Shown: piece by piece, positions 1-64,000 of the stretch
Layout: each line of letters starts with the position of its first letter
How positions within the stretch are numbered: position 1 is the first letter of the stretch
Origin: Mycobacterium basiliense
Lineage (GTDB): Bacteria > Actinomycetota > Actinomycetes > Mycobacteriales > Mycobacteriaceae
NCBI RefSeq assembly: GCF_900292015.1
Contig: NZ_LR130759.1
Location: 4,898,001 to 4,962,000 of the forward strand
DNA length: 64,000 bases
Direction: 5' to 3'
Notes under the pieces: model-generated
The model's input: only the letters and a program-made list of their open reading frames with translations
What the model was told of the DNA's origin: nothing
Database searches by the model: none
Translations under genes and position numbers: made by a program

Positions 1-324
1 GTAATCCATCCGGAAATCCCAGTGATAGAGAATATTTCGTATCTGATCGATGACGGTGACCACCGCGCCAGACTGATGCATCCGGGTGACGCGTTGTTCG
101 TCCCGGACGAACCGGTGGACATCTTGGCCACACCGGCCGCCGCGCCGTGGATGAAAATATCGGAGGCGGTCGACTACCTGCGCGCGGTAGCACCCGCTCG
201 CGCGGTACCCATCCACCAGGGGATCATCGCTCCCGATGCGCGGGGCATCTACTACGGCCGACTTAGCGAGATGACCAGTACCGACTTCCAGGTGTTGGCT
301 GAGGAAATCGCGGTGACTTTCTAG
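1..324 (+). CDS. MBL-fold hydrolase-like protein, C-terminal fragment (Rv0786c-like)
   Basis: The reading frame is open from the first base, so the N-terminus lies outside the window; 107 codons remain. The visible part has the layout of the last third of small metallo-beta-lactamase-fold proteins: a short beta-hairpin, a 'HPGDALFVP' stretch, a proline/alanine-rich 'PAAAPWMKISEA' segment, and 'VPIHQGII', where the histidine sits at the place of the last conserved metal-ligand His of the family. The substrate cannot be told. The gene converges on the decayed dehydrogenase 12 bp away, as Rv0786c does with Rv0785 in M. tuberculosis as I recall it. Alternative reading: a metal-binding protein without activity. 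Confidence 0.75.
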   Translation, partial: VIHPEIPVIENISYLIDDGDHRARLMHPGDALFVPDEPVDILATPAAAPWMKISEAVDYLRAVAPARAVPIHQGIIAPDARGIYYGRLSEMTSTDFQVLAEEIAVTF

Positions 325-336
325 GCCGAGCACCGG

Positions 337-1635
337 CTAGGTGATGTCTTCGACCGCCCCACGGCCGGCCGCCCGGCCGGAGAAGATGCAGCCACCCAGG
401 AACGTTCCCTGCAAGGCGCGGTAGCCGTGCACGCCACCCCCGCCAAACCCGGCCACTTCGCCGGCGGCGTGCAACCCGGCGACCGGAGTGCCGTCCGCCT
501 TGAGGACCCGGGCGTTGAGATCAGTCTCGATTCCCCCCAACGTCTTTCGGGTCACGATGTGCAGCTTGACCGCGATGAGCGGCCCCGCCTTGGGGTCGGT
601 CAACCGGTGCGGCGCCACCACCCGGCCCAGCCGGTCACCGAGGTAGCCACGGGCGGCTCGAATAGCGGTGACCTGACCGTCCTTGGTGAACTTGTTGACC
701 ACCTCACGATCGCGCGAGCTGACCGCGGCCGCCACCGTCTCGTGGTCGAGCGGCTCCACATCGGACAACTCGTTCATCGCATCAACGAGCTCGCGCAAAG
801 AGGCGGCGCTAACAAAGTCCACGCGCCGGTCGATGAACGCCTGCACCGGTCCGGGCGGCCCGGACCGGATCCTCGAACGCAGCAACTGACGGATGCTCTG
901 CGCGGTTAGGTCTGGGTTTTGCTCCTGGCCGGAAAGCGCGAATTCCTTCTCAATGATCCTGGCGTTCAGGATGAACCAGGTGTAGTCATACCCGGACGAC
1001 GCGATGTACTCCAGGGTGCCCAACGTGTCGAAGCCCGGATAGAGCGGAATCGGCAATCGATTACCCGCCGCGTCCAACCACAGCGCCGACGGGCCGGGAA
1101 TGATCCGGATGCCGTGGTGCGGCCAGATGGGATCGTAGTTGGTGATGCCCTCGGTGCAATGCCACATCCGATCGGGGTTGATGATTCGTGCGCCCGCCTC
1201 TTGAGCGATACCGATCATCCGGCCGTCGACGTGCGCCGGCACCCGCTGAGCAGCTGTTTTGGGATGCGTCCCATCCGCTTGGGCCAGTTCTTGCGCACCA
1301 AGTCGTGATTGCCCCCGATACCAGCCGGGGTCCGGGGCACCGTGCTAGAGCCCGCGCGAAGATCTTCCACCAGCGCGGGCCCGGTACCCCAGGTGCTGTG
1401 AAATCTCGGCACCGAATTGCCATGTCCCTGTGCGTCGTAACCGCCTCGCTCTGCCCAGCCCACCAGAGGGAAAATCTTCAGGCCACGCTCCCGTAGCCAG
1501 CTGCGTTTTTCCCCCGCGGCAAAATCGACGTAGGCGTGTGCCCATTGTTCCGGCCGCTACCAGGCCGGCCAGCCCGGCGCCGACGATGATCACATCAGCG
1601 GTAAACCCGTCCGACCTAGCCGGCAAATCGCTCAT
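337..1635 (-). pseudogene. Decayed FAD-binding dehydrogenase (Rv0785 / KsdD-like)
   Basis: The N-terminus at 1635 reads MSDLPARSDGF followed by a clean FAD-binding VIIVGAGLAGLVAA. The frame is then lost near 1553-1560. The downstream frame resumes with EQWAHAYVDFAAGEK, skipping roughly 70 residues of the usual protein. A second internal stretch is missing near 1320-1370, where the sequence jumps from GPALV to GIGGNH. A one-base loss near 1240-1245 shifts the frame again between QLLSG and PAHVDG. The last 301 residues are open and end with the family's C-terminal FAD motif (GEVAGFGGGGVHG). Intact relatives are about 565 aa FAD-dependent 3-ketosteroid dehydrogenase-like oxidoreductases. At least three separate lesions make a functional product very unlikely. 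Confidence 0.85.
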
Positions 1636-1672
1636 GCCGGTACAGGATAGCGACCCTCATCCGGACACCCGA

Positions 1673-2377
1673 CTATGCGGCGTCGAGAATGGCCTTGTGC
1701 GGCAGCCAGCGATAAACCATCGGCGCGGCGCCGTACATCAACGCCAAGTCGATGGCATCGATCATGGCCTGGCGCGGGCCCGACTTGCGTAGCTGACGAG
1801 CCGAAACCGCAACGCGCACGACCCCGCCGCGCCGCGCGATCCGCTCGGATGACAGCACCACCATCCGGCACCACCACGGCTCGGTCAGGAAGCCTTCCCC
1901 GATTCCCAGTACCCGGGCGCGCACCGTGGTCTGACGAACCAGGTCGGTCACCCCGTGAAAATCGGCAAGCAATCGAAAACCATTTTTAGGCAGCGCTTTA
2001 ACGACACCCGGCGACACAACCCATCCCGGCGCCGCGAATAGCCGGGTACGTAGGCCAAGATGCTCGAGCACGCGGTCGGCGGCCATCACCCGCAGATTGG
2101 CCTCATGCGCATGCAGCGTCGCAAACTCGCCACGTCTCTTTTTTGTCGCGGCTTCGTCGTAGCCGTGCAGCACAAGAGAATCGCCCCCGGCGCGCCGCGC
2201 GGCCAGCCATTCGACAGTGCCCGGGTCCCGGTCGAGCCGATAGTTGCCCTTGAGCCGTGGCGCGACGAGCAGCGACACCGGCACCGACCGGATATCCATT
2301 TGCGCACAGAATTCGTCGACTTCGGCCAGGGTGTGCTCGCCTATCCCCGACACCGAGACGATCAATTTTCCAGACAC
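1673..2377 (-). CDS. Polysaccharide deacetylase-like (DUF2334-type) protein, Rv0784-like
   Basis: Predicted protein of 234 aa from a GTG at 2377. The frame stays open further upstream, but only this start gives the usual beginning (VSGKLIVSVSGIG) and length, since Rv0784 is about 228 aa as recalled. An early 'VSLLVAPRLKG', a 'DSLVLHGYDE' motif and a late barrel strand resemble the NodB-like TIM-barrel fold of DUF2334 proteins, which are related to polysaccharide deacetylases. The acidic and histidine residues of 'LHGYDE' are the likely metal-site positions. No signal peptide is visible. It is transcribed away from the MFS exporter at 2538, so the 160 bp between them must hold two promoters. 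The substrate is unknown. Confidence 0.7.
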   Translation of the reverse strand: MSGKLIVSVSGIGEHTLAEVDEFCAQMDIRSVPVSLLVAPRLKGNYRLDRDPGTVEWLAARRAGGDSLVLHGYDEAATKKRRGEFATLHAHEANLRVMAADRVLEHLGLRTRLFAAPGWVVSPGVVKALPKNGFRLLADFHGVTDLVRQTTVRARVLGIGEGFLTEPWWCRMVVLSSERIARRGGVVRVAVSARQLRKSGPRQAMIDAIDLALMYGAAPMVYRWLPHKAILDAA

Positions 2378-2537
2378 GCTTGTAGTCTGACGATTCCAGG
2401 TTTCGAAACGGTGAAATACACGCAGACAGCAGACGTCTAGCCGACGCTTATGAAATACCAGGGAGCCCGACTGAGACCCCGACCCGCACGAGGCAGCGAA
2501 CCCGATCCCAACATCGGCACCAGCGAGCCGAGTAGCT

Positions 2538-4142
2538 ATGCTCAGCAACGCTATGGATGAGGCGCGTTCGGCACCCGAGGATGCCACGCTGCCCGCTGCC
2601 GCAACAGGGCCCCACCACCACGGCCAGCCCGGTTACCCGGACAAGCTGGACGCGGGGCTATTCCGGATCGCCGGGGTCTGCGTGCTGGCGTCGGTGATGT
2701 CGGTGCTGGATGCCACCATCGTCAGCGTCGCGCAGCGAACGTTTATCGTCGAATTCGATTCCACCCAAGCCGTTGTCGCATGGACCATGACCGCCTATAC
2801 GCTCGCAGTGGCCACCATGATCCCAATGACCGGTTGGGCCGCTGACAGATTCGGCACCAAACGGCTCTGGATGGGTTCAATCCTGGCATTCACCGTGGGC
2901 TCATTAATGTGCGCGATGGCACCGAACATTCTGTTGTTAATTGCTTTTCGTACGTTGCAGGGAATGGGCGGCGGGATGTTGATGCCGCTCGGATTCATAA
3001 TCCTGACTCGGCTGGCGGGTCCGAGGCGACTGGGCCGCTTGATGGCGGTGCTGGGCATCCCGATGCTGCTGGGTCCGATCGGCGGCCCCATCCTGGGTGG
3101 CTGGCTGATCGACTCCTTCGGCTGGCCTTGGATCTTCCTGGTGAACCTGCCGGTCGGGGTGGCCGCCTTCGCCCTAGCGGCGGTCGTGTTCCCGCCCGAT
3201 CGCCCAGCAGCGTCGGAGACCTTCGACCTCGTCGGCTTGCTGCTGCTGTCACCCGGTCTGGCGATCTTTCTGTTCGGTGTGTCGTCCGTTCCCGGCCAGG
3301 GCGCACTGCTCGACCGCGATGTGCTGGTGCCCATGATTGGCGGCCTAGCGCTGATTATCGCGTTCGGCTGGCATGCCTGGCACCGTGCGGATCACCCGCT
3401 GATCGATCTGCGGCTGTTCAAGAAGCGCGTGGTCGCCCAAGCGAATCTGACGGCGCTGGTTTTCGCAACGGCCTTTGTGGGCTCCAGCCTGCTGCTGCCG
3501 AGCTACTTGCAGCAGGTGTTACACCAAACACCCATGCAGTCCGGCGTGCACCTGATCCCGCAGGGGCTCGGTGCCATGTTGACCATGCCGCTCGCCGGTG
3601 CGTTCATGGACCGGCGTGGGCCAGGCATGAGCGTGCTGGTTGGCATCACCTTGCTCGCAGTGGGCCTGGGCATCTTCGCCGTTGGCGTCGCCAAGCAGAC
3701 ACACTATCTGCCGACCCTGCTGGTTGCGCTTGCGATAACCGGCATGGGCACCGGTTGCACGATGATGCCGCTCTCCGGTGCTGCGGTACGGTCGCTGACC
3801 CCGCATGAGATCGCGCGCGGCTCGACACTGATCAGCGTCACCCACCAGGTAGGCGGCTCGATGGGGGCCGCGCTGATGTCGGTGATCTTGACCAACCAGT
3901 TCAATCGCAGCGAAAACATCTCCGTCGCAAATAGAATCACCGCACTCCAGGACGACGCGGCCAGGCATGGGGTGCCAGTGGACGAGGCAACGATGCCACC
4001 GCAGTCCCTTGACCCCGCCTTCGCAGCGAATGTAGTGCGCGATCTTTCACACTCGTACATGGTCATGTTCGTGGTCGCGGCGGCGCTGATGACCGCGACA
4101 CTTGTCCCGGCCGCGTTTCTCCCAAAGACGCCGCCGACCTGA
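2538..4142 (+). CDS. emrB: EmrB/QacA-type (DHA2) multidrug exporter, Rv0783c-like
   Basis: Inner-membrane proton-driven drug exporter of the major facilitator superfamily, DHA2 branch with 14 expected membrane helices; 534 aa, normal for the family. TM1 carries 'SVLDATIVSVA' (motif D1-like). The loop after TM2 carries 'GWAADRFGTKRLWMGS' (MFS motif A). TM4-TM5 carry 'RTLQGMGGGMLMPL' and 'GPIGGPILGGWLID' (antiporter motif C). The N-terminal 45 residues are hydrophilic and variable, and an internal ATG at 2553 is an equally good start. It is the orthologue by position of M. tuberculosis emrB, and the TetR gene at 4148 converges on it. A paralogous exporter begins at 63,511. Confidence 0.9.
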   Translation: MLSNAMDEARSAPEDATLPAAATGPHHHGQPGYPDKLDAGLFRIAGVCVLASVMSVLDATIVSVAQRTFIVEFDSTQAVVAWTMTAYTLAVATMIPMTGWAADRFGTKRLWMGSILAFTVGSLMCAMAPNILLLIAFRTLQGMGGGMLMPLGFIILTRLAGPRRLGRLMAVLGIPMLLGPIGGPILGGWLIDSFGWPWIFLVNLPVGVAAFALAAVVFPPDRPAASETFDLVGLLLLSPGLAIFLFGVSSVPGQGALLDRDVLVPMIGGLALIIAFGWHAWHRADHPLIDLRLFKKRVVAQANLTALVFATAFVGSSLLLPSYLQQVLHQTPMQSGVHLIPQGLGAMLTMPLAGAFMDRRGPGMSVLVGITLLAVGLGIFAVGVAKQTHYLPTLLVALAITGMGTGCTMMPLSGAAVRSLTPHEIARGSTLISVTHQVGGSMGAALMSVILTNQFNRSENISVANRITALQDDAARHGVPVDEATMPPQSLDPAFAANVVRDLSHSYMVMFVVAAALMTATLVPAAFLPKTPPT

Positions 4143-4147
4143 TCCGG

Positions 4148-4711
4148 CTATCCCTCGAACAAAATCGTCGCGATTCGCATGACGGTGTCCATCGGATCTA
4201 TCGCTTTCACCTCAGCATTGACCGCATCGTTGAGCCAAAGCGTCGAGAAGCCATGCACCAGCGACCAGGCCGCCAGTTGCGCACCGGCTGGATCGTTCTT
4301 CGCGCGGCGATCGCGCAATGTCGCCACCCCCTGCGCCAATTCGGCGCTGGCCGCTGCCGCGGCGGCGGTCAGGTCGGCATCGGACCCATCCACCAACGTT
4401 GCGTTGAACATGACCTGGTAGTGGCCAGGGTGCTCGAGCGCAAACCGCACGTAAGCCAGGGCCGCGTCGGCGAATGCCGGGCGAGCCTCGACGAGCGCCG
4501 CGGTCAGCAGCCGGAATCCTTCGGTGGCCAGCGCGGTAAAAACGCCACGCCGATCGGTGAAGTGGTGCGCCGGTGCCGCGTGTGACACTCCGGCGTCGCG
4601 GGCCAGCTCACGCAGCGACACCCGGTCCGCGCCGCGTTCGGCCACCAGACGGGCGGCCTCGGTCAGGATCACGGTCCGCAAACCGCCGTGGTGGTAGGCC
4701 GGACGGTCCAT
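4148..4711 (-). CDS. TetR-family repressor, divergent from DoxX-like gene
   Basis: Predicted 187 aa from ATG 4711; a TTG 15 bp upstream is possible but less likely. The N-terminus holds a TetR helix-turn-helix: 'GADRVSLRELARDAGVSHAAPAHHFTDRRGVFTALA'. The C-terminal ligand domain is alanine-rich and of the TetR_C type that includes 'RFALEHPGHYQVMFN'. It is transcribed away from the DoxX-like gene across 97 bp that contain two near-identical palindromic 15-mers (4733-4747 and 4776-4790). It is therefore probably an autorepressor that also controls DoxX. As recalled, this pair is absent between emrB and ptrB in H37Rv, so it is an insertion or a loss elsewhere. The ligand is unknown. Confidence 0.88.
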   Translation of the reverse strand: MDRPAYHHGGLRTVILTEAARLVAERGADRVSLRELARDAGVSHAAPAHHFTDRRGVFTALATEGFRLLTAALVEARPAFADAALAYVRFALEHPGHYQVMFNATLVDGSDADLTAAAAAASAELAQGVATLRDRRAKNDPAGAQLAAWSLVHGFSTLWLNDAVNAEVKAIDPMDTVMRIATILFEG

Positions 4712-4732
4712 CAGGCCAGTATACAAATCTAA

Positions 4733-4747
4733 CTTGACAGTGACTAG
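4733..4747. promoter_or_regulatory. TetR-type operator 1 (CTTGACAGTGACTAG)
   Basis: This 15-bp imperfect palindrome fits CTNGNCANTGNCNAG and overlaps the -35 box. It matches the second site at 4776-4790 at 13 of 15 positions, differing only at two A/T positions that are symmetric in the palindrome. Binding here would block RNA polymerase. Inference from sequence symmetry and position only. Confidence 0.6.
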
Positions 4748-4762
4748 TTTGCCGCCTAGCGT
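4734..4762 (+). promoter_or_regulatory. Promoter for the DoxX-like gene
   Basis: A perfect TTGACA -35 (4734-4739) is followed, after exactly 17 bp, by TAGCGT (4757-4762) as a -10. This is a good SigA-type promoter by mycobacterial standards. The gene starts 47 bp downstream with GGGAGA as ribosome site. The -35 lies inside the first TetR-type palindrome. Confidence 0.6.
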
Positions 4763-4775
4763 GGGCGTGTCAAAT

Positions 4776-4790
4776 CTTGTCAGTGTCTAG
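4776..4790. promoter_or_regulatory. TetR-type operator 2 (CTTGTCAGTGTCTAG)
   Basis: Second copy of the CTNGNCANTGNCNAG palindrome, 43 bp (about four helical turns) downstream of the first and 18 bp before the DoxX-like ATG. Two sites on one face of the helix fit cooperative binding of two TetR dimers. Confidence 0.58.
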
Positions 4791-4808
4791 ATCAGGGAGA
4801 GCTCGAAG

Positions 4809-5255
4809 ATGGCGCCGTTGATCACGCTGCTGGTGGGCACCATCGCCGCCCGGATCGTTGGCTGGCTTGGCATCGCCTACTTCGACACCTGGAATGCCGC
4901 GACCGCGACAGGGTTAGCCGCGATGTTCCTGCTCACCGGTGTCGCACATTTTGCACCGCCGCTGCGCGGCGACCTCCTCGCGATCGTGCCGCCTCGGCTG
5001 CCCGCGCCGGCCCTACTGGTTACCGCCACCGGCGTCCTCGAGCTGCTAGGTGCGGTGGGGTTGTTACTACCCCAAACCCGGGTGGCTGCCGCGGTGTGCC
5101 TGCTGGCACTGATGTTGGCGATGTTCCCGGCCAATGTTTACGCCGCGCGGATGCCCAATCCGCCCAAGTCGATGACGACGCGCCTAACCCTGCGCAGTGC
5201 TGAGGAGGTCGTCTTCCTGGCCGCCGCCACTGTTGTCGTAGCCGGCGGCGGCTAG
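4809..5255 (+). CDS. DoxX-family small membrane protein
   Basis: 148 aa with four hydrophobic segments (about residues 3-25, 38-52, 65-88 and 92-112, with a further apolar C-terminal tail), the usual layout of DoxX-like four-helix membrane proteins. The family includes subunits linked to thiosulfate:quinone oxidoreductase and redox-stress membrane complexes, but no catalytic residue is defined, so the role is open. ATG 4809 is preceded by GGGAGAGCTCGA. It is probably controlled by the divergent TetR repressor. Its last 72 bases overlap the 3' end of ptrB on the other strand. Confidence 0.8.
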   Translation: MAPLITLLVGTIAARIVGWLGIAYFDTWNAATATGLAAMFLLTGVAHFAPPLRGDLLAIVPPRLPAPALLVTATGVLELLGAVGLLLPQTRVAAAVCLLALMLAMFPANVYAARMPNPPKSMTTRLTLRSAEEVVFLAAATVVVAGGG

Positions 5256-7349
5256 CAGCCAGGCGTACTGGAACGCCGTTTCCTTCCAGCGTTCGTAACG
5301 CCCACTTATTCCGCCATGGCCCGCGTTCATTTGCGTCTTCAGTAGGACCGGATTGTCGTCGGTCTTGACGTGCCGAAGCGCTGCAACCCATTTCGCCGGC
5401 TCCACGTAGTAGACCCGGGTGTCGTTCAGCGACGTCATCGCCAGGATGGCCGGGTACCTCTTGGGCGCGACGTTCTCATACGGTGAATAGGACTTCATGT
5501 ACTCGTAGACATCGTGGCTACTCAACGGATTTCCCCACTCATCCCACTCGGTGACGGTGAGCGGCAAGGAGGGGTCCAGGATGGTGGTCAGCGGATCGAC
5601 GAAAGGCACCTGGGCCAGAATCCCAGCGAAGAGGTCCGGCGCCATGTTGGCCACCGCACCCATCAGCAGTCCCCCGGCAGAGCCGCCCAGAGCGACCAAC
5701 CGGTCGGGTCGGGTGACACCCGAATCCACCAAATGCCTTGCCACCCCGATGAAGTCGGTAAAGGTGTTCTTTTTGGACAACAACTTTCCGTGCTCATACC
5801 AAAGTCTGCCCATCTCGCCGCCGCCACGCACATGGGCAATGACAAATACCATCCCTCGATCCAGCAGCGACAGCCGAGCGATGGAAAACCGGGGATCCTC
5901 GCAGATCTCATAGGCGCCGTAGCCGTAAATCAGTGCCGGCGCGGGGAAATCCAGTCCGGCACGGTACACGATCGAGACCGGGATCCGGGTGCCGTCCTCC
6001 GCGTAAGCCCATTCGCGGCGTTCCGCGTAGTCCTCGCGGCGGTAGCCGCCCAGGACCGGCTGCTCTTTCAGCAGGGTGCGCTCACCGGTGACCAGATCGA
6101 TGTCGTAGATCCGCGCGGGCGTGATGAACGATCCTGCCCCGATTCGCAGCTTGGGCGAATCCCAGTTGGGGTTCGCGCCCAGTCCGGCCGACATCAGCTC
6201 GGTGTCGAACGAGATCTCCTCGGGCTCACCGTAACCTCCATCGAAGGTAGCCGGCCACAGTTGGATTCTGGGCAACGCCTCACGCCGGTAGCTGACCACC
6301 AGGTGACCGGCGAAGGCGTCCACACCATCCAAGCGGACGTCCTCGCGGTGCGGGACCAGGGTGCGCTGCCGTGTCGGATCGTCGACGGGGGCCTCTACCA
6401 GGGTGAAGTTCACCGCGTCGGCGTTGTGCAGGATCAGGAAGCGGTCGGGGACGCCGGCGCGGCCGGGGGAATGGTCCACCGAATATTCCACGCCCTCACG
6501 GCGCGGCAGCACGACGACGAATTGCGCGTTCGGGTCACCAGCGTCGGCATAGCGAATCTCAGACGTGATCGACGAACCAGCCGCGATCAGGACGTAGGCG
6601 TTGCTTCGAGTGCGCCCAACCGCGAGCCAAAACCGTTCGTCGGGTTCGTGGTAAACCCGCTCCGACGATTGACCGGACCCGAGCCCGTAGCGCCATACGG
6701 TATCCGGACGCCAGGCGGCGTCCACGGTCACGTAGTAAACCGTGCGGTTGTCGGCAGCCCAGGTCGCGCCGGGGCCGATGCCAGCAATCTCATCCGGGTA
6801 TCGCTCTCCGGTGCGCAAATTCTTGAACCGCAACGTGTATCGCTCATCGCCGACGACGTCAACCGAATAGGCCAGGAGATTGTCGTCCAAGCTGACACTG
6901 GCCGCACCCAAGGCGAAGAAATCTTGACCTTCGGCCTCTTCGTTCTCGTCGAGCAGCAGCTGTTCGCCGGGAATTTCGGTGTGCTCATCGAATTGCGGCG
7001 GATTCCAGTCATTGCGATTGGCAACCGGGCACCGGCAATGGATGCCGTATTGCTTTCCCTCATAGGTGCGGGCGTAGTACCACCAATCGCCGCGCCGGGT
7101 CGGCACAGACAGGTCGGTTTCCTTGGTGCGGGCCTTGATTTCGTCGAAGATCTTCTGCTGCAACGGTTCCAGATCAGCGGTGATGTGATCGGTATAGGCG
7201 TTTTCGGCCTCGAGGTATGCGATCACTTCCGGATTGTCCTTGTCACGCATCCATTCGTAGGGATCGACGAAGACGTCGCCGTGATGCTCCCGTCGGGTAT
7301 CCACCCGCTTGGCTATCGGGGGTGGGGCCGTCCCGGTCTGATCGGTCAT
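5184..7349 (-). CDS. ptrB: Prolyl oligopeptidase family (S9) oligopeptidase B, intact
   Basis: 721 aa cytoplasmic serine peptidase that cleaves short peptides, probably after basic residues (oligopeptidase B branch). The N-terminal two thirds form the beta-propeller gate. The C-terminal alpha/beta-hydrolase domain shows the nucleophile elbow GGSAGG, the Asp in SLNDTRV and the His in NAGHGG. As recalled, the H37Rv locus is split into two genes (Rv0781/Rv0782, ptrBa/ptrBb); here one open frame spans both, so this is the undamaged form. The ATG overlaps the purC stop (ATGA), implying co-transcription behind purC. The last ~20 residues ([11 protein letters not shown]...) lie in the overlap with the DoxX-like gene and look like a non-conserved extension. 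Confidence 0.93.
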
Positions 7350-8239
7350 GCGCTCGGCCCGATCCAGTCACCGAAACGCAGGCCCGAAATCCGTTCATAC
7401 GCATCGATGTAACGTTCTCGGGTAGCGTCAACGATGTCCTGCGGGAGCGGGGGTGGCGGTCGATCACCGCCACGGTCCCACCCGGACTCGGGGCTGGTGA
7501 GCCAGTTGCGCACAAACTGTTTGTCGAAGCTGTTCTGCACCACGCCGGGTCGGTACTCGTCGGCCGGCCAGTATCGCGACGAGTCCGGTGTGAATATCTC
7601 GTCGGCCAGCAATACGTTGCCGTCCCGGTCGGTGCCGAATTCGAACTTGGTGTCAGCGATGATGATTCCTTTGGTCAGGGCGTGATCGGCAGCACGGACG
7701 TAGATCTGCAAAGTGCGGTCGCGCAGCTGGTTGGCGCGCACCCCCCCGACCAGCTCGATCACCTGGGCGAACGAGATGTTTTCATCATGGTCTCCGAGCG
7801 CAGCTTTGGTCGCCGGGGTGAACAGCGGCTCGGCGAACTTGCTGGCTTCGACCAACCCCGGCGGCAGCGCGATACCGCAGACCTTTCCGGTTGCTTGGTA
7901 GTCCAGCAACCCGGAGCCGGTCAGGTAGCCACGCGCGACGCATTCCACCGCAAACATGTCCAGCTGCCGCACCACCAGCGCGCGGCCGAGCACCTCGTCG
8001 GGGATGCGTGGGTCATCCGGTGGACCGGCCACATGATTGGGAGTGTCCACCAGACCGAAGAAAAACACGCTCATTGCGGTCAGGATGCGGCCCTTGTCCG
8101 GGATCGTACTGTCCAGGACGTAGTCGTAGGCCGAGATCCGATCGGTGGCGACCAACAGCAGGTGGTCGTCATCGACACGGTACAGCTCACGAACCTTGCC
8201 GCTGGCCAGATGTGGGTAGTCGGACAATGCGGGGCGCAT
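7346..8239 (-). CDS. purC: Phosphoribosylaminoimidazole-succinocarboxamide synthase (SAICAR synthetase)
   Basis: Purine biosynthesis enzyme that joins CAIR and aspartate with ATP to give SAICAR; 297 aa, standard length. Typical motifs are visible: N-terminal '[30 protein letters not shown]' (nucleotide-binding part), 'ARGYLTGSG', 'IADTKFEFG' and '[15 protein letters not shown]'. The start is ATG 8239. Its stop overlaps the ptrB start by 4 bp. purB and purD lie close by on the same strand (10,209 and 17,587), though other genes are interleaved. Confidence 0.97.
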
Positions 8240-8313
8240 CGGGTCAGCCTATCCGGCAACCCACCGCCGCCTCGATCACGGCCGTCGGCAGGGATCTGTG
8301 CTGGTATCGGTGT

Positions 8314-8934
8314 ATGAGATCGCGGTTCTTGCCCTATTCCACCAGACCCCTCCGGCTGGGAGCCCAACTGCTCAGCGACATCACCGCCGCCATCTGGATC
8401 ATGCTGTGGGTGTTCATCGGCATCGCGGTGCACAGCGCCATCGCGACCATCGCCGAGGCGGGCCGGCAAATAGAAGACGGCTCACAGGGCATCGCCGGCA
8501 ACCTGGCCTCGGCCGGTCACGGCGCGCAACACCTCCCGTTGGTGGGCGATGCGGTCAGCAAGCCGATCACCGCAGCGAGCCAGGCCGCCCTCGACGTCGC
8601 GAGCGCCGGCCACAGCCTGGAAACCACCGCGAGCTGGCTGGCCGTGGTGCTCGCGCTCGCGGTCGCCGCGACGCCAATTCTCGCCGTGGGCATGCCATGG
8701 CTGTTCCTGCGGCTACGGTTTTTCCGCCGCAAGTTGGCGGTGACGGCCCTGGCCGCCACCGCGGCCGGTCAACAGCTGCTGGCATTGCGGGCGTTGGCCA
8801 ACCGGTCACCCAGCAAGCTGGCCGCTGTCAGCGCGGATCCGGTCGGCGCGTGGCGCCGGGAAGATCCCGTCACCATCCGCGGGCTGGCCGCACTCGAACT
8901 GCGAGCGGCCGGGATACGACTGCGGACACGTTAA
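8314..8934 (+). CDS. Two-helix membrane protein, Rv0779c-like
   Basis: 206 aa from ATG 8314; the frame is open back to 7891, but that part is antisense to purC and not believable as coding. One hydrophobic segment lies near residues 20-45 (AAIWIMLWVFIGIAVHS) and a second near 105-130 (WLAVVLALAVAATPILAVGMPWLFL). The loop between them is alanine-rich and helical, and the tail is basic and cytosolic, ending LALRALANRSPSKL... No known catalytic motif is seen. It matches the position and style of the conserved mycobacterial membrane protein Rv0779c and lies between purC and cyp126. Function unknown. Confidence 0.75.
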   Translation: MRSRFLPYSTRPLRLGAQLLSDITAAIWIMLWVFIGIAVHSAIATIAEAGRQIEDGSQGIAGNLASAGHGAQHLPLVGDAVSKPITAASQAALDVASAGHSLETTASWLAVVLALAVAATPILAVGMPWLFLRLRFFRRKLAVTALAATAAGQQLLALRALANRSPSKLAAVSADPVGAWRREDPVTIRGLAALELRAAGIRLRTR

Positions 8935-8946
8935 CTTCGCACGGCC

Positions 8947-10212
8947 CTACGCCTCGCGTAACTCGACCACCAGATGCCGGATACCGGTGTGGCGGTTGCT
9001 GCGTGTCCATTCGACGGGCTCCACCACCCGCGCCGAAGCGAACCGCAAAAGTAGTTCTTCGTAGAGCACCCGCAGCTCCAGCCGGGCCAGATTGGCGCCC
9101 AGGCAATAGTGCACCCCTTGGCCGAAGCCCAGATGAGGATTGGGTTTTCGGGTGATGTCGAATTCGTCGGCACTATCGAACACGGCCGCGTCGCGATTGG
9201 CGGAGCCCTCCCAGATCTGCACCTTCTGCCCCGCTTGGATCGATTGTCCACCGAGCGTGACGTCACGGGTGGCGGTGCGCCGTTTGGACGGGGACGGCGA
9301 CGTCCAGCGAACTATCTCCTCGACCGCGGTGGGCAGCATCTCGAGATCGCTACGCAGCGCCTGCCAGGACTCCGGGCGATCGGCCAGCGCCAATAGCCCG
9401 CCCGCGACCGCATTGCGCGTGGTTTCCGCGCCGGCGCTGAACAGCAGACTGAAGAACAAGTAGAGCTCGAGATCCGACAAGGCCGCTGCCACAATCTGGT
9501 CCGCGTCGTCGATGGTGGCGTTCGCGACCACCGACAACATGTCGTCGGTCGGATAGGCGCGCTTTGCTGCGATCAGCTCCTGGCCGTAGGCGTACATCCG
9601 GGAACCGGCCTCCGCGGCTTTGTCCGGGACCGACAGCTGGGACAGGGCCGCCTTGCGTGCGCCGCCGAAGTCGAACTGCGGCTCGATGGCCTCAAACAGC
9701 CAATGCCGGTCGGATTCCGGTACTCCCAGCAGGATGCAGATCATCTGCATGGGCAGCTCTGCGGCAACGTCAACCAGGAAGTCAAACGGCTCCCCCGGCA
9801 CTACCGCATCCAGCAGCCGGCGCGCGCGGGCACGCAGATCGTCCTCGACCCGACGGATCATCCGTGGCGTCAGCCCGGAGCTGACCAGTCGCCGAATCTG
9901 CGAATGCCGCGGGTCGTCCATCATGTTGAGCACCTGGCCCGCGATGGCCAAATCTTGCAAGAGCGTGCCACCGAAGGGGCGCTGTCCACCGGTAACCGAC
10001 GAATAGGTCACCGGATCACGAAGTACCTCAAGGGTTTCCGGGTAGGTGGCGACAGACCAGAAGCCCTCTCCGTCCGGAGTGTTGTCGGTCGGCTGATGCC
10101 AGTACACCGGGGCCTGCATACGGTGGATGGCGAAGAGGTCATGGGGGAAGCCGGCGGCGAAGTTGTCCAGATCGGTGAAGTCGATGTCGGCGAGGACGCC
10201 GGCGGAGGTCAC
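8947..10212 (-). CDS. cyp126: Cytochrome P450 CYP126
   Basis: 421 aa haem-thiolate monooxygenase. The I-helix oxygen-activation motif is SAGAETT. The K-helix ExxR lies in '[11 protein letters not shown]', and the haem loop is '[15 protein letters not shown]' with the cysteine ligand. By position it is the orthologue of M. tuberculosis CYP126 (Rv0778), whose natural substrate is not established. It starts at a GTG (10,212) that overlaps the purB stop as GTGA, so it is the second gene of a purB-cyp126 operon. No ferredoxin or reductase is adjacent; the ferredoxin at 26,702 belongs with cyp51. Confidence 0.93.
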
Positions 10213-11627
10213 AGGATCGCCGCCGGAGCGTACTTGGCCGCCTCCGGATAGCGGCCAACCAGCGTCTCCACCCGCGCGACCACCTCGGCAATCTGGTCGT
10301 CAGCGGCACCGGCGAATGCCTTCTTGTCGGCCAGCGCGGCATCCAACGCCGCCCGGTCCAGCGGCAGCCGCGGATCGGCGGCCAACCGGCCCAGCAGGTC
10401 GGATTCGGTGCCGTGCTCCCGCATGGAAAGCGCGGTGGCGACGGCGTGCTCACGAATCACATGGTGCGCGGACTCGCGACCCATACCCGCGCGCACGGCG
10501 GCGATCAACACCTTGGTGGTGGCCAGGAACGGCAAATAGCGGTCCAGCTCGCGCTGGATTACCGCGGGATAGGCGCCGAATTCGTCGAGCACCGTCAGGA
10601 AGGTCTCGATCTGCCCATCAATGGCAAAGAAACTGTCCGGCAACGCCACGCGGCGCACCACCGAGCAGAACACATCGCCCTCGTTCCACTGCGCGCCGGC
10701 CAGTTCGGCAGCCATCGCCGCATACCCGCGCAGTACCACCTGCAACCCATTGACCCGTTCGCAACTGCGAGTGTTCATCTTGTGTGGCATGGCCGACGAG
10801 CCAACCTGCCCCTCCGCGAATCCCTCGGTGACCAGTTCGTGCCCGGCCATCAGCCGGATGGTGTGTGCCAGCGACGACGGTCCGGCACCAAGCTGCACCA
10901 GCGCGGAGAGCGCGTCGTGATCCAGCGATCGCGGATACACCTGGCCCACGCTGTGCAAAACCGTTGCGAAGCCTAAGAAATCGGCTGCCCGTCGCTCGAG
11001 TTCGGCCAGCTTGGCCGTATCACCGTCCAGCAGGTCAAGCATGTCCTGCGCGGTGCCCATCGGTCCTTTGATGCCACGCAACGGGTAGCGGTCGATCAAT
11101 TCACGCAGCCGGGTCAGGCCGATCAGCGTCTCTTCTGCCGCCGAGGCGAAACGCTTGCCCAAGGTGGTGGCCTGAGCGGCCACGTTGTGGCTGCGCCCAG
11201 CCATGACCAGGTCGCGATAGGCCACCGCCCGCTCGGCCAGCCGCGCCACCACCGCCACACCGTGGCAAAAAACCAAGTCCATCGACTGCCGGATCTGCAG
11301 TTGTTCCACGTTCTCGGTCAGATCACGGCTGGTCATGCCCTTGTGCACATGCTCATGACCGGCCAGGGCATTGAATTCTTCGATGCGCGCCTTGACGTCG
11401 TGGCGCAGCGTGCGCTCCCGGGCCGCGATCGACGCCAGGTTCACTTCGTCAAGCACCCGCTCATAATCCGAGATCGCCTGGCGCGGGACGTCAACACCGA
11501 GTTCGGCCTGGGCCCGCAACACCGCTAGCCACAGCCGCCGCTCGGCGACTACCTTCGCCTCCGGCGACCAGATCGCGACCATCTTCGCGCTGGCGTACCG
11601 GGCGGCCAGCACGTTGGGAATGCTCAC
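10209..11627 (-). CDS. purB: Adenylosuccinate lyase
   Basis: 472 aa tetrameric fumarase/aspartase-superfamily enzyme. It releases fumarate from SAICAR and from adenylosuccinate, acting twice in AMP synthesis. The superfamily signature '[10 protein letters not shown]' is present, with the flexible-loop serine pair. Other conserved parts are '[17 protein letters not shown]' (T-S-x-D substrate site) and '[17 protein letters not shown]' (histidine acid). Start GTG 11,627 gives the normal N-terminus (MSIPNVLA). The gene overlaps cyp126 by 4 bp. Confidence 0.97.
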
Positions 11628-11862
11628 TTGATCCTCACGAACACACAGCTTACGGTCGCGCCCGCCAGCGGCGCCGGGCCGCCGGACACCGGCCGGCGCG
11701 CCGCCACATCAGTCAGCTTGGTCACAATGAGCACAGCAGTTTCTGCGCTGGTCGGGGCGCAGTCTGCCCGCCTCGCAGCGACAAAGCACCCACGCCGGGG
11801 CGCGACCACCGTCTTTTCGGGCAACGCCCGAACGGCCGGCGCATCAGCCATAGCCTGGGCCC

Positions 11863-12663
11863 ATGCATTTCGCCGGCGTTGACCTTGCCTGGGCCGGTCG
11901 CAATCCGACCGGTATCGCGGTGCTCGACGACGACGGTGTGCTGCTGCGCGTCTGCGCGGTCCGCGCAGACGCCTCGGTGCTGTCGGTGTTACGCCCTTAC
12001 CTGCATAGCGACTGCGTGGTCGCCTTCGACGCACCGCTGGTGGTGACCAATCCGACCGGCCAGCGGCCCGCCGAGGCGGCGCTGAACCGGGATTTTCACA
12101 GGTTCCAGGCCGGCGCCTACCCAAGCAATACCGCACGACCCGAATTCGCCGGAGTTCCGCGCGCCGCGCAGCTGGCCCGCGCCCTCAACCTCGACGTCGA
12201 TTCGCACTCGGACCCCGGATCGAGCACCACGCGGCGCGCCATCGAGGTCTACCCGCACGCAGCGACGGTGGCGCTACTCCGGTTGCCATGCACACTCAAA
12301 TACAAAGCAAAGCCGGGCCGCGCCGTCGGCCAGCTCCGATCGGAGCTACTGCGACTAATGGACGGCGTCGAGGGATGGGCGAACACCCCGGTGCCGCTAC
12401 GGGTGGCCGGCAACGAGGACTGGGCGTTGTTGCGCCGACGGGTCGCGACCGCGACACGCAAGTGCGACCTACGCAACGCTGAGGATCCGGTTGACGCAGT
12501 CGTCTGCGCCTATGTGGCGTTATACGCCGAACGCCGCCCCGCCGACATCACCCATTACGGCGACGATGCCAGTGGCCGCATCGTGACGCCGACCCTGCCC
12601 GCGGACCTCGTTCCGGCTAGACCTGGACGGGTCGCTGGTCGACCGGCGCCAGCACGTCAATGA
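11863..12663 (+). CDS. DUF429 family protein, Rv0776c-like
   Basis: 266 aa. It begins 'MHFAGVDLAW', the typical RNase-H-like DUF429 opening with the acidic D in 'GVDLAW', followed by 'VVAFDAPL' (second acidic position) and a late 'DPVDAVVCAYVA'. DUF429 proteins are predicted nucleases or nucleotide-binding proteins with the RNase H/actin fold; no activity has been assigned. The 235 bp before it contains nothing recognisable. Its 3' end overlaps the convergent TetR gene by 47 bp. Confidence 0.8.
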   Translation: MHFAGVDLAWAGRNPTGIAVLDDDGVLLRVCAVRADASVLSVLRPYLHSDCVVAFDAPLVVTNPTGQRPAEAALNRDFHRFQAGAYPSNTARPEFAGVPRAAQLARALNLDVDSHSDPGSSTTRRAIEVYPHAATVALLRLPCTLKYKAKPGRAVGQLRSELLRLMDGVEGWANTPVPLRVAGNEDWALLRRRVATATRKCDLRNAEDPVDAVVCAYVALYAERRPADITHYGDDASGRIVTPTLPADLVPARPGRVAGRPAPARQ

Positions 12664-13240
12664 GATCGACCACAGTCGCCAGTGCCGCACTACGCGGATC
12701 TCGCCCTTCAACCAAAGCCGACACCACCGCCCCGTCGACCGCACAGATCAGCGTGCACACCAGCTCGATGCGCACCGACCGGCCCGACCGCTCGATGGCC
12801 TCGGCCACCGCCTCCGCACGCTGACGCAAGTTGCGACGCATGCTTTCTTGCAACGCCGGTAGGCGAGTACAGGCGATATGGCGCTCATATCGGGATATCA
12901 GTTGCTCGGCAAGTCCCGGACCGGACACGTCTCCCACAAGCAGGTCGACCAGCGCTTCAGCGGTGGTCTCGGGTCCCCGGCGTCGCCGCGACAGGGCGTT
13001 GACCCTGGCCCGCAGCTGCGCTACCTCGATCATCCCGATGTGTTCAACCGCGCGGGCGATCAGATCGTCGAGAGACGAGAAGTAATAGGTGGTCGACGCC
13101 AACGGCAGGCCGGCCCGCCGGGCAACCGCCCGGTGACGAACCGCTTCAAACCCGCCCTCGCCAAGCAGCTCGGCGGCAGCGCTGACCAGCGCGTACCGTC
13201 GACGTTCTCCTTTTGGAGTAACTGCTGCCGTCACGCCCAC
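12617..13240 (-). CDS. TetR-family regulator, Rv0775-like
   Basis: 207 aa from GTG 13,240. The helix-turn-helix reads 'GGFEAVRHRAVARRAGLPLASTTYYFSSLDDLIARAVEH', a clear TetR DNA-binding domain with the YYFSS end of the recognition helix. The C-terminal domain is typical of small-ligand TetR repressors. It is divergent from the secreted esterase gene at 13,299 across 58 bp that contain a 22-bp imperfect palindrome, so it probably controls that gene and itself. The ligand is unknown. Confidence 0.88.
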   Translation of the reverse strand: MGVTAAVTPKGERRRYALVSAAAELLGEGGFEAVRHRAVARRAGLPLASTTYYFSSLDDLIARAVEHIGMIEVAQLRARVNALSRRRRGPETTAEALVDLLVGDVSGPGLAEQLISRYERHIACTRLPALQESMRRNLRQRAEAVAEAIERSGRSVRIELVCTLICAVDGAVVSALVEGRDPRSAALATVVDLIDVLAPVDQRPVQV

Positions 13241-13255
13241 CCATGCTGCCAGTCA

Positions 13256-13277
13256 AAGTGGTACTGCATTGCCATTT
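13256..13277. promoter_or_regulatory. Candidate TetR operator between regulator and esterase
   Basis: A 22-bp interrupted palindrome centred in the 58-bp divergent gap; 8 of the 11 base pairs are symmetric. The half-site is AARTGGYANTG. Its position, overlapping both promoters, fits repression by the flanking TetR protein. Confidence 0.45.
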
Positions 13278-13298
13278 TCGCCAAACGTCCATGGCATG

Positions 13299-14207
13299 AT
13301 GGCCCGCATGCCTGACTTCAGTCGCCGGGCCGTGCTCGGTCTCGGTGTCAGCGCGACCGCGGGCGCGATCGGGGCATATGCGCTCGACATGCTGTTTTCA
13401 CCTCGAACTTCACATGCCACACCACCGGCTGCGACTGGCACAAACGTTCCGTTGGCCCCGACACGAAAGCTCGATCCGCCGCCACCGGCCCAGGCCGCCC
13501 CGACGATGACCACCGGCTCGTTCGTATCGGCGGCCCGCGGCGGGATGGCGACCAACTGGGCGATCGCCCGCCCTCCTGGCCAGAGCAAGCCGCTACGACC
13601 CGTGATCGCGCTGCACGGCAAGGGCAGCGATGCGGCCACGGTCATGGCCGGTGGCGTCGAGCAGGGCCTTGCCCAGGCCGTCAACGCGGGGTTGCCGCCA
13701 TTTGCGGTGGTTGCCGTGGACGGAGGCGGCAGTTACTGGCACAAACGCGCCTCCGGGGAGGACTCCGGGGCCATGGTGCTCGATGAACTCATCCCCATGC
13801 TGGACAGCCAGCACCTGGACACCTCACGCGTGGCCTTCCTGGGCTGGTCAATGGGGGGCTACGGCGCGCTGCTGCTCGGTGGTCGACTCGGGCCGGCGCG
13901 CACCGCGGCGATCTGCGCGGTGAGCCCCGCGCTCTGGCCATCGGCGGGCGCGGCCGCACCGGGGGCATTCGACGGGGCCGACGACTTCGCGGCCAACTCG
14001 GTATTCGGCATGCCGGCCTTGGGGGCCATCCCGATACGGGTGGATTGCGGCGACAGCGATCCGTTCTATTCGGCGACGAAGCAGTTCATCGCCCAACTTC
14101 CGAACCCGCCCGCGGGCGGCTTCTCCCCCGGTGGGCACAACGGAGGGTTCTGGAGTGCGCAGCTGCCCGCCGAGCTGACCTGGATGGCGCCGTTGCTCAC
14201 GGCGTAG
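13299..14207 (+). CDS. Secreted alpha/beta-hydrolase esterase, Rv0774c-like
   Basis: 302 aa from ATG 13,299 (MARMPDFSRRAVLGLG). Residues 8-9 are the twin arginines of a Tat-type signal (SRRAVLG), followed by an apolar stretch, so export is expected. The mature part has an oxyanion region near 'VIALHGKG', the nucleophile elbow 'GWSMGG', and late 'DCGDSD' and 'GGHNGG' motifs as acid and base of the triad. This is the layout of the esterase D / antigen 85-like group. The M. tuberculosis counterpart is described as an extracellular lipase/esterase. Probably regulated by the divergent TetR. Confidence 0.85.
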   Translation: MARMPDFSRRAVLGLGVSATAGAIGAYALDMLFSPRTSHATPPAATGTNVPLAPTRKLDPPPPAQAAPTMTTGSFVSAARGGMATNWAIARPPGQSKPLRPVIALHGKGSDAATVMAGGVEQGLAQAVNAGLPPFAVVAVDGGGSYWHKRASGEDSGAMVLDELIPMLDSQHLDTSRVAFLGWSMGGYGALLLGGRLGPARTAAICAVSPALWPSAGAAAPGAFDGADDFAANSVFGMPALGAIPIRVDCGDSDPFYSATKQFIAQLPNPPAGGFSPGGHNGGFWSAQLPAELTWMAPLLTA

Positions 14208-14279
14208 TCGCGCCACGCCGGACCACCGCAATCCGGCTTCTCATTGAGGCCCGCGGGACCCACGTGCAACGATCCGACG

Positions 14280-15872
14280 GTGACCCCGCCTAATGGCCCC
14301 TTCGATTGGCACCTGCCCTACGCGTGGCCGAGAATTCCCATCCTGGGCGGCAACATGGTCTGCACCTCACAACCGCTGGCCGCCCAGGCCGGTCTGCGGA
14401 TGCTCACCGCGGGCGGCAACGCGGTCGATGCGGCTATCGCCACGGCCATCACCCTCACGCTGGTGGAACCGGTATCCAACGGCATCGGCTCGGATGCTTT
14501 CGCCATGGTCTGGGATGGCAAGCAGCTGCACGGGTTAAACGCATCGGGCCGCTCGCCCGCAGCCTGGACACCGCAATACTTCGGCGGCGAGGAAGTGCCC
14601 ACGCTCGGCTGGAATTCGGTCACCGTGCCGGGCGCGGTTTCGGCGTGGGTGGACCTACACGCCAGGTTCGGCCGCCTACCCTTCGAGCGGCTCTTCGAGC
14701 CCGCTATCGACTACGGCCGCAACGGCTTTCTCGTCTCACCAACCGTGGCCGCGCAATGGCAGGCCCAGGTCCCGCTGTTCGCGAACCAGCCCGGGTTCGC
14801 TGCGGCGTTCCTGCCCGGCGGTCGAGCGCCCAGACCCGGTGAACTGTTTACCTTTGCCGACCATGCGGACACGCTCGAAAAAATCGCCGCCAGCAACGGT
14901 GAATCGTTCTACCGCGGAGAGCTGGCTGGCAGGCTGGAGGCACACGCGGCCACCGCCGGCGGCGTTCTGCGGGCCAGCGATCTGGCCACGCACCGGACCG
15001 ACTGGGTCGGCACTATCAACGGCGGATATCGCGGTTTCACCGTCCACGAGATGCCACCCAACGGGCAGGGCATCGTGGCCTTGATCGCGCTCGGGATTCT
15101 TGAGCACTTCGACATGTCCTGCTATCCAGTCGATTCCGCGGACAGCGTGCATCTGCAGATCGAAGCCCTCAAGCTAGCTTTCGCCGATGCGCAGGCCTAT
15201 GTGGCCGACATCGACCACATGCCGCTACCCCCCGAGCACCTACTTGACAAGAACTACTTGAAGCGCCGGGCCATGCTGGTCGATCGCAAGCGGGCAAAGC
15301 CAGCGTCGGCCGGAATCCCCAAGGGAGGCACCGTCTATCTCACCACAGCAGACGCCGCCGGGTTGATGGTTTCAATGATCCAGTCGAACTATCTGGGCTT
15401 CGGCTCTGGCGTGGTGGTTCCCGGGACGGGCATTTCGCTGCAGAATCGGGGCTCGTGTTTCGTTGCAACACAGGGGCATCCGAACCAGGTCGGCCCGGGC
15501 AAGCGTCCCTACCACACAATCATCCCGGGATTTGTCACCAAAGACGGAGCACCGGTGCTGAGTTTCGGTGTGATGGGCGGCCAAATGCAGCCCCAGGGCC
15601 ATGTGCAGGTGTTGGTCCGCATCGCCGACTACGGCCAGAACCCGCAGGCGGCGTGCGACGGCCCCCGGTTCCGGTGGGTGCAGGGTTTGCGGGTCAGCTG
15701 CGAGCAAGGCTTTCCGCAGCCGACGTTGGATGAGTTGCGCCGGCGCGGGCACGATCTGGTCGTGCCGGACGATTACACCGAGTTCGGCAGCTGCCAGGCG
15801 ATCTGGCGGCTCGATGACGGCTACGTGGCCGCCAGCGATCCCCGCCGAGATGGGCAAGCCGTCGCGTTCTGA
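14280..15872 (+). CDS. ggtA: Gamma-glutamyltranspeptidase-like protein
   Basis: About 530 aa from GTG 14,280; ATG/GTG choices from 14,244 are also open. N-terminal nucleophile hydrolase of the GGT family, made as one chain that cuts itself before a threonine. The large-subunit part has 'GGNAVDAAIATAITLTLVEP' and 'GGDAF'-like 'IGSDAFAMVW'. The self-cleavage region is 'GGTVYLTTADAAGLMVSMIQSNY', with the candidate nucleophile in LTTAD. 'FGVMGGQMQPQGHVQVL' is the conserved late loop. GGTs move or hydrolyse gamma-glutamyl groups of glutathione and relatives. No signal peptide is evident, unlike secreted GGTs, which also fits an intracellular acylase-like role. Confidence 0.9.
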   Translation: MTPPNGPFDWHLPYAWPRIPILGGNMVCTSQPLAAQAGLRMLTAGGNAVDAAIATAITLTLVEPVSNGIGSDAFAMVWDGKQLHGLNASGRSPAAWTPQYFGGEEVPTLGWNSVTVPGAVSAWVDLHARFGRLPFERLFEPAIDYGRNGFLVSPTVAAQWQAQVPLFANQPGFAAAFLPGGRAPRPGELFTFADHADTLEKIAASNGESFYRGELAGRLEAHAATAGGVLRASDLATHRTDWVGTINGGYRGFTVHEMPPNGQGIVALIALGILEHFDMSCYPVDSADSVHLQIEALKLAFADAQAYVADIDHMPLPPEHLLDKNYLKRRAMLVDRKRAKPASAGIPKGGTVYLTTADAAGLMVSMIQSNYLGFGSGVVVPGTGISLQNRGSCFVATQGHPNQVGPGKRPYHTIIPGFVTKDGAPVLSFGVMGGQMQPQGHVQVLVRIADYGQNPQAACDGPRFRWVQGLRVSCEQGFPQPTLDELRRRGHDLVVPDDYTEFGSCQAIWRLDDGYVAASDPRRDGQAVAF

Positions 15873-16003
15873 TGGTTGCCATTCAACCCACTGCCGGCTA
15901 ACTCAGAGACAATTCATAGGAAACTGCACGGGTTAACTAAGGACATCTTGCTGGTAAACGGTAGGTGAACTGACTAGACTAATCGGGGGCTGTCACTAGG
16001 GCA

Positions 16004-17572
16004 GTGCTGGGCATCGCGGTTACGGACGGTGCAATGGTTGGGTTGGTTCAGCGAGGATCGGGCGTCGGGTTGAATCCCGGCGAGGTGTTTGCTGGGTACA
16101 CGGTCATCCGGTTGCTGGGGTCGGGAGGAATGGGCGAGGTCTACCTCGCCGAGCACCCGCGGTTGCCCCGCCGCGAAGCCCTGAAGATATTGGGCGATGT
16201 CGTATCCGCCGACGACGATTACCGCCGGCGATTCATCAGAGAGGCGGAACTGGCGGCCGCGCTGTGGCATCCAAACATCGTGCGCGTCAACGACCGCGGC
16301 GAGCACAACGGGCAGCTGTGGATCTCGATGGATTTCGTCGACGGAACGGACGCGGCAAGCCTAATGCGGGACCACTATCCGGTCGGAATGCCGGCAGATC
16401 GGGTAGCCACGATCATCTCAGCGATCGCCAGCGCACTCGACTACGCGCACGAGCATCACGACCTGATGCACCGCGATGTCAGCCCGGCGAATATCCTGCT
16501 CAGCAAACCGGAGGATGGCGACCAGAGAATCCTGTTGGGCGACTTCGGAATAGCCCGCAACATCGCCGATAGCAGCGGCCTGACGGCGACGAACATGACC
16601 ATAGGCACGTTTCCCTACGCCGCGCCCGAACAGCTAACCGACGACCCGATCGACGGACGCGCCGACCAGTACGCGCTGGCCGCCACCGGCTACCAGCTGC
16701 TCACCGGATCAGAGCTGTTCCCACATACCAACCCGGCCGTGGTCATCGGCCGCCACCTGACCGCGTCGCCTCCGCGACTCGCCCAGACCCGCCCCGAGCT
16801 CGCGGCCTTCGACCCGGTGCTCGCCATCGCTCTTGCCAAGGACCCCGCTGATCGATTCGCACGATGCACCGATTTCGCCCAAGCCTTTGCACGCGCGGCC
16901 ACCTCCGGTGGACACGCGACGCCTACGGCTTGGACCATGCCGGCGCCATTGGTGCGCAGGCCGCCCACCAGCACAGCAGTGCCCTCGGTGTCGGCGGACC
17001 TCGACAACGGCCGCCGATGCGGTCGGTGGCGGATAGCCGCCGCGGCAGCAACCATGGTCGCGCTCACCGCCGTCGGCGCCAGTGGCTACCCGATCGACAA
17101 TCACAACGCCACCGGCGAGGTGGGCCCGCCCGCCGCTTCACCGACGTTGGCGCTGCCCCAACGGGAACGGGACTACGCGCCACCGCCGCTACCTCCTCCG
17201 CCGCGCTTGCCACCGCCCCCGACAAGTGCTCCGCCGCCGGCATCCCCAACGCCTGCGCCCGCACAGGCCGCGCCAGCCCCGCGACGACCGGCCCCCGCGC
17301 CGCCGCGACCTGCCCCGGCACCACCGCGACCGGCACCCGCCCCCGACCAAACATTTCTCGGTCTGGTGTCAGAGATTCCCGGTCTCACCGTCACCGATCC
17401 GGCAAGCGCGGCGGCCAGTGGCCGTGCCGTGTGCACGGACTTGCAAAACGGGGCGACCCCCAATGATGCCGCCGCCGCGACCGTGAACAACAACACCGGG
17501 ATCACACCCGCGCAGGCCGCCGCCGGCATCAACGCCGCGATCACCGCCTATTGCCCGCATTATCTGCAATAG
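16004..17572 (+). CDS. Transmembrane Ser/Thr protein kinase with proline-rich linker and DUF732 sensor domain
   Basis: 522 aa (start uncertain; ATG 16,034 also fits). The kinase domain spans residues ~31-290: glycine loop GSGGMGEVY (39-47), lysine K61 in 'ALKIL', catalytic loop HRDVSPAN (156-163), DFG (180-182) and APE in 'AAPEQ'. The catalytic-loop lysine of HRDxKxxN is serine here. A single membrane helix lies near residues 345-365. It is followed by a very proline-rich linker (~385-450) and a C-terminal DUF732 domain ('[15 protein letters not shown]...', two cysteines) outside the membrane. The layout resembles PknF-type kinases. As recalled, it is absent between ggtA and purD in H37Rv. 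It converges with purD at 14 bp. Confidence 0.9.
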
Positions 17573-17586
17573 GAAGAAAGGTCGTC

Positions 17587-18858
17587 CTAGCTGACGCTGA
17601 TCTTTCCCTCTGCGGCGCGCAAGCCGATATCATTTCGAAAATGACTGCCCACCAACCGAATTGAATTGAGGATGCCGTATGCGTGCGTCCGCGCCGCGGA
17701 CAAGTCTGGACCGGTACCCACCACCGACAACACCCGGCCACCCGACGAGATGATGGCGCCGTCGTCACGGCGGGTGGTGCCGGCATGTAGCACCCCCTCG
17801 GTCTCGGCGCCGACCACGACATCGCCGACCCTAGGACGCCCGGGATAGTTTTCGGCCGCCAGCACCACGGTGACGGCGGCGCCCTGCTGCCAACGTAGTT
17901 CGCCAAACTTGGCCAATTCCCCTGTCCCGGCGGCGTGCAGCAGCTGCCCCAGCGGCGAATCCAGCAGGGCCAGCACCGCCTGGGTCTCCGGATCGCCGAA
18001 GCGGCAGTTGAATTCGACCACCGCGGGTCCCTTCGCAGTGATCGCAAGTCCAACGTAGAGCAATCCGCAGAATGGGCTGCCACGCCGAACCAGTTCGACC
18101 GCAACCGGTTCGACGATATCGCTGACTATTTCCCGATAAACGTCGTCCGGCAGCCAGGGCAGGGGCGCGTACGCGCCCATGCCGCCGGTGTTGGGTCCGG
18201 CGTCGCCCTCACCGACTCGCTTGAAGTCCTGCGCCGGCAGCAGCGGCACCACGGTCTCCCCGTCGACCACGCAGAACAGCGACACTTCGGGTCCGTCGAG
18301 ATAGGACTCCAACAGCACCGGATGCCCGGCCTCGAGCAGGCTCGCCGCATGCGCGCGTGCGACGTCGTGGTCGGCTGTCACGACGACGCCCTTGCCCGCG
18401 GCCAGTCGGTCATCTTTGACCACCCACGCCGGGTCGCCTGTCGGGGGGCCGAACCGGGCGAGCGCGGCGTCCAGGCACGCCGGGTTGTCCACAATTTCAC
18501 TGCTGGCCGTGCGCACCTGGGCCGCCGTCATGACCTCCTTGGCGAACGCCTTGGAGCCCTCGATGCGAGCCGCATCCTTGCTCGGCCCGAAGCACACGAT
18601 GCCGGCGGCGCGCACGGCGTCGGCCACCCCGAGGACCAGCGGCACCTCCGGGCCGATCACCACCAGGTCCGCCCGCACCTCGCGGGCGAGAGCGACGACG
18701 TCGTCGCTGGCGGTGATGTCGACGTCGTGCTGCTCGGCCAGGCGGGCGGTGCCCGCATTGCCGGGGGCGATGATGAGCCCGGTGACCTGCGGGTCGCGGG
18801 CAAGTGCCAGCAGAAGAGCATGTTCACGGGCACCGGAGCCGATCACCAGGACGCGCAC
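17587..18858 (-). CDS. purD: Phosphoribosylamine-glycine ligase (GAR synthetase)
   Basis: 423 aa ATP-grasp enzyme, step 2 of purine synthesis: joins glycine to phosphoribosylamine. The N-terminus '[19 protein letters not shown]' is the family hallmark. ATP-grasp motifs include '[16 protein letters not shown]', '[20 protein letters not shown]' and '[17 protein letters not shown]' (metal-binding E and N). It starts 24 bp after the CMD gene stop and is probably the last gene of the aldA-SDR-HIBADH-CMD-purD operon. Confidence 0.97.
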
Positions 18859-18882
18859 GGGGCCAGCCTAGCGGTCCGGGGC

Positions 18883-19320
18883 TCAATCCAATGTGCCACC
18901 CGAGTGCATCTTCAATGCGTCGTTGACATTGGCCTTCTTGTCCTCGGCGGCGCCCTTCTCCGCGGCCTTCTTGCGCCTTGCCACGACGGTGTCCACCGCA
19001 CCATTGAGCGCCGAACCCAGGGGGAACCCGAGGTAGTGGGTGAGAAAGATAGCCATTTCCTTCAGCTCGGCCTCGTCGAGTTCCCCGTTGAGCAGCGCGG
19101 CGTTGATCTGGATCTCGGCCAGGTCGCGATTCCCGATCGCCGTCACCGCCGTCAGCGTCATGATGCGCCTATCGCGCATCGACAATCCCGGTCGGGTCCA
19201 GATGCTGCCGAACAGGTGATCAACAGTCAGGTCGAAGTACGCGTCATCCTCGACATTGGGCATCTCCCAGCCATAGACCTCGTTCATCTTGTCCAGACCC
19301 TTGCGGCGCAGTTCGTCCAT
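18883..19320 (-). CDS. Carboxymuconolactone decarboxylase (CMD) family protein, Rv0771-like
   Basis: 145 aa all-helical protein of the CMD/AhpD fold. The core motif is 'LSMRDRRIMTLTAVTAIGNRDLAEIQINAALLNGELDEAELKE'. There is no CxxC pair, so it is of the true carboxymuconolactone decarboxylase type rather than an AhpD peroxidase partner. The C-terminal ~30 residues are charged and likely flexible. Its ATG overlaps the stop of the preceding gene by one base (TAATG), showing tight coupling in the aldA operon. The substrate is unknown. Confidence 0.88.
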   Translation of the reverse strand: MDELRRKGLDKMNEVYGWEMPNVEDDAYFDLTVDHLFGSIWTRPGLSMRDRRIMTLTAVTAIGNRDLAEIQINAALLNGELDEAELKEMAIFLTHYLGFPLGSALNGAVDTVVARRKKAAEKGAAEDKKANVNDALKMHSGGTLD

Positions 19321-20204
19321 TACGCGTCCTTCTCTGTGTGCGGTACCCCAAGACCGGGCGCGAGCCGCTCCAGGGCGAGCCTAGCCAGTGGTAACTCGAC
19401 CGACAGCGCCTCACCCAACGACAGCGCCAAGCCCAGATCCTTTTCGCCGAGGTCCCGCGCATGGATAAACCCGTCGTACAGGAAATGGCCGGGCTCAAGG
19501 TCTTTGGTGTCATCGCGGAACATGATCGAGCCGGCACCGCTGGTCAGCTTGTCGGTATGGCGTACCACGTTGCCCAGATCCTGCAGGCTCACCCCACTTG
19601 CCTCGGCCAACTTCCACGCCTCACCAACTGCGGCATACATGGTGAAGGTGAGCATGTTGCGGGCGAGCTTCATCCGGGTGCCCGAGCCGGGCGGGCCGGC
19701 GTGTATCACCAACGAGGCCCAGCACGAGAACGGCTCTTTGACGCGGGCAAAGACCTCGTCACTGGCCCCTACCATCGTGGCCAGTTGACCTTTGCTTGCC
19801 GCTCCCGCGCCGCCGCTAACCGGTGCATCGATGACATGAATGCCGCGCGGCCGCAGTTCCCGGGCCAGGTCTTCGGCGGTGGTGCCGCTGATCGTGGAGT
19901 GAATAGCAACGATGGTGCCCGTTTTGGCGTGCGCCGCCAGGCCGTGCGCCCCGGCGATCACCTCACGCACCTGCTGGTCGTTCAGCACGGTCACGCTGAT
20001 GATGTCCGCGCTGGCCACATCGGCCACGCTCTCGGCCATGCGGGCGCCGCCTTCGACCAGCGGCATCATTGCCTCGGGCCGAACGTCGTAGACGACAAGG
20101 CCCCCTGGCCAATCGAGTAGCCGCATGGCCATCGGGGCACCCTGATTGCCCAGGCCGATGTAGCCCAGCCGCGGTTTGGTTTCGTTCTGGCTGCTTTCGG
20201 TCAC
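19320..20204 (-). CDS. 3-Hydroxyisobutyrate dehydrogenase-like NAD(P)-dependent oxidoreductase, Rv0770-like
   Basis: 294 aa beta-hydroxyacid dehydrogenase. N-terminal Rossmann motif 'LGYIGLGNQGAPMAMRL' (GxGxxG), substrate-binding 'DAPVSGGAGAASKGQLATMVGA', and the catalytic lysine region 'GPPGSGTRMKLARNML'. The family oxidises 3-hydroxy acids such as 3-hydroxyisobutyrate, tartronate semialdehyde or 6-phosphogluconate; the true substrate here is not known. Its ATG overlaps the stop of the upstream SDR gene (ATGA). Confidence 0.9.
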   Translation of the reverse strand: MTESSQNETKPRLGYIGLGNQGAPMAMRLLDWPGGLVVYDVRPEAMMPLVEGGARMAESVADVASADIISVTVLNDQQVREVIAGAHGLAAHAKTGTIVAIHSTISGTTAEDLARELRPRGIHVIDAPVSGGAGAASKGQLATMVGASDEVFARVKEPFSCWASLVIHAGPPGSGTRMKLARNMLTFTMYAAVGEAWKLAEASGVSLQDLGNVVRHTDKLTSGAGSIMFRDDTKDLEPGHFLYDGFIHARDLGEKDLGLALSLGEALSVELPLARLALERLAPGLGVPHTEKDA

Positions 20205-20953
20205 GAGCGGATGACCTGTCCGCCATCGACATTAAAGATCTGACCAGTGATCCAGTCCGCCTGATCGCTCAGCAGGAACAGACACATGCCCACCAGATCG
20301 TCGGGCGTGCCCATCCGAGACAGCGGAATGGTTTGCACCAGTTGTTTCACGTACTCGTCGGGTGTGACGGTCCGGGTGGCTTCGGTGTCGATCGGCCCGG
20401 GCGCGATCGCGTTGATCCTGATCTTCATGCCGCCCAGTTCACGAGCCAGCTGCTGAGTCAGGCCGTTCACGCCGACTTTGGCCAGGCCGTAGAAATTCGA
20501 GTACAGCCAAGCCGCGGTCGAGGATTGGTTGACGATGGCACCGCCACCCCTTTTGGCCATCTTCTTGTACACCGCACGGGTGCACACCAACGCCCCGTCA
20601 TGGTTGACGCTCATGAATTTCCGGTAATAGTCCAATGGCACCGTGAGCAGCAGATCGAGCTTCATGTCGCCGTAGATTGCGGCGTTGTTGACCAAGTAGT
20701 CGATACCGCCGAACTCACCGACGACATGATCGGCCATCGCCGCCGCCGACTCCTCGTCGGAAACGTCAACGGGCACATGAATCGCGGTACCGCCGTTGGC
20801 GACGATCTGCTTGGCCACGCCTTGGGCACCGCCGGCATTGAGGTCAGCAACCACCACTGACGCGCCTTGGCGGGCCAGTGCCTGAGCGTAGGCCGCACCG
20901 ATGCCCTGGGCTGCCCCGGTGACGATTGCCACCCTGCCATCGAATTGGCCCAC
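20201..20953 (-). CDS. Short-chain dehydrogenase/reductase, Rv0769-like
   Basis: 250 aa from GTG 20,953, chosen because GAGGAG lies a few bases upstream and the protein then begins 'GQFDGRVAIVTGAAQGIG', the normal SDR opening; the frame is open further but overlaps aldA. The NAD(P) motif is TGAAQGIG, then NNAAIYG. The catalytic serine is in 'IVNQSSTAAW' and the tyrosine/lysine pair in 'YGLAK' (YxxxK). The C-terminal 'IFNVDGGQVIRS' is standard. It lies 10 bp after aldA and overlaps the next gene by 4 bp. Confidence 0.92.
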   Translation of the reverse strand: MGQFDGRVAIVTGAAQGIGAAYAQALARQGASVVVADLNAGGAQGVAKQIVANGGTAIHVPVDVSDEESAAAMADHVVGEFGGIDYLVNNAAIYGDMKLDLLLTVPLDYYRKFMSVNHDGALVCTRAVYKKMAKRGGGAIVNQSSTAAWLYSNFYGLAKVGVNGLTQQLARELGGMKIRINAIAPGPIDTEATRTVTPDEYVKQLVQTIPLSRMGTPDDLVGMCLFLLSDQADWITGQIFNVDGGQVIRS

Positions 20954-20963
20954 ATTTTCTCCT

Positions 20964-22433
20964 CTAGTTTGCCGCTGTCGCAATAATTTTGGCTTCCAAA
21001 TACTCTTCGAAACCGAGCAACCCCATCTCGCGGCCGTTGCCGGACTGCTTGTAGCCGCCGAACGGGGCGTCGGCGGAATACCACACCCCACCGTTGACGT
21101 TCACCGTGCCGACCCGCAACCGCGCGGCAATTCCCGCGGCTCGTTCCGGATCGGCGCTGTACACGGTGCCGGACAAGCCATATGGCGAATCGTTGGCGAT
21201 TCGCACCGCGTCATCGTCGCCGTCGTGGGCAATCACGGTAAGCACCGGCCCGAAGATTTCCTCCCGTGCCGGCCGGGCATCGTTGGTCAGACCCGCGATT
21301 ACCGTCGGCTCAACGAAGTAGCCGACCTCCCGGTCCGCGGGGCGACCGCCGCCACACGCGAACGTCCCGCCCTCGGCGATCGCCAAGTCCAGGTAGCCCT
21401 GGACCCGATCCCGCTGACGTTCCGAAATCAAGGGCCCGCAGACGGTTCCGGCATCGGTTGGGTCACTCGGTTTGATCGATGACATGGTTCCGGCCGCCAT
21501 GGCCACGGCATCGTCGTAGCGGGCGCGCGGCACCACCAGCCGGGTAGTGATGGCGCATCCCTGCCCAGCGTGCATAGATGCGGTGAAGGCCGCCACCGAA
21601 CTGGCAGCGGCCAGATCGGCGTCATCGAGCACAACGAATGCCGATTTGCCGCCCAACTCCAGGAACACCTTCTTAATGGTGGCCGCCGCATCCACCATCA
21701 CGCTACGACCGGTGGCCGTGGATCCAGTAAATGAAACCATGTCCACCCGTGGATCTTTGGCAAGCAACGATCCAAGAGTGTGATCACTAGAGGTGACGAT
21801 ATTGACGACGCCGGGTGGAATGTCGGTGTGGTTTGCCATGATTTCTCCGAGGACGGCAGCGCACCATGGAGTGTCGGGCGCGGGTTTCAATACGACGGTG
21901 TTGCCCGCGGCCAGCGCCGGTCCCAGCTTGGCGAGGTTGATCTGATGCGGGAAGTTCCACGGGGTGATGGCGCCCACGACACCGACGGCTTCTCGGGCAA
22001 GGGTACGCCGGGTGGGGATGCCCATCGGCGATGCCGCTCCGAGATCCTGATTCCAGGCATAGGTTTCGGCGGCATCGGCCGCGAACGCCAGGTCGTCGAC
22101 CGGGCCTTCCAACTGTGCGGCCGCGGTGAGCATCCGGGGGGCACCCACTTCGGCGATAGTCAACTCGCGTAACTCCGCGATGTGTTCCCGCATCCCGGCA
22201 CGCAGCTGACGCACACACCGCACTCGCAGCTCGGTGTTGCGTGACCAGTCGGTGTCGTCGAAGGCGCGGCGCGCGGCGTCGATGGCGCGGCCCATATCCG
22301 CCGCGTCGGCATTGGCGGCGCCCCCCAGCACCTCCTCGGTGGCCGGATTGACGGTCGGGAAGGTGCCCGCGCCGCCCTCCGAGAGCTTTCCATCGATAAA
22401 CAGCGCACTGACTCCGCCGGCCAACAGGGCCAT
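20964..22433 (-). CDS. aldA: Aldehyde dehydrogenase
   Basis: 489 aa NAD(P)-dependent aldehyde dehydrogenase; ATG 22,433 gives the usual length. 'ITPWNFPHQINLAKLGPALAAGNTVVLKPA' forms the cofactor site, 'SFTGSTATGRSVM' is the NAD-binding turn, 'LELGGKSAFVVLDD' holds the general base Glu, and 'HAGQGCAITTRLVV' the catalytic Cys. First gene of the aldA-SDR-HIBADH-CMD-purD operon. The 212 bp upstream is shared with a divergent TetR gene and contains two GGACA-N2-TGTCC palindromes. Confidence 0.95.
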   Translation of the reverse strand: MALLAGGVSALFIDGKLSEGGAGTFPTVNPATEEVLGGAANADAADMGRAIDAARRAFDDTDWSRNTELRVRCVRQLRAGMREHIAELRELTIAEVGAPRMLTAAAQLEGPVDDLAFAADAAETYAWNQDLGAASPMGIPTRRTLAREAVGVVGAITPWNFPHQINLAKLGPALAAGNTVVLKPAPDTPWCAAVLGEIMANHTDIPPGVVNIVTSSDHTLGSLLAKDPRVDMVSFTGSTATGRSVMVDAAATIKKVFLELGGKSAFVVLDDADLAAASSVAAFTASMHAGQGCAITTRLVVPRARYDDAVAMAAGTMSSIKPSDPTDAGTVCGPLISERQRDRVQGYLDLAIAEGGTFACGGGRPADREVGYFVEPTVIAGLTNDARPAREEIFGPVLTVIAHDGDDDAVRIANDSPYGLSGTVYSADPERAAGIAARLRVGTVNVNGGVWYSADAPFGGYKQSGNGREMGLLGFEEYLEAKIIATAAN

Positions 22434-22480
22434 CTGATGCTCCCGCCTACGCACTGGCTGCGATAAGGACCGAGTTGAAT

Positions 22481-22492
22481 GGACACATGTCC
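22481..22492. promoter_or_regulatory. TetR operator candidate A (GGACACATGTCC)
   Basis: Palindrome GGACA-CA-TGTCC, 48 bp upstream of the aldA start. It is the exact reverse complement of the second copy at 22,640-22,651. Placed to control aldA by the divergent TetR protein. Confidence 0.6.
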
Positions 22493-22639
22493 GATATCTC
22501 CGTTTCGGACCATATCGCCAAGTGCCGATGTGACGCAAGAGCCGATCCCTCGCAGCACCGATCTGGCGTGCAATAACACCAGTTAATACGGCATTTTCGA
22601 GGGCAGGGGTTGCTTGATATCACAACCATCCTCTAGCTT

Positions 22640-22651
22640 GGACATGTGTCC
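22640..22651. promoter_or_regulatory. TetR operator candidate B (GGACATGTGTCC)
   Basis: Palindrome GGACA-TG-TGTCC that includes the GTG start codon of the TetR gene itself (22,646). Binding here would give autorepression of the cyp123-cyp51 operon. Confidence 0.6.
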
Positions 22652-23281
22652 AGCGATGTACTGGCCTCGGTCACCGAGACGGCCCAGCAGCAGGTCGGCG
22701 AAAGACCGCGCAACCGACGCCAAGAAGAGACCTTCCGCAAGGTGCTGGCCGCCGGCATGGAAACCATGCGGGAAAACACCTATACCGACCTGACAGTGCG
22801 AATGGTGGCCGCCCGGGCCAAAGTGGCTCCGGCCACCGCCTACACATACTTCTCGTCGAAGAACCACCTGATCGCCGAGGTCTACCTCGACCTGGTCCGG
22901 CAGGTCCCGTACTTCACCGACGTCAACATCCCCATGCCGACGCGAGTGGATCATGCGTTGCGCCACCTGGCTCTTGTGGTCGCCGACGAGCCTGAAGTCG
23001 GCGCCGCGTGCACCGCTGCGCTGCTGGGCGGCGGTGCAGACCCCGCGGTGCGCGTGGCCCGTGAACGCATTGGCGCCGAGATCCATCGCCGCATCGCATC
23101 GGCCATCGGACCCGGCGCCGAGACCGGCACGGTATCGGCGCTAGAAATGGCCTTTTTCGGCGCCCTAGTACAGGCCGGCAGCGGTCAGTTCACCTATCAC
23201 GAGATCGCCGACCGCTTGACCGTTGTGGTGCGACTGGTCCTGGCCGGCGCCGACCAATCCGACCACGGCGGTAACGCATGA
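22646..23281 (+). CDS. TetR-family regulator, Rv0767c-like
   Basis: 211 aa from GTG 22,646 (MSSDVLASVTE). The helix-turn-helix is 'NTYTDLTVRMVAARAKVAPATAYTYFSSKNHLIAEVYLD'. The C-terminal domain belongs to the TetR group that often regulates P450/lipid genes. Its stop overlaps the cyp123 start (ATGA), so it heads the TetR-cyp123-SDR-cyp51-ferredoxin-NTF2 operon. Two matching palindromes, one at its own start and one before aldA, make it the likely repressor of both divergent operons. Confidence 0.92.
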   Translation: MSSDVLASVTETAQQQVGERPRNRRQEETFRKVLAAGMETMRENTYTDLTVRMVAARAKVAPATAYTYFSSKNHLIAEVYLDLVRQVPYFTDVNIPMPTRVDHALRHLALVVADEPEVGAACTAALLGGGADPAVRVARERIGAEIHRRIASAIGPGAETGTVSALEMAFFGALVQAGSGQFTYHEIADRLTVVVRLVLAGADQSDHGGNA

Positions 23282-24510
23282 CCATCCATGTTGGCGGCCC
23301 AGAGCTGGACCTGGATCCCTACGACTATGACTTCCACGAAGATCCGTACCCGTACTACCGCCGGCTGCGGGACGAGGCTCCGCTCTACCACAACCGAGAA
23401 CTTGGCTTTTGGGCCTTGTCTCGGCACCGTGACGTGCATCACGGCTTCCGCAACAGCACGACACTGTCCAACCGCGACGGGGTTTCGCTGGATCCGGTGT
23501 CACGCGGACCGCATGCCGCCAAGACGATGTCGTTCCTGGCGATGGACGACCCGGCGCATCTGCGGCTGCGCGCGCTCGTCTCGAAGGGTTTTACCCCGCG
23601 CCGGATCCGTGAACTCGAACCGCGGGTGACCGAACTCGCAGTGCACCACCTCGACGCCATGCTGGAGAAGGCGACCAGTGGGACGCGGGGCTCCGAAACC
23701 GTGGACTATGTAGCCGAATTCGCCGGCAAGTTGCCGATGGACGTGATCTCCGAGCTGATGGGTGTGCCGGTCGCCGATCGTGACCAGATCCGGGCCATGG
23801 CCGACGGCGTCATGCATCGAGACGAAGGCGTCAACGACGTGCCGGCCTCGGCCATCGAGGCGTCCATCAACCTCATCGTCTACTACCAACAGATGATCGC
23901 CGAGCGCCGCCAGCGGCCGGCAGAGGATCTGACGTCGGCACTGCTGGAAGCGGAGATCGACGGCGACCGGCTCACCGATGACGAGATTCTCGGATTCATG
24001 TTTCTGATGGTGATCGCCGGCAACGAGACGACGACCAAACTCCTTGCCAATGCCGCTTTCTGGGGATACAAGAATCCTGATCAATTGACGCCGATCTACG
24101 CGGACTTGTCGAGGGTGCCGCTCTGGGTCGAGGAAACCCTGCGATATGACACATCCAGCCAGATCCTGGCCCGTACCGTCGTCGGGGAACTCACCCTCCA
24201 CGACACCACCATCCCGGAAGGGGACGTGGTGCTGCTACTGCCCGGTTCGGCGCACCGCGACGAGCGCGCCTTCGACAACCCGGACGACTATCTGGTCGGG
24301 CGCGAAATCGGGCCCAAGTTATTGAGTTTCGGTAGCGGGGCACACTTCTGCCTGGGCGCCCATCTAGCGCGGATGGAGGCCAGGGTCGCCCTTTCCGAGC
24401 TGTTCAAACGAATCCGGGGATACCAGGTCGACGAAGCCAACGCCGTGCGCGTGCACTCCAGCAATGTCCGGGGGTTCGCTCACCTACCCATCACGGTGGA
24501 GGTTCGCTAA
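23278..24510 (+). CDS. cyp123: Cytochrome P450 CYP123
   Basis: 410 aa haem-thiolate monooxygenase. I-helix 'VIAGNETTTKL', K-helix ExxR in 'EETLRYDT', haem loop 'FGSGAHFCLGAHLAR'. Orthologue by place and order of M. tuberculosis CYP123 (Rv0766c), whose substrate is unknown. It is translationally coupled to the TetR gene by a 4-bp overlap, and the SDR gene starts at the base after its stop. Electrons probably come from the 3Fe-4S ferredoxin three genes downstream. Confidence 0.94.
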   Translation: MTIHVGGPELDLDPYDYDFHEDPYPYYRRLRDEAPLYHNRELGFWALSRHRDVHHGFRNSTTLSNRDGVSLDPVSRGPHAAKTMSFLAMDDPAHLRLRALVSKGFTPRRIRELEPRVTELAVHHLDAMLEKATSGTRGSETVDYVAEFAGKLPMDVISELMGVPVADRDQIRAMADGVMHRDEGVNDVPASAIEASINLIVYYQQMIAERRQRPAEDLTSALLEAEIDGDRLTDDEILGFMFLMVIAGNETTTKLLANAAFWGYKNPDQLTPIYADLSRVPLWVEETLRYDTSSQILARTVVGELTLHDTTIPEGDVVLLLPGSAHRDERAFDNPDDYLVGREIGPKLLSFGSGAHFCLGAHLARMEARVALSELFKRIRGYQVDEANAVRVHSSNVRGFAHLPITVEVR

Positions 24511-25331
24511 ATGCCACGCTTCCAACCTCATCCGGACCGCAGGCCCGCGATCGTTGCCGGCGCCTCATCGGGCATTGGCGCGGCCACCGCGGTTGATCTT
24601 GCCGCGCATGGATTTCCGGTTGCACTGGGTGCGCGGCGGGTTGAGAAGTGTCAGGAGATTGCCGAGAAAATCCAGGCCGACGGAGGCGAGGCGGTCGCGC
24701 TACCGCTCGACGTGACCGACGCCAATTCGGTCAAGGGATTTGTGCACCGGGCCACCGAACAACTCGGCGATATTGAAATTCTCGTCGCCGGCGCCGGCGA
24801 TACCTACTTTGGCAGGCTACACGAAATTGATACCGAGACTTTCGAATCCCAGGTCCAAATTCATCTGATCGGAGCCAACCGGTTGGCCACCGCGGTGCTG
24901 GGCGGCATGCTCGAGCGCCAGCGCGGCGACCTCATCTTCGTAGGATCCGATGTGGCGTTGCGCCAGCGCCCGCACATGGGCGCCTACGGAGCCGCGAAGG
25001 CCGGACTGCTCGCGATGGTGACCAACCTGCAGATGGAGCTCGAGGGCACCGGCGTGCGAGCCTCGATCGTGCATCCCGGCCCGACGAAGACGGCGATGGG
25101 CTGGAGCATGCCGGTCGAGGCGGTCGGACCGGCGTTGGAGGACTGGGCCAAATGGGGTCAGGCGCGCCACAACTACTTCCTGCGGGCCACCGACATCGCG
25201 CGTGCCATCACCTTTGTCACGGAGACGCCCAGGGGCGGCTTCGTGGCGAATATAGAGCTGCAGCCCGAAGCTCCATTGGCTGCAACGAAAGAACGTCAAC
25301 AACTCAAGGTTGACGAGAAGGACCTGAAGTC

Positions 25332-25335
<4 letters not shown>
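24511..25335 (+). CDS. Short-chain dehydrogenase/reductase, Rv0765c-like
   Basis: 274 aa SDR. Cofactor motif 'AGASSGIGAATAV' (TGxxxGxG variant with A in place of T), then 'LVAGAGDTYFG' and catalytic 'GSDVALRQRPHMGAYGAAKAG', with Ser in GSD and Tyr/Lys in YGAAK. The position between cyp123 and cyp51 suggests it acts on an alcohol or ketone made by one of the P450s, for example a sterol intermediate; this is inference. Stop/start contact with cyp123 and a 4-bp overlap with cyp51 show a single transcript. Confidence 0.92.
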
Positions 25336-26908
<1,573 letters not shown>

Positions 26909-26912
26909 GACC

Positions 26913-27458
26913 ATGGCGTCGTTCGAGCGTGCAGAGCTTGAAGAGTGGGTGCAGTCCTGGCTCGAGGCCAACAAGGCCTGCGAAAGATCGGGCAATTGGA
27001 CGCTGCTGGCCGAGTTCTACGCCGCCGATGCCACCTACGGATGGAACATCGGCCCCAAAGAGGACGTGATGTGCGTCGGGATCGACGAGATCCGCGAGGT
27101 TGCGCTCGGCCTGGAGATGGAGGGGTTGGAGGGTTGGCAGTACCCCTACCAGAAGGTGATCATCGACGACCGGCAGGGAGAGATCGTCGGCTTCTGGAAG
27201 CAGGTTGTCGTCGACGCCGACGGCGGTCGGCAGGAGGTCTACGGAATCGGGGGTAGCTGGTTCCGGCTCAACGCCGACAAGCTCATCGAGTGGCAACGGG
27301 ACTTCTTCGACTTCGGCCATGTGCAGGCGCTCTACCTGGACCTGATGAAGGGTGGAAAGCTGTCCCAGGGTATGCAGCGGCGCATCGAACGCAGCCTCGC
27401 CGGCGAGCGCCTGCCCGGCTACTACCCGCTGGGCAAGACCCCTGTCCCGATCTGGTGA
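26913..27458 (+). CDS. NTF2/SnoaL-like protein, Rv0762c-like
   Basis: 181 aa from ATG 26,913, four bases after the ferredoxin stop. It has a helical cap 'LEEWVQSWLEANKACERSGNWTLLAEFYAADATYGWN', then a beta-sheet with 'YPYQKVIIDDRQGEIVGFWKQV', consistent with the alpha+beta cone fold of NTF2-like/SnoaL proteins, which bind hydrophobic ligands such as steroids or polyketides. No defined catalytic pair can be assigned. As last gene of the cyp123-cyp51 operon it may bind or isomerise the operon's substrate (inference). Confidence 0.8.
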   Translation: MASFERAELEEWVQSWLEANKACERSGNWTLLAEFYAADATYGWNIGPKEDVMCVGIDEIREVALGLEMEGLEGWQYPYQKVIIDDRQGEIVGFWKQVVVDADGGRQEVYGIGGSWFRLNADKLIEWQRDFFDFGHVQALYLDLMKGGKLSQGMQRRIERSLAGERLPGYYPLGKTPVPIW

Positions 27459-27617
27459 GCGGTCGCGGCGGGGTGGTCAACAGACCCAACCAAGCATTTG
27501 TTTTGTTAAACACGCTATGCTGGCGCGACAAGGGTGCCTGTGGCACCCGTCACTGCCCGGCATAACGGCGCGGGGCAGTTCTGATCAATTCAATGGCGAA
27601 ATGGGGTCAGGTCTAAC

Positions 27618-28745
27618 GTGAAGACAAAAGGCGCGCTGATCTGGGAGTTCAACCAGCCGTGGTCGGTCGAAGACATCGAAATGGGCGACCCCGTCAAAGA
27701 CGAAGTCAAGATCCAAATGGAAGCGGCGGGTATGTGCCGCTCCGACCATCACCTGGTCACCGGCGGTATCCCGATGGCAGGCTTTCCCGTCCTGGGCGGT
27801 CATGAGGGCGCCGGCATAGTCACCGAGGTCGGGCCCGGCGTCGACGACATCGCCCCCGGTGACCACGTGGTGCTGTCCTTCATTCCGTCATGTGGCCAAT
27901 GCCCGACCTGTCAGGCCGGCCTGCGCAATCTGTGCGACCTGGGTGCCGGCTTACTGGCCGGCGCGGCGGTCTCCGACGGCACCTTCCGCATCCAGGCCCG
28001 CGGCCAGAACGTCTACCCCATGACCCTGCTGGGTACCTTCTCGCCATACATGGTGGTACACCGCAGTTCGGTGGTGAAGATCGATCCGTCGGTCCCCTTC
28101 GAAGTCGCCTGCCTGGTCGGCTGCGGCGTCACCACCGGTTACGGCTCGGCGGTGCGCACGGCCGACATCCGACCGGGTGACGACGTCGCCATCGTCGGTG
28201 TCGGCGGGGTCGGCATGGCGGCGCTGCAGGGCGCGGTCAACGCCGGGGCGCGCTACATCTTCGTCGTCGAGCCAGTGGAGTGGAAGCGCGATCAGGCGCT
28301 GAAATTCGGCGCCACCCACGTCTACCCTGACATGGAAGCCGCGCTGATGGGCATCGGCGAGGTCACCTACGGTCTGATGGCCAAGAAGGTGGTAATCACC
28401 GTGGGTGAACTCCACGGTGCCGATGTCGACGCCTACCTGAACATCACCGCCAAGGGCGGCACCTGCGTGGTCACCGCGATCGGCAGCCTGATGGACACCC
28501 AGGTGTCCCTGAACCTGGCGATGTTGACCCTGATGCAGAAGAACCTGCAGGGCACCATCTTCGGTGGTGGTAACCCGCAGTACGACATCCCGCAACTGCT
28601 GTCCATGTACAAGGCCGGCAAGCTGAATATTGACGACATGATCACCCGTCAGTACCGGCTGGAGCAGATCAACGACGGCTACCAGGACATGCTGGACGGC
28701 AAGAACATTCGCGGCGTGATCCGGTTCACCGACGACGATCGGTAA
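27618..28745 (+). CDS. adhB: Zinc-dependent alcohol dehydrogenase, NDMA-dependent type
   Basis: 375 aa medium-chain dehydrogenase. The catalytic zinc region is 'AAGMCRSDHHLVTGG' with 'GGHEGAGIVTEVGPGV'. The structural zinc cluster is 'CGQCPTCQAGLRNLC' (four Cys). The NAD fold is 'VAIVGVGGVGMAALQGA'. It resembles class III-like actinobacterial NDMA-dependent alcohol dehydrogenases that hold the nicotinamide cofactor tightly and may use mycofactocin; that link is family knowledge, not seen here. Start GTG 27,618. The 159-bp gap after the NTF2 gene suggests its own promoter. Confidence 0.93.
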   Translation: MKTKGALIWEFNQPWSVEDIEMGDPVKDEVKIQMEAAGMCRSDHHLVTGGIPMAGFPVLGGHEGAGIVTEVGPGVDDIAPGDHVVLSFIPSCGQCPTCQAGLRNLCDLGAGLLAGAAVSDGTFRIQARGQNVYPMTLLGTFSPYMVVHRSSVVKIDPSVPFEVACLVGCGVTTGYGSAVRTADIRPGDDVAIVGVGGVGMAALQGAVNAGARYIFVVEPVEWKRDQALKFGATHVYPDMEAALMGIGEVTYGLMAKKVVITVGELHGADVDAYLNITAKGGTCVVTAIGSLMDTQVSLNLAMLTLMQKNLQGTIFGGGNPQYDIPQLLSMYKAGKLNIDDMITRQYRLEQINDGYQDMLDGKNIRGVIRFTDDDR

Positions 28746-28953
28746 CATCGACCGCGCGGCGAATTTGGGCCTGCGTGACCCGCTTTCCGCAGCTGTTGGC
28801 GCCGGGACGGACCGGCGCCATGACGGTGCACAACCGGGTGGTCATGTATGGCACCTGGGACGGTCGGCGGCCACGGCCCACCCGCGCCACCCAAGACGCC
28901 GCATACGGCGCGGGTGCCACGTGACGGCCCGTCACCAATGGAGAGGGAGAACG

Positions 28954-29373
28954 ATGACCCAAATAGCGCAATCACCGGCACTGGCCGCATCGCAAGCATC
29001 GTGGCGCTGCGTCCAAGTTCACGATCGAGAAGGTTGGCTCGCGCTCATGGCCGACGACGTCGTCGTTGAGGATCCGATCGGCAAGTCGGTTACCAATCCC
29101 GATGGCACCGGCGTAAAGGGCAAGGACGGCGTTGCCTCATTCTACGACACCAATATCGCGGCCAACCGATTGACCATCACTTGTGAGGAAACGTTCCCAT
29201 CGAGTTCGGAGAACGAGATCGCGCATATCTTGGTGCTGCGTAGCGAGTTTGAGGGCGGATTCACCAGTGAGGTTCGCGGGGTGTTCACCTATCGGGTCAA
29301 TGACGACGGGTTGATCACCAACATGCGCGGATACTGGAATCTGGAAATGATGAACTTCGGCAAGAAGGAGTGA
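28954..29373 (+). CDS. Ketosteroid-isomerase-like SnoaL protein, Rv0760c-like
   Basis: 139 aa from ATG 28,954, preceded by GAGAGGGAGA. Single-domain NTF2-like fold: long helix 'QASWRCVQVHDREGWLALMADDVVVEDPIG' and a curved sheet ending 'GYWNLEMMNFGKKE'. The early tyrosine/aspartate pocket positions of ketosteroid isomerase are only partly kept (D in VVEDP). The M. tuberculosis homologue is a steroid-binding protein of known structure. Lying next to adhB and the cyp51 operon, a role in sterol or similar ligand handling is plausible. Confidence 0.85.
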   Translation: MTQIAQSPALAASQASWRCVQVHDREGWLALMADDVVVEDPIGKSVTNPDGTGVKGKDGVASFYDTNIAANRLTITCEETFPSSSENEIAHILVLRSEFEGGFTSEVRGVFTYRVNDDGLITNMRGYWNLEMMNFGKKE

Positions 29374-29378
29374 ACCGG

Positions 29379-30842
29379 TCAGCCGATGCGCCCGATTCCG
29401 GTGATATTGCCTTGCATGATCTTGTTTCCCATCAGCACCATGCTGGCAGTCTGAATCGGATCGCTGAGGATGGTTGCCGATTTCGGTTGTTGCAGTAGCA
29501 GTTTCCCGTTGTTGGGGTCGACAACGGCGAAGGCGAAGACATCGAGCGGTGTGGTGTTTTCTGGTCCGATCCGGGTAATGGTGTAGATCAGGCCATCATC
29601 GATGGACAGGTGCGGCAATGCGGCGCTACGCGTCCTGCTGTCCCACACCGTGCGACATCCGGTGGGTTCGACGTCCACCCTGGTCATGCCGCCGACGAAC
29701 GGCGCCGTGGGCGGCACCGCCGGACCGGCGCCCTCCGGCACCGCAGGATACGGGTAGCCGTAGGTGCTGGCGATGAACATCGAGTTTCCGACCCCGATGG
29801 GAGAGTTCTCACTACCGGGTCCGCCCTGAGTCAGCACTGGTTGCTGGCAAACCAAAGTGCCCGTACCGGATTGGTAGATCAACGCGTGCACCAAGGGCTC
29901 TGCGTTGTCGACGATGGTCAGGTAGTCGGCCCCGGTGGGGCCGAAGTAGGTTGGGGTGGAGCCGGTGCCCCAGCTCAGTTGTCCTGGTTTGCGCGCCGGG
30001 CCGCGGTCGTAGGGTTGGCGCCACAGGATCTGCGGGTTGCCCCCACCGTCCAGATTGATTTCGTAGAGGGCATGCGTGGTGGCCACACCGACCCGATTGG
30101 TCGGCGCCGCCGAAATGCTATTGGCTACCTGCTCCCCGGGGTCCACATGCACGCTGGCCACGCCGCCGCCCACTTTGGCCACCCCCACCACCCCGGTGGC
30201 GGTGGCGAACCAGACGTTGCCCAGATAATCGGGCACCACACCAACTGATTGGTCACCCGACGGAATCACACTGGACACATCGGTGGACTCGGTGACGGTC
30301 AGCTGCCAGCAGCCCTTTGAGTCCTTGGCATGCGCGATGCGCAGCAGATGGTTGGTTCCATCGATCATCACCAACTGGTTGTTGTTGTCCAGGTAGGCAT
30401 AGACCCCTCCGAGCAGTCCCCCCTTGGCGATTTCCAGGCTGGTCAACGGAATCACATGGGGGGCAATGCCGCCGGGATCGATGAGATGGACGATGGGGGT
30501 CTGCTGGGCGATCGTGGTACACAGCGCCACCACCAGCCCGTCGGTGCCCTGGGTGATCGTCGGGCAGGCGGCCAACAGCGGATAGGCGAAGATGGGTACC
30601 AGGTGAGCGCCGGGACCCGGAAGCGGCCCAGCGTCGGCCGATCCCGCATCGTTGTGCATGGACGCCAGGCCATTGGGCGCCATGAACGGGTTGTTCGGTG
30701 CCAACGGGCCGAACATCGACGCCGCGCTCGCCGGAGGCGACAGCAGCCGTGAAATCACATCAGGTAGAAGGGAAGTGGCACATACGGCCAGAACTGCCGC
30801 AGGAACGGCCAGCACCGCCGCGGGAAACCGCACCAAGGTCAC
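29379..30842 (-). CDS. Exported beta-propeller-like protein of unknown function
   Basis: 487 aa from GTG 30,842; the frame is open to a GTG at 30,893, but the shorter form puts a clean signal-type segment (VRFPAAVLAVPAAVLAVCATSL) at the N-terminus. After a Pro/Gly/Ala-rich spacer come repeated strand-turn units with 'D-N-N/G' turns (YLDNNNQLVMIDGTNHLL, VPDYLGNVWFATATGVVGVA, VDPNNGKLLLQQP), suggesting a PQQ/WD-type propeller. Four scattered cysteines could form disulfides outside the membrane. I do not recognise it as an H37Rv gene at this place. It is first in a three-gene accessory block between Rv0760c- and Rv0759c-like genes. Confidence 0.7.
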   Translation of the reverse strand: MTLVRFPAAVLAVPAAVLAVCATSLLPDVISRLLSPPASAASMFGPLAPNNPFMAPNGLASMHNDAGSADAGPLPGPGAHLVPIFAYPLLAACPTITQGTDGLVVALCTTIAQQTPIVHLIDPGGIAPHVIPLTSLEIAKGGLLGGVYAYLDNNNQLVMIDGTNHLLRIAHAKDSKGCWQLTVTESTDVSSVIPSGDQSVGVVPDYLGNVWFATATGVVGVAKVGGGVASVHVDPGEQVANSISAAPTNRVGVATTHALYEINLDGGGNPQILWRQPYDRGPARKPGQLSWGTGSTPTYFGPTGADYLTIVDNAEPLVHALIYQSGTGTLVCQQPVLTQGGPGSENSPIGVGNSMFIASTYGYPYPAVPEGAGPAVPPTAPFVGGMTRVDVEPTGCRTVWDSRTRSAALPHLSIDDGLIYTITRIGPENTTPLDVFAFAVVDPNNGKLLLQQPKSATILSDPIQTASMVLMGNKIMQGNITGIGRIG

Positions 30843-31030
30843 CCTCCCGTATATTGGGTCATCGTGGAGTTTGACGACCCAGGAAAACGACACGGCAACA
30901 AGGAGTTAACGATCTCGACTCGAAATGGCTTGCGCATTCTCTGCGGTGGTGGCAGCCGAGATGAAATCACCTGTGTCACTGCGCCTTCAGCATGAGATTT
31001 CTTGTCGGTGACCTGGTCTAGTTTGGGTTT

Positions 31031-32413
31031 ATGAGCGCTGATGGTGTTGTCGGTTGGGAGGCGATCACGTCCGTTTTTGACGCCGTTGATGCCGCCGTTG
31101 ATCAACTGGTAAGGGCCGATTTCGAAGCGCTGAGCACCAGGGAAAGACTGTGCTTACTAGAGCGGGTGGAACGAGTGCGCCGGCGGTTGCCCGCCGTCGA
31201 GCACCCGTTGCTCAATCAACTGTCCCGGCTGGCCAGCCGAGAAGAGTTAGGGGGCAAGCTCTCCCATGCGGTCGCCGAGTGGGCGTTGATCAGCCGTCCC
31301 GAGGCCGGGCGGCGCCTCCGCGAAGCCACCGACCTGGGACCGCGCCGCGCCCTCACCGGCCAACCGCTGGCTCCGATACTCAGCGCCACCGCCGCGGCGC
31401 AACGGGAGGGCAAACTGGGCACCGAATAGGTCGCGGTGATCCGCCGCTTCTGCCGCGAGCTGCCCGGCTGGGTCGACCAGGAGACCCGCGACCGTGCCGA
31501 AGCCCAACTGGCCCGCCAGGGCAGCCAGTTTCGCCCCGAACAGCTGGCCGGGCTGGCCCAGAGACTCGCCGATTGCCTAAACCCCGACGGCACCTACCAG
31601 GATGACGACCGCGCCCGTCGTCGCAGCATCACCTTGGGCGGCCAGCAAGCCGACGGCATGTCGCAGCTACGCGGCTGGATCACCCCCGAATTTCCGGCGA
31701 CCTTGGAGGCCGTGCTGGCCAAACTGGCGGCACCCGGCATGTTCAACCCCACCGACGACGTCCCGGTCGTCGACGGCTCACCAGCACAACGGGCCATCGA
31801 CACCGACACCCGCAGCCCGGCCCAACGCAACCACGACGGGCTGCTGGCCAGCCTGCGCGCGCTGTTGGGTTCCGGAGAACTGGGGCAGCACAACGGATTA
31901 CCCGCGTCTATCATCGTCTCCACCACGCTTCGAGAGCTAGAGTCCGCCACCGGTAGAGGCCTCACCGGCGGCGGCAGCCTGCTGCCGATGAGCGATGTGA
32001 TCCGACTGGCCCGCCACGCCCACCACTACTTGGCCGTGTTCGACCGCGGCAAGGCCCTGGGGTTGTATCACACCAAGCGGCTGGCCTCGCCCGGGCAGCG
32101 CATCGTGCTCTACGCCAAAGACCGCGGCTGCACCGCACCGGGGTGTACCGTGCCCGGCTTTTACAGCGAGGCGCACCACGTCACCGACTACGCCGTCTGC
32201 CGCACCACCGACGTCAACAACCTCACCTTCGCGTGCGGCCCCCACCACCGCATGCTGGCGCCCGCCGGCTGGACCACCCGCAAGAACGCTAACGGTGACA
32301 CCGACTGGATACCCCCACCGCATCTGGAACGCGGGCAACCGCGCACCAACACCGTCCAGCACCCGGAAAAACACCTGCGCGACGGGGAAGACGCTGAGGA
32401 CGACGAGGAGTAG
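31031..32413 (+). pseudogene. DUF222/HNH endonuclease (13E12-repeat family), interrupted by a TAG codon
   Basis: Two pieces in the same frame, 31,031-31,429 and 31,430-32,413, are separated only by TAG at 31,427-31,429. The context [18 protein letters not shown] matches the family's usual GxE(Q/H)VAVIRRF, so a CAG or similar codon has mutated to amber. The first piece holds the DUF222 start, and the second ends with the HNH region '[18 protein letters not shown] ... CGPHH'. 13E12 proteins are abundant in mycobacteria and often associated with mobile DNA. Without suppression the nuclease domain is lost, unless reinitiation at GTG 31,436 (two codons after the stop) makes it alone. Confidence 0.88.
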
Positions 32414-32512
32414 CGCGCATCGGCGCGGCGAGAATCGCCTCCTACCCATGTCATCCATGGTTGCGGCGGCCGTCATGCGGATGCCGGTCCCGTTTCACAC
32501 TTGCAAGCGGGA

Positions 32513-33610
32513 TCAATTGTTCTTGCCGCGGGCGGCGACCTTCCACCAGTCGATCAGTTTTGCGTCGCGGACGACGGCTACTTCGTCAACGAGGTTGGTG
32601 GTCAGGCAGACATGGTTGGGAATCACCCGCAATCGCGCTCCCAGCCGCGGGAGAGCGGCATCATCGGGCCAGACAACGGTGGCGTGGTGCTCCGAGAGCG
32701 CAACGATGCGTGCGTCGAGGTGGTCGATGAGCCGGCCGAACCCGGTCGCCCAGTCCGGGCGATCGCTGCCGAGGACCTTGCTGCCGGCATCCAGGATGAT
32801 CCGCCGCGGGCCGTTGGCGGTCTCATGTCGGCTCACGACCGTCGCGGCCACGGTCAGGGCCACCTCGTCGGGCGTACACGTCCCGAGTTCAAGTTGCTGG
32901 GCATCACCGAACACGTACACGCCCGGTCGCAACTCGGTGACCCCTCCCGTGGCCGCCAGCTGCGCGGTCGGAGTGGATCCGCCACTGCGCCGGGCGATCG
33001 GGAACCCGGCGGCTATCAGGGTGTCCGCCGCATCGTCGAGAGCACGCCGCTCGAGTTCAGCGGCCTCTCCGGGCTTGCCGGGTGCATAGCCATGACCGGG
33101 GAAGGTGAATACGCCGGTGAGCCTCAGACCGCTATCACGAGTGGCGCGGGCCACCTCGAGCAGTTGCTCGGTACGGACACCGCTGCGGTGATGACCACTG
33201 TCGACTTCGATAAGGACGTCGATTGCCGCGGCGGTGCCGGCGAGCTTGGCTGCTGCATTGGCGGCGCCGTCCGCAGAGTCGACGCCGAGGGCGATCCTGG
33301 CGCGGGCGGTCAGCTTGCGCAGCAGGTCGGCTTGGCGGGCACTCAACCAGAGGGGGTAGGCGATGAAGATGTCGTCGGCGCCGTGGTCGACGAATACCTC
33401 GGCCTCCCCAACGGTGGCCACGGTCAAACCCGCCGCGCCCGCTTGGAGTTGCAGCTCGGCGATCTCGGGCATCTTGTGCGTCTTCACGTGCGGCCGAAGG
33501 GCGATCCCTTTGGCGGCGACCGCCGTACTCATCCGTGCAATGTTGCGGTCAAGGATGTCGCGGTCGATCAACACGGCCGGTGTATCGACGTCATCAGCAA
33601 TGGGGACCAC
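32513..33610 (-). CDS. PLP-dependent D-threonine aldolase / D-serine dehydratase-like enzyme
   Basis: 365 aa fold-type III PLP enzyme. The cofactor lysine sits in '[13 protein letters not shown]', the typical PHxKTHK motif of eukaryote-type D-serine dehydratase and D-threonine aldolase. The barrel continues to '[11 protein letters not shown]', and the C-terminal domain has '[11 protein letters not shown]', whose HxC pair is the zinc/metal site of this group. It is expected to cleave or dehydrate D-beta-hydroxy amino acids in the cytoplasm. Start GTG 33,610. It is convergent with the broken HNH gene. Part of the accessory block; as recalled, it is not at this position in H37Rv. Confidence 0.85.
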
Positions 33611-33870
33611 GCGCTGCTCCTAGTGAATGCCAGCGATCGGAATGACGCGCCCAAAGCGACCCGGGCTGGCTAGGCGGGCCCGGCAGGGTCAGCTGGCGTC
33701 TCTTGTCGGCATAGTCAAAGCCGATGTATTCGACGCCGACCAGCACAACGGCGAATTCTAAATGGGGCGAATTCACCGTGTTGAGTCGGCGCCATCAGGG
33801 TGGGCTGGCCTGACGATTTCAGCCGGAGCCCCTAGCCATCACGCCCACCGGCGGGCCATATGCTGAACCG

Positions 33871-34275
33871 ATGGCGTCGATCTTCACCAAGATCATCAAT
33901 CGTGAACTGCCGGGCCGCTTTGTCTACGAGGACGACGACGTCGTTGCGTTCTTGACAATTGAGCCGATGACCCAGGGGCACACCCTAGTGGTGCCGCGTG
34001 CCGAGATCGATCAGTGGCAAGACGTGGACGGTGCGGCGTTCGCTCGTGTCATGGAGGTCAGCCAGCTGATCGGCAAAGCCGTGTGCAAAGCGTTCAGGAC
34101 CGAGCGGGCCGGGGTGATCATCGCCGGGTTGGAGGTCCCGCATTTGCACGTCCACGTGTTCCCCACCCGCAGGCTCAGCGACTTCGGCTTTGCCAACGTC
34201 GACCGCAATCCGTCGCCGGAATCCCTCGACGAAGCCCAGGCCAAGATCAAGGCCGCCCTGGACCAGCTGGGCTAG
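33871..34275 (+). CDS. HIT-family nucleotide hydrolase, Rv0759c-like
   Basis: 134 aa. The histidine triad 'HLHVHVFP' (HxHxHxx) is complete, with an upstream '[17 protein letters not shown]'. HIT proteins of this branch split nucleoside phosphoramidates or dinucleotides such as AMP-X. The gene is monocistronic on this strand and converges on phoR with 6 bp between stops. The 260 bp upstream of it contain nothing I can name. Confidence 0.93.
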
Positions 34276-34281
34276 GCGCCG

Positions 34282-35727
34282 CTAGCTGACCGGCTCACCT
34301 ACGTCGACCGCCACCTCGCTGACGCGCGGCAAGGTGACGCGAAAGCAACAACCCTCCCCCGGCGCGGTGGTCACCGTGACGGTGCCACCGTGCGCCTTCA
34401 CCAAGGAGTGGACGATCGACAGGCCGAGCCCGGTGCCCCCGCTGGCCCGGGCCCGCGATGAGTCGGTCCGGTAAAAGCGTTCGAACACGCGCGCCGCATC
34501 CTCCTCGGGCATGCCGGGACCCTGGTCAGCCACTTCGAGCACCGCATCGTCGCCCTCGGTGCCCACTCGTACCGTGACGTCGGCGCTCGCCGGGGTGTGC
34601 TGCAACGCATTGACGACGAGATTGCTCAACACCTGGCGCAGCCTGGGCTCGTCGCCAAGCACCTCGGGAGTGCCGGGACCATCCAGCACTTCCAGGGTGA
34701 TCGTGCGCTGGGGGTCGATCGCCCGCGCGTCGTGCACCGCGTCGCTGGCTAGCACCAGCAAGTCAACCTGGCTACTTTCCAGCGGCCGTTGCACGTCCAG
34801 GCGGGCCAGCGTCAGCAAGTCGTCCACCAGCAGACCCATCCGGCTCGCTTCGCTTTCGATCCGCGATAACAACATGGAAACGTCGCGAGCGGCACCCTGG
34901 CGATACAACTCGGCGAAGCCACGGATGGTGGTCAGCGGTGTACGCAGTTCGTGGCTGGCGTCGGTGATGAATCGCCGCATCCGGTCCTCTGAGCTGCGGG
35001 CCTTTTCCGCCGAGGCCTCCGAGGCCGCCACCGCTTGCTGAATTTGGGAGAGCATCCCGTTGAGCGCCAGCGACAGCCGACCCACCTCGGTACGGGGATC
35101 GCGCTCGGGAACGCGGCGATCCAGCTGGCCGGAGGCGATGTCCGCGGCCGTCTGTTCGACTTCGACCAGCGGACGCAGACTGCGCTGTACCACCGCAAAT
35201 CCCGCCAGACCGACCACCACCAAAACGGCGGCCCCGATAGCGGTCTGCAACCAGACCAGCGATCGAACCGTGTGCTGAACATCGGACAAATCGATGGCCA
35301 CAGTGGTCAGACCGCCCTGCGGCCCGTGTACCGTGACCGCACGCCACTCGATGTCCGAGCCGGATACCGACGGCAGCGTGATCGGGTCTGGACCCACGTC
35401 GTTGTCGCCGGGCAGCGCCGGCTCGGCATTGCGGTCGTTGATGGCCGTCATCGTATGGCCGTCGGGGCTGATGCTGCGCACGTAGAACTTCGATGGCGGC
35501 CGGGCGGGATCGGGACCTTCGACGTTGGCAACGGCATGCTTCCAGGGCGACTGCGCCCACGTATGCGAGGCGTCGACCAGCATCGCGTCGATCCGGCTGA
35601 TCAGGCTGTGCCGCAGGATCGAGGTGACCGCCACGCCCGAGGCCAGCAGGCCGCACAACACCAGAGCAAGGGTGGCCGCAACCAGGCCCACCCGCAGCGG
35701 CACCCCTCGTGGACGGTGTTCGGCCAT
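34282..35727 (-). CDS. phoR: Sensor histidine kinase PhoR
   Basis: 481 aa from ATG 35,727; a longer open frame exists to 35,766, but the shorter form leaves 39 bp after phoP and fits the family start (MAEHRPRGVPLRVGL). TM1 ~12-34, a sensor loop of ~125 residues, TM2 ~160-182, then HAMP, the phospho-accepting His in 'DASHELRTPLTTIRGF', N box 'LSNLVVNALQHTP', and G boxes 'DQGPGMPEED' and 'GGTGLGLSIV'. It phosphorylates PhoP, which in M. tuberculosis controls lipid, ESX-1 and acid-response genes. Confidence 0.97.
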   Translation of the reverse strand: MAEHRPRGVPLRVGLVAATLALVLCGLLASGVAVTSILRHSLISRIDAMLVDASHTWAQSPWKHAVANVEGPDPARPPSKFYVRSISPDGHTMTAINDRNAEPALPGDNDVGPDPITLPSVSGSDIEWRAVTVHGPQGGLTTVAIDLSDVQHTVRSLVWLQTAIGAAVLVVVGLAGFAVVQRSLRPLVEVEQTAADIASGQLDRRVPERDPRTEVGRLSLALNGMLSQIQQAVAASEASAEKARSSEDRMRRFITDASHELRTPLTTIRGFAELYRQGAARDVSMLLSRIESEASRMGLLVDDLLTLARLDVQRPLESSQVDLLVLASDAVHDARAIDPQRTITLEVLDGPGTPEVLGDEPRLRQVLSNLVVNALQHTPASADVTVRVGTEGDDAVLEVADQGPGMPEEDAARVFERFYRTDSSRARASGGTGLGLSIVHSLVKAHGGTVTVTTAPGEGCCFRVTLPRVSEVAVDVGEPVS

Positions 35728-35766
35728 TCCCAATTTCTCGCTAACCCGCCGGGCAACGAGGCACAC

Positions 35767-36501
35767 TCATCGCGGCTCCCGCAACACATAACCCACACCG
35801 CGCAACGTATGCAGCAGCCGCTTCTCCCCGGTATCGATCTTGCGTCGCAGATACGACACGTAGGACTCGACGACGTTGACGTCACCGCCGAAGTCGTAGC
35901 GCCAGACGTGGTCCAGGATCTTCGGCTTGCTCAGCACCGTGCCGGCGTTGATCACGAAATAGCGCAGCAAGGTGAACTCGGTGGGCGACAGCGACACCGG
36001 TTGGCCGGCCTTCCACACCTCGTGTGTTTCCTCGTCGAGCTCGATATCGGCGAACGTGAGGCGGGCATTGCGGGGCTGGGCGCTGCCTTTGCCGGCGCGC
36101 CGCAGAATGACCCGCAGCCGAGCGACGACCTCTTCCAGGCTGAACGGCTTGGTCACATAGTCGTCCCCGCCCAGGGTCAAGCCCGCGATCTTGTCCTGCA
36201 GCGAGTCTCGCGCGGTCAAGAACAACGCCGGAGCATCGATGCCGTCGGCGCGCAGCCGGCGCAGCACCCCGAAACCGTCCATTCCGGGCATCATCACGTC
36301 CAGGATCACCGCGTCGGGGCGTGTTTCCCGGGCCCGATCCAACGCTTGGGCCCCGTTGGTCGCCGTGTACACCTCGAAGCCCTGGAACTTGAGGCTGACC
36401 GATAGCAGCTCGACGATGTTGTCCTCGTCGTCGACGACAAGGATGCGTGCTTCTGGGGTGGCGGCCTCACTCGGTGGCGTTGCGGCTGTCATGACGTCCA
36501 T
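35767..36501 (-). CDS. phoP: Response regulator PhoP (OmpR family)
   Basis: 244 aa from ATG 36,501; ATG 36,492 is also possible. The receiver domain has the acidic pocket 'LVVDDEDN', phospho-acceptor Asp in 'VILDVMMPGMDG', T in 'FLTARDS' and K in 'YVTKPFS'. The C-terminal winged helix has 'SLSPTEFTLLRYF' and 'VNVVESYVSYLRRKID', nearly identical to M. tuberculosis PhoP as recalled. phoP precedes phoR in one operon. The 150 bp upstream contains a nested inverted repeat (36,562-36,588) that may be an autoregulatory site. Confidence 0.98.
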   Translation of the reverse strand: MDVMTAATPPSEAATPEARILVVDDEDNIVELLSVSLKFQGFEVYTATNGAQALDRARETRPDAVILDVMMPGMDGFGVLRRLRADGIDAPALFLTARDSLQDKIAGLTLGGDDYVTKPFSLEEVVARLRVILRRAGKGSAQPRNARLTFADIELDEETHEVWKAGQPVSLSPTEFTLLRYFVINAGTVLSKPKILDHVWRYDFGGDVNVVESYVSYLRRKIDTGEKRLLHTLRGVGYVLREPR

Positions 36502-36561
36502 TCCTGCAACACGGAGTTGAGAACTAGCTTGGCGTTCATTGAGTACTTCCTGAAAGCTCAT

Positions 36562-36588
36562 TGGCAGTCGACTGCTAACAGTCTGCCA
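36562..36588. promoter_or_regulatory. Nested inverted repeat upstream of phoP
   Basis: Outer arms TGGCAG (36,562-36,567) and CTGCCA (36,583-36,588) enclose a second palindrome GACTG-CTAA-CAGTC. It also contains two direct ACTG-type steps. It lies 61 bp before the phoP start. PhoP is known to bind its own promoter in M. tuberculosis at direct repeats. I cannot say that this is the same element. Confidence 0.4.
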
Positions 36589-36653
36589 GGAATCGTCGGA
36601 TCGGCTGGAACCCAGACACATTTGTCGGTGCGAGTCGTGAATAGACTCACAGA

Positions 36654-37382
36654 ATGAACCTCGGCAAAACGTTGGTGGACGTCGCGACCGCTCCCGCCCG
36701 CGCGGGTCTCGCCGCCGCTGAGGCCAGCCTCAACCTGGCCGGTGCGGCGGTTGGTCTGGCCAAGCAGGCGTTGGGCGACACCAGCGGCGATGCCGGCACG
36801 AACGCCATGGCCAGCGTGCTCGGCATCGAAGACGCGATCGTGCGCGCCAATCGGCTGGCCAAGCTGCTGGACGAAGACGCGCCGCTGGGACGCGCCATCG
36901 CCCCCAACGGCCCGATGGACCGCATGCTGCGCCCGGGCGGGGTGGTCGACCTGCTGACCGCGCCCGGGGGTTTGCTTGATCGGGTGACCGCCGAAGGCGG
37001 CGCGATGCACCGCGCTCTTCAGCCCGGCGGGCTGGCCGATCAGCTGGTCGCCGAGGACGGCCTGATCGAACGGGTGCTGTCCGAGGACGGGCTGGCCGAT
37101 CGCCTGCTGTCCGAAGGTGGTCTGGTCGACAAGCTGACGGCCAAAAACGGACCACTCGAGCAGCTCACCGACCTAGCCGACACCCTGGCCCGCCTGGCCC
37201 CCGGCATGGAGGCGCTCGAGCCCGCGATCGACACCCTGCAAGATGCCGTCGTCGCCCTCACCATGGTGGTCAACCCGTTGAGCAACATCGCCGAGCGCAT
37301 CCCGCTGCCGGGCCGCCGTCCCGCCCGCCGTTCGTCCTCGCGTCCGGTGCGATCCCAGCGAGTCGTCGACGCCGAGGAGTAA
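36654..37382 (+). CDS. Repeat protein with ten 10-residue units, Rv0756c-like
   Basis: 242 aa. Residues 76-175 are ten consecutive 10-residue units of the form GLxDRLxxEG (for example GLADQLVAED, GLIERVLSED, GLADRLLSEG), with no gaps. The N-terminal 70 residues are alanine-rich helix and the C-terminal ~30 are basic (PGRRPARRSSSRPVR). No enzyme motif or signal peptide is seen. A repeat of this period suggests a stacked helix-turn solenoid or an amphipathic surface-binding array. It is divergent from phoP across 152 bp, and the tRNA-Thr gene follows 26 bp after its stop. Confidence 0.8.
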   Translation: MNLGKTLVDVATAPARAGLAAAEASLNLAGAAVGLAKQALGDTSGDAGTNAMASVLGIEDAIVRANRLAKLLDEDAPLGRAIAPNGPMDRMLRPGGVVDLLTAPGGLLDRVTAEGGAMHRALQPGGLADQLVAEDGLIERVLSEDGLADRLLSEGGLVDKLTAKNGPLEQLTDLADTLARLAPGMEALEPAIDTLQDAVVALTMVVNPLSNIAERIPLPGRRPARRSSSRPVRSQRVVDAEE

Positions 37383-37408
37383 CGGTTAGGCTGGCACCGG
37401 TTTTTCCG

Positions 37409-37480
37409 GCCTCCTTAGCTCAGTGGTAGAGCACTCGCCTTGTAAGCGAGCGGTCGTCAGTTCAATCCTGACAGGGGGCT
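37409..37480 (+). tRNA. tRNA-Thr (anticodon TGT)
   Basis: A full cloverleaf can be drawn. Acceptor stem GCCTCCT/AGGGGGC has one G-T pair, the D arm is AGCTCAGTGGTAGAGC, and the anticodon stem CTCGC/GCGAG has loop CTTGTAA, whose TGT (37,441-37,443) reads ACA and other threonine codons. The T arm is GTCAG-TTCAATC-CTGAC. The discriminator base is T, and CCA is not encoded. The accessory purine-degradation cluster starts 150 bp downstream. Confidence 0.95.
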
Positions 37481-37499
37481 CAAGCTTTCGGGGCTCACG

Positions 37500-37524
37500 T
37501 TTTCGACCAGCATTTTCGACGAGC
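37500..37524 (+). repeat. Direct repeat TTTTCGACNAGC x2 upstream of hpxO
   Basis: Two 12-bp copies at 37,500-37,511 and 37,513-37,524 (11 of 12 identical, 13-bp period) lie between tRNA-Thr and hpxO. A CGCGCG-CTGCA-CGCGCG inverted repeat follows at 37,556-37,572. They could be regulator sites for the purine cluster. Nothing else is recognisable in the gap. Confidence 0.4.
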
Positions 37525-37630
37525 GTTCATTTCGTTGCGGCAACCGTATTCGGAGCGCGCGCTGCACGCGCGAAATCGGGCCGGCCGTCATACCGTCGAG
37601 GCACGGCACCCGGACAGCGAGGAGGTAACG

Positions 37631-38797
37631 GTGAAAGTGGTGATCATCGGTGCCGGCATAGGTGGCATGAGCGCCGCGATTGCGCTACGACAAATCGGCA
37701 TCGACACCGAGGTCTACGAGCGTGTCACGGAGAACAAGCCGGTCGGCGCCGCCATATCGGTGTGGTCCAACGGCGTGAAATGCCTCAACTACCTGGGACT
37801 CGCGGAGCAGACGGCACGGCTGGGCGGGATCGTCGACACGATGAGCTACGTCGATGCCCACACCGGAGAGACCATGTGCCGGTTCTCGATGCAGCCGCTC
37901 ATCGATCAGGTCGGCCAGCGCCCGTATCCGATCGCACGCGCCGAATTGCAACAAATGCTGATGGCGGCCTACGGCATCGACGACATCCAGTTCGGCACGA
38001 CCATGGTTGAGGTCGTCGGCGGCGACGGTGCTGCGACCGCGACGTTCGCCGACGGCACCACCGCGAGTGCCGACGCCGTGATCGGCGCCGACGGTGCGAA
38101 CTCGATCACCCGGGAATACGTGCTCGGCCGGCCGGTTACCCGGCGCTACGCCGGCTACGTCAACTTCAACGGCCTGGTGGAAGCCGACGACGCCATCGGC
38201 CCCGCCACCGAGTGGACCATGCATGTCGGCGACGGCAAGCGGGTTTCGGCGATGCCGGTCTCCGGGGGCCGGTTCTACTACTTTTTCGACGTGGTCGAGC
38301 CCGAGGGCCGGCCTTTCAAAAAGGGATCCGCACGCGAGGTGCTACGCCAGCAGTTCGCCGGTTGGGCTCCAGGCGTGCAGGCATTGATCGACAAACTCGA
38401 CCCGATGACCACCAACCGGGTCGAGATCCTCGACGTGGACCCGTTTCACACCTGGGTCAAGGGGCGCGTCGCCGTGCTCGGCGATGCCGCCCACAACACC
38501 ACTCCCGACATCGGGCAGGGCGGATGCTCCGCGATGGAAGACGCGGTGGCACTGCAGTGGGCGTTCAAGGACAACCCCACCGACGTTGACGCCGCGCTGG
38601 CCGCCTATCAGGCCAGTCGCACCGAACGCGCCGGCGATCTGGTGTTGCGGGCCCGAAAACGTTGCGATCTCATCCATGCCAAGAACCCCGAGACCACTGC
38701 GGCCTGGTACGAGGAGCTGCGAAACGAAGACGGCACCAACATCATTCGCGGGCTCGTCGCCAGCATCATGGGTGGGCCGCTCACCCCGCTGAGTTGA
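37631..38797 (+). CDS. hpxO: FAD-dependent urate hydroxylase, HpxO-type
   Basis: 388 aa from GTG 37,631 with GGAGG ten bases upstream. Group A flavin monooxygenase: 'VVIIGAGIGGMSAAIAL' (FAD), 'IGADGANS' (DG motif) and 'VAVLGDAAHNTTPDIGQGG' (GD motif). Stretches such as 'KPVGAAISVWSNGVKCLNYLG', 'RRYAGYVNFNGLVE' and 'DPMTTNRVEI' agree closely with Klebsiella HpxO as I recall it, an enzyme that turns urate into 5-hydroxyisourate with NADH and O2. The next genes encode the enzymes just before and after this step, which supports the call. It converges on the molybdenum hydroxylase with a 17-bp overlap. Confidence 0.9.
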   Translation: MKVVIIGAGIGGMSAAIALRQIGIDTEVYERVTENKPVGAAISVWSNGVKCLNYLGLAEQTARLGGIVDTMSYVDAHTGETMCRFSMQPLIDQVGQRPYPIARAELQQMLMAAYGIDDIQFGTTMVEVVGGDGAATATFADGTTASADAVIGADGANSITREYVLGRPVTRRYAGYVNFNGLVEADDAIGPATEWTMHVGDGKRVSAMPVSGGRFYYFFDVVEPEGRPFKKGSAREVLRQQFAGWAPGVQALIDKLDPMTTNRVEILDVDPFHTWVKGRVAVLGDAAHNTTPDIGQGGCSAMEDAVALQWAFKDNPTDVDAALAAYQASRTERAGDLVLRARKRCDLIHAKNPETTAAWYEELRNEDGTNIIRGLVASIMGGPLTPLS

Positions 38798-41483
38798 TCG
38801 ACCGCCACACTCGGGCCGCAGTCATCGGCAGCCGAGTTACCCGGGCACCGCAGGCACGGGCGATCGCGTTGGCAAGCGCGGGCGCCACCGGGTTGTAGGG
38901 CGATTCAGCCATCGATTTCGCGCCCAACGGACCGAACTCGTCGAAGGTATCGGCGAAGTACACCTCGGTGATCGGCACGTCGGCGAACTGCGGAATGTGA
39001 TAATCGCGCAGCGTCTGGGTAAGCACCCTGCCGTCGGCACCGATCTGCAGTTCCTCATAAAGCGCGGAGCCGATCGCCTGCGCCACACCGCCTTCCACCT
39101 GCCCGCGGCACTGCTCCGGGTTCATCACCACACCGGCGTCGGCTGCCTGAACGGACTGCAAGATCTCCACCTGGCCGGTAGCCGTGTTCACCGCAACCCG
39201 AAAGGCGTGCACGTTGAACGACACCGACCGTTGTCTCCCGTCGTGGTGTCCCTGGCCGGTCAACGGCATCGGCAGCTGCGCGAACCCCACCAGCTGGTCC
39301 CCGCACTGCACTCCGTGCGGGCCAAGTACACAGTCCTGCGGTGACATTCCCGCCGCCTCGGCGGCGGCCGCGACGATACGGGTGCGCAACTGGTGTGCCG
39401 CGGCCAGCGCCGCCCGTCCAGCGACCACGGTTCCCGCCGAGCCGAATGCCCCGGTGTCGTGATCGACGACGTCGGTGTCGGACTGGCGGATCGTCACCCG
39501 GTCGATGGTGGTGCTCAGGGCCGTGGCGACCAGCTGCGCATGCACGGTGGTGGTGCCGTTGCCGAACTCCGAGGTGCCCACGCCGAGGGTGTAGACCCCG
39601 CCGTCATCAACCGAGATTTCGGCGGAGGCAAGATGCCCGTTCGGGGGCACCGTCGCGATCATGGCCAGTGCCATGCCCTCCCCGACTCGCCAGTGCTCGC
39701 CGGCCGGCGCCGGTCGCCCGCCGCGGCGCAACGCATCCTGGGCCAGGTCCAGACATTGATCCAGCCCATAGCTGCCGAACATCAGGTCGTTCTCACCGGC
39801 ATGGGCGTCGATGAACGGATCGCCGGGCACCACCACGTTGCGGCGCCGGAATTCGAACGCGTCGATGCCCAGTCGTTGCGCCAGCACGTCGAGCGCCGAC
39901 TCCACCGCGAAGCTCATCTGCCCTACGCCGTAGCCGCGGAACGCCCCAGACGGCATGTTGTTGGTGTACACGGCTTGGGCGTCGACACGCTTGTTCGCGC
40001 AGCGGTACACCGACACCGACTCGCCGCAACCGTGGAACAGCACGCCCGGACCGTGGTTTCCGTAGGCCCCGGTATCCGTCAGCACGTCGACCGCCAGCGC
40101 GGTCAACACCCCCTCACCGTCGGCCGCTACGGTGACGTCGATGCGGTAGGGGTGGCGGCACGTCGCCCGGACGAACTCGTCGACACGGGTGAACTCGTAG
40201 CGCACCGGCCGGCCCAGTCTCAGCACGGCCAACGTCACCAGGTCCTCGGTGAGCATCTCCTGTTTGCCGCCGAATCCGCCGCCGACCCGCTTGGTGAAAA
40301 CGTGCACCTGGTCGCGGTCCAGCCCGAAGACGTGACACAGTTCGTCGCGGACCAGAAACGGTGTCTGGGAACTGGTCCGAATCACCAGCCGCCCGAGGCT
40401 GTCTCGCCACCCGGTGCAGCCATGGGTTTCGAGGTGGGCCGGCTGCACTCGGGCGGTCTGCCACCGTCCGCGCACCACCGCTCCGCCGGAGGCCTCCGCG
40501 GCAGCAATGCCGGCTTCGACATCGCCGGTGCCGCCATGTAATTCGGCGACCAAGTTGCGCGCCGGGTCGGCGATGCGGGCCTGGCCGCCCTTGTCGGCGT
40601 GCAAGAGCACCGCGCCGGGCGCCCGGGCCTGCTCCGGTTCGAACACGGCCGGCAGTTCCTCGTACTCGATCTGGATCGCCCGGCAAGCTTTTTCGGCGAC
40701 CGCCACGCTGTCGGCGACCACCGCCGCGACCCGCTGTCCGATGAAGCGAACGGTGCGGTCCAGCACATAGGTGTCGTCGGGGTCGTCGGTGCGCATCTCG
40801 TGGCGCGCGGTGGAGAACGCAACGGGTGGGCTGTCGTGGTGGGTGAGGATCAAATGGACGCCGGGCATCGCAGCGGCCACCGTGGTGTCGATCGAGGTGA
40901 TGCGGGCGTGCGCGAGCGGGCTGCCGAGCACGGCCAGGTGCAGCAGGTCCTCGGGCGCATCGTCCATGGTGTACGACTCGGTGCCGGTCACCACCCGCAG
41001 CTCCGCAGGCGCGCCGATCGAACGACCGGCGTCGGATCCGCTGGACTTCTCGACGTTGACCCTGCCCTCCAACGCATCCAAGATCGCCCGGTAGCCGGCA
41101 CACCGGCACAGATTTCCCTTGAGCTGTTGTGGTAGGTCGGCTAGTTCATCATCACCGAATGTCGACGCGGTGGTCACCATGCCGGCTGTGCAAAACCCGC
41201 ACTGGAAGGCGGCCGCCTCGACGAAGCGCCGCTGCATCGGATGCAGGTCATCGGGAGTGCCCAACCCGGCCACCGTCGTGACCGTGCGGCCCGCCGCACG
41301 AAACGCCGGGAACACGCACGAGTGCACCGCGGACCCGTCGACCAAGACCGAACACGCACCGCAGTCACCGGCGTCGCAGCCCATCTTGACTTCGAAGTGG
41401 CCGTGCTCGCGCAGGAAGGTGCGCAGGCATTGCCCGGCCGCCGGTGTGGCGTCCAGGTCGGCACCGTTGACGGTGAACCTCAT
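38781..41483 (-). CDS. Xanthine dehydrogenase-like molybdenum hydroxylase, fused Fe-S and Mo domains
   Basis: 900 aa from ATG 41,483, overlapping the FAD-subunit stop by 4 bp. Residues ~1-150 carry two [2Fe-2S] sites: plant-type 'GCDAGDCGACSVLVDG' and 'CGFCTAGM ... NLCRCAGY'. The rest is the molybdopterin domain with 'FIGQRVAAVVADS', 'GGGFGGKQE' and 'GTSEFGNGTTTVH', and the catalytic-Glu region 'GAKSMAESPYNPVAP', a variant of the common GxKGxGE. It should hydroxylate a purine such as hypoxanthine or xanthine to urate. The substrate is inferred from the urate-to-allantoin genes around it. Fe-S fused to Mo with FAD on a separate chain is a less usual subunit split. Confidence 0.88.
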   Translation of the reverse strand: MRFTVNGADLDATPAAGQCLRTFLREHGHFEVKMGCDAGDCGACSVLVDGSAVHSCVFPAFRAAGRTVTTVAGLGTPDDLHPMQRRFVEAAAFQCGFCTAGMVTTASTFGDDELADLPQQLKGNLCRCAGYRAILDALEGRVNVEKSSGSDAGRSIGAPAELRVVTGTESYTMDDAPEDLLHLAVLGSPLAHARITSIDTTVAAAMPGVHLILTHHDSPPVAFSTARHEMRTDDPDDTYVLDRTVRFIGQRVAAVVADSVAVAEKACRAIQIEYEELPAVFEPEQARAPGAVLLHADKGGQARIADPARNLVAELHGGTGDVEAGIAAAEASGGAVVRGRWQTARVQPAHLETHGCTGWRDSLGRLVIRTSSQTPFLVRDELCHVFGLDRDQVHVFTKRVGGGFGGKQEMLTEDLVTLAVLRLGRPVRYEFTRVDEFVRATCRHPYRIDVTVAADGEGVLTALAVDVLTDTGAYGNHGPGVLFHGCGESVSVYRCANKRVDAQAVYTNNMPSGAFRGYGVGQMSFAVESALDVLAQRLGIDAFEFRRRNVVVPGDPFIDAHAGENDLMFGSYGLDQCLDLAQDALRRGGRPAPAGEHWRVGEGMALAMIATVPPNGHLASAEISVDDGGVYTLGVGTSEFGNGTTTVHAQLVATALSTTIDRVTIRQSDTDVVDHDTGAFGSAGTVVAGRAALAAAHQLRTRIVAAAAEAAGMSPQDCVLGPHGVQCGDQLVGFAQLPMPLTGQGHHDGRQRSVSFNVHAFRVAVNTATGQVEILQSVQAADAGVVMNPEQCRGQVEGGVAQAIGSALYEELQIGADGRVLTQTLRDYHIPQFADVPITEVYFADTFDEFGPLGAKSMAESPYNPVAPALANAIARACGARVTRLPMTAARVWRSINSAG

Positions 41484-42304
41484 GTCAGCTCGGCCAGGAT
41501 CTGCTCGGCCAGCACCAGGCTCACCGCTGCCCGCCAATCGGGATCGCCGTGTGCATCGCGGGTCCAGGCGCGGTCGGGAATGCCGGCGTGCGAGGCCCGC
41601 AGCTCCTCGACATCGGGGAGGGTAGGGAACTCAAACACCAAGGGGCGCATGGTAGCCGCCGTGATCGACAGCACGAAGCCGCCGCCATCCGACTCGGGGG
41701 TGCGACGGCCGATCACCACGATGCCGGAACGTCCCAGCGCGGACGAGGCAAGCTTGCGGAAGGCGGTACGAGCCCGCAACGCGGCGGCCGGCAGGTGAAC
41801 TGAGCGCAGCACGTCGCCCGGCGCGAGCACATTGGTGCCCTGTCCGGTGACGAATTCCGCTACTGGCAGCGTGTAATCGTTGCCATCGGCGCGCCACACC
41901 GTCACCCTTGCGTCCAGCGCAGACAGCAGGGAGATCATCGCGCCAGCCGGAAAGGACAGGCACACATTGCCGCCGATGGTGGCGGTACGCCAGATCTTGG
42001 CCGACGCCAGCATCGCGGTGCAACACTGATACAGCAATGGACCGGCCGCCCATGCGGCGGGTAGCCGCCGCGATAGGACCGAAACCTCGGCGAGCGTGCA
42101 CGTCGCGGCCAGTTCAATACCATTGTCACTCAACGTTATCGGCTGCCAGCCCAAGCCGGTGATATCGACCAGGCGATGGATGTGTACGTTCGGTTCGGAA
42201 AACAACCAGGTCCCGCCGGCGAGGATGGCGTCGGTGGGCCCCAGCGGCCACAGCTGCTCGCGGCTGCTGGGGATGCTGACCGTTTCGACTGAATTGAGAT
42301 CCAT
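41480..42304 (-). CDS. Xanthine dehydrogenase FAD-binding subunit
   Basis: 274 aa from ATG 42,304, sharing one base with the previous stop (TGATG). CO-dehydrogenase flavoprotein-type domain: 'AILAGGTWLF' is the FAD-binding loop, 'GNVCLSFPAGAM' the second loop, and 'FRKLASSALGRSGIVVIG' leads into the C-terminal domain. It passes electrons from the Fe-S centres of the fused large subunit to NAD+ or another acceptor. It lies between that gene and the 5-hydroxyisourate hydrolase in one tightly overlapped operon. Confidence 0.9.
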   Translation of the reverse strand: MDLNSVETVSIPSSREQLWPLGPTDAILAGGTWLFSEPNVHIHRLVDITGLGWQPITLSDNGIELAATCTLAEVSVLSRRLPAAWAAGPLLYQCCTAMLASAKIWRTATIGGNVCLSFPAGAMISLLSALDARVTVWRADGNDYTLPVAEFVTGQGTNVLAPGDVLRSVHLPAAALRARTAFRKLASSALGRSGIVVIGRRTPESDGGGFVLSITAATMRPLVFEFPTLPDVEELRASHAGIPDRAWTRDAHGDPDWRAAVSLVLAEQILAELT

Positions 42305-42624
42305 CAACTGCCTCGGTAGGTCGAGTACGCATACGGCGACAGCAGCAGCGGCACGTGGTAGTGGGCGTCGGCGTCGGTGACCTCGAAGGCGACCACCACC
42401 TCCGGATAGAACCCGACCACACCGCGACCGGTGAAGTAGGCGCCGGTGTCGAAACGCAGTCGGTAGATCCCGGCCACCAACGACGTCCCAAACGATCTGA
42501 CCCGACCGTCATCATCGGTGTGGCCGGTGGCCAGGATCGTTCCGGCGCCGTCGGTGAGGTGCACGGCGACTCCGGCCGCGGGTCGACCGCTCACGGCGTC
42601 TAGCACATGCGTCGAAAGGCTCAT
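42304..42624 (-). CDS. uraH: 5-Hydroxyisourate hydrolase (transthyretin-related)
   Basis: 106 aa. It starts 'MSLSTHVLDAVSGRPAAGVAV' (family signature with catalytic His), continues with 'YRLRFDTGAYF' and 'FYPEVVVAFEV ... HYHVPLLLSPYAYSTYRGS', and ends with the YRGS C-terminus that marks true hydrolases and separates them from transthyretin. It hydrolyses 5-hydroxyisourate, the HpxO product, to OHCU. It overlaps the FAD subunit by one base. Confidence 0.97.
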   Translation of the reverse strand: MSLSTHVLDAVSGRPAAGVAVHLTDGAGTILATGHTDDDGRVRSFGTSLVAGIYRLRFDTGAYFTGRGVVGFYPEVVVAFEVTDADAHYHVPLLLSPYAYSTYRGS

Positions 42625-42661
42625 GGGTTCACCATGCCAGGCCAGCAGCGCAGTGCGGCGC

Positions 42662-43165
42662 CTACCCGAGCTCGCGCAGCAGGCGCTCCAGCCGCAGCCG
42701 GGTGATCTTGGCCAGTTCGTTGCGCATCACCCGGCGCTCGGTTTCCGGATCATGGTCGAGTCTTTGGGTCAGGTTCCCGAGCAATTCTTCGGCGGACCGT
42801 CCGCTGGCGCACACCAAGAAGATGTAGCCGAACTTGTCCTCGTACTTGCGGTTCTTCTCGGCGAGCTCGGCTCGCACGTCATCGTCGGCGTCGATGACGT
42901 GGGCCTGCTCACGCGCCGAGGACGCGTTGTCGACGTCGGCACCGATGCGCGGGTGGCCGTCCAGCGCGGCGTCGATCTCGGCCTCGGGCAGCTCGGCCAG
43001 CACCCGGCCCGCACGGTCCAGCAGCGCATCGACACCATCGAACGGCGCACCGGCCAGCACCCTGCGCGCCCAGATCGTCGTCGAGCACACGCCGAGCAAT
43101 AGGCGCATTCGCTGGCGATCCGGGAGGCGATTGAACCCATCAACGCCCAAGGCGGGCTTCGTCAT
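42662..43165 (-). CDS. uraD: OHCU decarboxylase
   Basis: 167 aa from ATG 43,165 (a TTG six bases upstream is open). All-helical OHCU decarboxylase: it contains 'DGHPRIGADV' (the HPRIG catalytic motif), an acidic partner in 'REQAHVIDADD' and 'KFGYIFLVCASGRSAEELL' (substrate pocket FGYxFLVCASG). It converts 2-oxo-4-hydroxy-4-carboxy-5-ureidoimidazoline to S-allantoin. It lies 37 bp upstream of uraH and 26 bp after the sulfatase stop, all on the same strand. Confidence 0.95.
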   Translation of the reverse strand: MTKPALGVDGFNRLPDRQRMRLLLGVCSTTIWARRVLAGAPFDGVDALLDRAGRVLAELPEAEIDAALDGHPRIGADVDNASSAREQAHVIDADDDVRAELAEKNRKYEDKFGYIFLVCASGRSAEELLGNLTQRLDHDPETERRVMRNELAKITRLRLERLLRELG

Positions 43166-43191
43166 CTGCAACGGCTCGCACTTTCAGCCGA

Positions 43192-45591
43192 TCATTGCTT
43201 GGCCATGGCCACGTTGAACCGATCCTCCGCGGTGATCAGGTGGTCGTGGCCGTCTTCGGCGAGATCGATCTGTACCCAATCGATGCCTCCGGTGAACGCG
43301 TTGCCGGTGGGCCCGTAGTCCGGCGAAGCGGGCGAGCCGGTATCGCGCCCGACATCGCAGGCCTCGTCGGCGGAGAAGGCCATTGGTTGGGTGCGTTCGA
43401 CCCGTCCCTTTCCGACGGCTTCGCCGTCGTAAAAGAGCGTGACATCGCCACCCTTTCCCAAACCGCCTCCGTCGTAGGCGAATTCCATCCGGACCTGGTG
43501 TTTGCCGGCGGGGATGTTCTTGGTCGCCGCCACCAGGTAGTGATCGATGCCCAGGAAGTTGTAGCAATACTTGAGCTTGCCTTCGTGGGCGTACAGCGTC
43601 CAGCCGCCGGCGCTGCCGCCCTGGGTGGTAATCACCCCGCTGACCCCGCCCTTTGGCACCGCCACCTCGGCGGTCACCGAGTGTGATTTGTTCTTGATAT
43701 TCAACACGCACCATTCACTGACGCGCATGCCATTGAACAGCACCTGGCTGTTTCCCCGTACCAGCTGCGGCCGACCGGCGATTTCGGGGTTGATCCGCTC
43801 AAAACCGCGATCATCAAGCGGGACGACGTTGTACTTGGTTGCCTCGATGAGCCAAAGCCGTTGCAGCTCAGCAAGTTTTGCTGGGTTTTCGGCCGCCAGG
43901 TTGTGAGCCTGGGTCCAGTCGTCGGGGGCGTACAGTTCCCACACATCATCGTCGAACGGCGGCGGGACGTCGGCCTTCCACGGGGTGCGGTGCTTGGTCA
44001 CCGCCGTCCACCCCTGGAAGTAGATGCCGCGGTTGCCCATCATCTCGAAATACTGGACCTCGTGTGTCTCCGGTGCCTGCGCTGTACGCAAGGTCGACAT
44101 CATGCTCACCCCTTCCAGCGGCGCCTGGGTTATCCCGTTCACCGAATACGGTGCCGGCAGGCCGGCTGCCTCCAGGATCGTCGGGGCCACGTCGATCACG
44201 TGATGGAACTGATTTCGCATCCCGCCCTTGTCCGCCAGCCCGGCCGGCCAGTGCACAATCGTGCCGTTGCGGGTGCCGCCCCAGTGCGAGGCGACCTGCT
44301 TGGTCCACTGGTAGGGCGCGCAGAGGGCATGCGCCCAGCCGACGGCGTAGTGGTTGTAGGCATCCGGGGTTCCGAAGTGAGCAATCTTGGACAGCAAAAA
44401 CTCCGTCGTCTCGATCCCGGGCAGACCGTTGAGCGTCGTCATCTCGTTGAAGCAGCCGTTGAGCGTGCCCTCGGCCGAGGCGCCGTTGTCGCCGATGATG
44501 TAGTAGATGAGCGTGTCGTCGAGGACGCCGAGGTCGGCGATGGCGTCCACCACGCGGCCCACCTCATGATCGGTCTGCTCGAGGAACCCGGCATAGATCT
44601 CCATCTGCCTGGCCAGCACCGGTCTGAGCTCGTCGGACATCTCGTCCCAGGCGGGGATCTCGTCGTGGCGCTTGGTCAGTTCGGCGTCTTTGGGCACCAC
44701 CCCGAGTTTCTTCTGCGCCTTGAGAGTCTTCTCCCGCAGCACGTCCCAGCCGTCGTCGAACTTGCCCTGGTACTTGTCCGACCACTTCCTGGGCACGTGA
44801 TGTGGCGCATGGGTCGCACCGGGCGCGAAATACATGAAAAACGGCTTGTCCGGCATCAGCGCCTTTTGTTGGCGCACCCAGGTGATCGCTCGATCCGCTA
44901 GATCCTCGGTGAGCGTGTAGCCCTCTTCCGGAGTCTTCGGCGGCTCCACCGCAGTGGTGCCCTCGTACAGACCCGGGTAGTACTGATTGGCCTCGCCACC
45001 GACGAAACCGTAGAAGTATTCGAACCCAGAACCCGTCGGCCACTGATGGAATGGACCCATCGGGGTGACCTCCCACCCCGGCACCTCGTGACACTTGCCG
45101 AATTGTGCGGTGGAGTAGCCGTTGAGCTTCAAGGTCTCGGCTATGGGTGCCTTCTCCTTGGGCCTGATGCTGTTGTTACCGGGCGCCGAGGTGGCCATCT
45201 CGGTGATCGCCCCCATCCCGACCGAGTGGTGGTTGCGGCCGGTCAACAATGCTTGCCGGGTGGGTGAGCACAGCGCGGTGGTGTGGAACCGGTTGAGCTT
45301 GAGACCGCCGGCCGCCAGCCGCTCGGCCACCGGCGTGTGACATGGTCCACCAAACGCCGACGACGCGCCGAAACCGACATCGTCGATCAATACGATGAGA
45401 ACGTTCGGCGCGCCCTGCGGGGGGCGCAGTTCCTTGATCGGTGGGTATTTGGTGTTGGGATCTTTGGCATCGTAGGTGGTCAACCCGACGTGCTTGGGGT
45501 CCGGGATGGGCAAGTGCTCTCTGGCCACACGGGGCTCGGGGGGCTCGGTGAGCTGGGCCTTGGTTGGCGACTTCTTCGCTGCTCTTGTCAT
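43192..45591 (-). CDS. Large arylsulfatase (AtsB/AtsD-like)
   Basis: 799 aa from ATG 45,591, which has GAGGAG upstream. The sulfatase metal-binding start is 'NVLIVLIDDVGFG', followed by the formylglycine motif 'CSPTRQALLTGRN' (Cys108). Further ligands lie in 'YFAPGATHAPHHVP' and 'IGDNGAS'. Residues ~580-799 add a C-terminal beta-sandwich domain ('GGVSGVITTQGGSAGGW...'), as in the long mycobacterial enzymes AtsB and AtsD. The Cys must be converted by a formylglycine-generating enzyme not in this window. No signal peptide is seen. It could be transcribed with the purine genes downstream. The substrate is unknown. Confidence 0.92.
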   Translation of the reverse strand: MTRAAKKSPTKAQLTEPPEPRVAREHLPIPDPKHVGLTTYDAKDPNTKYPPIKELRPPQGAPNVLIVLIDDVGFGASSAFGGPCHTPVAERLAAGGLKLNRFHTTALCSPTRQALLTGRNHHSVGMGAITEMATSAPGNNSIRPKEKAPIAETLKLNGYSTAQFGKCHEVPGWEVTPMGPFHQWPTGSGFEYFYGFVGGEANQYYPGLYEGTTAVEPPKTPEEGYTLTEDLADRAITWVRQQKALMPDKPFFMYFAPGATHAPHHVPRKWSDKYQGKFDDGWDVLREKTLKAQKKLGVVPKDAELTKRHDEIPAWDEMSDELRPVLARQMEIYAGFLEQTDHEVGRVVDAIADLGVLDDTLIYYIIGDNGASAEGTLNGCFNEMTTLNGLPGIETTEFLLSKIAHFGTPDAYNHYAVGWAHALCAPYQWTKQVASHWGGTRNGTIVHWPAGLADKGGMRNQFHHVIDVAPTILEAAGLPAPYSVNGITQAPLEGVSMMSTLRTAQAPETHEVQYFEMMGNRGIYFQGWTAVTKHRTPWKADVPPPFDDDVWELYAPDDWTQAHNLAAENPAKLAELQRLWLIEATKYNVVPLDDRGFERINPEIAGRPQLVRGNSQVLFNGMRVSEWCVLNIKNKSHSVTAEVAVPKGGVSGVITTQGGSAGGWTLYAHEGKLKYCYNFLGIDHYLVAATKNIPAGKHQVRMEFAYDGGGLGKGGDVTLFYDGEAVGKGRVERTQPMAFSADEACDVGRDTGSPASPDYGPTGNAFTGGIDWVQIDLAEDGHDHLITAEDRFNVAMAKQ

Positions 45592-45665
45592 CCCTATCTC
45601 CTCGTCAATCCGCTTTACTACCAAGGTAACTGGCGCTCACACTTACCCTGGGGCCGCGAGCACCG

Positions 45666-46445
45666 TTATCGGTTCTTACGCGCCAGGAACGCCTGCATAT
45701 GCTGTTGCGGCTCGCCGGTAAGAAACGCGAGGCCGAACTGCTCGACGCTGTCCTCGATTGCCCCGTGAACGGTCATATCGAACCACTTGTTGAGTAGCCG
45801 CTTTTGTTGACGGACCGCCTGCGGGCCAAAGCCGGCGAGTCGTGTGGTGAGTTCGGTGATCCTGTGGTCCAGCGCGTCGGCGGCAACGACTTCGTGTACC
45901 AGGCCCCAGCCGGCCGCGGTATCGGCGCCAATCGTCTCGCCGGTCAGCAGCAGCCAGGTTGCCCGTGAGGCCCCGATCAGCGCCGGCATCAAGGCCGCAT
46001 GGATCACCGACGGGATTCCCACCGCGACTTCGGGCATGCCGAATTTGGCGCCGGTCTCGGCGATCCGCAAATCACAGCACATCGCGATTTCCAGGCCACC
46101 GCCCAGGCACCACCCAGCGAGCCGGGCGATGACAGGGACCGGACATTCACGAATCGCCTCGCACAGATCCGCGAGTCGGCGAATGAACGCCTCGGCACTG
46201 GACCGGTCAAGGGTGACCATTTCTTTGATATCGGCGCCACCGATGAACGCCTTGTCGCCTCCCCCGCGCAGCACGACCACCCGCACCTCGGGGTCCTGAC
46301 CGATACCGCGGAATGCGTTGGTAAGTGCCGCGATAGCTGCCGTGCCGACAATGTTCAGCGGTGCCGAGTTGAGCAATTCGATGGTGGCCGCGCCGCCGTC
46401 ACGACCGAGTTCGACGAACCGGTTTTCCGTCGCCTCCTCGGTCAC
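45666..46445 (-). CDS. Enoyl-CoA hydratase/isomerase family protein
   Basis: 259 aa from GTG 46,445, overlapping the PE_PGRS stop as GTGA. Crotonase fold: oxyanion-hole segments 'AFIGGADIKEM' and 'RLAGWCLGGGLEIAMCCDLRIAE'. In the second the glutamate of GGGLE matches the first catalytic acid, and 'EVAVGIPSV' replaces the second acid region (usually PE.xLG), so hydratase chemistry is uncertain. A lyase, isomerase or non-classical crotonase is possible. Coupling to a PE_PGRS gene is unusual for this family. Confidence 0.88.
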   Translation of the reverse strand: MTEEATENRFVELGRDGGAATIELLNSAPLNIVGTAAIAALTNAFRGIGQDPEVRVVVLRGGGDKAFIGGADIKEMVTLDRSSAEAFIRRLADLCEAIRECPVPVIARLAGWCLGGGLEIAMCCDLRIAETGAKFGMPEVAVGIPSVIHAALMPALIGASRATWLLLTGETIGADTAAGWGLVHEVVAADALDHRITELTTRLAGFGPQAVRQQKRLLNKWFDMTVHGAIEDSVEQFGLAFLTGEPQQHMQAFLARKNR

Positions 46446-48175
46446 GGGAGCAGGTTGGGCACGCTGGTCGTCAGGCCCCCGGTGGCGCCGCACACGGCGT
46501 TGACCACGTCTTCGGTCATCGCGATCGGGAAGTTGATCGCCGCCGTGCCGACCTCCTCGATGCCATCCCGAACCGCGGTCAAGATGGTTGTCGGATCACC
46601 GGTGAACAGCGAATAGAAAATGTCCCAGCCCGCGTACTGCGGCGCGGTGATCAAGTTACGCACGTCGACGAACAGCTGCGTCGGCAATGTCGCTGGCGCG
46701 ACCGGTATCCCGTCCCAACTGACCATCGTCCAACCACTGGAGGGATTGCCCTCTACCACGACCACGCCGGTGTTGGGCAACGGGTGGGTTAGCAGGAGCA
46801 GCGGATCAGGATTGTCGACGTTCATCATCGTCCCGACCCCGATGGTGAACGCGCTTGAGTAGGCGACGTCGGTGATCTTGCCGTCGGCGGCCAACACCGG
46901 ATTCGCCAGCGCAGCGCTATACATCGTGTCCACGGCGTTGGTGAAGCCCTCGTTGAACACCACCCCGTTGAAGTCGAGGGAGCCGGGGGTCAGCATCGGC
47001 ATGATCGGGAATCCGAGGGTCCACGCCATCGGGCCCACCAGATATAGCAGGCCCGCGGGACTGATCTGCGCAATGCCATCGAAAATGCCGGCACTAATCT
47101 CATTGAGCCCGGCCAACTCGGGAACGGCCGCTATCCCGTACATGGCGGCCAACGGCGCGGCGGTTTCTTGCGTCCTGAGCAACTGCGAGTCGAAGATCCC
47201 GGCGTAGGGGCCCTTCGCGAAGAGCGCGCTGGCGATAGCGTCCGCCTGTAGCTGCCCCTGCGCGGTGAGCGGCGGTCCGGGCACATTGGTGTCGATCAAC
47301 GCTGCCACGTTGCTCGCCGTCTGTCCGTGCCGGACAAAGTCGATCACGATCGACTGGCCGCCGCCGGTGTTGGTAATCCAGCCGGTGGCGGGCTCCCCGA
47401 TAAAGAGACCACCCCGGCCGGCCAACGCGCCGGCGCCACCAGCACCACCGTTGCCGAAGAACAAGGCGTCGCCACCGACACCCCCGACACCTCCCCCACC
47501 GCCGGTGCCGCCGTTACCCATCAGCCAGCCACCGACACCGCCCACACCTCCGGTGCCGCCGCCGAAGCCAGCACCACCGGCGCCGCCGTTGCCGATCAGG
47601 CCGGCGTTTCCGCCGGCGCCGCCCGCGATGGCACCCATGCCCCCGGTGGGGGTATAGCCGGTGCCGCCGTCACCGAACAGGATCCCGCCGGCACCGCCGG
47701 TAGGGTTGGCCGCCGTTCCGGCGGTACCGTTGCCGATCAGCCCACGCCCGAGCAGCAACTCGGTGGGCGCATTGATAACCGGATCTACCGCCTGACCGAA
47801 CGGGCTGGCAATCCACGCTTGACCGACGCTGTGAATCGGACCGTAGACGGCGGTCTGGAACCCGTCGGAAACCGCCGAACCCAGACCGGCGACGATGGTC
47901 GCCTCGGCGCCACCATACGATGCCGCCGCCGCGCTAAGAGTGCGCACGAACTGCCCGTGATACGCCGCCAGCTGCGCCGCCGTCGCCTGATACTCGCGGG
48001 CGTGCGCGCCGAACAACGACGCAATGGCCCCCGACACCTCATCGGCGGCCGCCGCCATCACCTCAGTCGTCGGAATCGCTGCCGCCAGATTGCCGGCGCT
48101 GACTGCCGACCCGATCTGCACCACCTCCGCCGCTACCGTCTCCAACATGTCCGGCGCTACGAGCACAAAAGACAT
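46442..48175 (-). CDS. PE_PGRS protein with C-terminal phosphoglycerate mutase-like domain (PE_PGRS11-like)
   Basis: 577 aa. Residues 1-~95 are the PE domain (MSFVLVAPDMLETVAAEV...), ~145-260 are PGRS repeats (GGAGG, GNGGAGGAG), and ~275-510 are a histidine-phosphatase domain with 'DFVRHGQTASN' (His-283 as phospho-acceptor), 'SQLLRTQETAAPL' and 'THPLPNTGVVVV'. This is the architecture of M. tuberculosis PE_PGRS11 (Rv0754), reported as a surface phosphoglycerate mutase. Export by a type VII system is expected. Downstream, the enoyl-CoA hydratase overlaps it by 4 bp. Confidence 0.93.
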   Translation of the reverse strand: MSFVLVAPDMLETVAAEVVQIGSAVSAGNLAAAIPTTEVMAAAADEVSGAIASLFGAHAREYQATAAQLAAYHGQFVRTLSAAAASYGGAEATIVAGLGSAVSDGFQTAVYGPIHSVGQAWIASPFGQAVDPVINAPTELLLGRGLIGNGTAGTAANPTGGAGGILFGDGGTGYTPTGGMGAIAGGAGGNAGLIGNGGAGGAGFGGGTGGVGGVGGWLMGNGGTGGGGGVGGVGGDALFFGNGGAGGAGALAGRGGLFIGEPATGWITNTGGGQSIVIDFVRHGQTASNVAALIDTNVPGPPLTAQGQLQADAIASALFAKGPYAGIFDSQLLRTQETAAPLAAMYGIAAVPELAGLNEISAGIFDGIAQISPAGLLYLVGPMAWTLGFPIMPMLTPGSLDFNGVVFNEGFTNAVDTMYSAALANPVLAADGKITDVAYSSAFTIGVGTMMNVDNPDPLLLLTHPLPNTGVVVVEGNPSSGWTMVSWDGIPVAPATLPTQLFVDVRNLITAPQYAGWDIFYSLFTGDPTTILTAVRDGIEEVGTAAINFPIAMTEDVVNAVCGATGGLTTSVPNLLP

Positions 48176-48327
48176 CGCCTACCCCTGGTGTTGTCGCGTA
48201 CTAGCCATCATGGTGGCCAGCCGCAAAGAAGATGCGGCGTTTCGGCAAACGAGTTCCCCGATCGTCGATATCAATCGGGTACGGCCATACTCACTCCAGC
48301 GGGTTCCGATATCCACACGCTGATCTG

Positions 48328-48515
48328 GTGGCAGAGGATCGCACCGAGCTCGAGGTAGCGCTACGCAAATTGCCATTGCCGTACTCGCTGGCCCTGCGGC
48401 TACCCGACGCCGGCGTGGCCCGCGAGGTGATCTGTGAGTACGTCGGTGTCGAGGAAGATTCACTGGACGGCTTTTTCGCATCGCCGAAGCGAAGCTGATC
48501 GCGCTACACAAATAG
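48328..48515 (+). pseudogene. Small sigma-region-4-like ORF with a frameshift near its end
   Basis: From GTG 48,328 the frame reads VAEDRTELEVALRKLPLPY, then a short helix-turn-helix-like part, and runs out of frame at 48,470-48,475 to end FFASPKRS (stop 48,496-48,498). One extra base at that point would give LFRIAEAKLIALHK and stop at 48,515. This is the normal end of a family of ~62-aa mycobacterial proteins that resemble sigma factor region 4.2 (P-x-Y-x-x-A-L-x-L pattern). Either the gene is broken or the sequence has a one-base error. It is divergent from the PE_PGRS gene. Confidence 0.55.
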
Positions 48516-48582
48516 GCGAGCCGCAGCGCACCGCGTTGGTTGTTCGACTGCGCGCCGCCGATGGCTCTCCTACGCTATCCGG

Positions 48583-51216
48583 GTGCGGTTGACATGGCCG
48601 CTGATCGGCCGGTCACAGGAGATGGCGCTCATCGAGGCCGCCATTTCTGACGCGGGAACGGCCGGGATCGTCGTCTGCGGGGCCGCCGGTGTCGGAAAGA
48701 GCCGAGTTGCCCACGAGGCACTCTCGGCCGCGGCAGCGCGCGGGTGCCAGACTCGGTGGGCGGTCGGTACCGCGTCGGCGCGGTCGCTTCCACTCGGGCC
48801 CTTCGCGGCATGGGTGAGCTTGCCGGAACCCGACAACAGCCAACTGGTTCACCTCGTCCGCGACGTCATCGACTCGCTGACCGCCGCACCACCGCACACC
48901 CCGGTGATCATCGCCATCGACGACGCGCATCTACTCGATGACTTGTCGACCTTCGTTCTCCATCAGATCGTCCAGCGTGGCGCGGCGAAGGTGGTGTTGA
49001 CGATCCGCGGCGGTGAACCGGTTCCCACTGCGGTACAGGATGTTTGGCGCACCCCCCGGTTCGAGCGCTTGGACGTGCAACCACTGTCTGCCGACGAAAC
49101 TGCGATGCTGCTCTCGGCAACGCTAGGCGGCTCGGTGGATCCGGATGCCGTCCAACGCATGTGGAGACTGACCCGAGGCAATGTGCTCTATCTACGCAAT
49201 ATCGTCGAGCAGGAGCTGTCCGATGGGCGTCTCGGACAGCAGCATGGCTACTGGCGGTGGACCGGTGATCCGATCGTGCCACCCAGCCTTGCCGAATTGA
49301 TCGAGTCGCGGGTCGGAACGCTGCCAGATGCGGTCGGCGACGTCGTGGATTCGCTCGCGGTTGGCGAACCTCTTGACCTAGCGGCGTTGACGCGCATCAC
49401 CGACCGGGCAGCGATCGAAGACGCCGACATGCGGGGCTTGATCACACTCGGTGAGGTCGATGACCGGGTCGAAGTCCGGCTTGCTCATCCGCTGTACGGC
49501 GAGCTGCGTCGAAAGCGTGCCGCCGCGACAAGATTGCGTCGGCTGCGCGGACAGGTCGCCCTCGAGCTGGCCGCGTCGGACGACCGCGACGAGGTGCGAA
49601 CGGTGGTCCGGCGCGCGGTATTGAGCATCGATTCCGATCTCGTCCCGGACCCGGACTTGCTGATCAGGGCCGCCGAGGGCGCGATGTTCCTGGCGGATGC
49701 TCCCGCGGCCGATCGGCTGGCAGCCGCGGCCGTTCGCGCGGGTGCGGGAGCGCAGGCGTACAAGATCCGCGCATTTGCGCTGGCGTGGCAGGGCCGCGGT
49801 GCGGAGGCCGACGCCGTGCTGGCCGGAACGCCTACCGATGGATTGACGGAGGCCGATTGCATGTTCCTGATCGGCCAGCGAGCCTTCAACAAGCTGTGGG
49901 GTCTTGCCGACCCCGATGGGGCGAAAGAGCTCATCGACGAAGCCGCCCGGATGGCGACGACGTCCACACGTAACTTCAGCGATGCCTACCAGATCGTCTA
50001 CTGGGCATCGATGGCCCAGCCGAAGCGGGCATCGCGGCTGGGCGTCGGCGTCGACCTTGAGCGACTACCCGGGATCACCAGCGCGGCGGCGGCCTGGGCG
50101 CTGGTTGTCGCCCATGGCGATGCAGGGCGTATCGCCGAGGCGAATCGGACGGCCGAAATCGGCTATGCCTACGTTCAGCGCACGACAACAGCCGCCCACA
50201 TGAGGTTGCTCATCGTTGACCGGCATGTCGGCGCGCTTCTACAGTGCGGTCGGATACGCGAAGCGGACTCACTGGCCGAGCAGGCGCGCATCCAGACCAC
50301 CGATGCCCCCGGCGTTGGCAGGTTGCTCAGCGCCGGCATCGTGGGCCGGGTCGACGTCGGATCGGGCCGGCTGAGCCAAGGCAAGTCGGCATTGGAATCG
50401 GTCGTCGAGCTCTTTACCGGCGACTCCAACGGTTTTCGATACCGATACCTACTCCCACTTGCCACCGCCTTGGCGATGTGCGGGTTGACCGCCGAGGCGG
50501 CCACCGCGCTTCGAACTGCTGCGACGGAACACCATCGAAGCTATGGATTCGTCGACTATGAGCGTGAGCTGGCGCGCGCCTGGGTGGCAGCTTGTCAGGG
50601 AGCGGTCAGTGAAGCGATCAAGATTGCCCAGTCTGCCGCCGAAACTACTTGTTCCAATGGTCAATTCGCTGCGGAGGTGGTGTGTCTGCAGACCGCGGCG
50701 CAGTTCGGCGATGGTTCGACAGCGATCCGGCTGCGTGAGCTCGAAGCGATCGTGGAGGGGCCTCGGGTCGGCGCGGCCGCCCGGTTCGCAACCGCTCTGG
50801 CCGCCAGCGATGGGGCCGCATTAGCTTCGATGTCTGAGGAATTCGAAGATCTGGGCGATCTTGTCGCGGCACTGGATGCGGCTGCGCACGCCGCGACCGC
50901 ATATCGCAAGAGGGACTTGCGGGGCTCGGCATTGGGCTGCGCCACCCGGGCAGATGCGCTGGCCGAACGGTGTGGCGGAGCTGCAACGCCAGCGCTTCGG
51001 CAAGCCAGCATGCGCGTTCCATTGACCTTGCGCGAGCGAGAGATCGTGATGCTGTTGGGTGAAGGCTTGTCCAGTCGCGCTGTGGCAGAGCGGCTCACGC
51101 TGTCGGTACGCACCGTGGAAGGCCACATCTACCGGGCAATGGCCAAGACCGGCGTCTCAAACCGCGAGGAGCTTGCGGCTCTGCTCACGCCGAGGGGGCG
51201 AAAGCAGCGACGGTAA
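48583..51216 (+). CDS. LAL-type LuxR regulator with AAA ATPase domain
   Basis: 877 aa. The N-terminal ATPase has Walker A GAAGVGKS (33-40) and Walker B 'VIIAIDDAHLL' (~108-117). A long helical (TPR-like) middle follows, and a C-terminal LuxR helix-turn-helix 'LTLREREIVMLLGEGLSSRAVAERLTLSVRTVEGHIYRAMAKTG' ends the protein. These 'large ATP-binding LuxR' proteins often activate secondary-metabolite or transport genes. Its stop faces the NRPS stop at 18 bp, so it is a candidate regulator of that cluster. There is no cyclase domain, unlike some M. tuberculosis relatives (Rv0386, Rv1358). Confidence 0.92.
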   Translation: MRLTWPLIGRSQEMALIEAAISDAGTAGIVVCGAAGVGKSRVAHEALSAAAARGCQTRWAVGTASARSLPLGPFAAWVSLPEPDNSQLVHLVRDVIDSLTAAPPHTPVIIAIDDAHLLDDLSTFVLHQIVQRGAAKVVLTIRGGEPVPTAVQDVWRTPRFERLDVQPLSADETAMLLSATLGGSVDPDAVQRMWRLTRGNVLYLRNIVEQELSDGRLGQQHGYWRWTGDPIVPPSLAELIESRVGTLPDAVGDVVDSLAVGEPLDLAALTRITDRAAIEDADMRGLITLGEVDDRVEVRLAHPLYGELRRKRAAATRLRRLRGQVALELAASDDRDEVRTVVRRAVLSIDSDLVPDPDLLIRAAEGAMFLADAPAADRLAAAAVRAGAGAQAYKIRAFALAWQGRGAEADAVLAGTPTDGLTEADCMFLIGQRAFNKLWGLADPDGAKELIDEAARMATTSTRNFSDAYQIVYWASMAQPKRASRLGVGVDLERLPGITSAAAAWALVVAHGDAGRIAEANRTAEIGYAYVQRTTTAAHMRLLIVDRHVGALLQCGRIREADSLAEQARIQTTDAPGVGRLLSAGIVGRVDVGSGRLSQGKSALESVVELFTGDSNGFRYRYLLPLATALAMCGLTAEAATALRTAATEHHRSYGFVDYERELARAWVAACQGAVSEAIKIAQSAAETTCSNGQFAAEVVCLQTAAQFGDGSTAIRLRELEAIVEGPRVGAAARFATALAASDGAALASMSEEFEDLGDLVAALDAAAHAATAYRKRDLRGSALGCATRADALAERCGGAATPALRQASMRVPLTLREREIVMLLGEGLSSRAVAERLTLSVRTVEGHIYRAMAKTGVSNREELAALLTPRGRKQRR

Positions 51217-51234
51217 GAAGCCCTTCGGGGCCTC

Positions 51235-54200
51235 CTACCTGCCATCACCGAAACGTACATCGACTGAAGACAGCGGCCGCTGCGGGTCGGCGGTCAACTC
51301 CGCCAGCAACTTGGCCAACCGGTGGATCAGGTTTTCGACGGCCGCCGTGGTAAACACCGTGGTGCGATATTCCACGGCGCCGCCGATACCTGCGGGCTCG
51401 GCGGCGTCGGTGAAATTCTCGGCCAGGGACAGCAGTAGGTCCATCCGAGCGGTCTGGGTGTGTAGCGTGACCGGCGTTACGTCCAGCTCCCCCAGCGCCG
51501 TCCGGGGAGGTGTGTTGTTTTGCCATGCCAGCATCACCTGGATCAGCGGTTGAGCAGGTAGCGACCGGGCAGCGTTGACCCGGTCGACCAGGATTCCGTA
51601 GGGCATGTCCTGGTGCTCGAAGGCGTGCAGGCTAACGGCCCGTACCCGGGCCAGCAGTTGGGCAAAGCTCGGATCGTCGGCCACCCCCACACGCAGCACC
51701 ACGGTGTTGACAAAGATGCCGATCAGCTCATCGAGAGCCGGGTGATTGCGCCCGGCGACGGCAACGCCGACCGGGATGTCTTTGGTAGCACTGAGTTTGG
51801 CGAGCAGCGCAACCAGGCCCGCGTGGACGACCATGAAGCTGGTGGCGTGATGTTCGCGCGCCAGGCCGGCGATCTGCTGGTGCAGGGCCGCCGACCACCT
51901 CACCGACACCGTGTCGCCCCGGTTGTCGGCACCGGGCGGGTAGGGCAGGTCGCCGGGCAGCTCAACCTGTTCAGGGATGCCAGCCAGCGCCTCTTCCCAA
52001 TATCGAAGGTGTGCGCACATATTGCTCTGAGGATCGGAAAGATCGCCCAGGTATGCGCGCTGCCACAGCGTGAAGTCGACGTACTGAACCGGGAGCGGTG
52101 CCCACGCCGGGGCCTCTCCGTCGCATCGGCTGCGATACGCCATGTCGAGATCGGCCGCGAGCGGAGCCAGCGACCAACCATCGGCAGCGATGTGATGCAC
52201 GATGACGGCCAGCAGATGGGTATCGTCGCCGAGCCGGTAAAGCCGGACGAACAAAGGGATCTCGGTGGCCAAGTCGAAGCTGTGGCGGGCATCGACGGCG
52301 AGGGCTTGGTGGAGCCGCTCGTCCGGCCATGCCACGGCGTCAATGATTTCCCAGCCGAAGTCAGCCTGTCGCGCGGGCAACACGACCTGGTGGGGCATTT
52401 CCCCAACGGTTGGGTAAATGGTGCGCAAGGCTTCGTGGCGGTCCACCACATCGGCCAGCGCCTGGTGCAGCGCTGCCACGTCGAGCGCCCCGCCAAGTCG
52501 CAGCGCCCAGGGAATGTTGAAGACCGGAGAGCCACCGCGCAGCTGGTTGACGGTCCACATCCGTTCCTGGGCAAATGACAACGGCACCCGCGACGGACGT
52601 CGCACCGGCACCAACGGAGCGGGCCGAGTCGATCCGGCGCCGATCCGCGGGGCCAGTTGGGCGATCGTCGGCGTCTCGAACAACGCCCGTACCGATAGCT
52701 GCGCATCCAAGGTGGTGTTGATCGCGGCGATCACACGCATCGCGAGCAGGGAGTCCCCGCCCAGATCGAAAAACGATTGGTCGATGCCGACGCGTTCAAC
52801 ACCCAGGACGTGCCCGTAGATGCCGGCCACGATTTCCTCGACGGCGGTAGTGGGAGGCTGATACCGATGGCTGGTGTAGTCGGGAGCGGGCAAGGCGGCG
52901 ATGTCAAGCTTGCCGTTCGCGGTCAACGGCAGCCGATCTAGAACCAAGATCGCGGCGGGCACCAGATAAGGCGGCAAGATAGCGGCCAATGCTTCGCGGG
53001 CCGCGGCCGACTCGGCCACACCGGTGATGTAGCCCACCAGACGTTTGTCACCGGGGCGGTCCTCGCGAGCGATCACCGCCGCTTGACCCACCCCCGGCAA
53101 CCGGGACAACGCGGCCGCGACCTCGCCGGGTTCGATCCGGTATCCACGAATCTTGACTTGCCCATCGCAGCGACCCAGGAAATACAGCTGTCCGTCAGCG
53201 CCCCACCACACCAGGTCACCGGTGCGATACATGCGCCGGCCCGCGGCCCGGGCACCGCCGAACGGGCACGCAACGAACCGTGTTGCCGTCAACGTCGAGC
53301 GGCGCCAGTATCCGCATGCTAGCTGGTCGCCCGCGACATACAGCTCGCCCACCACGCCCACGGGCACCTGCTGCAACCACTGATCCAACACGAATAGCGC
53401 CACCCCGGGCAACGGGCGACCGATCGGCGGCGCCCCCGAGCCCGGTGTCAACGGCGCACTGACGCACACGCATACCGTGGCTTCGGTCGGCCCATAGGCG
53501 TTGATCATCACCCGACCGCACGCCCACCGCTGCACCAACTCACTGGGACAGGCTTCCCCACCCACCACCAACGCCGTGCCGGTCAGCCCGTCCGGAGACA
53601 ACGCCGCCGCCGCCGAGGGCGTCTGAGTCAACGCGGTGACTCGTTGAGCCGCTAGCAGCGCACGGAAGTCCTCGGGAGACCCGGTGACCTGTTCGGGTAC
53701 GACCACCACCCGCCCACCCTGCAGCAGGGGGCTCAGAATTTCCCACACCGAAAAGTCGAAAGCATACGAATGGCAATGGGTGACCGCCTGACACGCCGAG
53801 GCGGTAAAGGGCGTGGGCGACGTGATGAGCTGGACGACATTGCGGTGGGTGATCGCCACCCCCTTGGGCTCACCGGTGGTTCCCGAGGTGTACAGCACGT
53901 AGGCGATATGGTCGGCGACCGGCGGCGGTAAGTCGCGGTCGGATTCCTTGGCGAGGGAGGGGTCGTCGACATCGATGACAGCCAGGTCATTGCCGGCAAG
54001 CCGAGCGGTGAAGTCACCGGACGTCAGCACGGCGGCCGGGTTGATGTCCGCCAGCATGAAGGCGATACGCGCCGTCGGGTGCGCCGGATCCATGGGCAGG
54101 TAAGCGGCGCCGGTCTTCAGCACCGCCAGGATGGCGACGACGGCCTGGCGACTGCGGGCCATCAGGAGCGCCACCACGTCGCCGGGACCCACCCCATGAC

Positions 54201-55674
54201 CGGTCAAGCGGTGGGCAAGCCGGTTGCTGGCGGTGTCGAGTTGCCGATAGGTCATCGCGTTGCCCACGCAGCTCAGCGCCACCGCCTCGGGGACCCGGGC
54301 CACCTGGTCCGCGAACAGCGCTGGCACCGAAGGCATCTCGGCTGTGACGCGACTCAGGGCGGAACGGTTGCCCCACTCATCGAGTAGGGCGCGCTCGCGT
54401 TGGTCGATCAACTCGATCGAGGACAGTCGTCGCCCGGGATCGGAGGCCATGGTGGCCAACAGCTTGTCCAACCGGTTGGCCACAACTGCGACATCGAGTT
54501 CGGCAAGAGGCGGACCAGCCCCCGCGGTGATCAACGACATCCGGCGACCGTCACTGATGAAGGACATTTTGAACTGTTCGACTCGACCGAAGTTCCGGTA
54601 CAGCACCGACGCGGGCGCTTCGCCGAATGGGGCAATGGCCGCCAGTGGGAAGACATTGACACTCACGGCTCCAGCGGAGCGTGTTGCGGCTGGAAATCGC
54701 TGATGCTGTACCGCTTCCCGGATCCGGGAGTCCACATGCTCACACAATTCGGCAACCGTCGAACCTGCCGAAAGTCTCAACACCAGCGGCACCGTCGAGA
54801 CGAGCAGACCCGGAATTGTCCGTAACCGTGGCGCTGTTCGCCTGTTGACCGGAAAATCGAGCACTACCGTTGATCCGCCGCCACCACGCCCACGCACCAA
54901 CAGCCCACACGCCGCGGCAATGACCGACGATCGACGAACTCCTACGGTGTCCGCCAGCCGTTGCACAGCGGCCAGAACGGCCGGATCCAACTCGACTGGC
55001 GCCGAAGCGATATCCGGATCACACTGGCTCGGGGCGTGTTGCAGCCGATGACCTGACTCGGTTTCCGGGACGGCATTGCGCCGCCAGTAGGCACGGTCGT
55101 CCGCGTAATCACTGGAGTTCTCGTACTCCGCTTCAGCGTCAACCAGGTCTCGCAACGAGCCAAAGAACCCAGCCGGAACCGCTGCGCCGGAGGCGATCGC
55201 CGAATACACCGATGCGATTCGATTGATAAGAAGAACCGACGCAAAGCCGTCGACGACAATGTGGTGCATACACATGAAGAGCCGAAATTCGGCAGGCCCG
55301 GTCCTAAACAAGGCAAACCTGAACAATGGCCCGGTCCATGGCATCGGCGTGCGCTGGATCGACGTCGCCAACCTGTCGGCCTCGCCCAACGCATCCGGCA
55401 AGCCGCTCATATCGTAGAAGGGGACCCGGACTTCTGGACCATCGATGACCCGCTGGAGAACCTGGCCGTCGGCTTGGAAAAATGACGCCCGCATCGGCTC
55501 GGCTTCAGCTACCACCTGCCGGACCGCGCGCTCCAGCAGATCGGGTTCCACCACGCCACGAATGATCACGAACCAGCTGACCTGCCAGTCGGCGCCAGGG
55601 GCGCCGAGTTCCTGGTCAAGCCAGATATCAAGCTGCGAGCGCGTCAGCGGAAGCGCGCGCTCGTCAAGGCGCAT
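51235..55674 (-). CDS. Nonribosomal peptide synthetase, C-A-T-C
   Basis: 1479 aa. Condensation domain 1 (~1-430) has HHIVVDG (137-143). The adenylation domain (~450-930) has [10 protein letters not shown] (596-605), FDFSVWE (639-645), NAYGPTE (725-731) and NGKLD. A carrier domain has LGGDSLL (971-977). A second condensation domain has HHIAADG (1160-1166) and runs to the end. No thioesterase, reductase or second adenylation domain follows. The enzyme would load one amino acid and pass it to an acceptor from elsewhere, or the final C domain releases the product. A hand reading of the specificity code, D-F-W-T-V-G-A-V-C, is only partly like the known Thr-type codes and is tentative. No MbtH gene is adjacent. 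Confidence 0.92.
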
Positions 55675-56176
55675 GGCACCGGCGCCGCCGGTCCGGCGTG
55701 TCTTTTCCGAACTCCCGGCTACGCATTTGAGTCAGATTGTCGTTGGACGTGACCTGGACGGCCGACACGGGCCGAGCATAGCCCGGGGTGGGCTAGGGCA
55801 GCGTCGGATTGGGCGCTCGACGCCACCGGCCGAAGCCATCACCGCGGCATCTCAGGTCGGACCATCGTCACGAAATTCGAATTTTGCTGCAGTTCACTAT
55901 GTTTCATGGCTTCGGTAATCAGCACAGTCTCGCGACAACGCGCCACCCGGTCAATCAACGTCATACCAAGCGGTCACCAATTCAGCGCGCAATGAACGCT
56001 TCTTGTTTTCCGGAGAAATCTAGAGCCGACAAACTCTGCGAGGTAAGGTGGGATGCGTGACCGCGGTCGACGATGTTCGCCGGTTCTGCGCCAGACGGGT
56101 TGATTCATAGCGATGCACCCGCGCCAAACCGATGACAATATTTATTCATATATCGACGAATTTAGGAGCCCACTTC
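55675..56176. other. 502-bp divergent intergenic region between NRPS and moa operon
   Basis: No convincing gene. It holds a perfect 12-bp palindrome AAATTCGAATTT (55,873-55,884), which is unusual in this GC-rich DNA. An AT-rich stretch at 56,136-56,162 (TATTTAT, CATATAT) probably contains the -10 region of the moa operon. Overall GC is visibly lower than in its neighbours, which fits horizontally acquired DNA or a double promoter region. I could not draw a molybdenum-cofactor riboswitch with confidence. Confidence 0.5.
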
Positions 56177-56245
56177 GTGCCCGGCGACGAAACCACCCAA
56201 TTTGACGGCAAGCAGCACGGATCCTATTACCGGAGGCCGGGTTGA
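56177..56245 (+). CDS. 22-codon leader ORF coupled to moaA
   Basis: GTG 56,177 has a good ribosome site (TAGGAG, 8 bases upstream) and reads 22 codons ending in YYRRPG before a TGA at 56,243-56,245. That TGA overlaps the TTG start of moaA (TTGA). Such a layout suggests translational coupling of moaA to a short leader. The peptide could also be a fortuitous frame. No homologue is known to me. Confidence 0.4.
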
Positions 56246-57291
56246 ACTCGACGATAGTGCGTGACATCTTTCGCCGTCCGTTGACAGATTTGCGACTGTC
56301 GGTGATCGATCAATGCAATCTACGATGCCAGTATTGCATGCCCCAGGAACACTACAAATGGTTGCCGAAACGCGACCTGCTGACCTGCGACGAGATTGAC
56401 CGCATCGTCGATGTGTTTGCCGAGGCCGGGGTGCGGAAAGTACGCATAACCGGTGGCGAGCCGTTGATCCGGCCGGATCTGGCCGAAATTGTCGAGGTAC
56501 TTGCCCGCAAGTTGATGGGACCCGCTGACCTCAGCGACATCGCGATAACCACTAATGGCGTGTTGCTAGCCGACCGCATCGAAGAGCTGAAGGCCGCGGG
56601 TCTGTGCCGGGTAACCGTCAGTTTCGACACGCTGCGCCCCGACCGCTTCGAGGCGCTGAGCCGACGCCGGCCAAGTACGCACGCCAAGATCGTCGCCGGC
56701 ATTCGTTCGGTTTTTGCGGCCGGTTTCTCCAACACCAAGCTCGATACCGTGGTGATAAGGCATGTCAATGACGATGAACTCCGCGATCTCATCGAATTCG
56801 GCAAGACCGTAGCCGCCGAGGTCAGATTTATCGAATACATGGATGTTGGCGGCGCAACAAACTGGTCATCCGCGATGGTAGTTCCGAAAGCAGAAATGCT
56901 GGCCACCTTAGAAAGACACTATGGGGCAATTCAGCCCCTACCGAAGCTCGACAGCGCGCCGGCCAATCAATTCTCGTTACCCGACGGCACGATTTTCGGT
57001 ATTGTGGCGTCGACCACCGATCCCTTTTGTGCCACCTGCGATCGATCTCGCTTGACCGCCGACGGGATTTGGCTGCATTGCCTGTACGCATTGAACGGGA
57101 TCAACCTGCGCGACCCTTTGCGAGCCGGCGCCACTCATTCCGAATTGCTGGCAATTATCAGCGAGGGATGGAAACGGCGGGCCGACCGGGGAGCGGAAAA
57201 CCGGCTTGCCCAACAGGAGCGGGGCGTATTCCTTCCAGTTAGTTCGTTGCAGCGTGACCCCCACCTTGAGATGCACACCCGAGGCGGTTAG
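56242..57291 (+). CDS. moaA3: GTP 3',8-cyclase MoaA (radical SAM), moaA3-like
   Basis: 349 aa from TTG 56,242 (GGAGG upstream). First step of molybdenum cofactor synthesis: a radical SAM enzyme that turns GTP into 3',8-cyclo-dihydro-GTP. The N-terminal 4Fe-4S motif is 'CNLRCQYC' (CxxxCxxC), and '[11 protein letters not shown]' and '[11 protein letters not shown]' follow. The second cluster is '[14 protein letters not shown] ... HCLY'. The required C-terminal Gly-Gly is present (MHTRGG). First gene of a moaA-PCD-moaC-moaX-methyltransferase operon with the gene order of the M. tuberculosis moa3 locus as recalled. Confidence 0.95.
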
Positions 57292-57335
57292 AGCATTGGA
57301 GACAAAGAAGCCGACGGCGACTAAGGAGAAGAGCC

Positions 57336-57704
57336 ATGGCCCTTGTTGACTCCGGCCACGGTCACGTCAAACCGCACGCTGTGTGTGACGGCGCCGCGGT
57401 CGCCCTAAACGCGGCAGACATCGCCGTCCGGTTGAACTCAATGCCGGGATGGCAGCTTGTCGACGGGCACCTGCATCGAACATTCCATTGCGCGAGTTTT
57501 GCGGAATCCGTTGGTTTCGTGACCCAGCTGGCCATGCTCGCCGAGAGACACAACCATCATCCTGATTTCGCCGTCACCAACAAAAGGGAAGTCAGCGTGG
57601 TTATCTGGACGCGGCAGTCGCGCTGTCTCACACCAGTCGATTTTGATCTCGCGCACGCCATCACCGCCGCATATCCCGTGGCGCGCAAGGAAGCAGGACA
57701 CTAA
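57336..57704 (+). CDS. moaB3: Pterin-4a-carbinolamine dehydratase-like (annotated moaB3 in M. tuberculosis)
   Basis: 122 aa from ATG 57,336 with AAGGAGAAG upstream. The core has the dehydratase signature 'ERHNHHPDF' ([EH]-x-x-x-HHP) and '[21 protein letters not shown]'. The first ~25 residues are extra. The family recycles pterin carbinolamine in amino-acid hydroxylases. In moa operons it is named moaB3 by position, but it is not related to true MoaB. Its role in cofactor synthesis is unproven. The stop overlaps the moaC start by one base. Confidence 0.88.
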
Positions 57705-58201
57705 TGGCCGACCGGAACATCTTGACCCACCTCGACGAACACGGCGCGGCCCGGATGGTTGATGTATCGGCCAAGGAATCGACGCACCGTCAGGCGCGTG
57801 CTTCCGGCGCGGTCATCATGGACCCGGCAACCTTGGACATGATCATCAGCGGTGCCGCGTCCAAGGGCGATGTGCTGGCCACCGCACGCCTGGCAGGCAT
57901 CATGGCGGCAAAACGAACCGGCGAACTCATCCCGCTTTGCCATCCCTTAGGCCTGGACGCCGTCGTCGTCGAACTGGTCCCGCAACCGCCCGACAGAATA
58001 TTGATCATTGCAACGACGACGACCGTCGGCCGCACCGGAGTAGAGATGGAGGCACTGACCGCGGTCTCGGTGGCCGCGCTCACCATCTACGACATGTGTA
58101 AGGCGGTCGATCGTGGCATGGTCATTTCCGAAATCGTCCTGGAAGAGAAATCAGGCGGACGTTCGGGCCACTATCGCCGCGACGCGGAGAATAGTTCCTG
58201 A
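57704..58201 (+). CDS. moaC3: Cyclic pyranopterin monophosphate synthase MoaC
   Basis: 165 aa. It works with MoaA to rearrange the cyclised GTP into cyclic pyranopterin monophosphate. The conserved parts are complete: '[20 protein letters not shown]', '[18 protein letters not shown]' and '[30 protein letters not shown]', with the catalytic Lys and Asp in the last. It is coupled to the upstream gene (TAATG). Confidence 0.96.
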
Positions 58202-58223
58202 CTTCAAAGTGGGTGTGAGCTAG

Positions 58224-58895
58224 ATGGACATCACGGTTAATGTTCTGTACTTCGGACTGATTCGCGAGGCTTGCAGCAAAACACGCGAGGAGAAAGTCAC
58301 GATCCCGCAGGGCTCGACCGTCAACGACCTGATCACGACGTTGGTGGATCGCTATCCCACGTTGGCAAAGCATCACCGGGCGGTCAAAATCGCGATCAAC
58401 GAAGCAATCGCACCCACGTCGACAACGTTGACGGAAGGCGACACCATCGCTTTTATCCCACCGGTCGCCGGTGGCGGCGGCCGGTACTGCCGGCTGACCG
58501 AAGAACCGCTCAGCATCGACGAGGTGTTCGCCGCGGTCAAGAGCCCCAAACAGGGAGCCGTCGCGATCTTCGTCGGGATCGTTCGTGACCACAATGAGGG
58601 GCACGAGGTCACGCATCTGTTCTACGAGGCATACCCAGAGATGGTGTTGAGGACCCTCGATTCCATCATCGAACGCTGCGAGGCGACCGCGGATGGAGTT
58701 CGAGTCGCGGTGGCACACCGCACCGGGCACCTACAAATTGGCGATTTCGCCGTCGTCATCGCTGCCGCCGCGCCGCATCGGGGCGAAGCATTCGACGCCT
58801 GCCGCATGTGCATCGAACTGCTCAAACAGGAGACACCCATCTGGAAGAAGGAATTCTCCTCCGACGGCGCCGAGTGGATTGGCATGCGGCCGTGA
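58224..58895 (+). CDS. moaX: MoaD-MoaE fusion (MoaX), molybdopterin synthase
   Basis: 223 aa. Residues 1-~86 are MoaD, a ubiquitin-like sulfur carrier ending '[10 protein letters not shown]'. The GG at 83-86 is the point where the M. tuberculosis MoaX chain is reported to be cut to free the MoaD C-terminus. Residues ~95-223 are MoaE, with '[11 protein letters not shown]', '[13 protein letters not shown]', '[11 protein letters not shown]' and '[16 protein letters not shown]' (catalytic Lys). Together they add the two sulfurs that make molybdopterin. Separate moaD/moaE genes are the rule elsewhere; this fusion is typical of the moa3 locus. Confidence 0.96.
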
Positions 58896-59491
58896 CACTT
58901 ACGGTCGTTCCATCGTTGGCCGAAGACCCCGATCGTGTCCGCTGGAATGAGAAGTATTCGCGTGCCGTCCGCCATCGCGGTGCCAATTTCACGACTGGTG
59001 AATGGATGGGCGACATCCTCGAATTCTTCACGCCGACGGGCGACGTGCTCGAGTTGGCGTGTGGACGATCCGGCGCAGCACTGGCGCTGGCGGAATTGGG
59101 TTGCCAGGTCACTGCGGTCGACGTCTCGGATGTCGCGTTGGGAGAACTTGACGCCGAAGCGACGCGGCGCAATGTTGCCGAACGCCTGCACCTGGTGCAT
59201 GCGAACCTGTCCGACTGGGTGCCGACCAAGGACCGATTCGCGTTGGTGATGTGCCGATTCTTCTGGGATCGAGCGGTCTTCCAGAGGGCCTGCACCATGG
59301 TGCTGCCCGGTGGGCTGGTGGCGTGGGAAGCGACGGTGGGCGACAACATGCGGGAAGCGTGGCGGCCGAAGCCCGGCGAGCCCGCCAGCCTCCTAACATC
59401 CGATTTCACGCTGTTGCGGCAGGTCGACATCGCCAGCGATGCACATGCCTCACGTCGGATGATCGCCAGCAGGGCCGGGGAGGCCAGCTAG
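58892..59491 (+). CDS. SAM-dependent methyltransferase, Rv3322c-like
   Basis: 199 aa from GTG 58,892, overlapping the moaX stop (GTGA). Class I fold: '[29 protein letters not shown]' (motif I and post I), followed by '[11 protein letters not shown]' and '[15 protein letters not shown]'. It is the last gene of the moa operon, as Rv3322c is in M. tuberculosis. The substrate is unknown; a role in cofactor chemistry is only suggested by the company it keeps. Its stop overlaps that of the opposing gene in a shared CTAG. Confidence 0.88.
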
Positions 59492-59985
59492 CCGCCATCC
59501 ACCGCGGGATAGTCCACGACCATGATGAGACTTCCTCGCGTGTACTTGGTCACGCGCACACGCACATCGTCCATAGCCTCGGCTGGGATGCGAGCGACTA
59601 TGGCGTCATGCAGTTCCATGGCCAGCTGCTCGGAAAAGGCTCGCCGCAGCGGAAACGAGGCGACGAAATGCCAGAACGACTTCACACCAATCGTGTGGGT
59701 AATCGCGGTAAACGAAACCTCGACTTTGCTAACACTTACCGTCGTTGATTCGGGATCCTCCGCACAAAGCGACATCAGCTCCGCGGGAATGGTTACCCGG
59801 ACCGGCCGATTCACCTCGAATAGCGCGAGCTCCGGCAATTCGGCACCGGCCGAGTGGCTGGCGCCGGTGGTCGGCGCGGTCCTCGGCGCACACTCCGTCA
59901 CCTGGCTACCCTGCCGATTGCTCACAGCGGTCGGATCGGCAGGCCTCTCGTTCTTCCCCGTTTTGATCGCGACTTTGGTTGCCAT
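59488..59985 (-). CDS. Conserved-looking protein of unknown function
   Basis: 165 aa from ATG 59,985; the frame continues upstream but that part has no coding character. Residues 1-50 are polar and likely disordered. Residues ~60-165 alternate strands and helices ('LALFEVNRPVRVTIPAELMSL', 'VSVSKVEVSFTAITHTIGVKSFWHF', '[25 protein letters not shown]') and look like one compact alpha/beta domain. I do not recognise the family. It converges on the moa operon with a 4-bp overlap of stops. Confidence 0.55.
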   Translation of the reverse strand: MATKVAIKTGKNERPADPTAVSNRQGSQVTECAPRTAPTTGASHSAGAELPELALFEVNRPVRVTIPAELMSLCAEDPESTTVSVSKVEVSFTAITHTIGVKSFWHFVASFPLRRAFSEQLAMELHDAIVARIPAEAMDDVRVRVTKYTRGSLIMVVDYPAVDGG

Positions 59986-60237
59986 CCGACCAGAATGAGC
60001 GCCCGCCGCGCGCACTGTCAAGAGCCCATTGGACGGGTCGCACACGGCATGCCGACGGTGGTTATATGGCGTTGTGCCACAATTATTTTCACAACTACAG
60101 CAGCCCAGCGAAAAGTGGTTTCCGGTACCGCTGATTCGAAATGTTGAGCCGGCGATTCCGGCCGCCTCGACGTCGGTTGACAAACCGTGGATGCAATCAC
60201 GACGCTGCCGACCGGGCCTGAGTCATAAGATCGGCCA

Positions 60238-61734
60238 ATGCAGCTCGACGAATACCTGTCCTTGGATGCAACCGCCCTGGCCGAATTGATCGAACGCAAG
60301 CAGGTCACCCCGGCCGAAGTTCTTGCCCTGGCACGCCAACAAGCCGACGCGGTCAATCCCCGGCTAAACGCAATCATTTCGCGCCTCGACGAGGTTGCCG
60401 ACCGGCGGGCCGCCGACCCCAAACTGCAGGGACCGTTTGCCGGGGTGCCATTCCTGATCAAAGACCTCGATCAGGAATACCGCGGATTTGCCACCTCCTG
60501 CGGATCGCGGTCACTGGCGACCGACGTCGCCCAGCGGCACGCCCTGGTTACGCAGCGGTTCTTGGACGCCGGACTGGTGATCTTCGGCAAGACCAACACC
60601 CCCGAATTCGGGGCCAAAGGAGTCACCGAATCCGAGTACTGGGGTCCGGCGCGTAACCCGTGGAACCTGCAACGCACCCCCGGCGGATCCTCCGGCGGAT
60701 CCGGTGCGGCGGTGGCCGCTGGAATTGTCCCAGCGGCCGGGGCCAACGACGGCGGTGGCTCGATCCGCATTCCCGCCGGCTGCAACGGGCTCGTCGGTCT
60801 CAAGCTCAGCCGCGGGCTGTCGCCGTACGGCCCGCAGACCGGCGAGCCGATGTTCGGCATGGTCGCCCAGGGCGTGGTTTCGCGCACCGTTCGAGACAGC
60901 GCCGCCCTCTTGGACGCGATCATTGGCCCCAACCCACGCGCCGCCTATCGGGTTGCACTTCCCGACCGCCCATTCACCGCACACATCACGGACCGTCCGG
61001 GCACCCTGAGAATCGGATACTCGACCTCCTCCGCGATCACTGCCCATCCGCACCGGGAGGCCATCGCGGCGGTCCAGCAAGCAGCCCAGCTGCTAAGCGA
61101 CCTGGGCCATCAGGTCGAGGAGGTCGAGCCGCCCTACGACGATGCCGCGTTGGCGCGCGACTTCCTGACCATCTGGTTCGCACAGCTCCACCGCCAAGTC
61201 GCCGACATCAAGAAACGAACGGGAGCCCGCGACAACGACTTCGAGGCAGACACGCTGGCAATGTGCGAGCTGGCGCGATCGACCGGCGTGCTGGCACCGA
61301 TGCAGGCGCTGGAACACATCAACAACTACATCCAATCCCTGACAACGTTTCACGAAACCCACGACTTCTTTCTGACCCCCACCCTGGCCACCCCACCGCT
61401 GCCCATCGGCGCGACGACGACCTCGCACCGCTTGCAGTCGGTGGCTCGGGTTATGAGCAGGCTCCGCGCAGGAAAAGTGCTGGCGCTTAGTGGAATTATG
61501 GATGAGCTTATCCAAGAGAGTCTGGGCTGGGTGCCCTACACCCAGCTCGCCAACCTCACCGGACGGCCGGCCATCAACGTGCCCCTGCATTGGACAGCCG
61601 ACCGGCTGCCCCTGGGCGTGCAGTTCGTTGGGCGACTGGGTGCCGATGGAGATCTTCTGCAGCTGGCAGCACAACTCGAAGAAGCCCAACCGTGGGCGCA
61701 CCGGCATCCGGCAGCCGCGGCAACGCTCGACTAG
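60238..61734 (+). CDS. Amidase signature family enzyme
   Basis: 498 aa. The Ser-cisSer-Lys triad is visible: Lys in 'GVPFLIKDL', cis-Ser in '[16 protein letters not shown]', and the nucleophile Ser in '[22 protein letters not shown]'. It hydrolyses amides to acids and ammonia in the cytoplasm. The group includes the mycobacterial AmiA2/AmiB2/AmiC/AmiD enzymes, and the exact member cannot be told by eye. It is not GatA: no gatCB partners are present. A 252-bp gap to the divergent unknown gene precedes it. Confidence 0.92.
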
Positions 61735-61794
61735 TTCACCGAATTTCAGCCGACACCACCGTTACCGTATTCCCGCATTCCCGCGCGATGCGCG

Positions 61795-63285
61795 TCAGTT
61801 CGCCGCGGATGAGGCCGTCAGCTCGTCCAATTCGTCGAGGGCCGCACCGGTGTAGACGGCAAGCCGTTGCAAGTGCGGCAGCGTATCGCGGCAACCGATG
61901 AACCCGAAGTTCAGTGTCCCGGCATAACTTTGCAGGGTGACATTGAGGGCCTGGCTGTGAGCCACCAGGGAGACCGGATACGACGCTTCCATCCGGCTGC
62001 CCCGCAGATAGAGCACATCCGCGGGCCCCGGGACATTGCTGACGCAGAGGTTGAAGGCGTACGGCCAGGGCGCCTTCACCCCGCTCATGGTGCTGGCCAG
62101 CTGTATCCCATAGGGCACCATCAACGCCGCGGTGTAGGCCAGGATGGTCTCTTTGTCCATGGTCTTGAGCTGGGCTTTTGCCATGCGGGTCGAGGCGGTG
62201 ACGACCTGCAGGCGCTGCACCGGATCGGAAATGTCCGTGCCCAACGTCGCCAGGATGGTCGCCACGGCGTTGCCGCCGCCTTCGTCGTCTTTGGGTCGGA
62301 CGTTGACCGGCAAGACCGCGATCAGCGACTTGTCGGGCAGCTCACCAAGCTCGCGCAGGAAGCGGCGTAGACCGCCGCCGATGATCGCCACCGCGACGTC
62401 GTTCACCGTTGCATCATTTTGGGCGCCAATAGCTTTCAGCCGATCTAGCGAGTATTGCTGGGTGGCGAAGCGGCGGTTGCGGCTGATGCGGGTGTTAAGT
62501 ATGCAGTGCGGGGCCTGCACCGAGCTGATGAGGTCGCGGTATTCGTGGTCGCTGCGCAGCTGGGTGTTGACGAGCGCCTTGGTGAGGTCGATCGTGGATC
62601 GTCCCGCGTTGGCCACCGACCCGAGCACGCTACCCACGCCGCTTACCAGGCCGCCGAGGCCCTTGACCATGTCGCCTACGCCGCTGAGCATGCTGCCCGC
62701 CCCACTCATCAGGCCCGCGCCGGTGGTTTGCTCGGCTTCGGCGGGCCCCCGGTCTGACAGCGGAATGTTGAAGAACAACGGATAGGTGGTGTCGTGCGGG
62801 TCGGTAGACATGCTGCGGGCCAACATTTTCTGACCGGTGTACCCGTCCACCAGCGAATGGTGCATCTTGATGTAGATGGCGAACCGCCCGCCTTCCAGTC
62901 CCTCGATGAAGTGCATTTCCCACGGCGGACGGCTCAGGTCCAGGGCATGGCTATGTAGGCGGGACACCAAGATTCCGAGTTCACGCTCGTCGCCCGGACT
63001 GGCCAGCGCCGAGCGCCGCACGTGATAGTCCAGATCGAAATTCTCGTCGAAAACCCATGACTGCGTGGGGCTGTAAAGCAGATCGGGATGGCTGAGTTTG
63101 AGATTCCACGGCTCCACCACCTCGTTGGCCCTGCTGTCGTCCACAAGTCCGCGTAGGAAATCCGGCGGCGCGTCCGCTGGCGGCGCGAACGGCATCAGCG
63201 CGCCTACGTGCATCATGGTGCTCGGCGATTCGGAGAAGAGGAAGAACATGTCTTGCGGTCCCAGCCGCCTGGCGGTCTTGCCCAT
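61795..63285 (-). CDS. WS/DGAT-type acyltransferase (triacylglycerol synthase family)
   Basis: 496 aa. The catalytic HHxxxDG motif is 'MHHSLVDG' (142-148), and 'NVPGPADVLYLRGSRM' is the conserved C-terminal motif. It uses acyl-CoA to form triacylglycerol or wax ester for lipid storage at the inner membrane. Residues 194-221 form four perfect heptads (SGAGSML, SGVGDMV, KGLGGLV, SGVGSVL), a small-residue surface that could insert in a lipid layer. It is divergent from the MFS exporter across 225 bp. Confidence 0.93.
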   Translation of the reverse strand: MGKTARRLGPQDMFFLFSESPSTMMHVGALMPFAPPADAPPDFLRGLVDDSRANEVVEPWNLKLSHPDLLYSPTQSWVFDENFDLDYHVRRSALASPGDERELGILVSRLHSHALDLSRPPWEMHFIEGLEGGRFAIYIKMHHSLVDGYTGQKMLARSMSTDPHDTTYPLFFNIPLSDRGPAEAEQTTGAGLMSGAGSMLSGVGDMVKGLGGLVSGVGSVLGSVANAGRSTIDLTKALVNTQLRSDHEYRDLISSVQAPHCILNTRISRNRRFATQQYSLDRLKAIGAQNDATVNDVAVAIIGGGLRRFLRELGELPDKSLIAVLPVNVRPKDDEGGGNAVATILATLGTDISDPVQRLQVVTASTRMAKAQLKTMDKETILAYTAALMVPYGIQLASTMSGVKAPWPYAFNLCVSNVPGPADVLYLRGSRMEASYPVSLVAHSQALNVTLQSYAGTLNFGFIGCRDTLPHLQRLAVYTGAALDELDELTASSAAN

Positions 63286-63510
63286 GTGACCACTCCTTCA
63301 GTGCCGGTGTCGTCGCGCACCGAGCCGGTCAGCGATGGCACAGAACGTTTCCAGGATTCGACCGTAACCCAACCCGCGGTCGTCCACGCCCGCGGTTTCC
63401 GGTGGGGGCATTGCCCCGCGATGTCGACGACACGGGACCAGACATATCGGGCGCCGCCCGGCCCGGCGGCCACCCCATTGGACGGCGACGCCGGCAGATA
63501 CAGTGACAAG

Positions 63511-64000
63511 ATGCGTCGGCGGGCGGGTCGGCCGCCGCGGCTACCGAAGACCGTTGCCAGTGCGGGCGCCGCGGGCGAATCGCGACTGGACGGTGACGCC
63601 CGGGCCGACGACTATCCCATCGGGCTGGATTCCAGGCTTTTGATGACCACGCTGACGTGCCTGATGCTTCCGGTGATGGTCACCTTGGATACCACCGTCG
63701 TCAACGTGGCGCAGCGGACCTTCATCGACGAATTCTCCTCCACCCAAGCAGTCGTCGCATGGACGTCGACCGGCTACACCCTGTCACTGGCGGCGGTGAT
63801 TCCGCTCACCGGCTGGGCGGCCAACCGGTTGGGCACCAAACGGTTGGTGGTGGCCTCGGTGTTGCTGTTCACCCTGGGATCGTTGTTGTGCGCACTGGCC
63901 TCGAATATCGCACTGTTGGTGACCTTTCGGGCCGTGCAGGGTGTGGGTGGGGGAATACTCATCCCACTGCAGCTCATCATTCTGGCTCGTGCGGCCGGTC
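63511..64000 (+). CDS. EmrB/QacA-type MFS exporter, N-terminal part
   Basis: The frame is open to the end of the window (163 codons); no stop is reached. From ATG 63,511 a basic N-terminus of ~45 residues is followed by TM1 with 'VTLDTTVVNVAQRTF', 'GWAANRLGTKRLVVAS' (MFS motif A) and 'RAVQGVGGGILIPLQL'. It is clearly a paralogue of the exporter at 2538: the stretch around STQAVVAWT is almost the same in both. Which H37Rv exporter it matches cannot be decided from this part. Confidence 0.9.
   Translation, partial: MRRRAGRPPRLPKTVASAGAAGESRLDGDARADDYPIGLDSRLLMTTLTCLMLPVMVTLDTTVVNVAQRTFIDEFSSTQAVVAWTSTGYTLSLAAVIPLTGWAANRLGTKRLVVASVLLFTLGSLLCALASNIALLVTFRAVQGVGGGILIPLQLIILARAAG

Follow-up and report, generated by a model that had tools for sequence, protein, structure and literature searches.

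The stretch analysed here, called the window below, comprises 64,000 nucleotides of the Mycobacterium basiliense genome (positions 4898001-4962000). It carries a group of purine-catabolic genes beside a tRNA-Thr gene, with the following features (positions counted within the window).

37409..37481, plus strand: tRNA-Thr (TGT), 5' of HpxO, marking the constant border of a variable region
37631..38797, plus strand: HpxO, FAD-dependent urate hydroxylase (urate to 5-hydroxyisourate), 388 aa, assigned by NF033623 and 3rp6
38781..41483, minus strand: fused [2Fe-2S]-molybdopterin chain of a xanthine-dehydrogenase-like molybdenum hydroxylase, 900 aa, assigned by domains and co-occurrence
41480..42304, minus strand: FAD chain of the molybdenum hydroxylase, 274 aa, assigned by FAD_binding_5
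42304..42624, minus strand: UraH, 5-hydroxyisourate hydrolase, 106 aa, assigned by TIGR02962 and a YRGS end
42662..43165, minus strand: UraD, OHCU decarboxylase (yielding allantoin), 167 aa, assigned by TIGR03180 and HPRIG
43192..45624, minus strand: arylsulfatase-like gene, 26 bp upstream of UraD (start according to the list of open reading frames), PF00884 at 203.4 bits

The five reading frames from HpxO to UraD are uninterrupted in the window sequence, and the family matches lie far above chance: HpxO reaches 600.9 bits with the NF033623 equivalog (cut-off 500), UraH 126.7 bits with TIGR02962 (cut-off 87.45) and UraD 162.3 bits with TIGR03180 (cut-off 139.4). With frames intact and matches of this strength, chance or artefact as the source of the cluster was ruled out, and the five adjacent genes and enzymes listed in a preliminary description of this DNA are confirmed to that extent. 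The two sequence signatures that it mentioned are also present: UraH ends in YRGS, as do 2gpz and 2h1x, and UraD contains HPRIG, with H71 and E86 in place. The His of HPRIG and the Glu of REQ, which we take to be the catalytic residues of UraD, are kept in all 57 rows of free UraD proteins, some of them duplicates.

The HpxO gene starts with GTG, immediately preceded by AGGAGG. Its product aligns over its whole length (residues 1-384, E 4.9e-136) with the flavoprotein monooxygenase 3rp6, presumably the HpxO of Klebsiella pneumoniae. Both contain the motif GKRVS, which reads GKQVS in 3rp8; we assume the R to be the active-site Arg R204 of HpxO. The preliminary description had HpxO replacing the cofactor-free urate oxidase, and indeed no match to uricase (PF01014) was detected in the M. 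basiliense genome. In our comparative set of 396 Mycobacterium genomes, 42 encode HpxO above the cut-off and 62 encode uricase.

HpxO runs towards the other four genes, its 3' end overlapping that of the molybdenum gene by 17 bp; the five genes do not form one operon. Since HpxO is separate from the minus-strand operon, joint control of the two is not implied. Within the minus-strand quartet the spacing is tight (a 4-bp overlap, a 1-bp overlap and a 37-bp gap). The short gap between UraD and the arylsulfatase-like gene (43166-43191) is such that the latter may share the UraD transcript, and a promoter of the minus-strand genes may lie 5' of it; the sulfatase gene has no known role in the pathway.

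On the tRNA side the cluster is flanked by an Rv0756c-like gene with phoPR beyond, and on the other side by an enoyl-CoA hydratase gene and a PE_PGRS-like gene; the designations, and the order of the flanking genes in M. tuberculosis, are presumed. The stretch 46442-48175 we take to encode the PE_PGRS-like protein, whose C-terminal part would resemble phosphoglycerate mutases. We presume M. basiliense to be a close relative of M. tuberculosis, which is not known to carry this five-gene set. In all 13 other loci scanned, tRNA-Thr sits beside the Rv0756c-like gene and the sequence beyond the tRNA varies. The arrangement of the window recurs in one genome, G236. Of 78 genomes compared for the Rv0756c-like protein, this one gave the best match (94% identity, the next one 81%). 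We also considered whether the cluster is an island of recent arrival that duplicated the end of the tRNA, and rejected this: the final 12, 14 and 16 nucleotides of the tRNA are each found a single time in the window. The G+C content of the cluster (0.672; 5.5-kb stretches of the window average 0.647 and reach at most 0.673) is only suggestive of a foreign base composition.

Probable route to allantoin and possible use of its nitrogen

Judging from these genes and from a second locus near 1.26 Mb, the cluster very probably encodes the upper half of aerobic purine catabolism, down to allantoin, with allantoin carried on by the second locus. In such a route, bases would enter through a xanthine-permease-type transporter encoded elsewhere and the two-chain molybdenum hydroxylase would oxidise hypoxanthine and xanthine to urate. 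HpxO, given its strong match to a characterised enzyme, would convert urate with NAD(P)H and O2 into 5-hydroxyisourate, and UraH followed by UraD, both with strong family matches, would lead through OHCU to allantoin. A PuuE-type allantoinase and an allantoicase would then yield ureidoglycolate and urea, and the nitrogen could be used. The (hypo)xanthine-to-allantoin route proposed in the preliminary description is supported from urate onward; its molybdenum step is supported indirectly, by co-occurrence, no curated xanthine dehydrogenase (XDH) cut-off having been passed. The pathway itself is well known and most of this is known biology; what is gained is that a five-gene list becomes a pathway open to experimental test, its genes dispersed over several loci of a single genome.

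The HpxO/hpx route of K. pneumoniae (3rp6; NF033623), as far as the excerpt of PMC4562309 describes it, is expected to share the same urate-to-allantoin chemistry with UraH and UraD, whereas the window cluster lies in Mycobacterium, has a fused FeS-Mo hydroxylase and has its HpxO facing the other genes. In M. smegmatis, the excerpts of PMC4617892, PMC3662644 and PMC4222082 place a permease, OHCU decarboxylase, UraH and urate oxidase under consecutive numbers within MSMEG_1293-1298. That run contains uricase, whereas the window cluster contains HpxO and its permease lies about 0.65 Mb away.

The second locus encodes an adenosine deaminase, a DUF6986 protein, an allantoicase (389.5 bits, cut-off 277.9), a PuuE allantoinase (TIGR03212, 508 bits, above its cut-off of 424.6) and an allantoin-permease-like protein, which lies under the NCBIfam cut-offs and above the Pfam one. 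An AllB allantoinase was also sought in the M. basiliense genome and rejected: the only long match (236.9 bits, TIGR03178 cut-off 357.85) is a dihydroorotase (746.9 bits, cut-off 538). We surveyed allantoinases in 80 genomes, namely all 42 with HpxO and 38 of the 62 with uricase, and found AllB above the cut-off in 36 and PuuE in 68. Every HpxO genome has an allantoinase, PuuE in 39 and AllB in the other three (G177, G352 and G388). At least one is present in 36 of the 38 uricase genomes surveyed; neither AllB nor PuuE exceeds its cut-off in G026 and G214.

The same enzymes might serve disposal or redox purposes, with the route stopping at excreted allantoin and supplying no nitrogen. This alternative shares its enzymology with the complete route and the two are not mutually exclusive; as an account of the cluster we consider it unlikely. 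It has in its favour that purine breakdown up to allantoin frees no nitrogen. For this reason nitrogen scavenging, which the preliminary description had assigned to the five genes, needs more than the cluster. It also agrees with the lack of AllB in M. basiliense and with the formation of water rather than peroxide by HpxO, stated in the excerpt of PMC4562309. Against it, PuuE allantoinase, allantoicase and the allantoin-permease-like gene occur together in the genome, and M. smegmatis lives on uric acid as a nitrogen source (excerpt of PMC4222082). The scavenging idea gains from the second locus and from the growth of M. smegmatis on uric acid and guanine.

Returning to the complete route, nitrogen responses are described for the uricase version. 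Permease, OHCU decarboxylase, UraH, uricase and guanine deaminase of M. smegmatis (MSMEG_1293-1296 and 1298) are upregulated under nitrogen limitation according to the excerpt of PMC4617892, and that of PMC4222082 reports that guanine and uric acid support growth in a GlnR-dependent manner and that adenine does not support it. One study maps a site of GlnR binding to the interval from MSMEG_1292 to 1293 (excerpt of PMC3662644); in another, gel shifts revealed no GlnR binding upstream of MSMEG_1293 (excerpt of PMC4222082). Given the nitrogen response and growth of M. smegmatis, the same nitrogen use is likely for the window genome, and by this analogy it is plausible that M. basiliense can use nitrogen from purines. 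A simple scan with a presumed GlnR-box motif gave nothing convincing: two relatives each have a single weak match upstream of their permease gene, and the window has a loose one upstream of its echA-like gene.

The DUF6986 protein of the second locus (about 1257651-1258979; L130 7651-8979), distantly similar to HpcH/HpaI aldolases, adjoins allantoicase and PuuE. A homologue in G177 (L134 14040-15317, 45% identical) lies near AllB and an allantoin-permease-like gene. Glyoxylate or ureidoglycolate may be its substrate.

The molybdenum hydroxylase

The fused chain contains the domains Fer2, Fer2_2, Ald_Xan_dh_C, MoCoBD_1 and MoCoBD_2, and the FAD chain contains FAD_binding_5 (74.6 bits, above 27); between them, the two chains have each of the domain types (FeS, Mo and FAD) that the xanthine oxidase family contains. 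None of the curated XDH equivalog cut-offs (NF043082, NF007426, TIGR02965, TIGR03196 and TIGR03311) was reached by the Mo chain, the scores and cut-offs being 483.8/780, 462.9/916, 239.2/849.5, 335/783.65 and 373.3/830.45. Its best NCBIfam model is XdhA, at 483.8 bits; for the FAD chain the best NCBIfam match has 44.5 bits, and all lie far under their cut-offs. The enzyme is XDH-like and outside any named equivalog, and we do not file it as a member of XDH. As no curated cut-off was passed, its XDH role rests on comparative genomics.

It could be, in principle, that the enzyme acts on another N-heterocycle or an aldehyde and is a mere neighbour, with urate coming from uptake or from another dehydrogenase. 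The missed cut-offs are consistent with this, as is the fact that its two best solved relatives by sequence are the aldehyde oxidoreductases 1dgj and 1sij. In addition, fused relatives with 49-54% identity, the next group, are found in at least 50 genomes (among the matches listed, 21 with uricase, 29 with neither uricase nor HpxO, and none with HpxO), which points to other uses in the wider family. The distribution of the orthologues themselves argues strongly the other way. Defined by a score of at least 1090 bits (the next group scores at most 965) and supplemented by three fragments, they occur in all 42 HpxO genomes and in 55 of the 62 uricase genomes (52, plus the 3 fragments), that is in 97 of 104, compared with 1 of the 292 genomes that have neither. 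This single genome, G274, is an 80%-complete assembly. Fisher's test gives 8e-83, a figure that overstates the case since the genomes are related. The uricase genomes in which no orthologue was detected are G026, G041, G145, G203, G214, G327 and G353.

Gene order also argues against a mere neighbour: in 18 of 19 HpxO loci from named mycobacteria, UraD, UraH, the FAD chain and the Mo chain are all found in the fetched flanks, repeating the order with UraH and HpxO. Finally, the Arg of an RGYG motif and a Glu near the C-terminus, presumably substrate-binding or catalytic residues, are conserved in those orthologue rows that extend over these positions. With this evidence on both sides, we regard a different substrate as quite improbable.

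The motif residues of the window chain are Q408, R516 and E860, which we take to correspond to bovine E802, R880 and E1261 (active-site Glu, Arg and catalytic Glu); E. coli XdhA has the same residues at the Q and R positions. E. coli XdhA and XdhD belong to the same enzyme family (33% and 30% identity) and have no curated equivalog in common with the window chain. In XdhD, according to its annotation, the Mo and Fe-S parts are fused in a single chain, as they are in the window; at the RGYG motif it has Q where the window chain and XdhA have R. By such indirect signs, distribution and motif residues, the enzyme appears to behave like a xanthine dehydrogenase. This provides strong comparative evidence on what is oxidised by a molybdenum hydroxylase for which the curated models offer no name.

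Other members of the family were encountered as well. A paralogue in G146 (about 52% identity) outscores the window chain on the XdhA model, with 531.0 bits; this genome is without HpxO above the cut-off, uricase or UraH. Paralogous fused FeS-Mo hydroxylases of about 52% identity are encoded at L135 7478-10195, adjoining a clpB-like gene, and at L136 8049-11369. The HpxO genome G056 has, among the matches listed, a more distant Mo enzyme (43% identity).

HpxO and uricase behind UraH

HpxO and uricase were found together in none of the 396 genomes, where 6.6 would be expected (hypergeometric 0.0005, uncorrected for kinship). UraH is present in 103 of the 396, which is the union of the HpxO and uricase sets minus only G365, whose uricase match is a fragment. 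When we looked at positions, we observed that 38 of the 42 HpxO genomes have HpxO as the next gene after UraH, in the same orientation, and that uricase lies directly behind UraH in 54 of the 61 uricase genomes that carry UraH; in the seven exceptions the two genes are less than 6 kb apart in other arrangements. From these positions we infer an in-place exchange of urate-oxidising enzymes behind UraH. Alternation of urate oxidases between species is already known (excerpt of PMC4562309); the added observation is an exchange in one slot within one genus, where two unrelated enzymes replace each other.

Four HpxO genomes depart from this order. The gene is inverted only in the window genome and in G236, among the 40 genomes with HpxO and UraH on one contig, and in both it is turned round at an identical spacing of 4676 bases. 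In G262 and G395, HpxO is on a different contig from UraH, its near flanks are without UraH, and it seems to have moved away. In the lineage of the window the cluster would then lie next to tRNA-Thr and a phoPR-like pair and have its HpxO gene turned round, and in the other HpxO genomes HpxO would fill the uricase slot directly behind UraH (38 of 40).

A tree of 62 HpxO rows joins the window genome with G236 (support 100/99), and this pair groups with G018, G043 and G183 (96/76), nested within mycobacterial HpxO; such nesting is compatible with either horizontal or vertical origin. That the inverted HpxO has shifted to a different substrate, as its unusual orientation in 2 of the 40 same-contig genomes might suggest, is highly improbable for a full-length protein with such an NF033623 score, placed within mycobacterial HpxO, in a genome without uricase.

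We also examined 49 named HpxO loci, whose flanks vary in length. UraH is found in the flanks of 18 of the 19 from named mycobacteria and also in Marinomonas. At E 1e-10, neither UraH nor UraD was matched in the flanks of Mycolicibacterium palauense (L032), of an actinobacterial MAG (L033) and of 22 Gordonia loci (among L047-L080), and UraH was not matched in the few remaining named loci beyond mycobacteria, Marinomonas and Gordonia. An HpxO-type operon in mycobacteria was not found described in the open-access literature. In both Gordonia loci scanned (L047 and L052), HpxO adjoins an ESX eccB gene.

A purine permease with a UraD-like domain

The preliminary description had stated that allantoinase, purine permease and XdhC are missing from the window. 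Indeed, TIGR03178, PF13478, PF00860 and TIGR03212 have no match inside 4898001-4962000, and all their matches in the M. basiliense genome lie outside it. The interpretation given in that description is partly supported: largely right on the chemistry, it was incomplete on the genome context. A purine permease of the xanthine permease family (485.9 bits, cut-off 414.15) with a C-terminal OHCU-decarboxylase-like domain is encoded at 4279923-4281752 of the genome (L100 7851-9755), and further fusions of this kind at L103 15312-17249 and L037 7242-9146. The full-length fusion is present in 40 of the 42 HpxO genomes, with at least 76% identity, and was not found in the HpxO genomes G240 and G345. 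In G236 it sits between the sulfatase gene and UraD, where the window has only its short gap, and it seems to have been lost from there in the window lineage.

At the catalytic positions of UraD, the His is replaced by F or Y and the Glu by D or A in all 26 fusion rows, some of them duplicates. The UraD-like domain could possibly be a sensing or docking domain. An AlphaFold model of the L037 fusion had a mean pLDDT of 37.3 and was discarded. In the open-access literature we found no published description of such a permease-decarboxylase fusion. A permease with an inactive-looking enzyme domain offers a lead on the coupling of purine uptake to breakdown. We tentatively put forward a broader scheme, which is possible but doubtful as a whole: mycobacteria might have a common purine operon in which the place for urate oxidation is interchangeable, filled by uricase or HpxO and never both, and which is served by an unnamed fused-chain XDH subfamily and by a permease with a dead UraD domain, perhaps sensing or gathering intermediates at the membrane.

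Two XdhC-like proteins are encoded near 0.62 Mb in the genome, beside a CoxG-like gene and another molybdenum hydroxylase.
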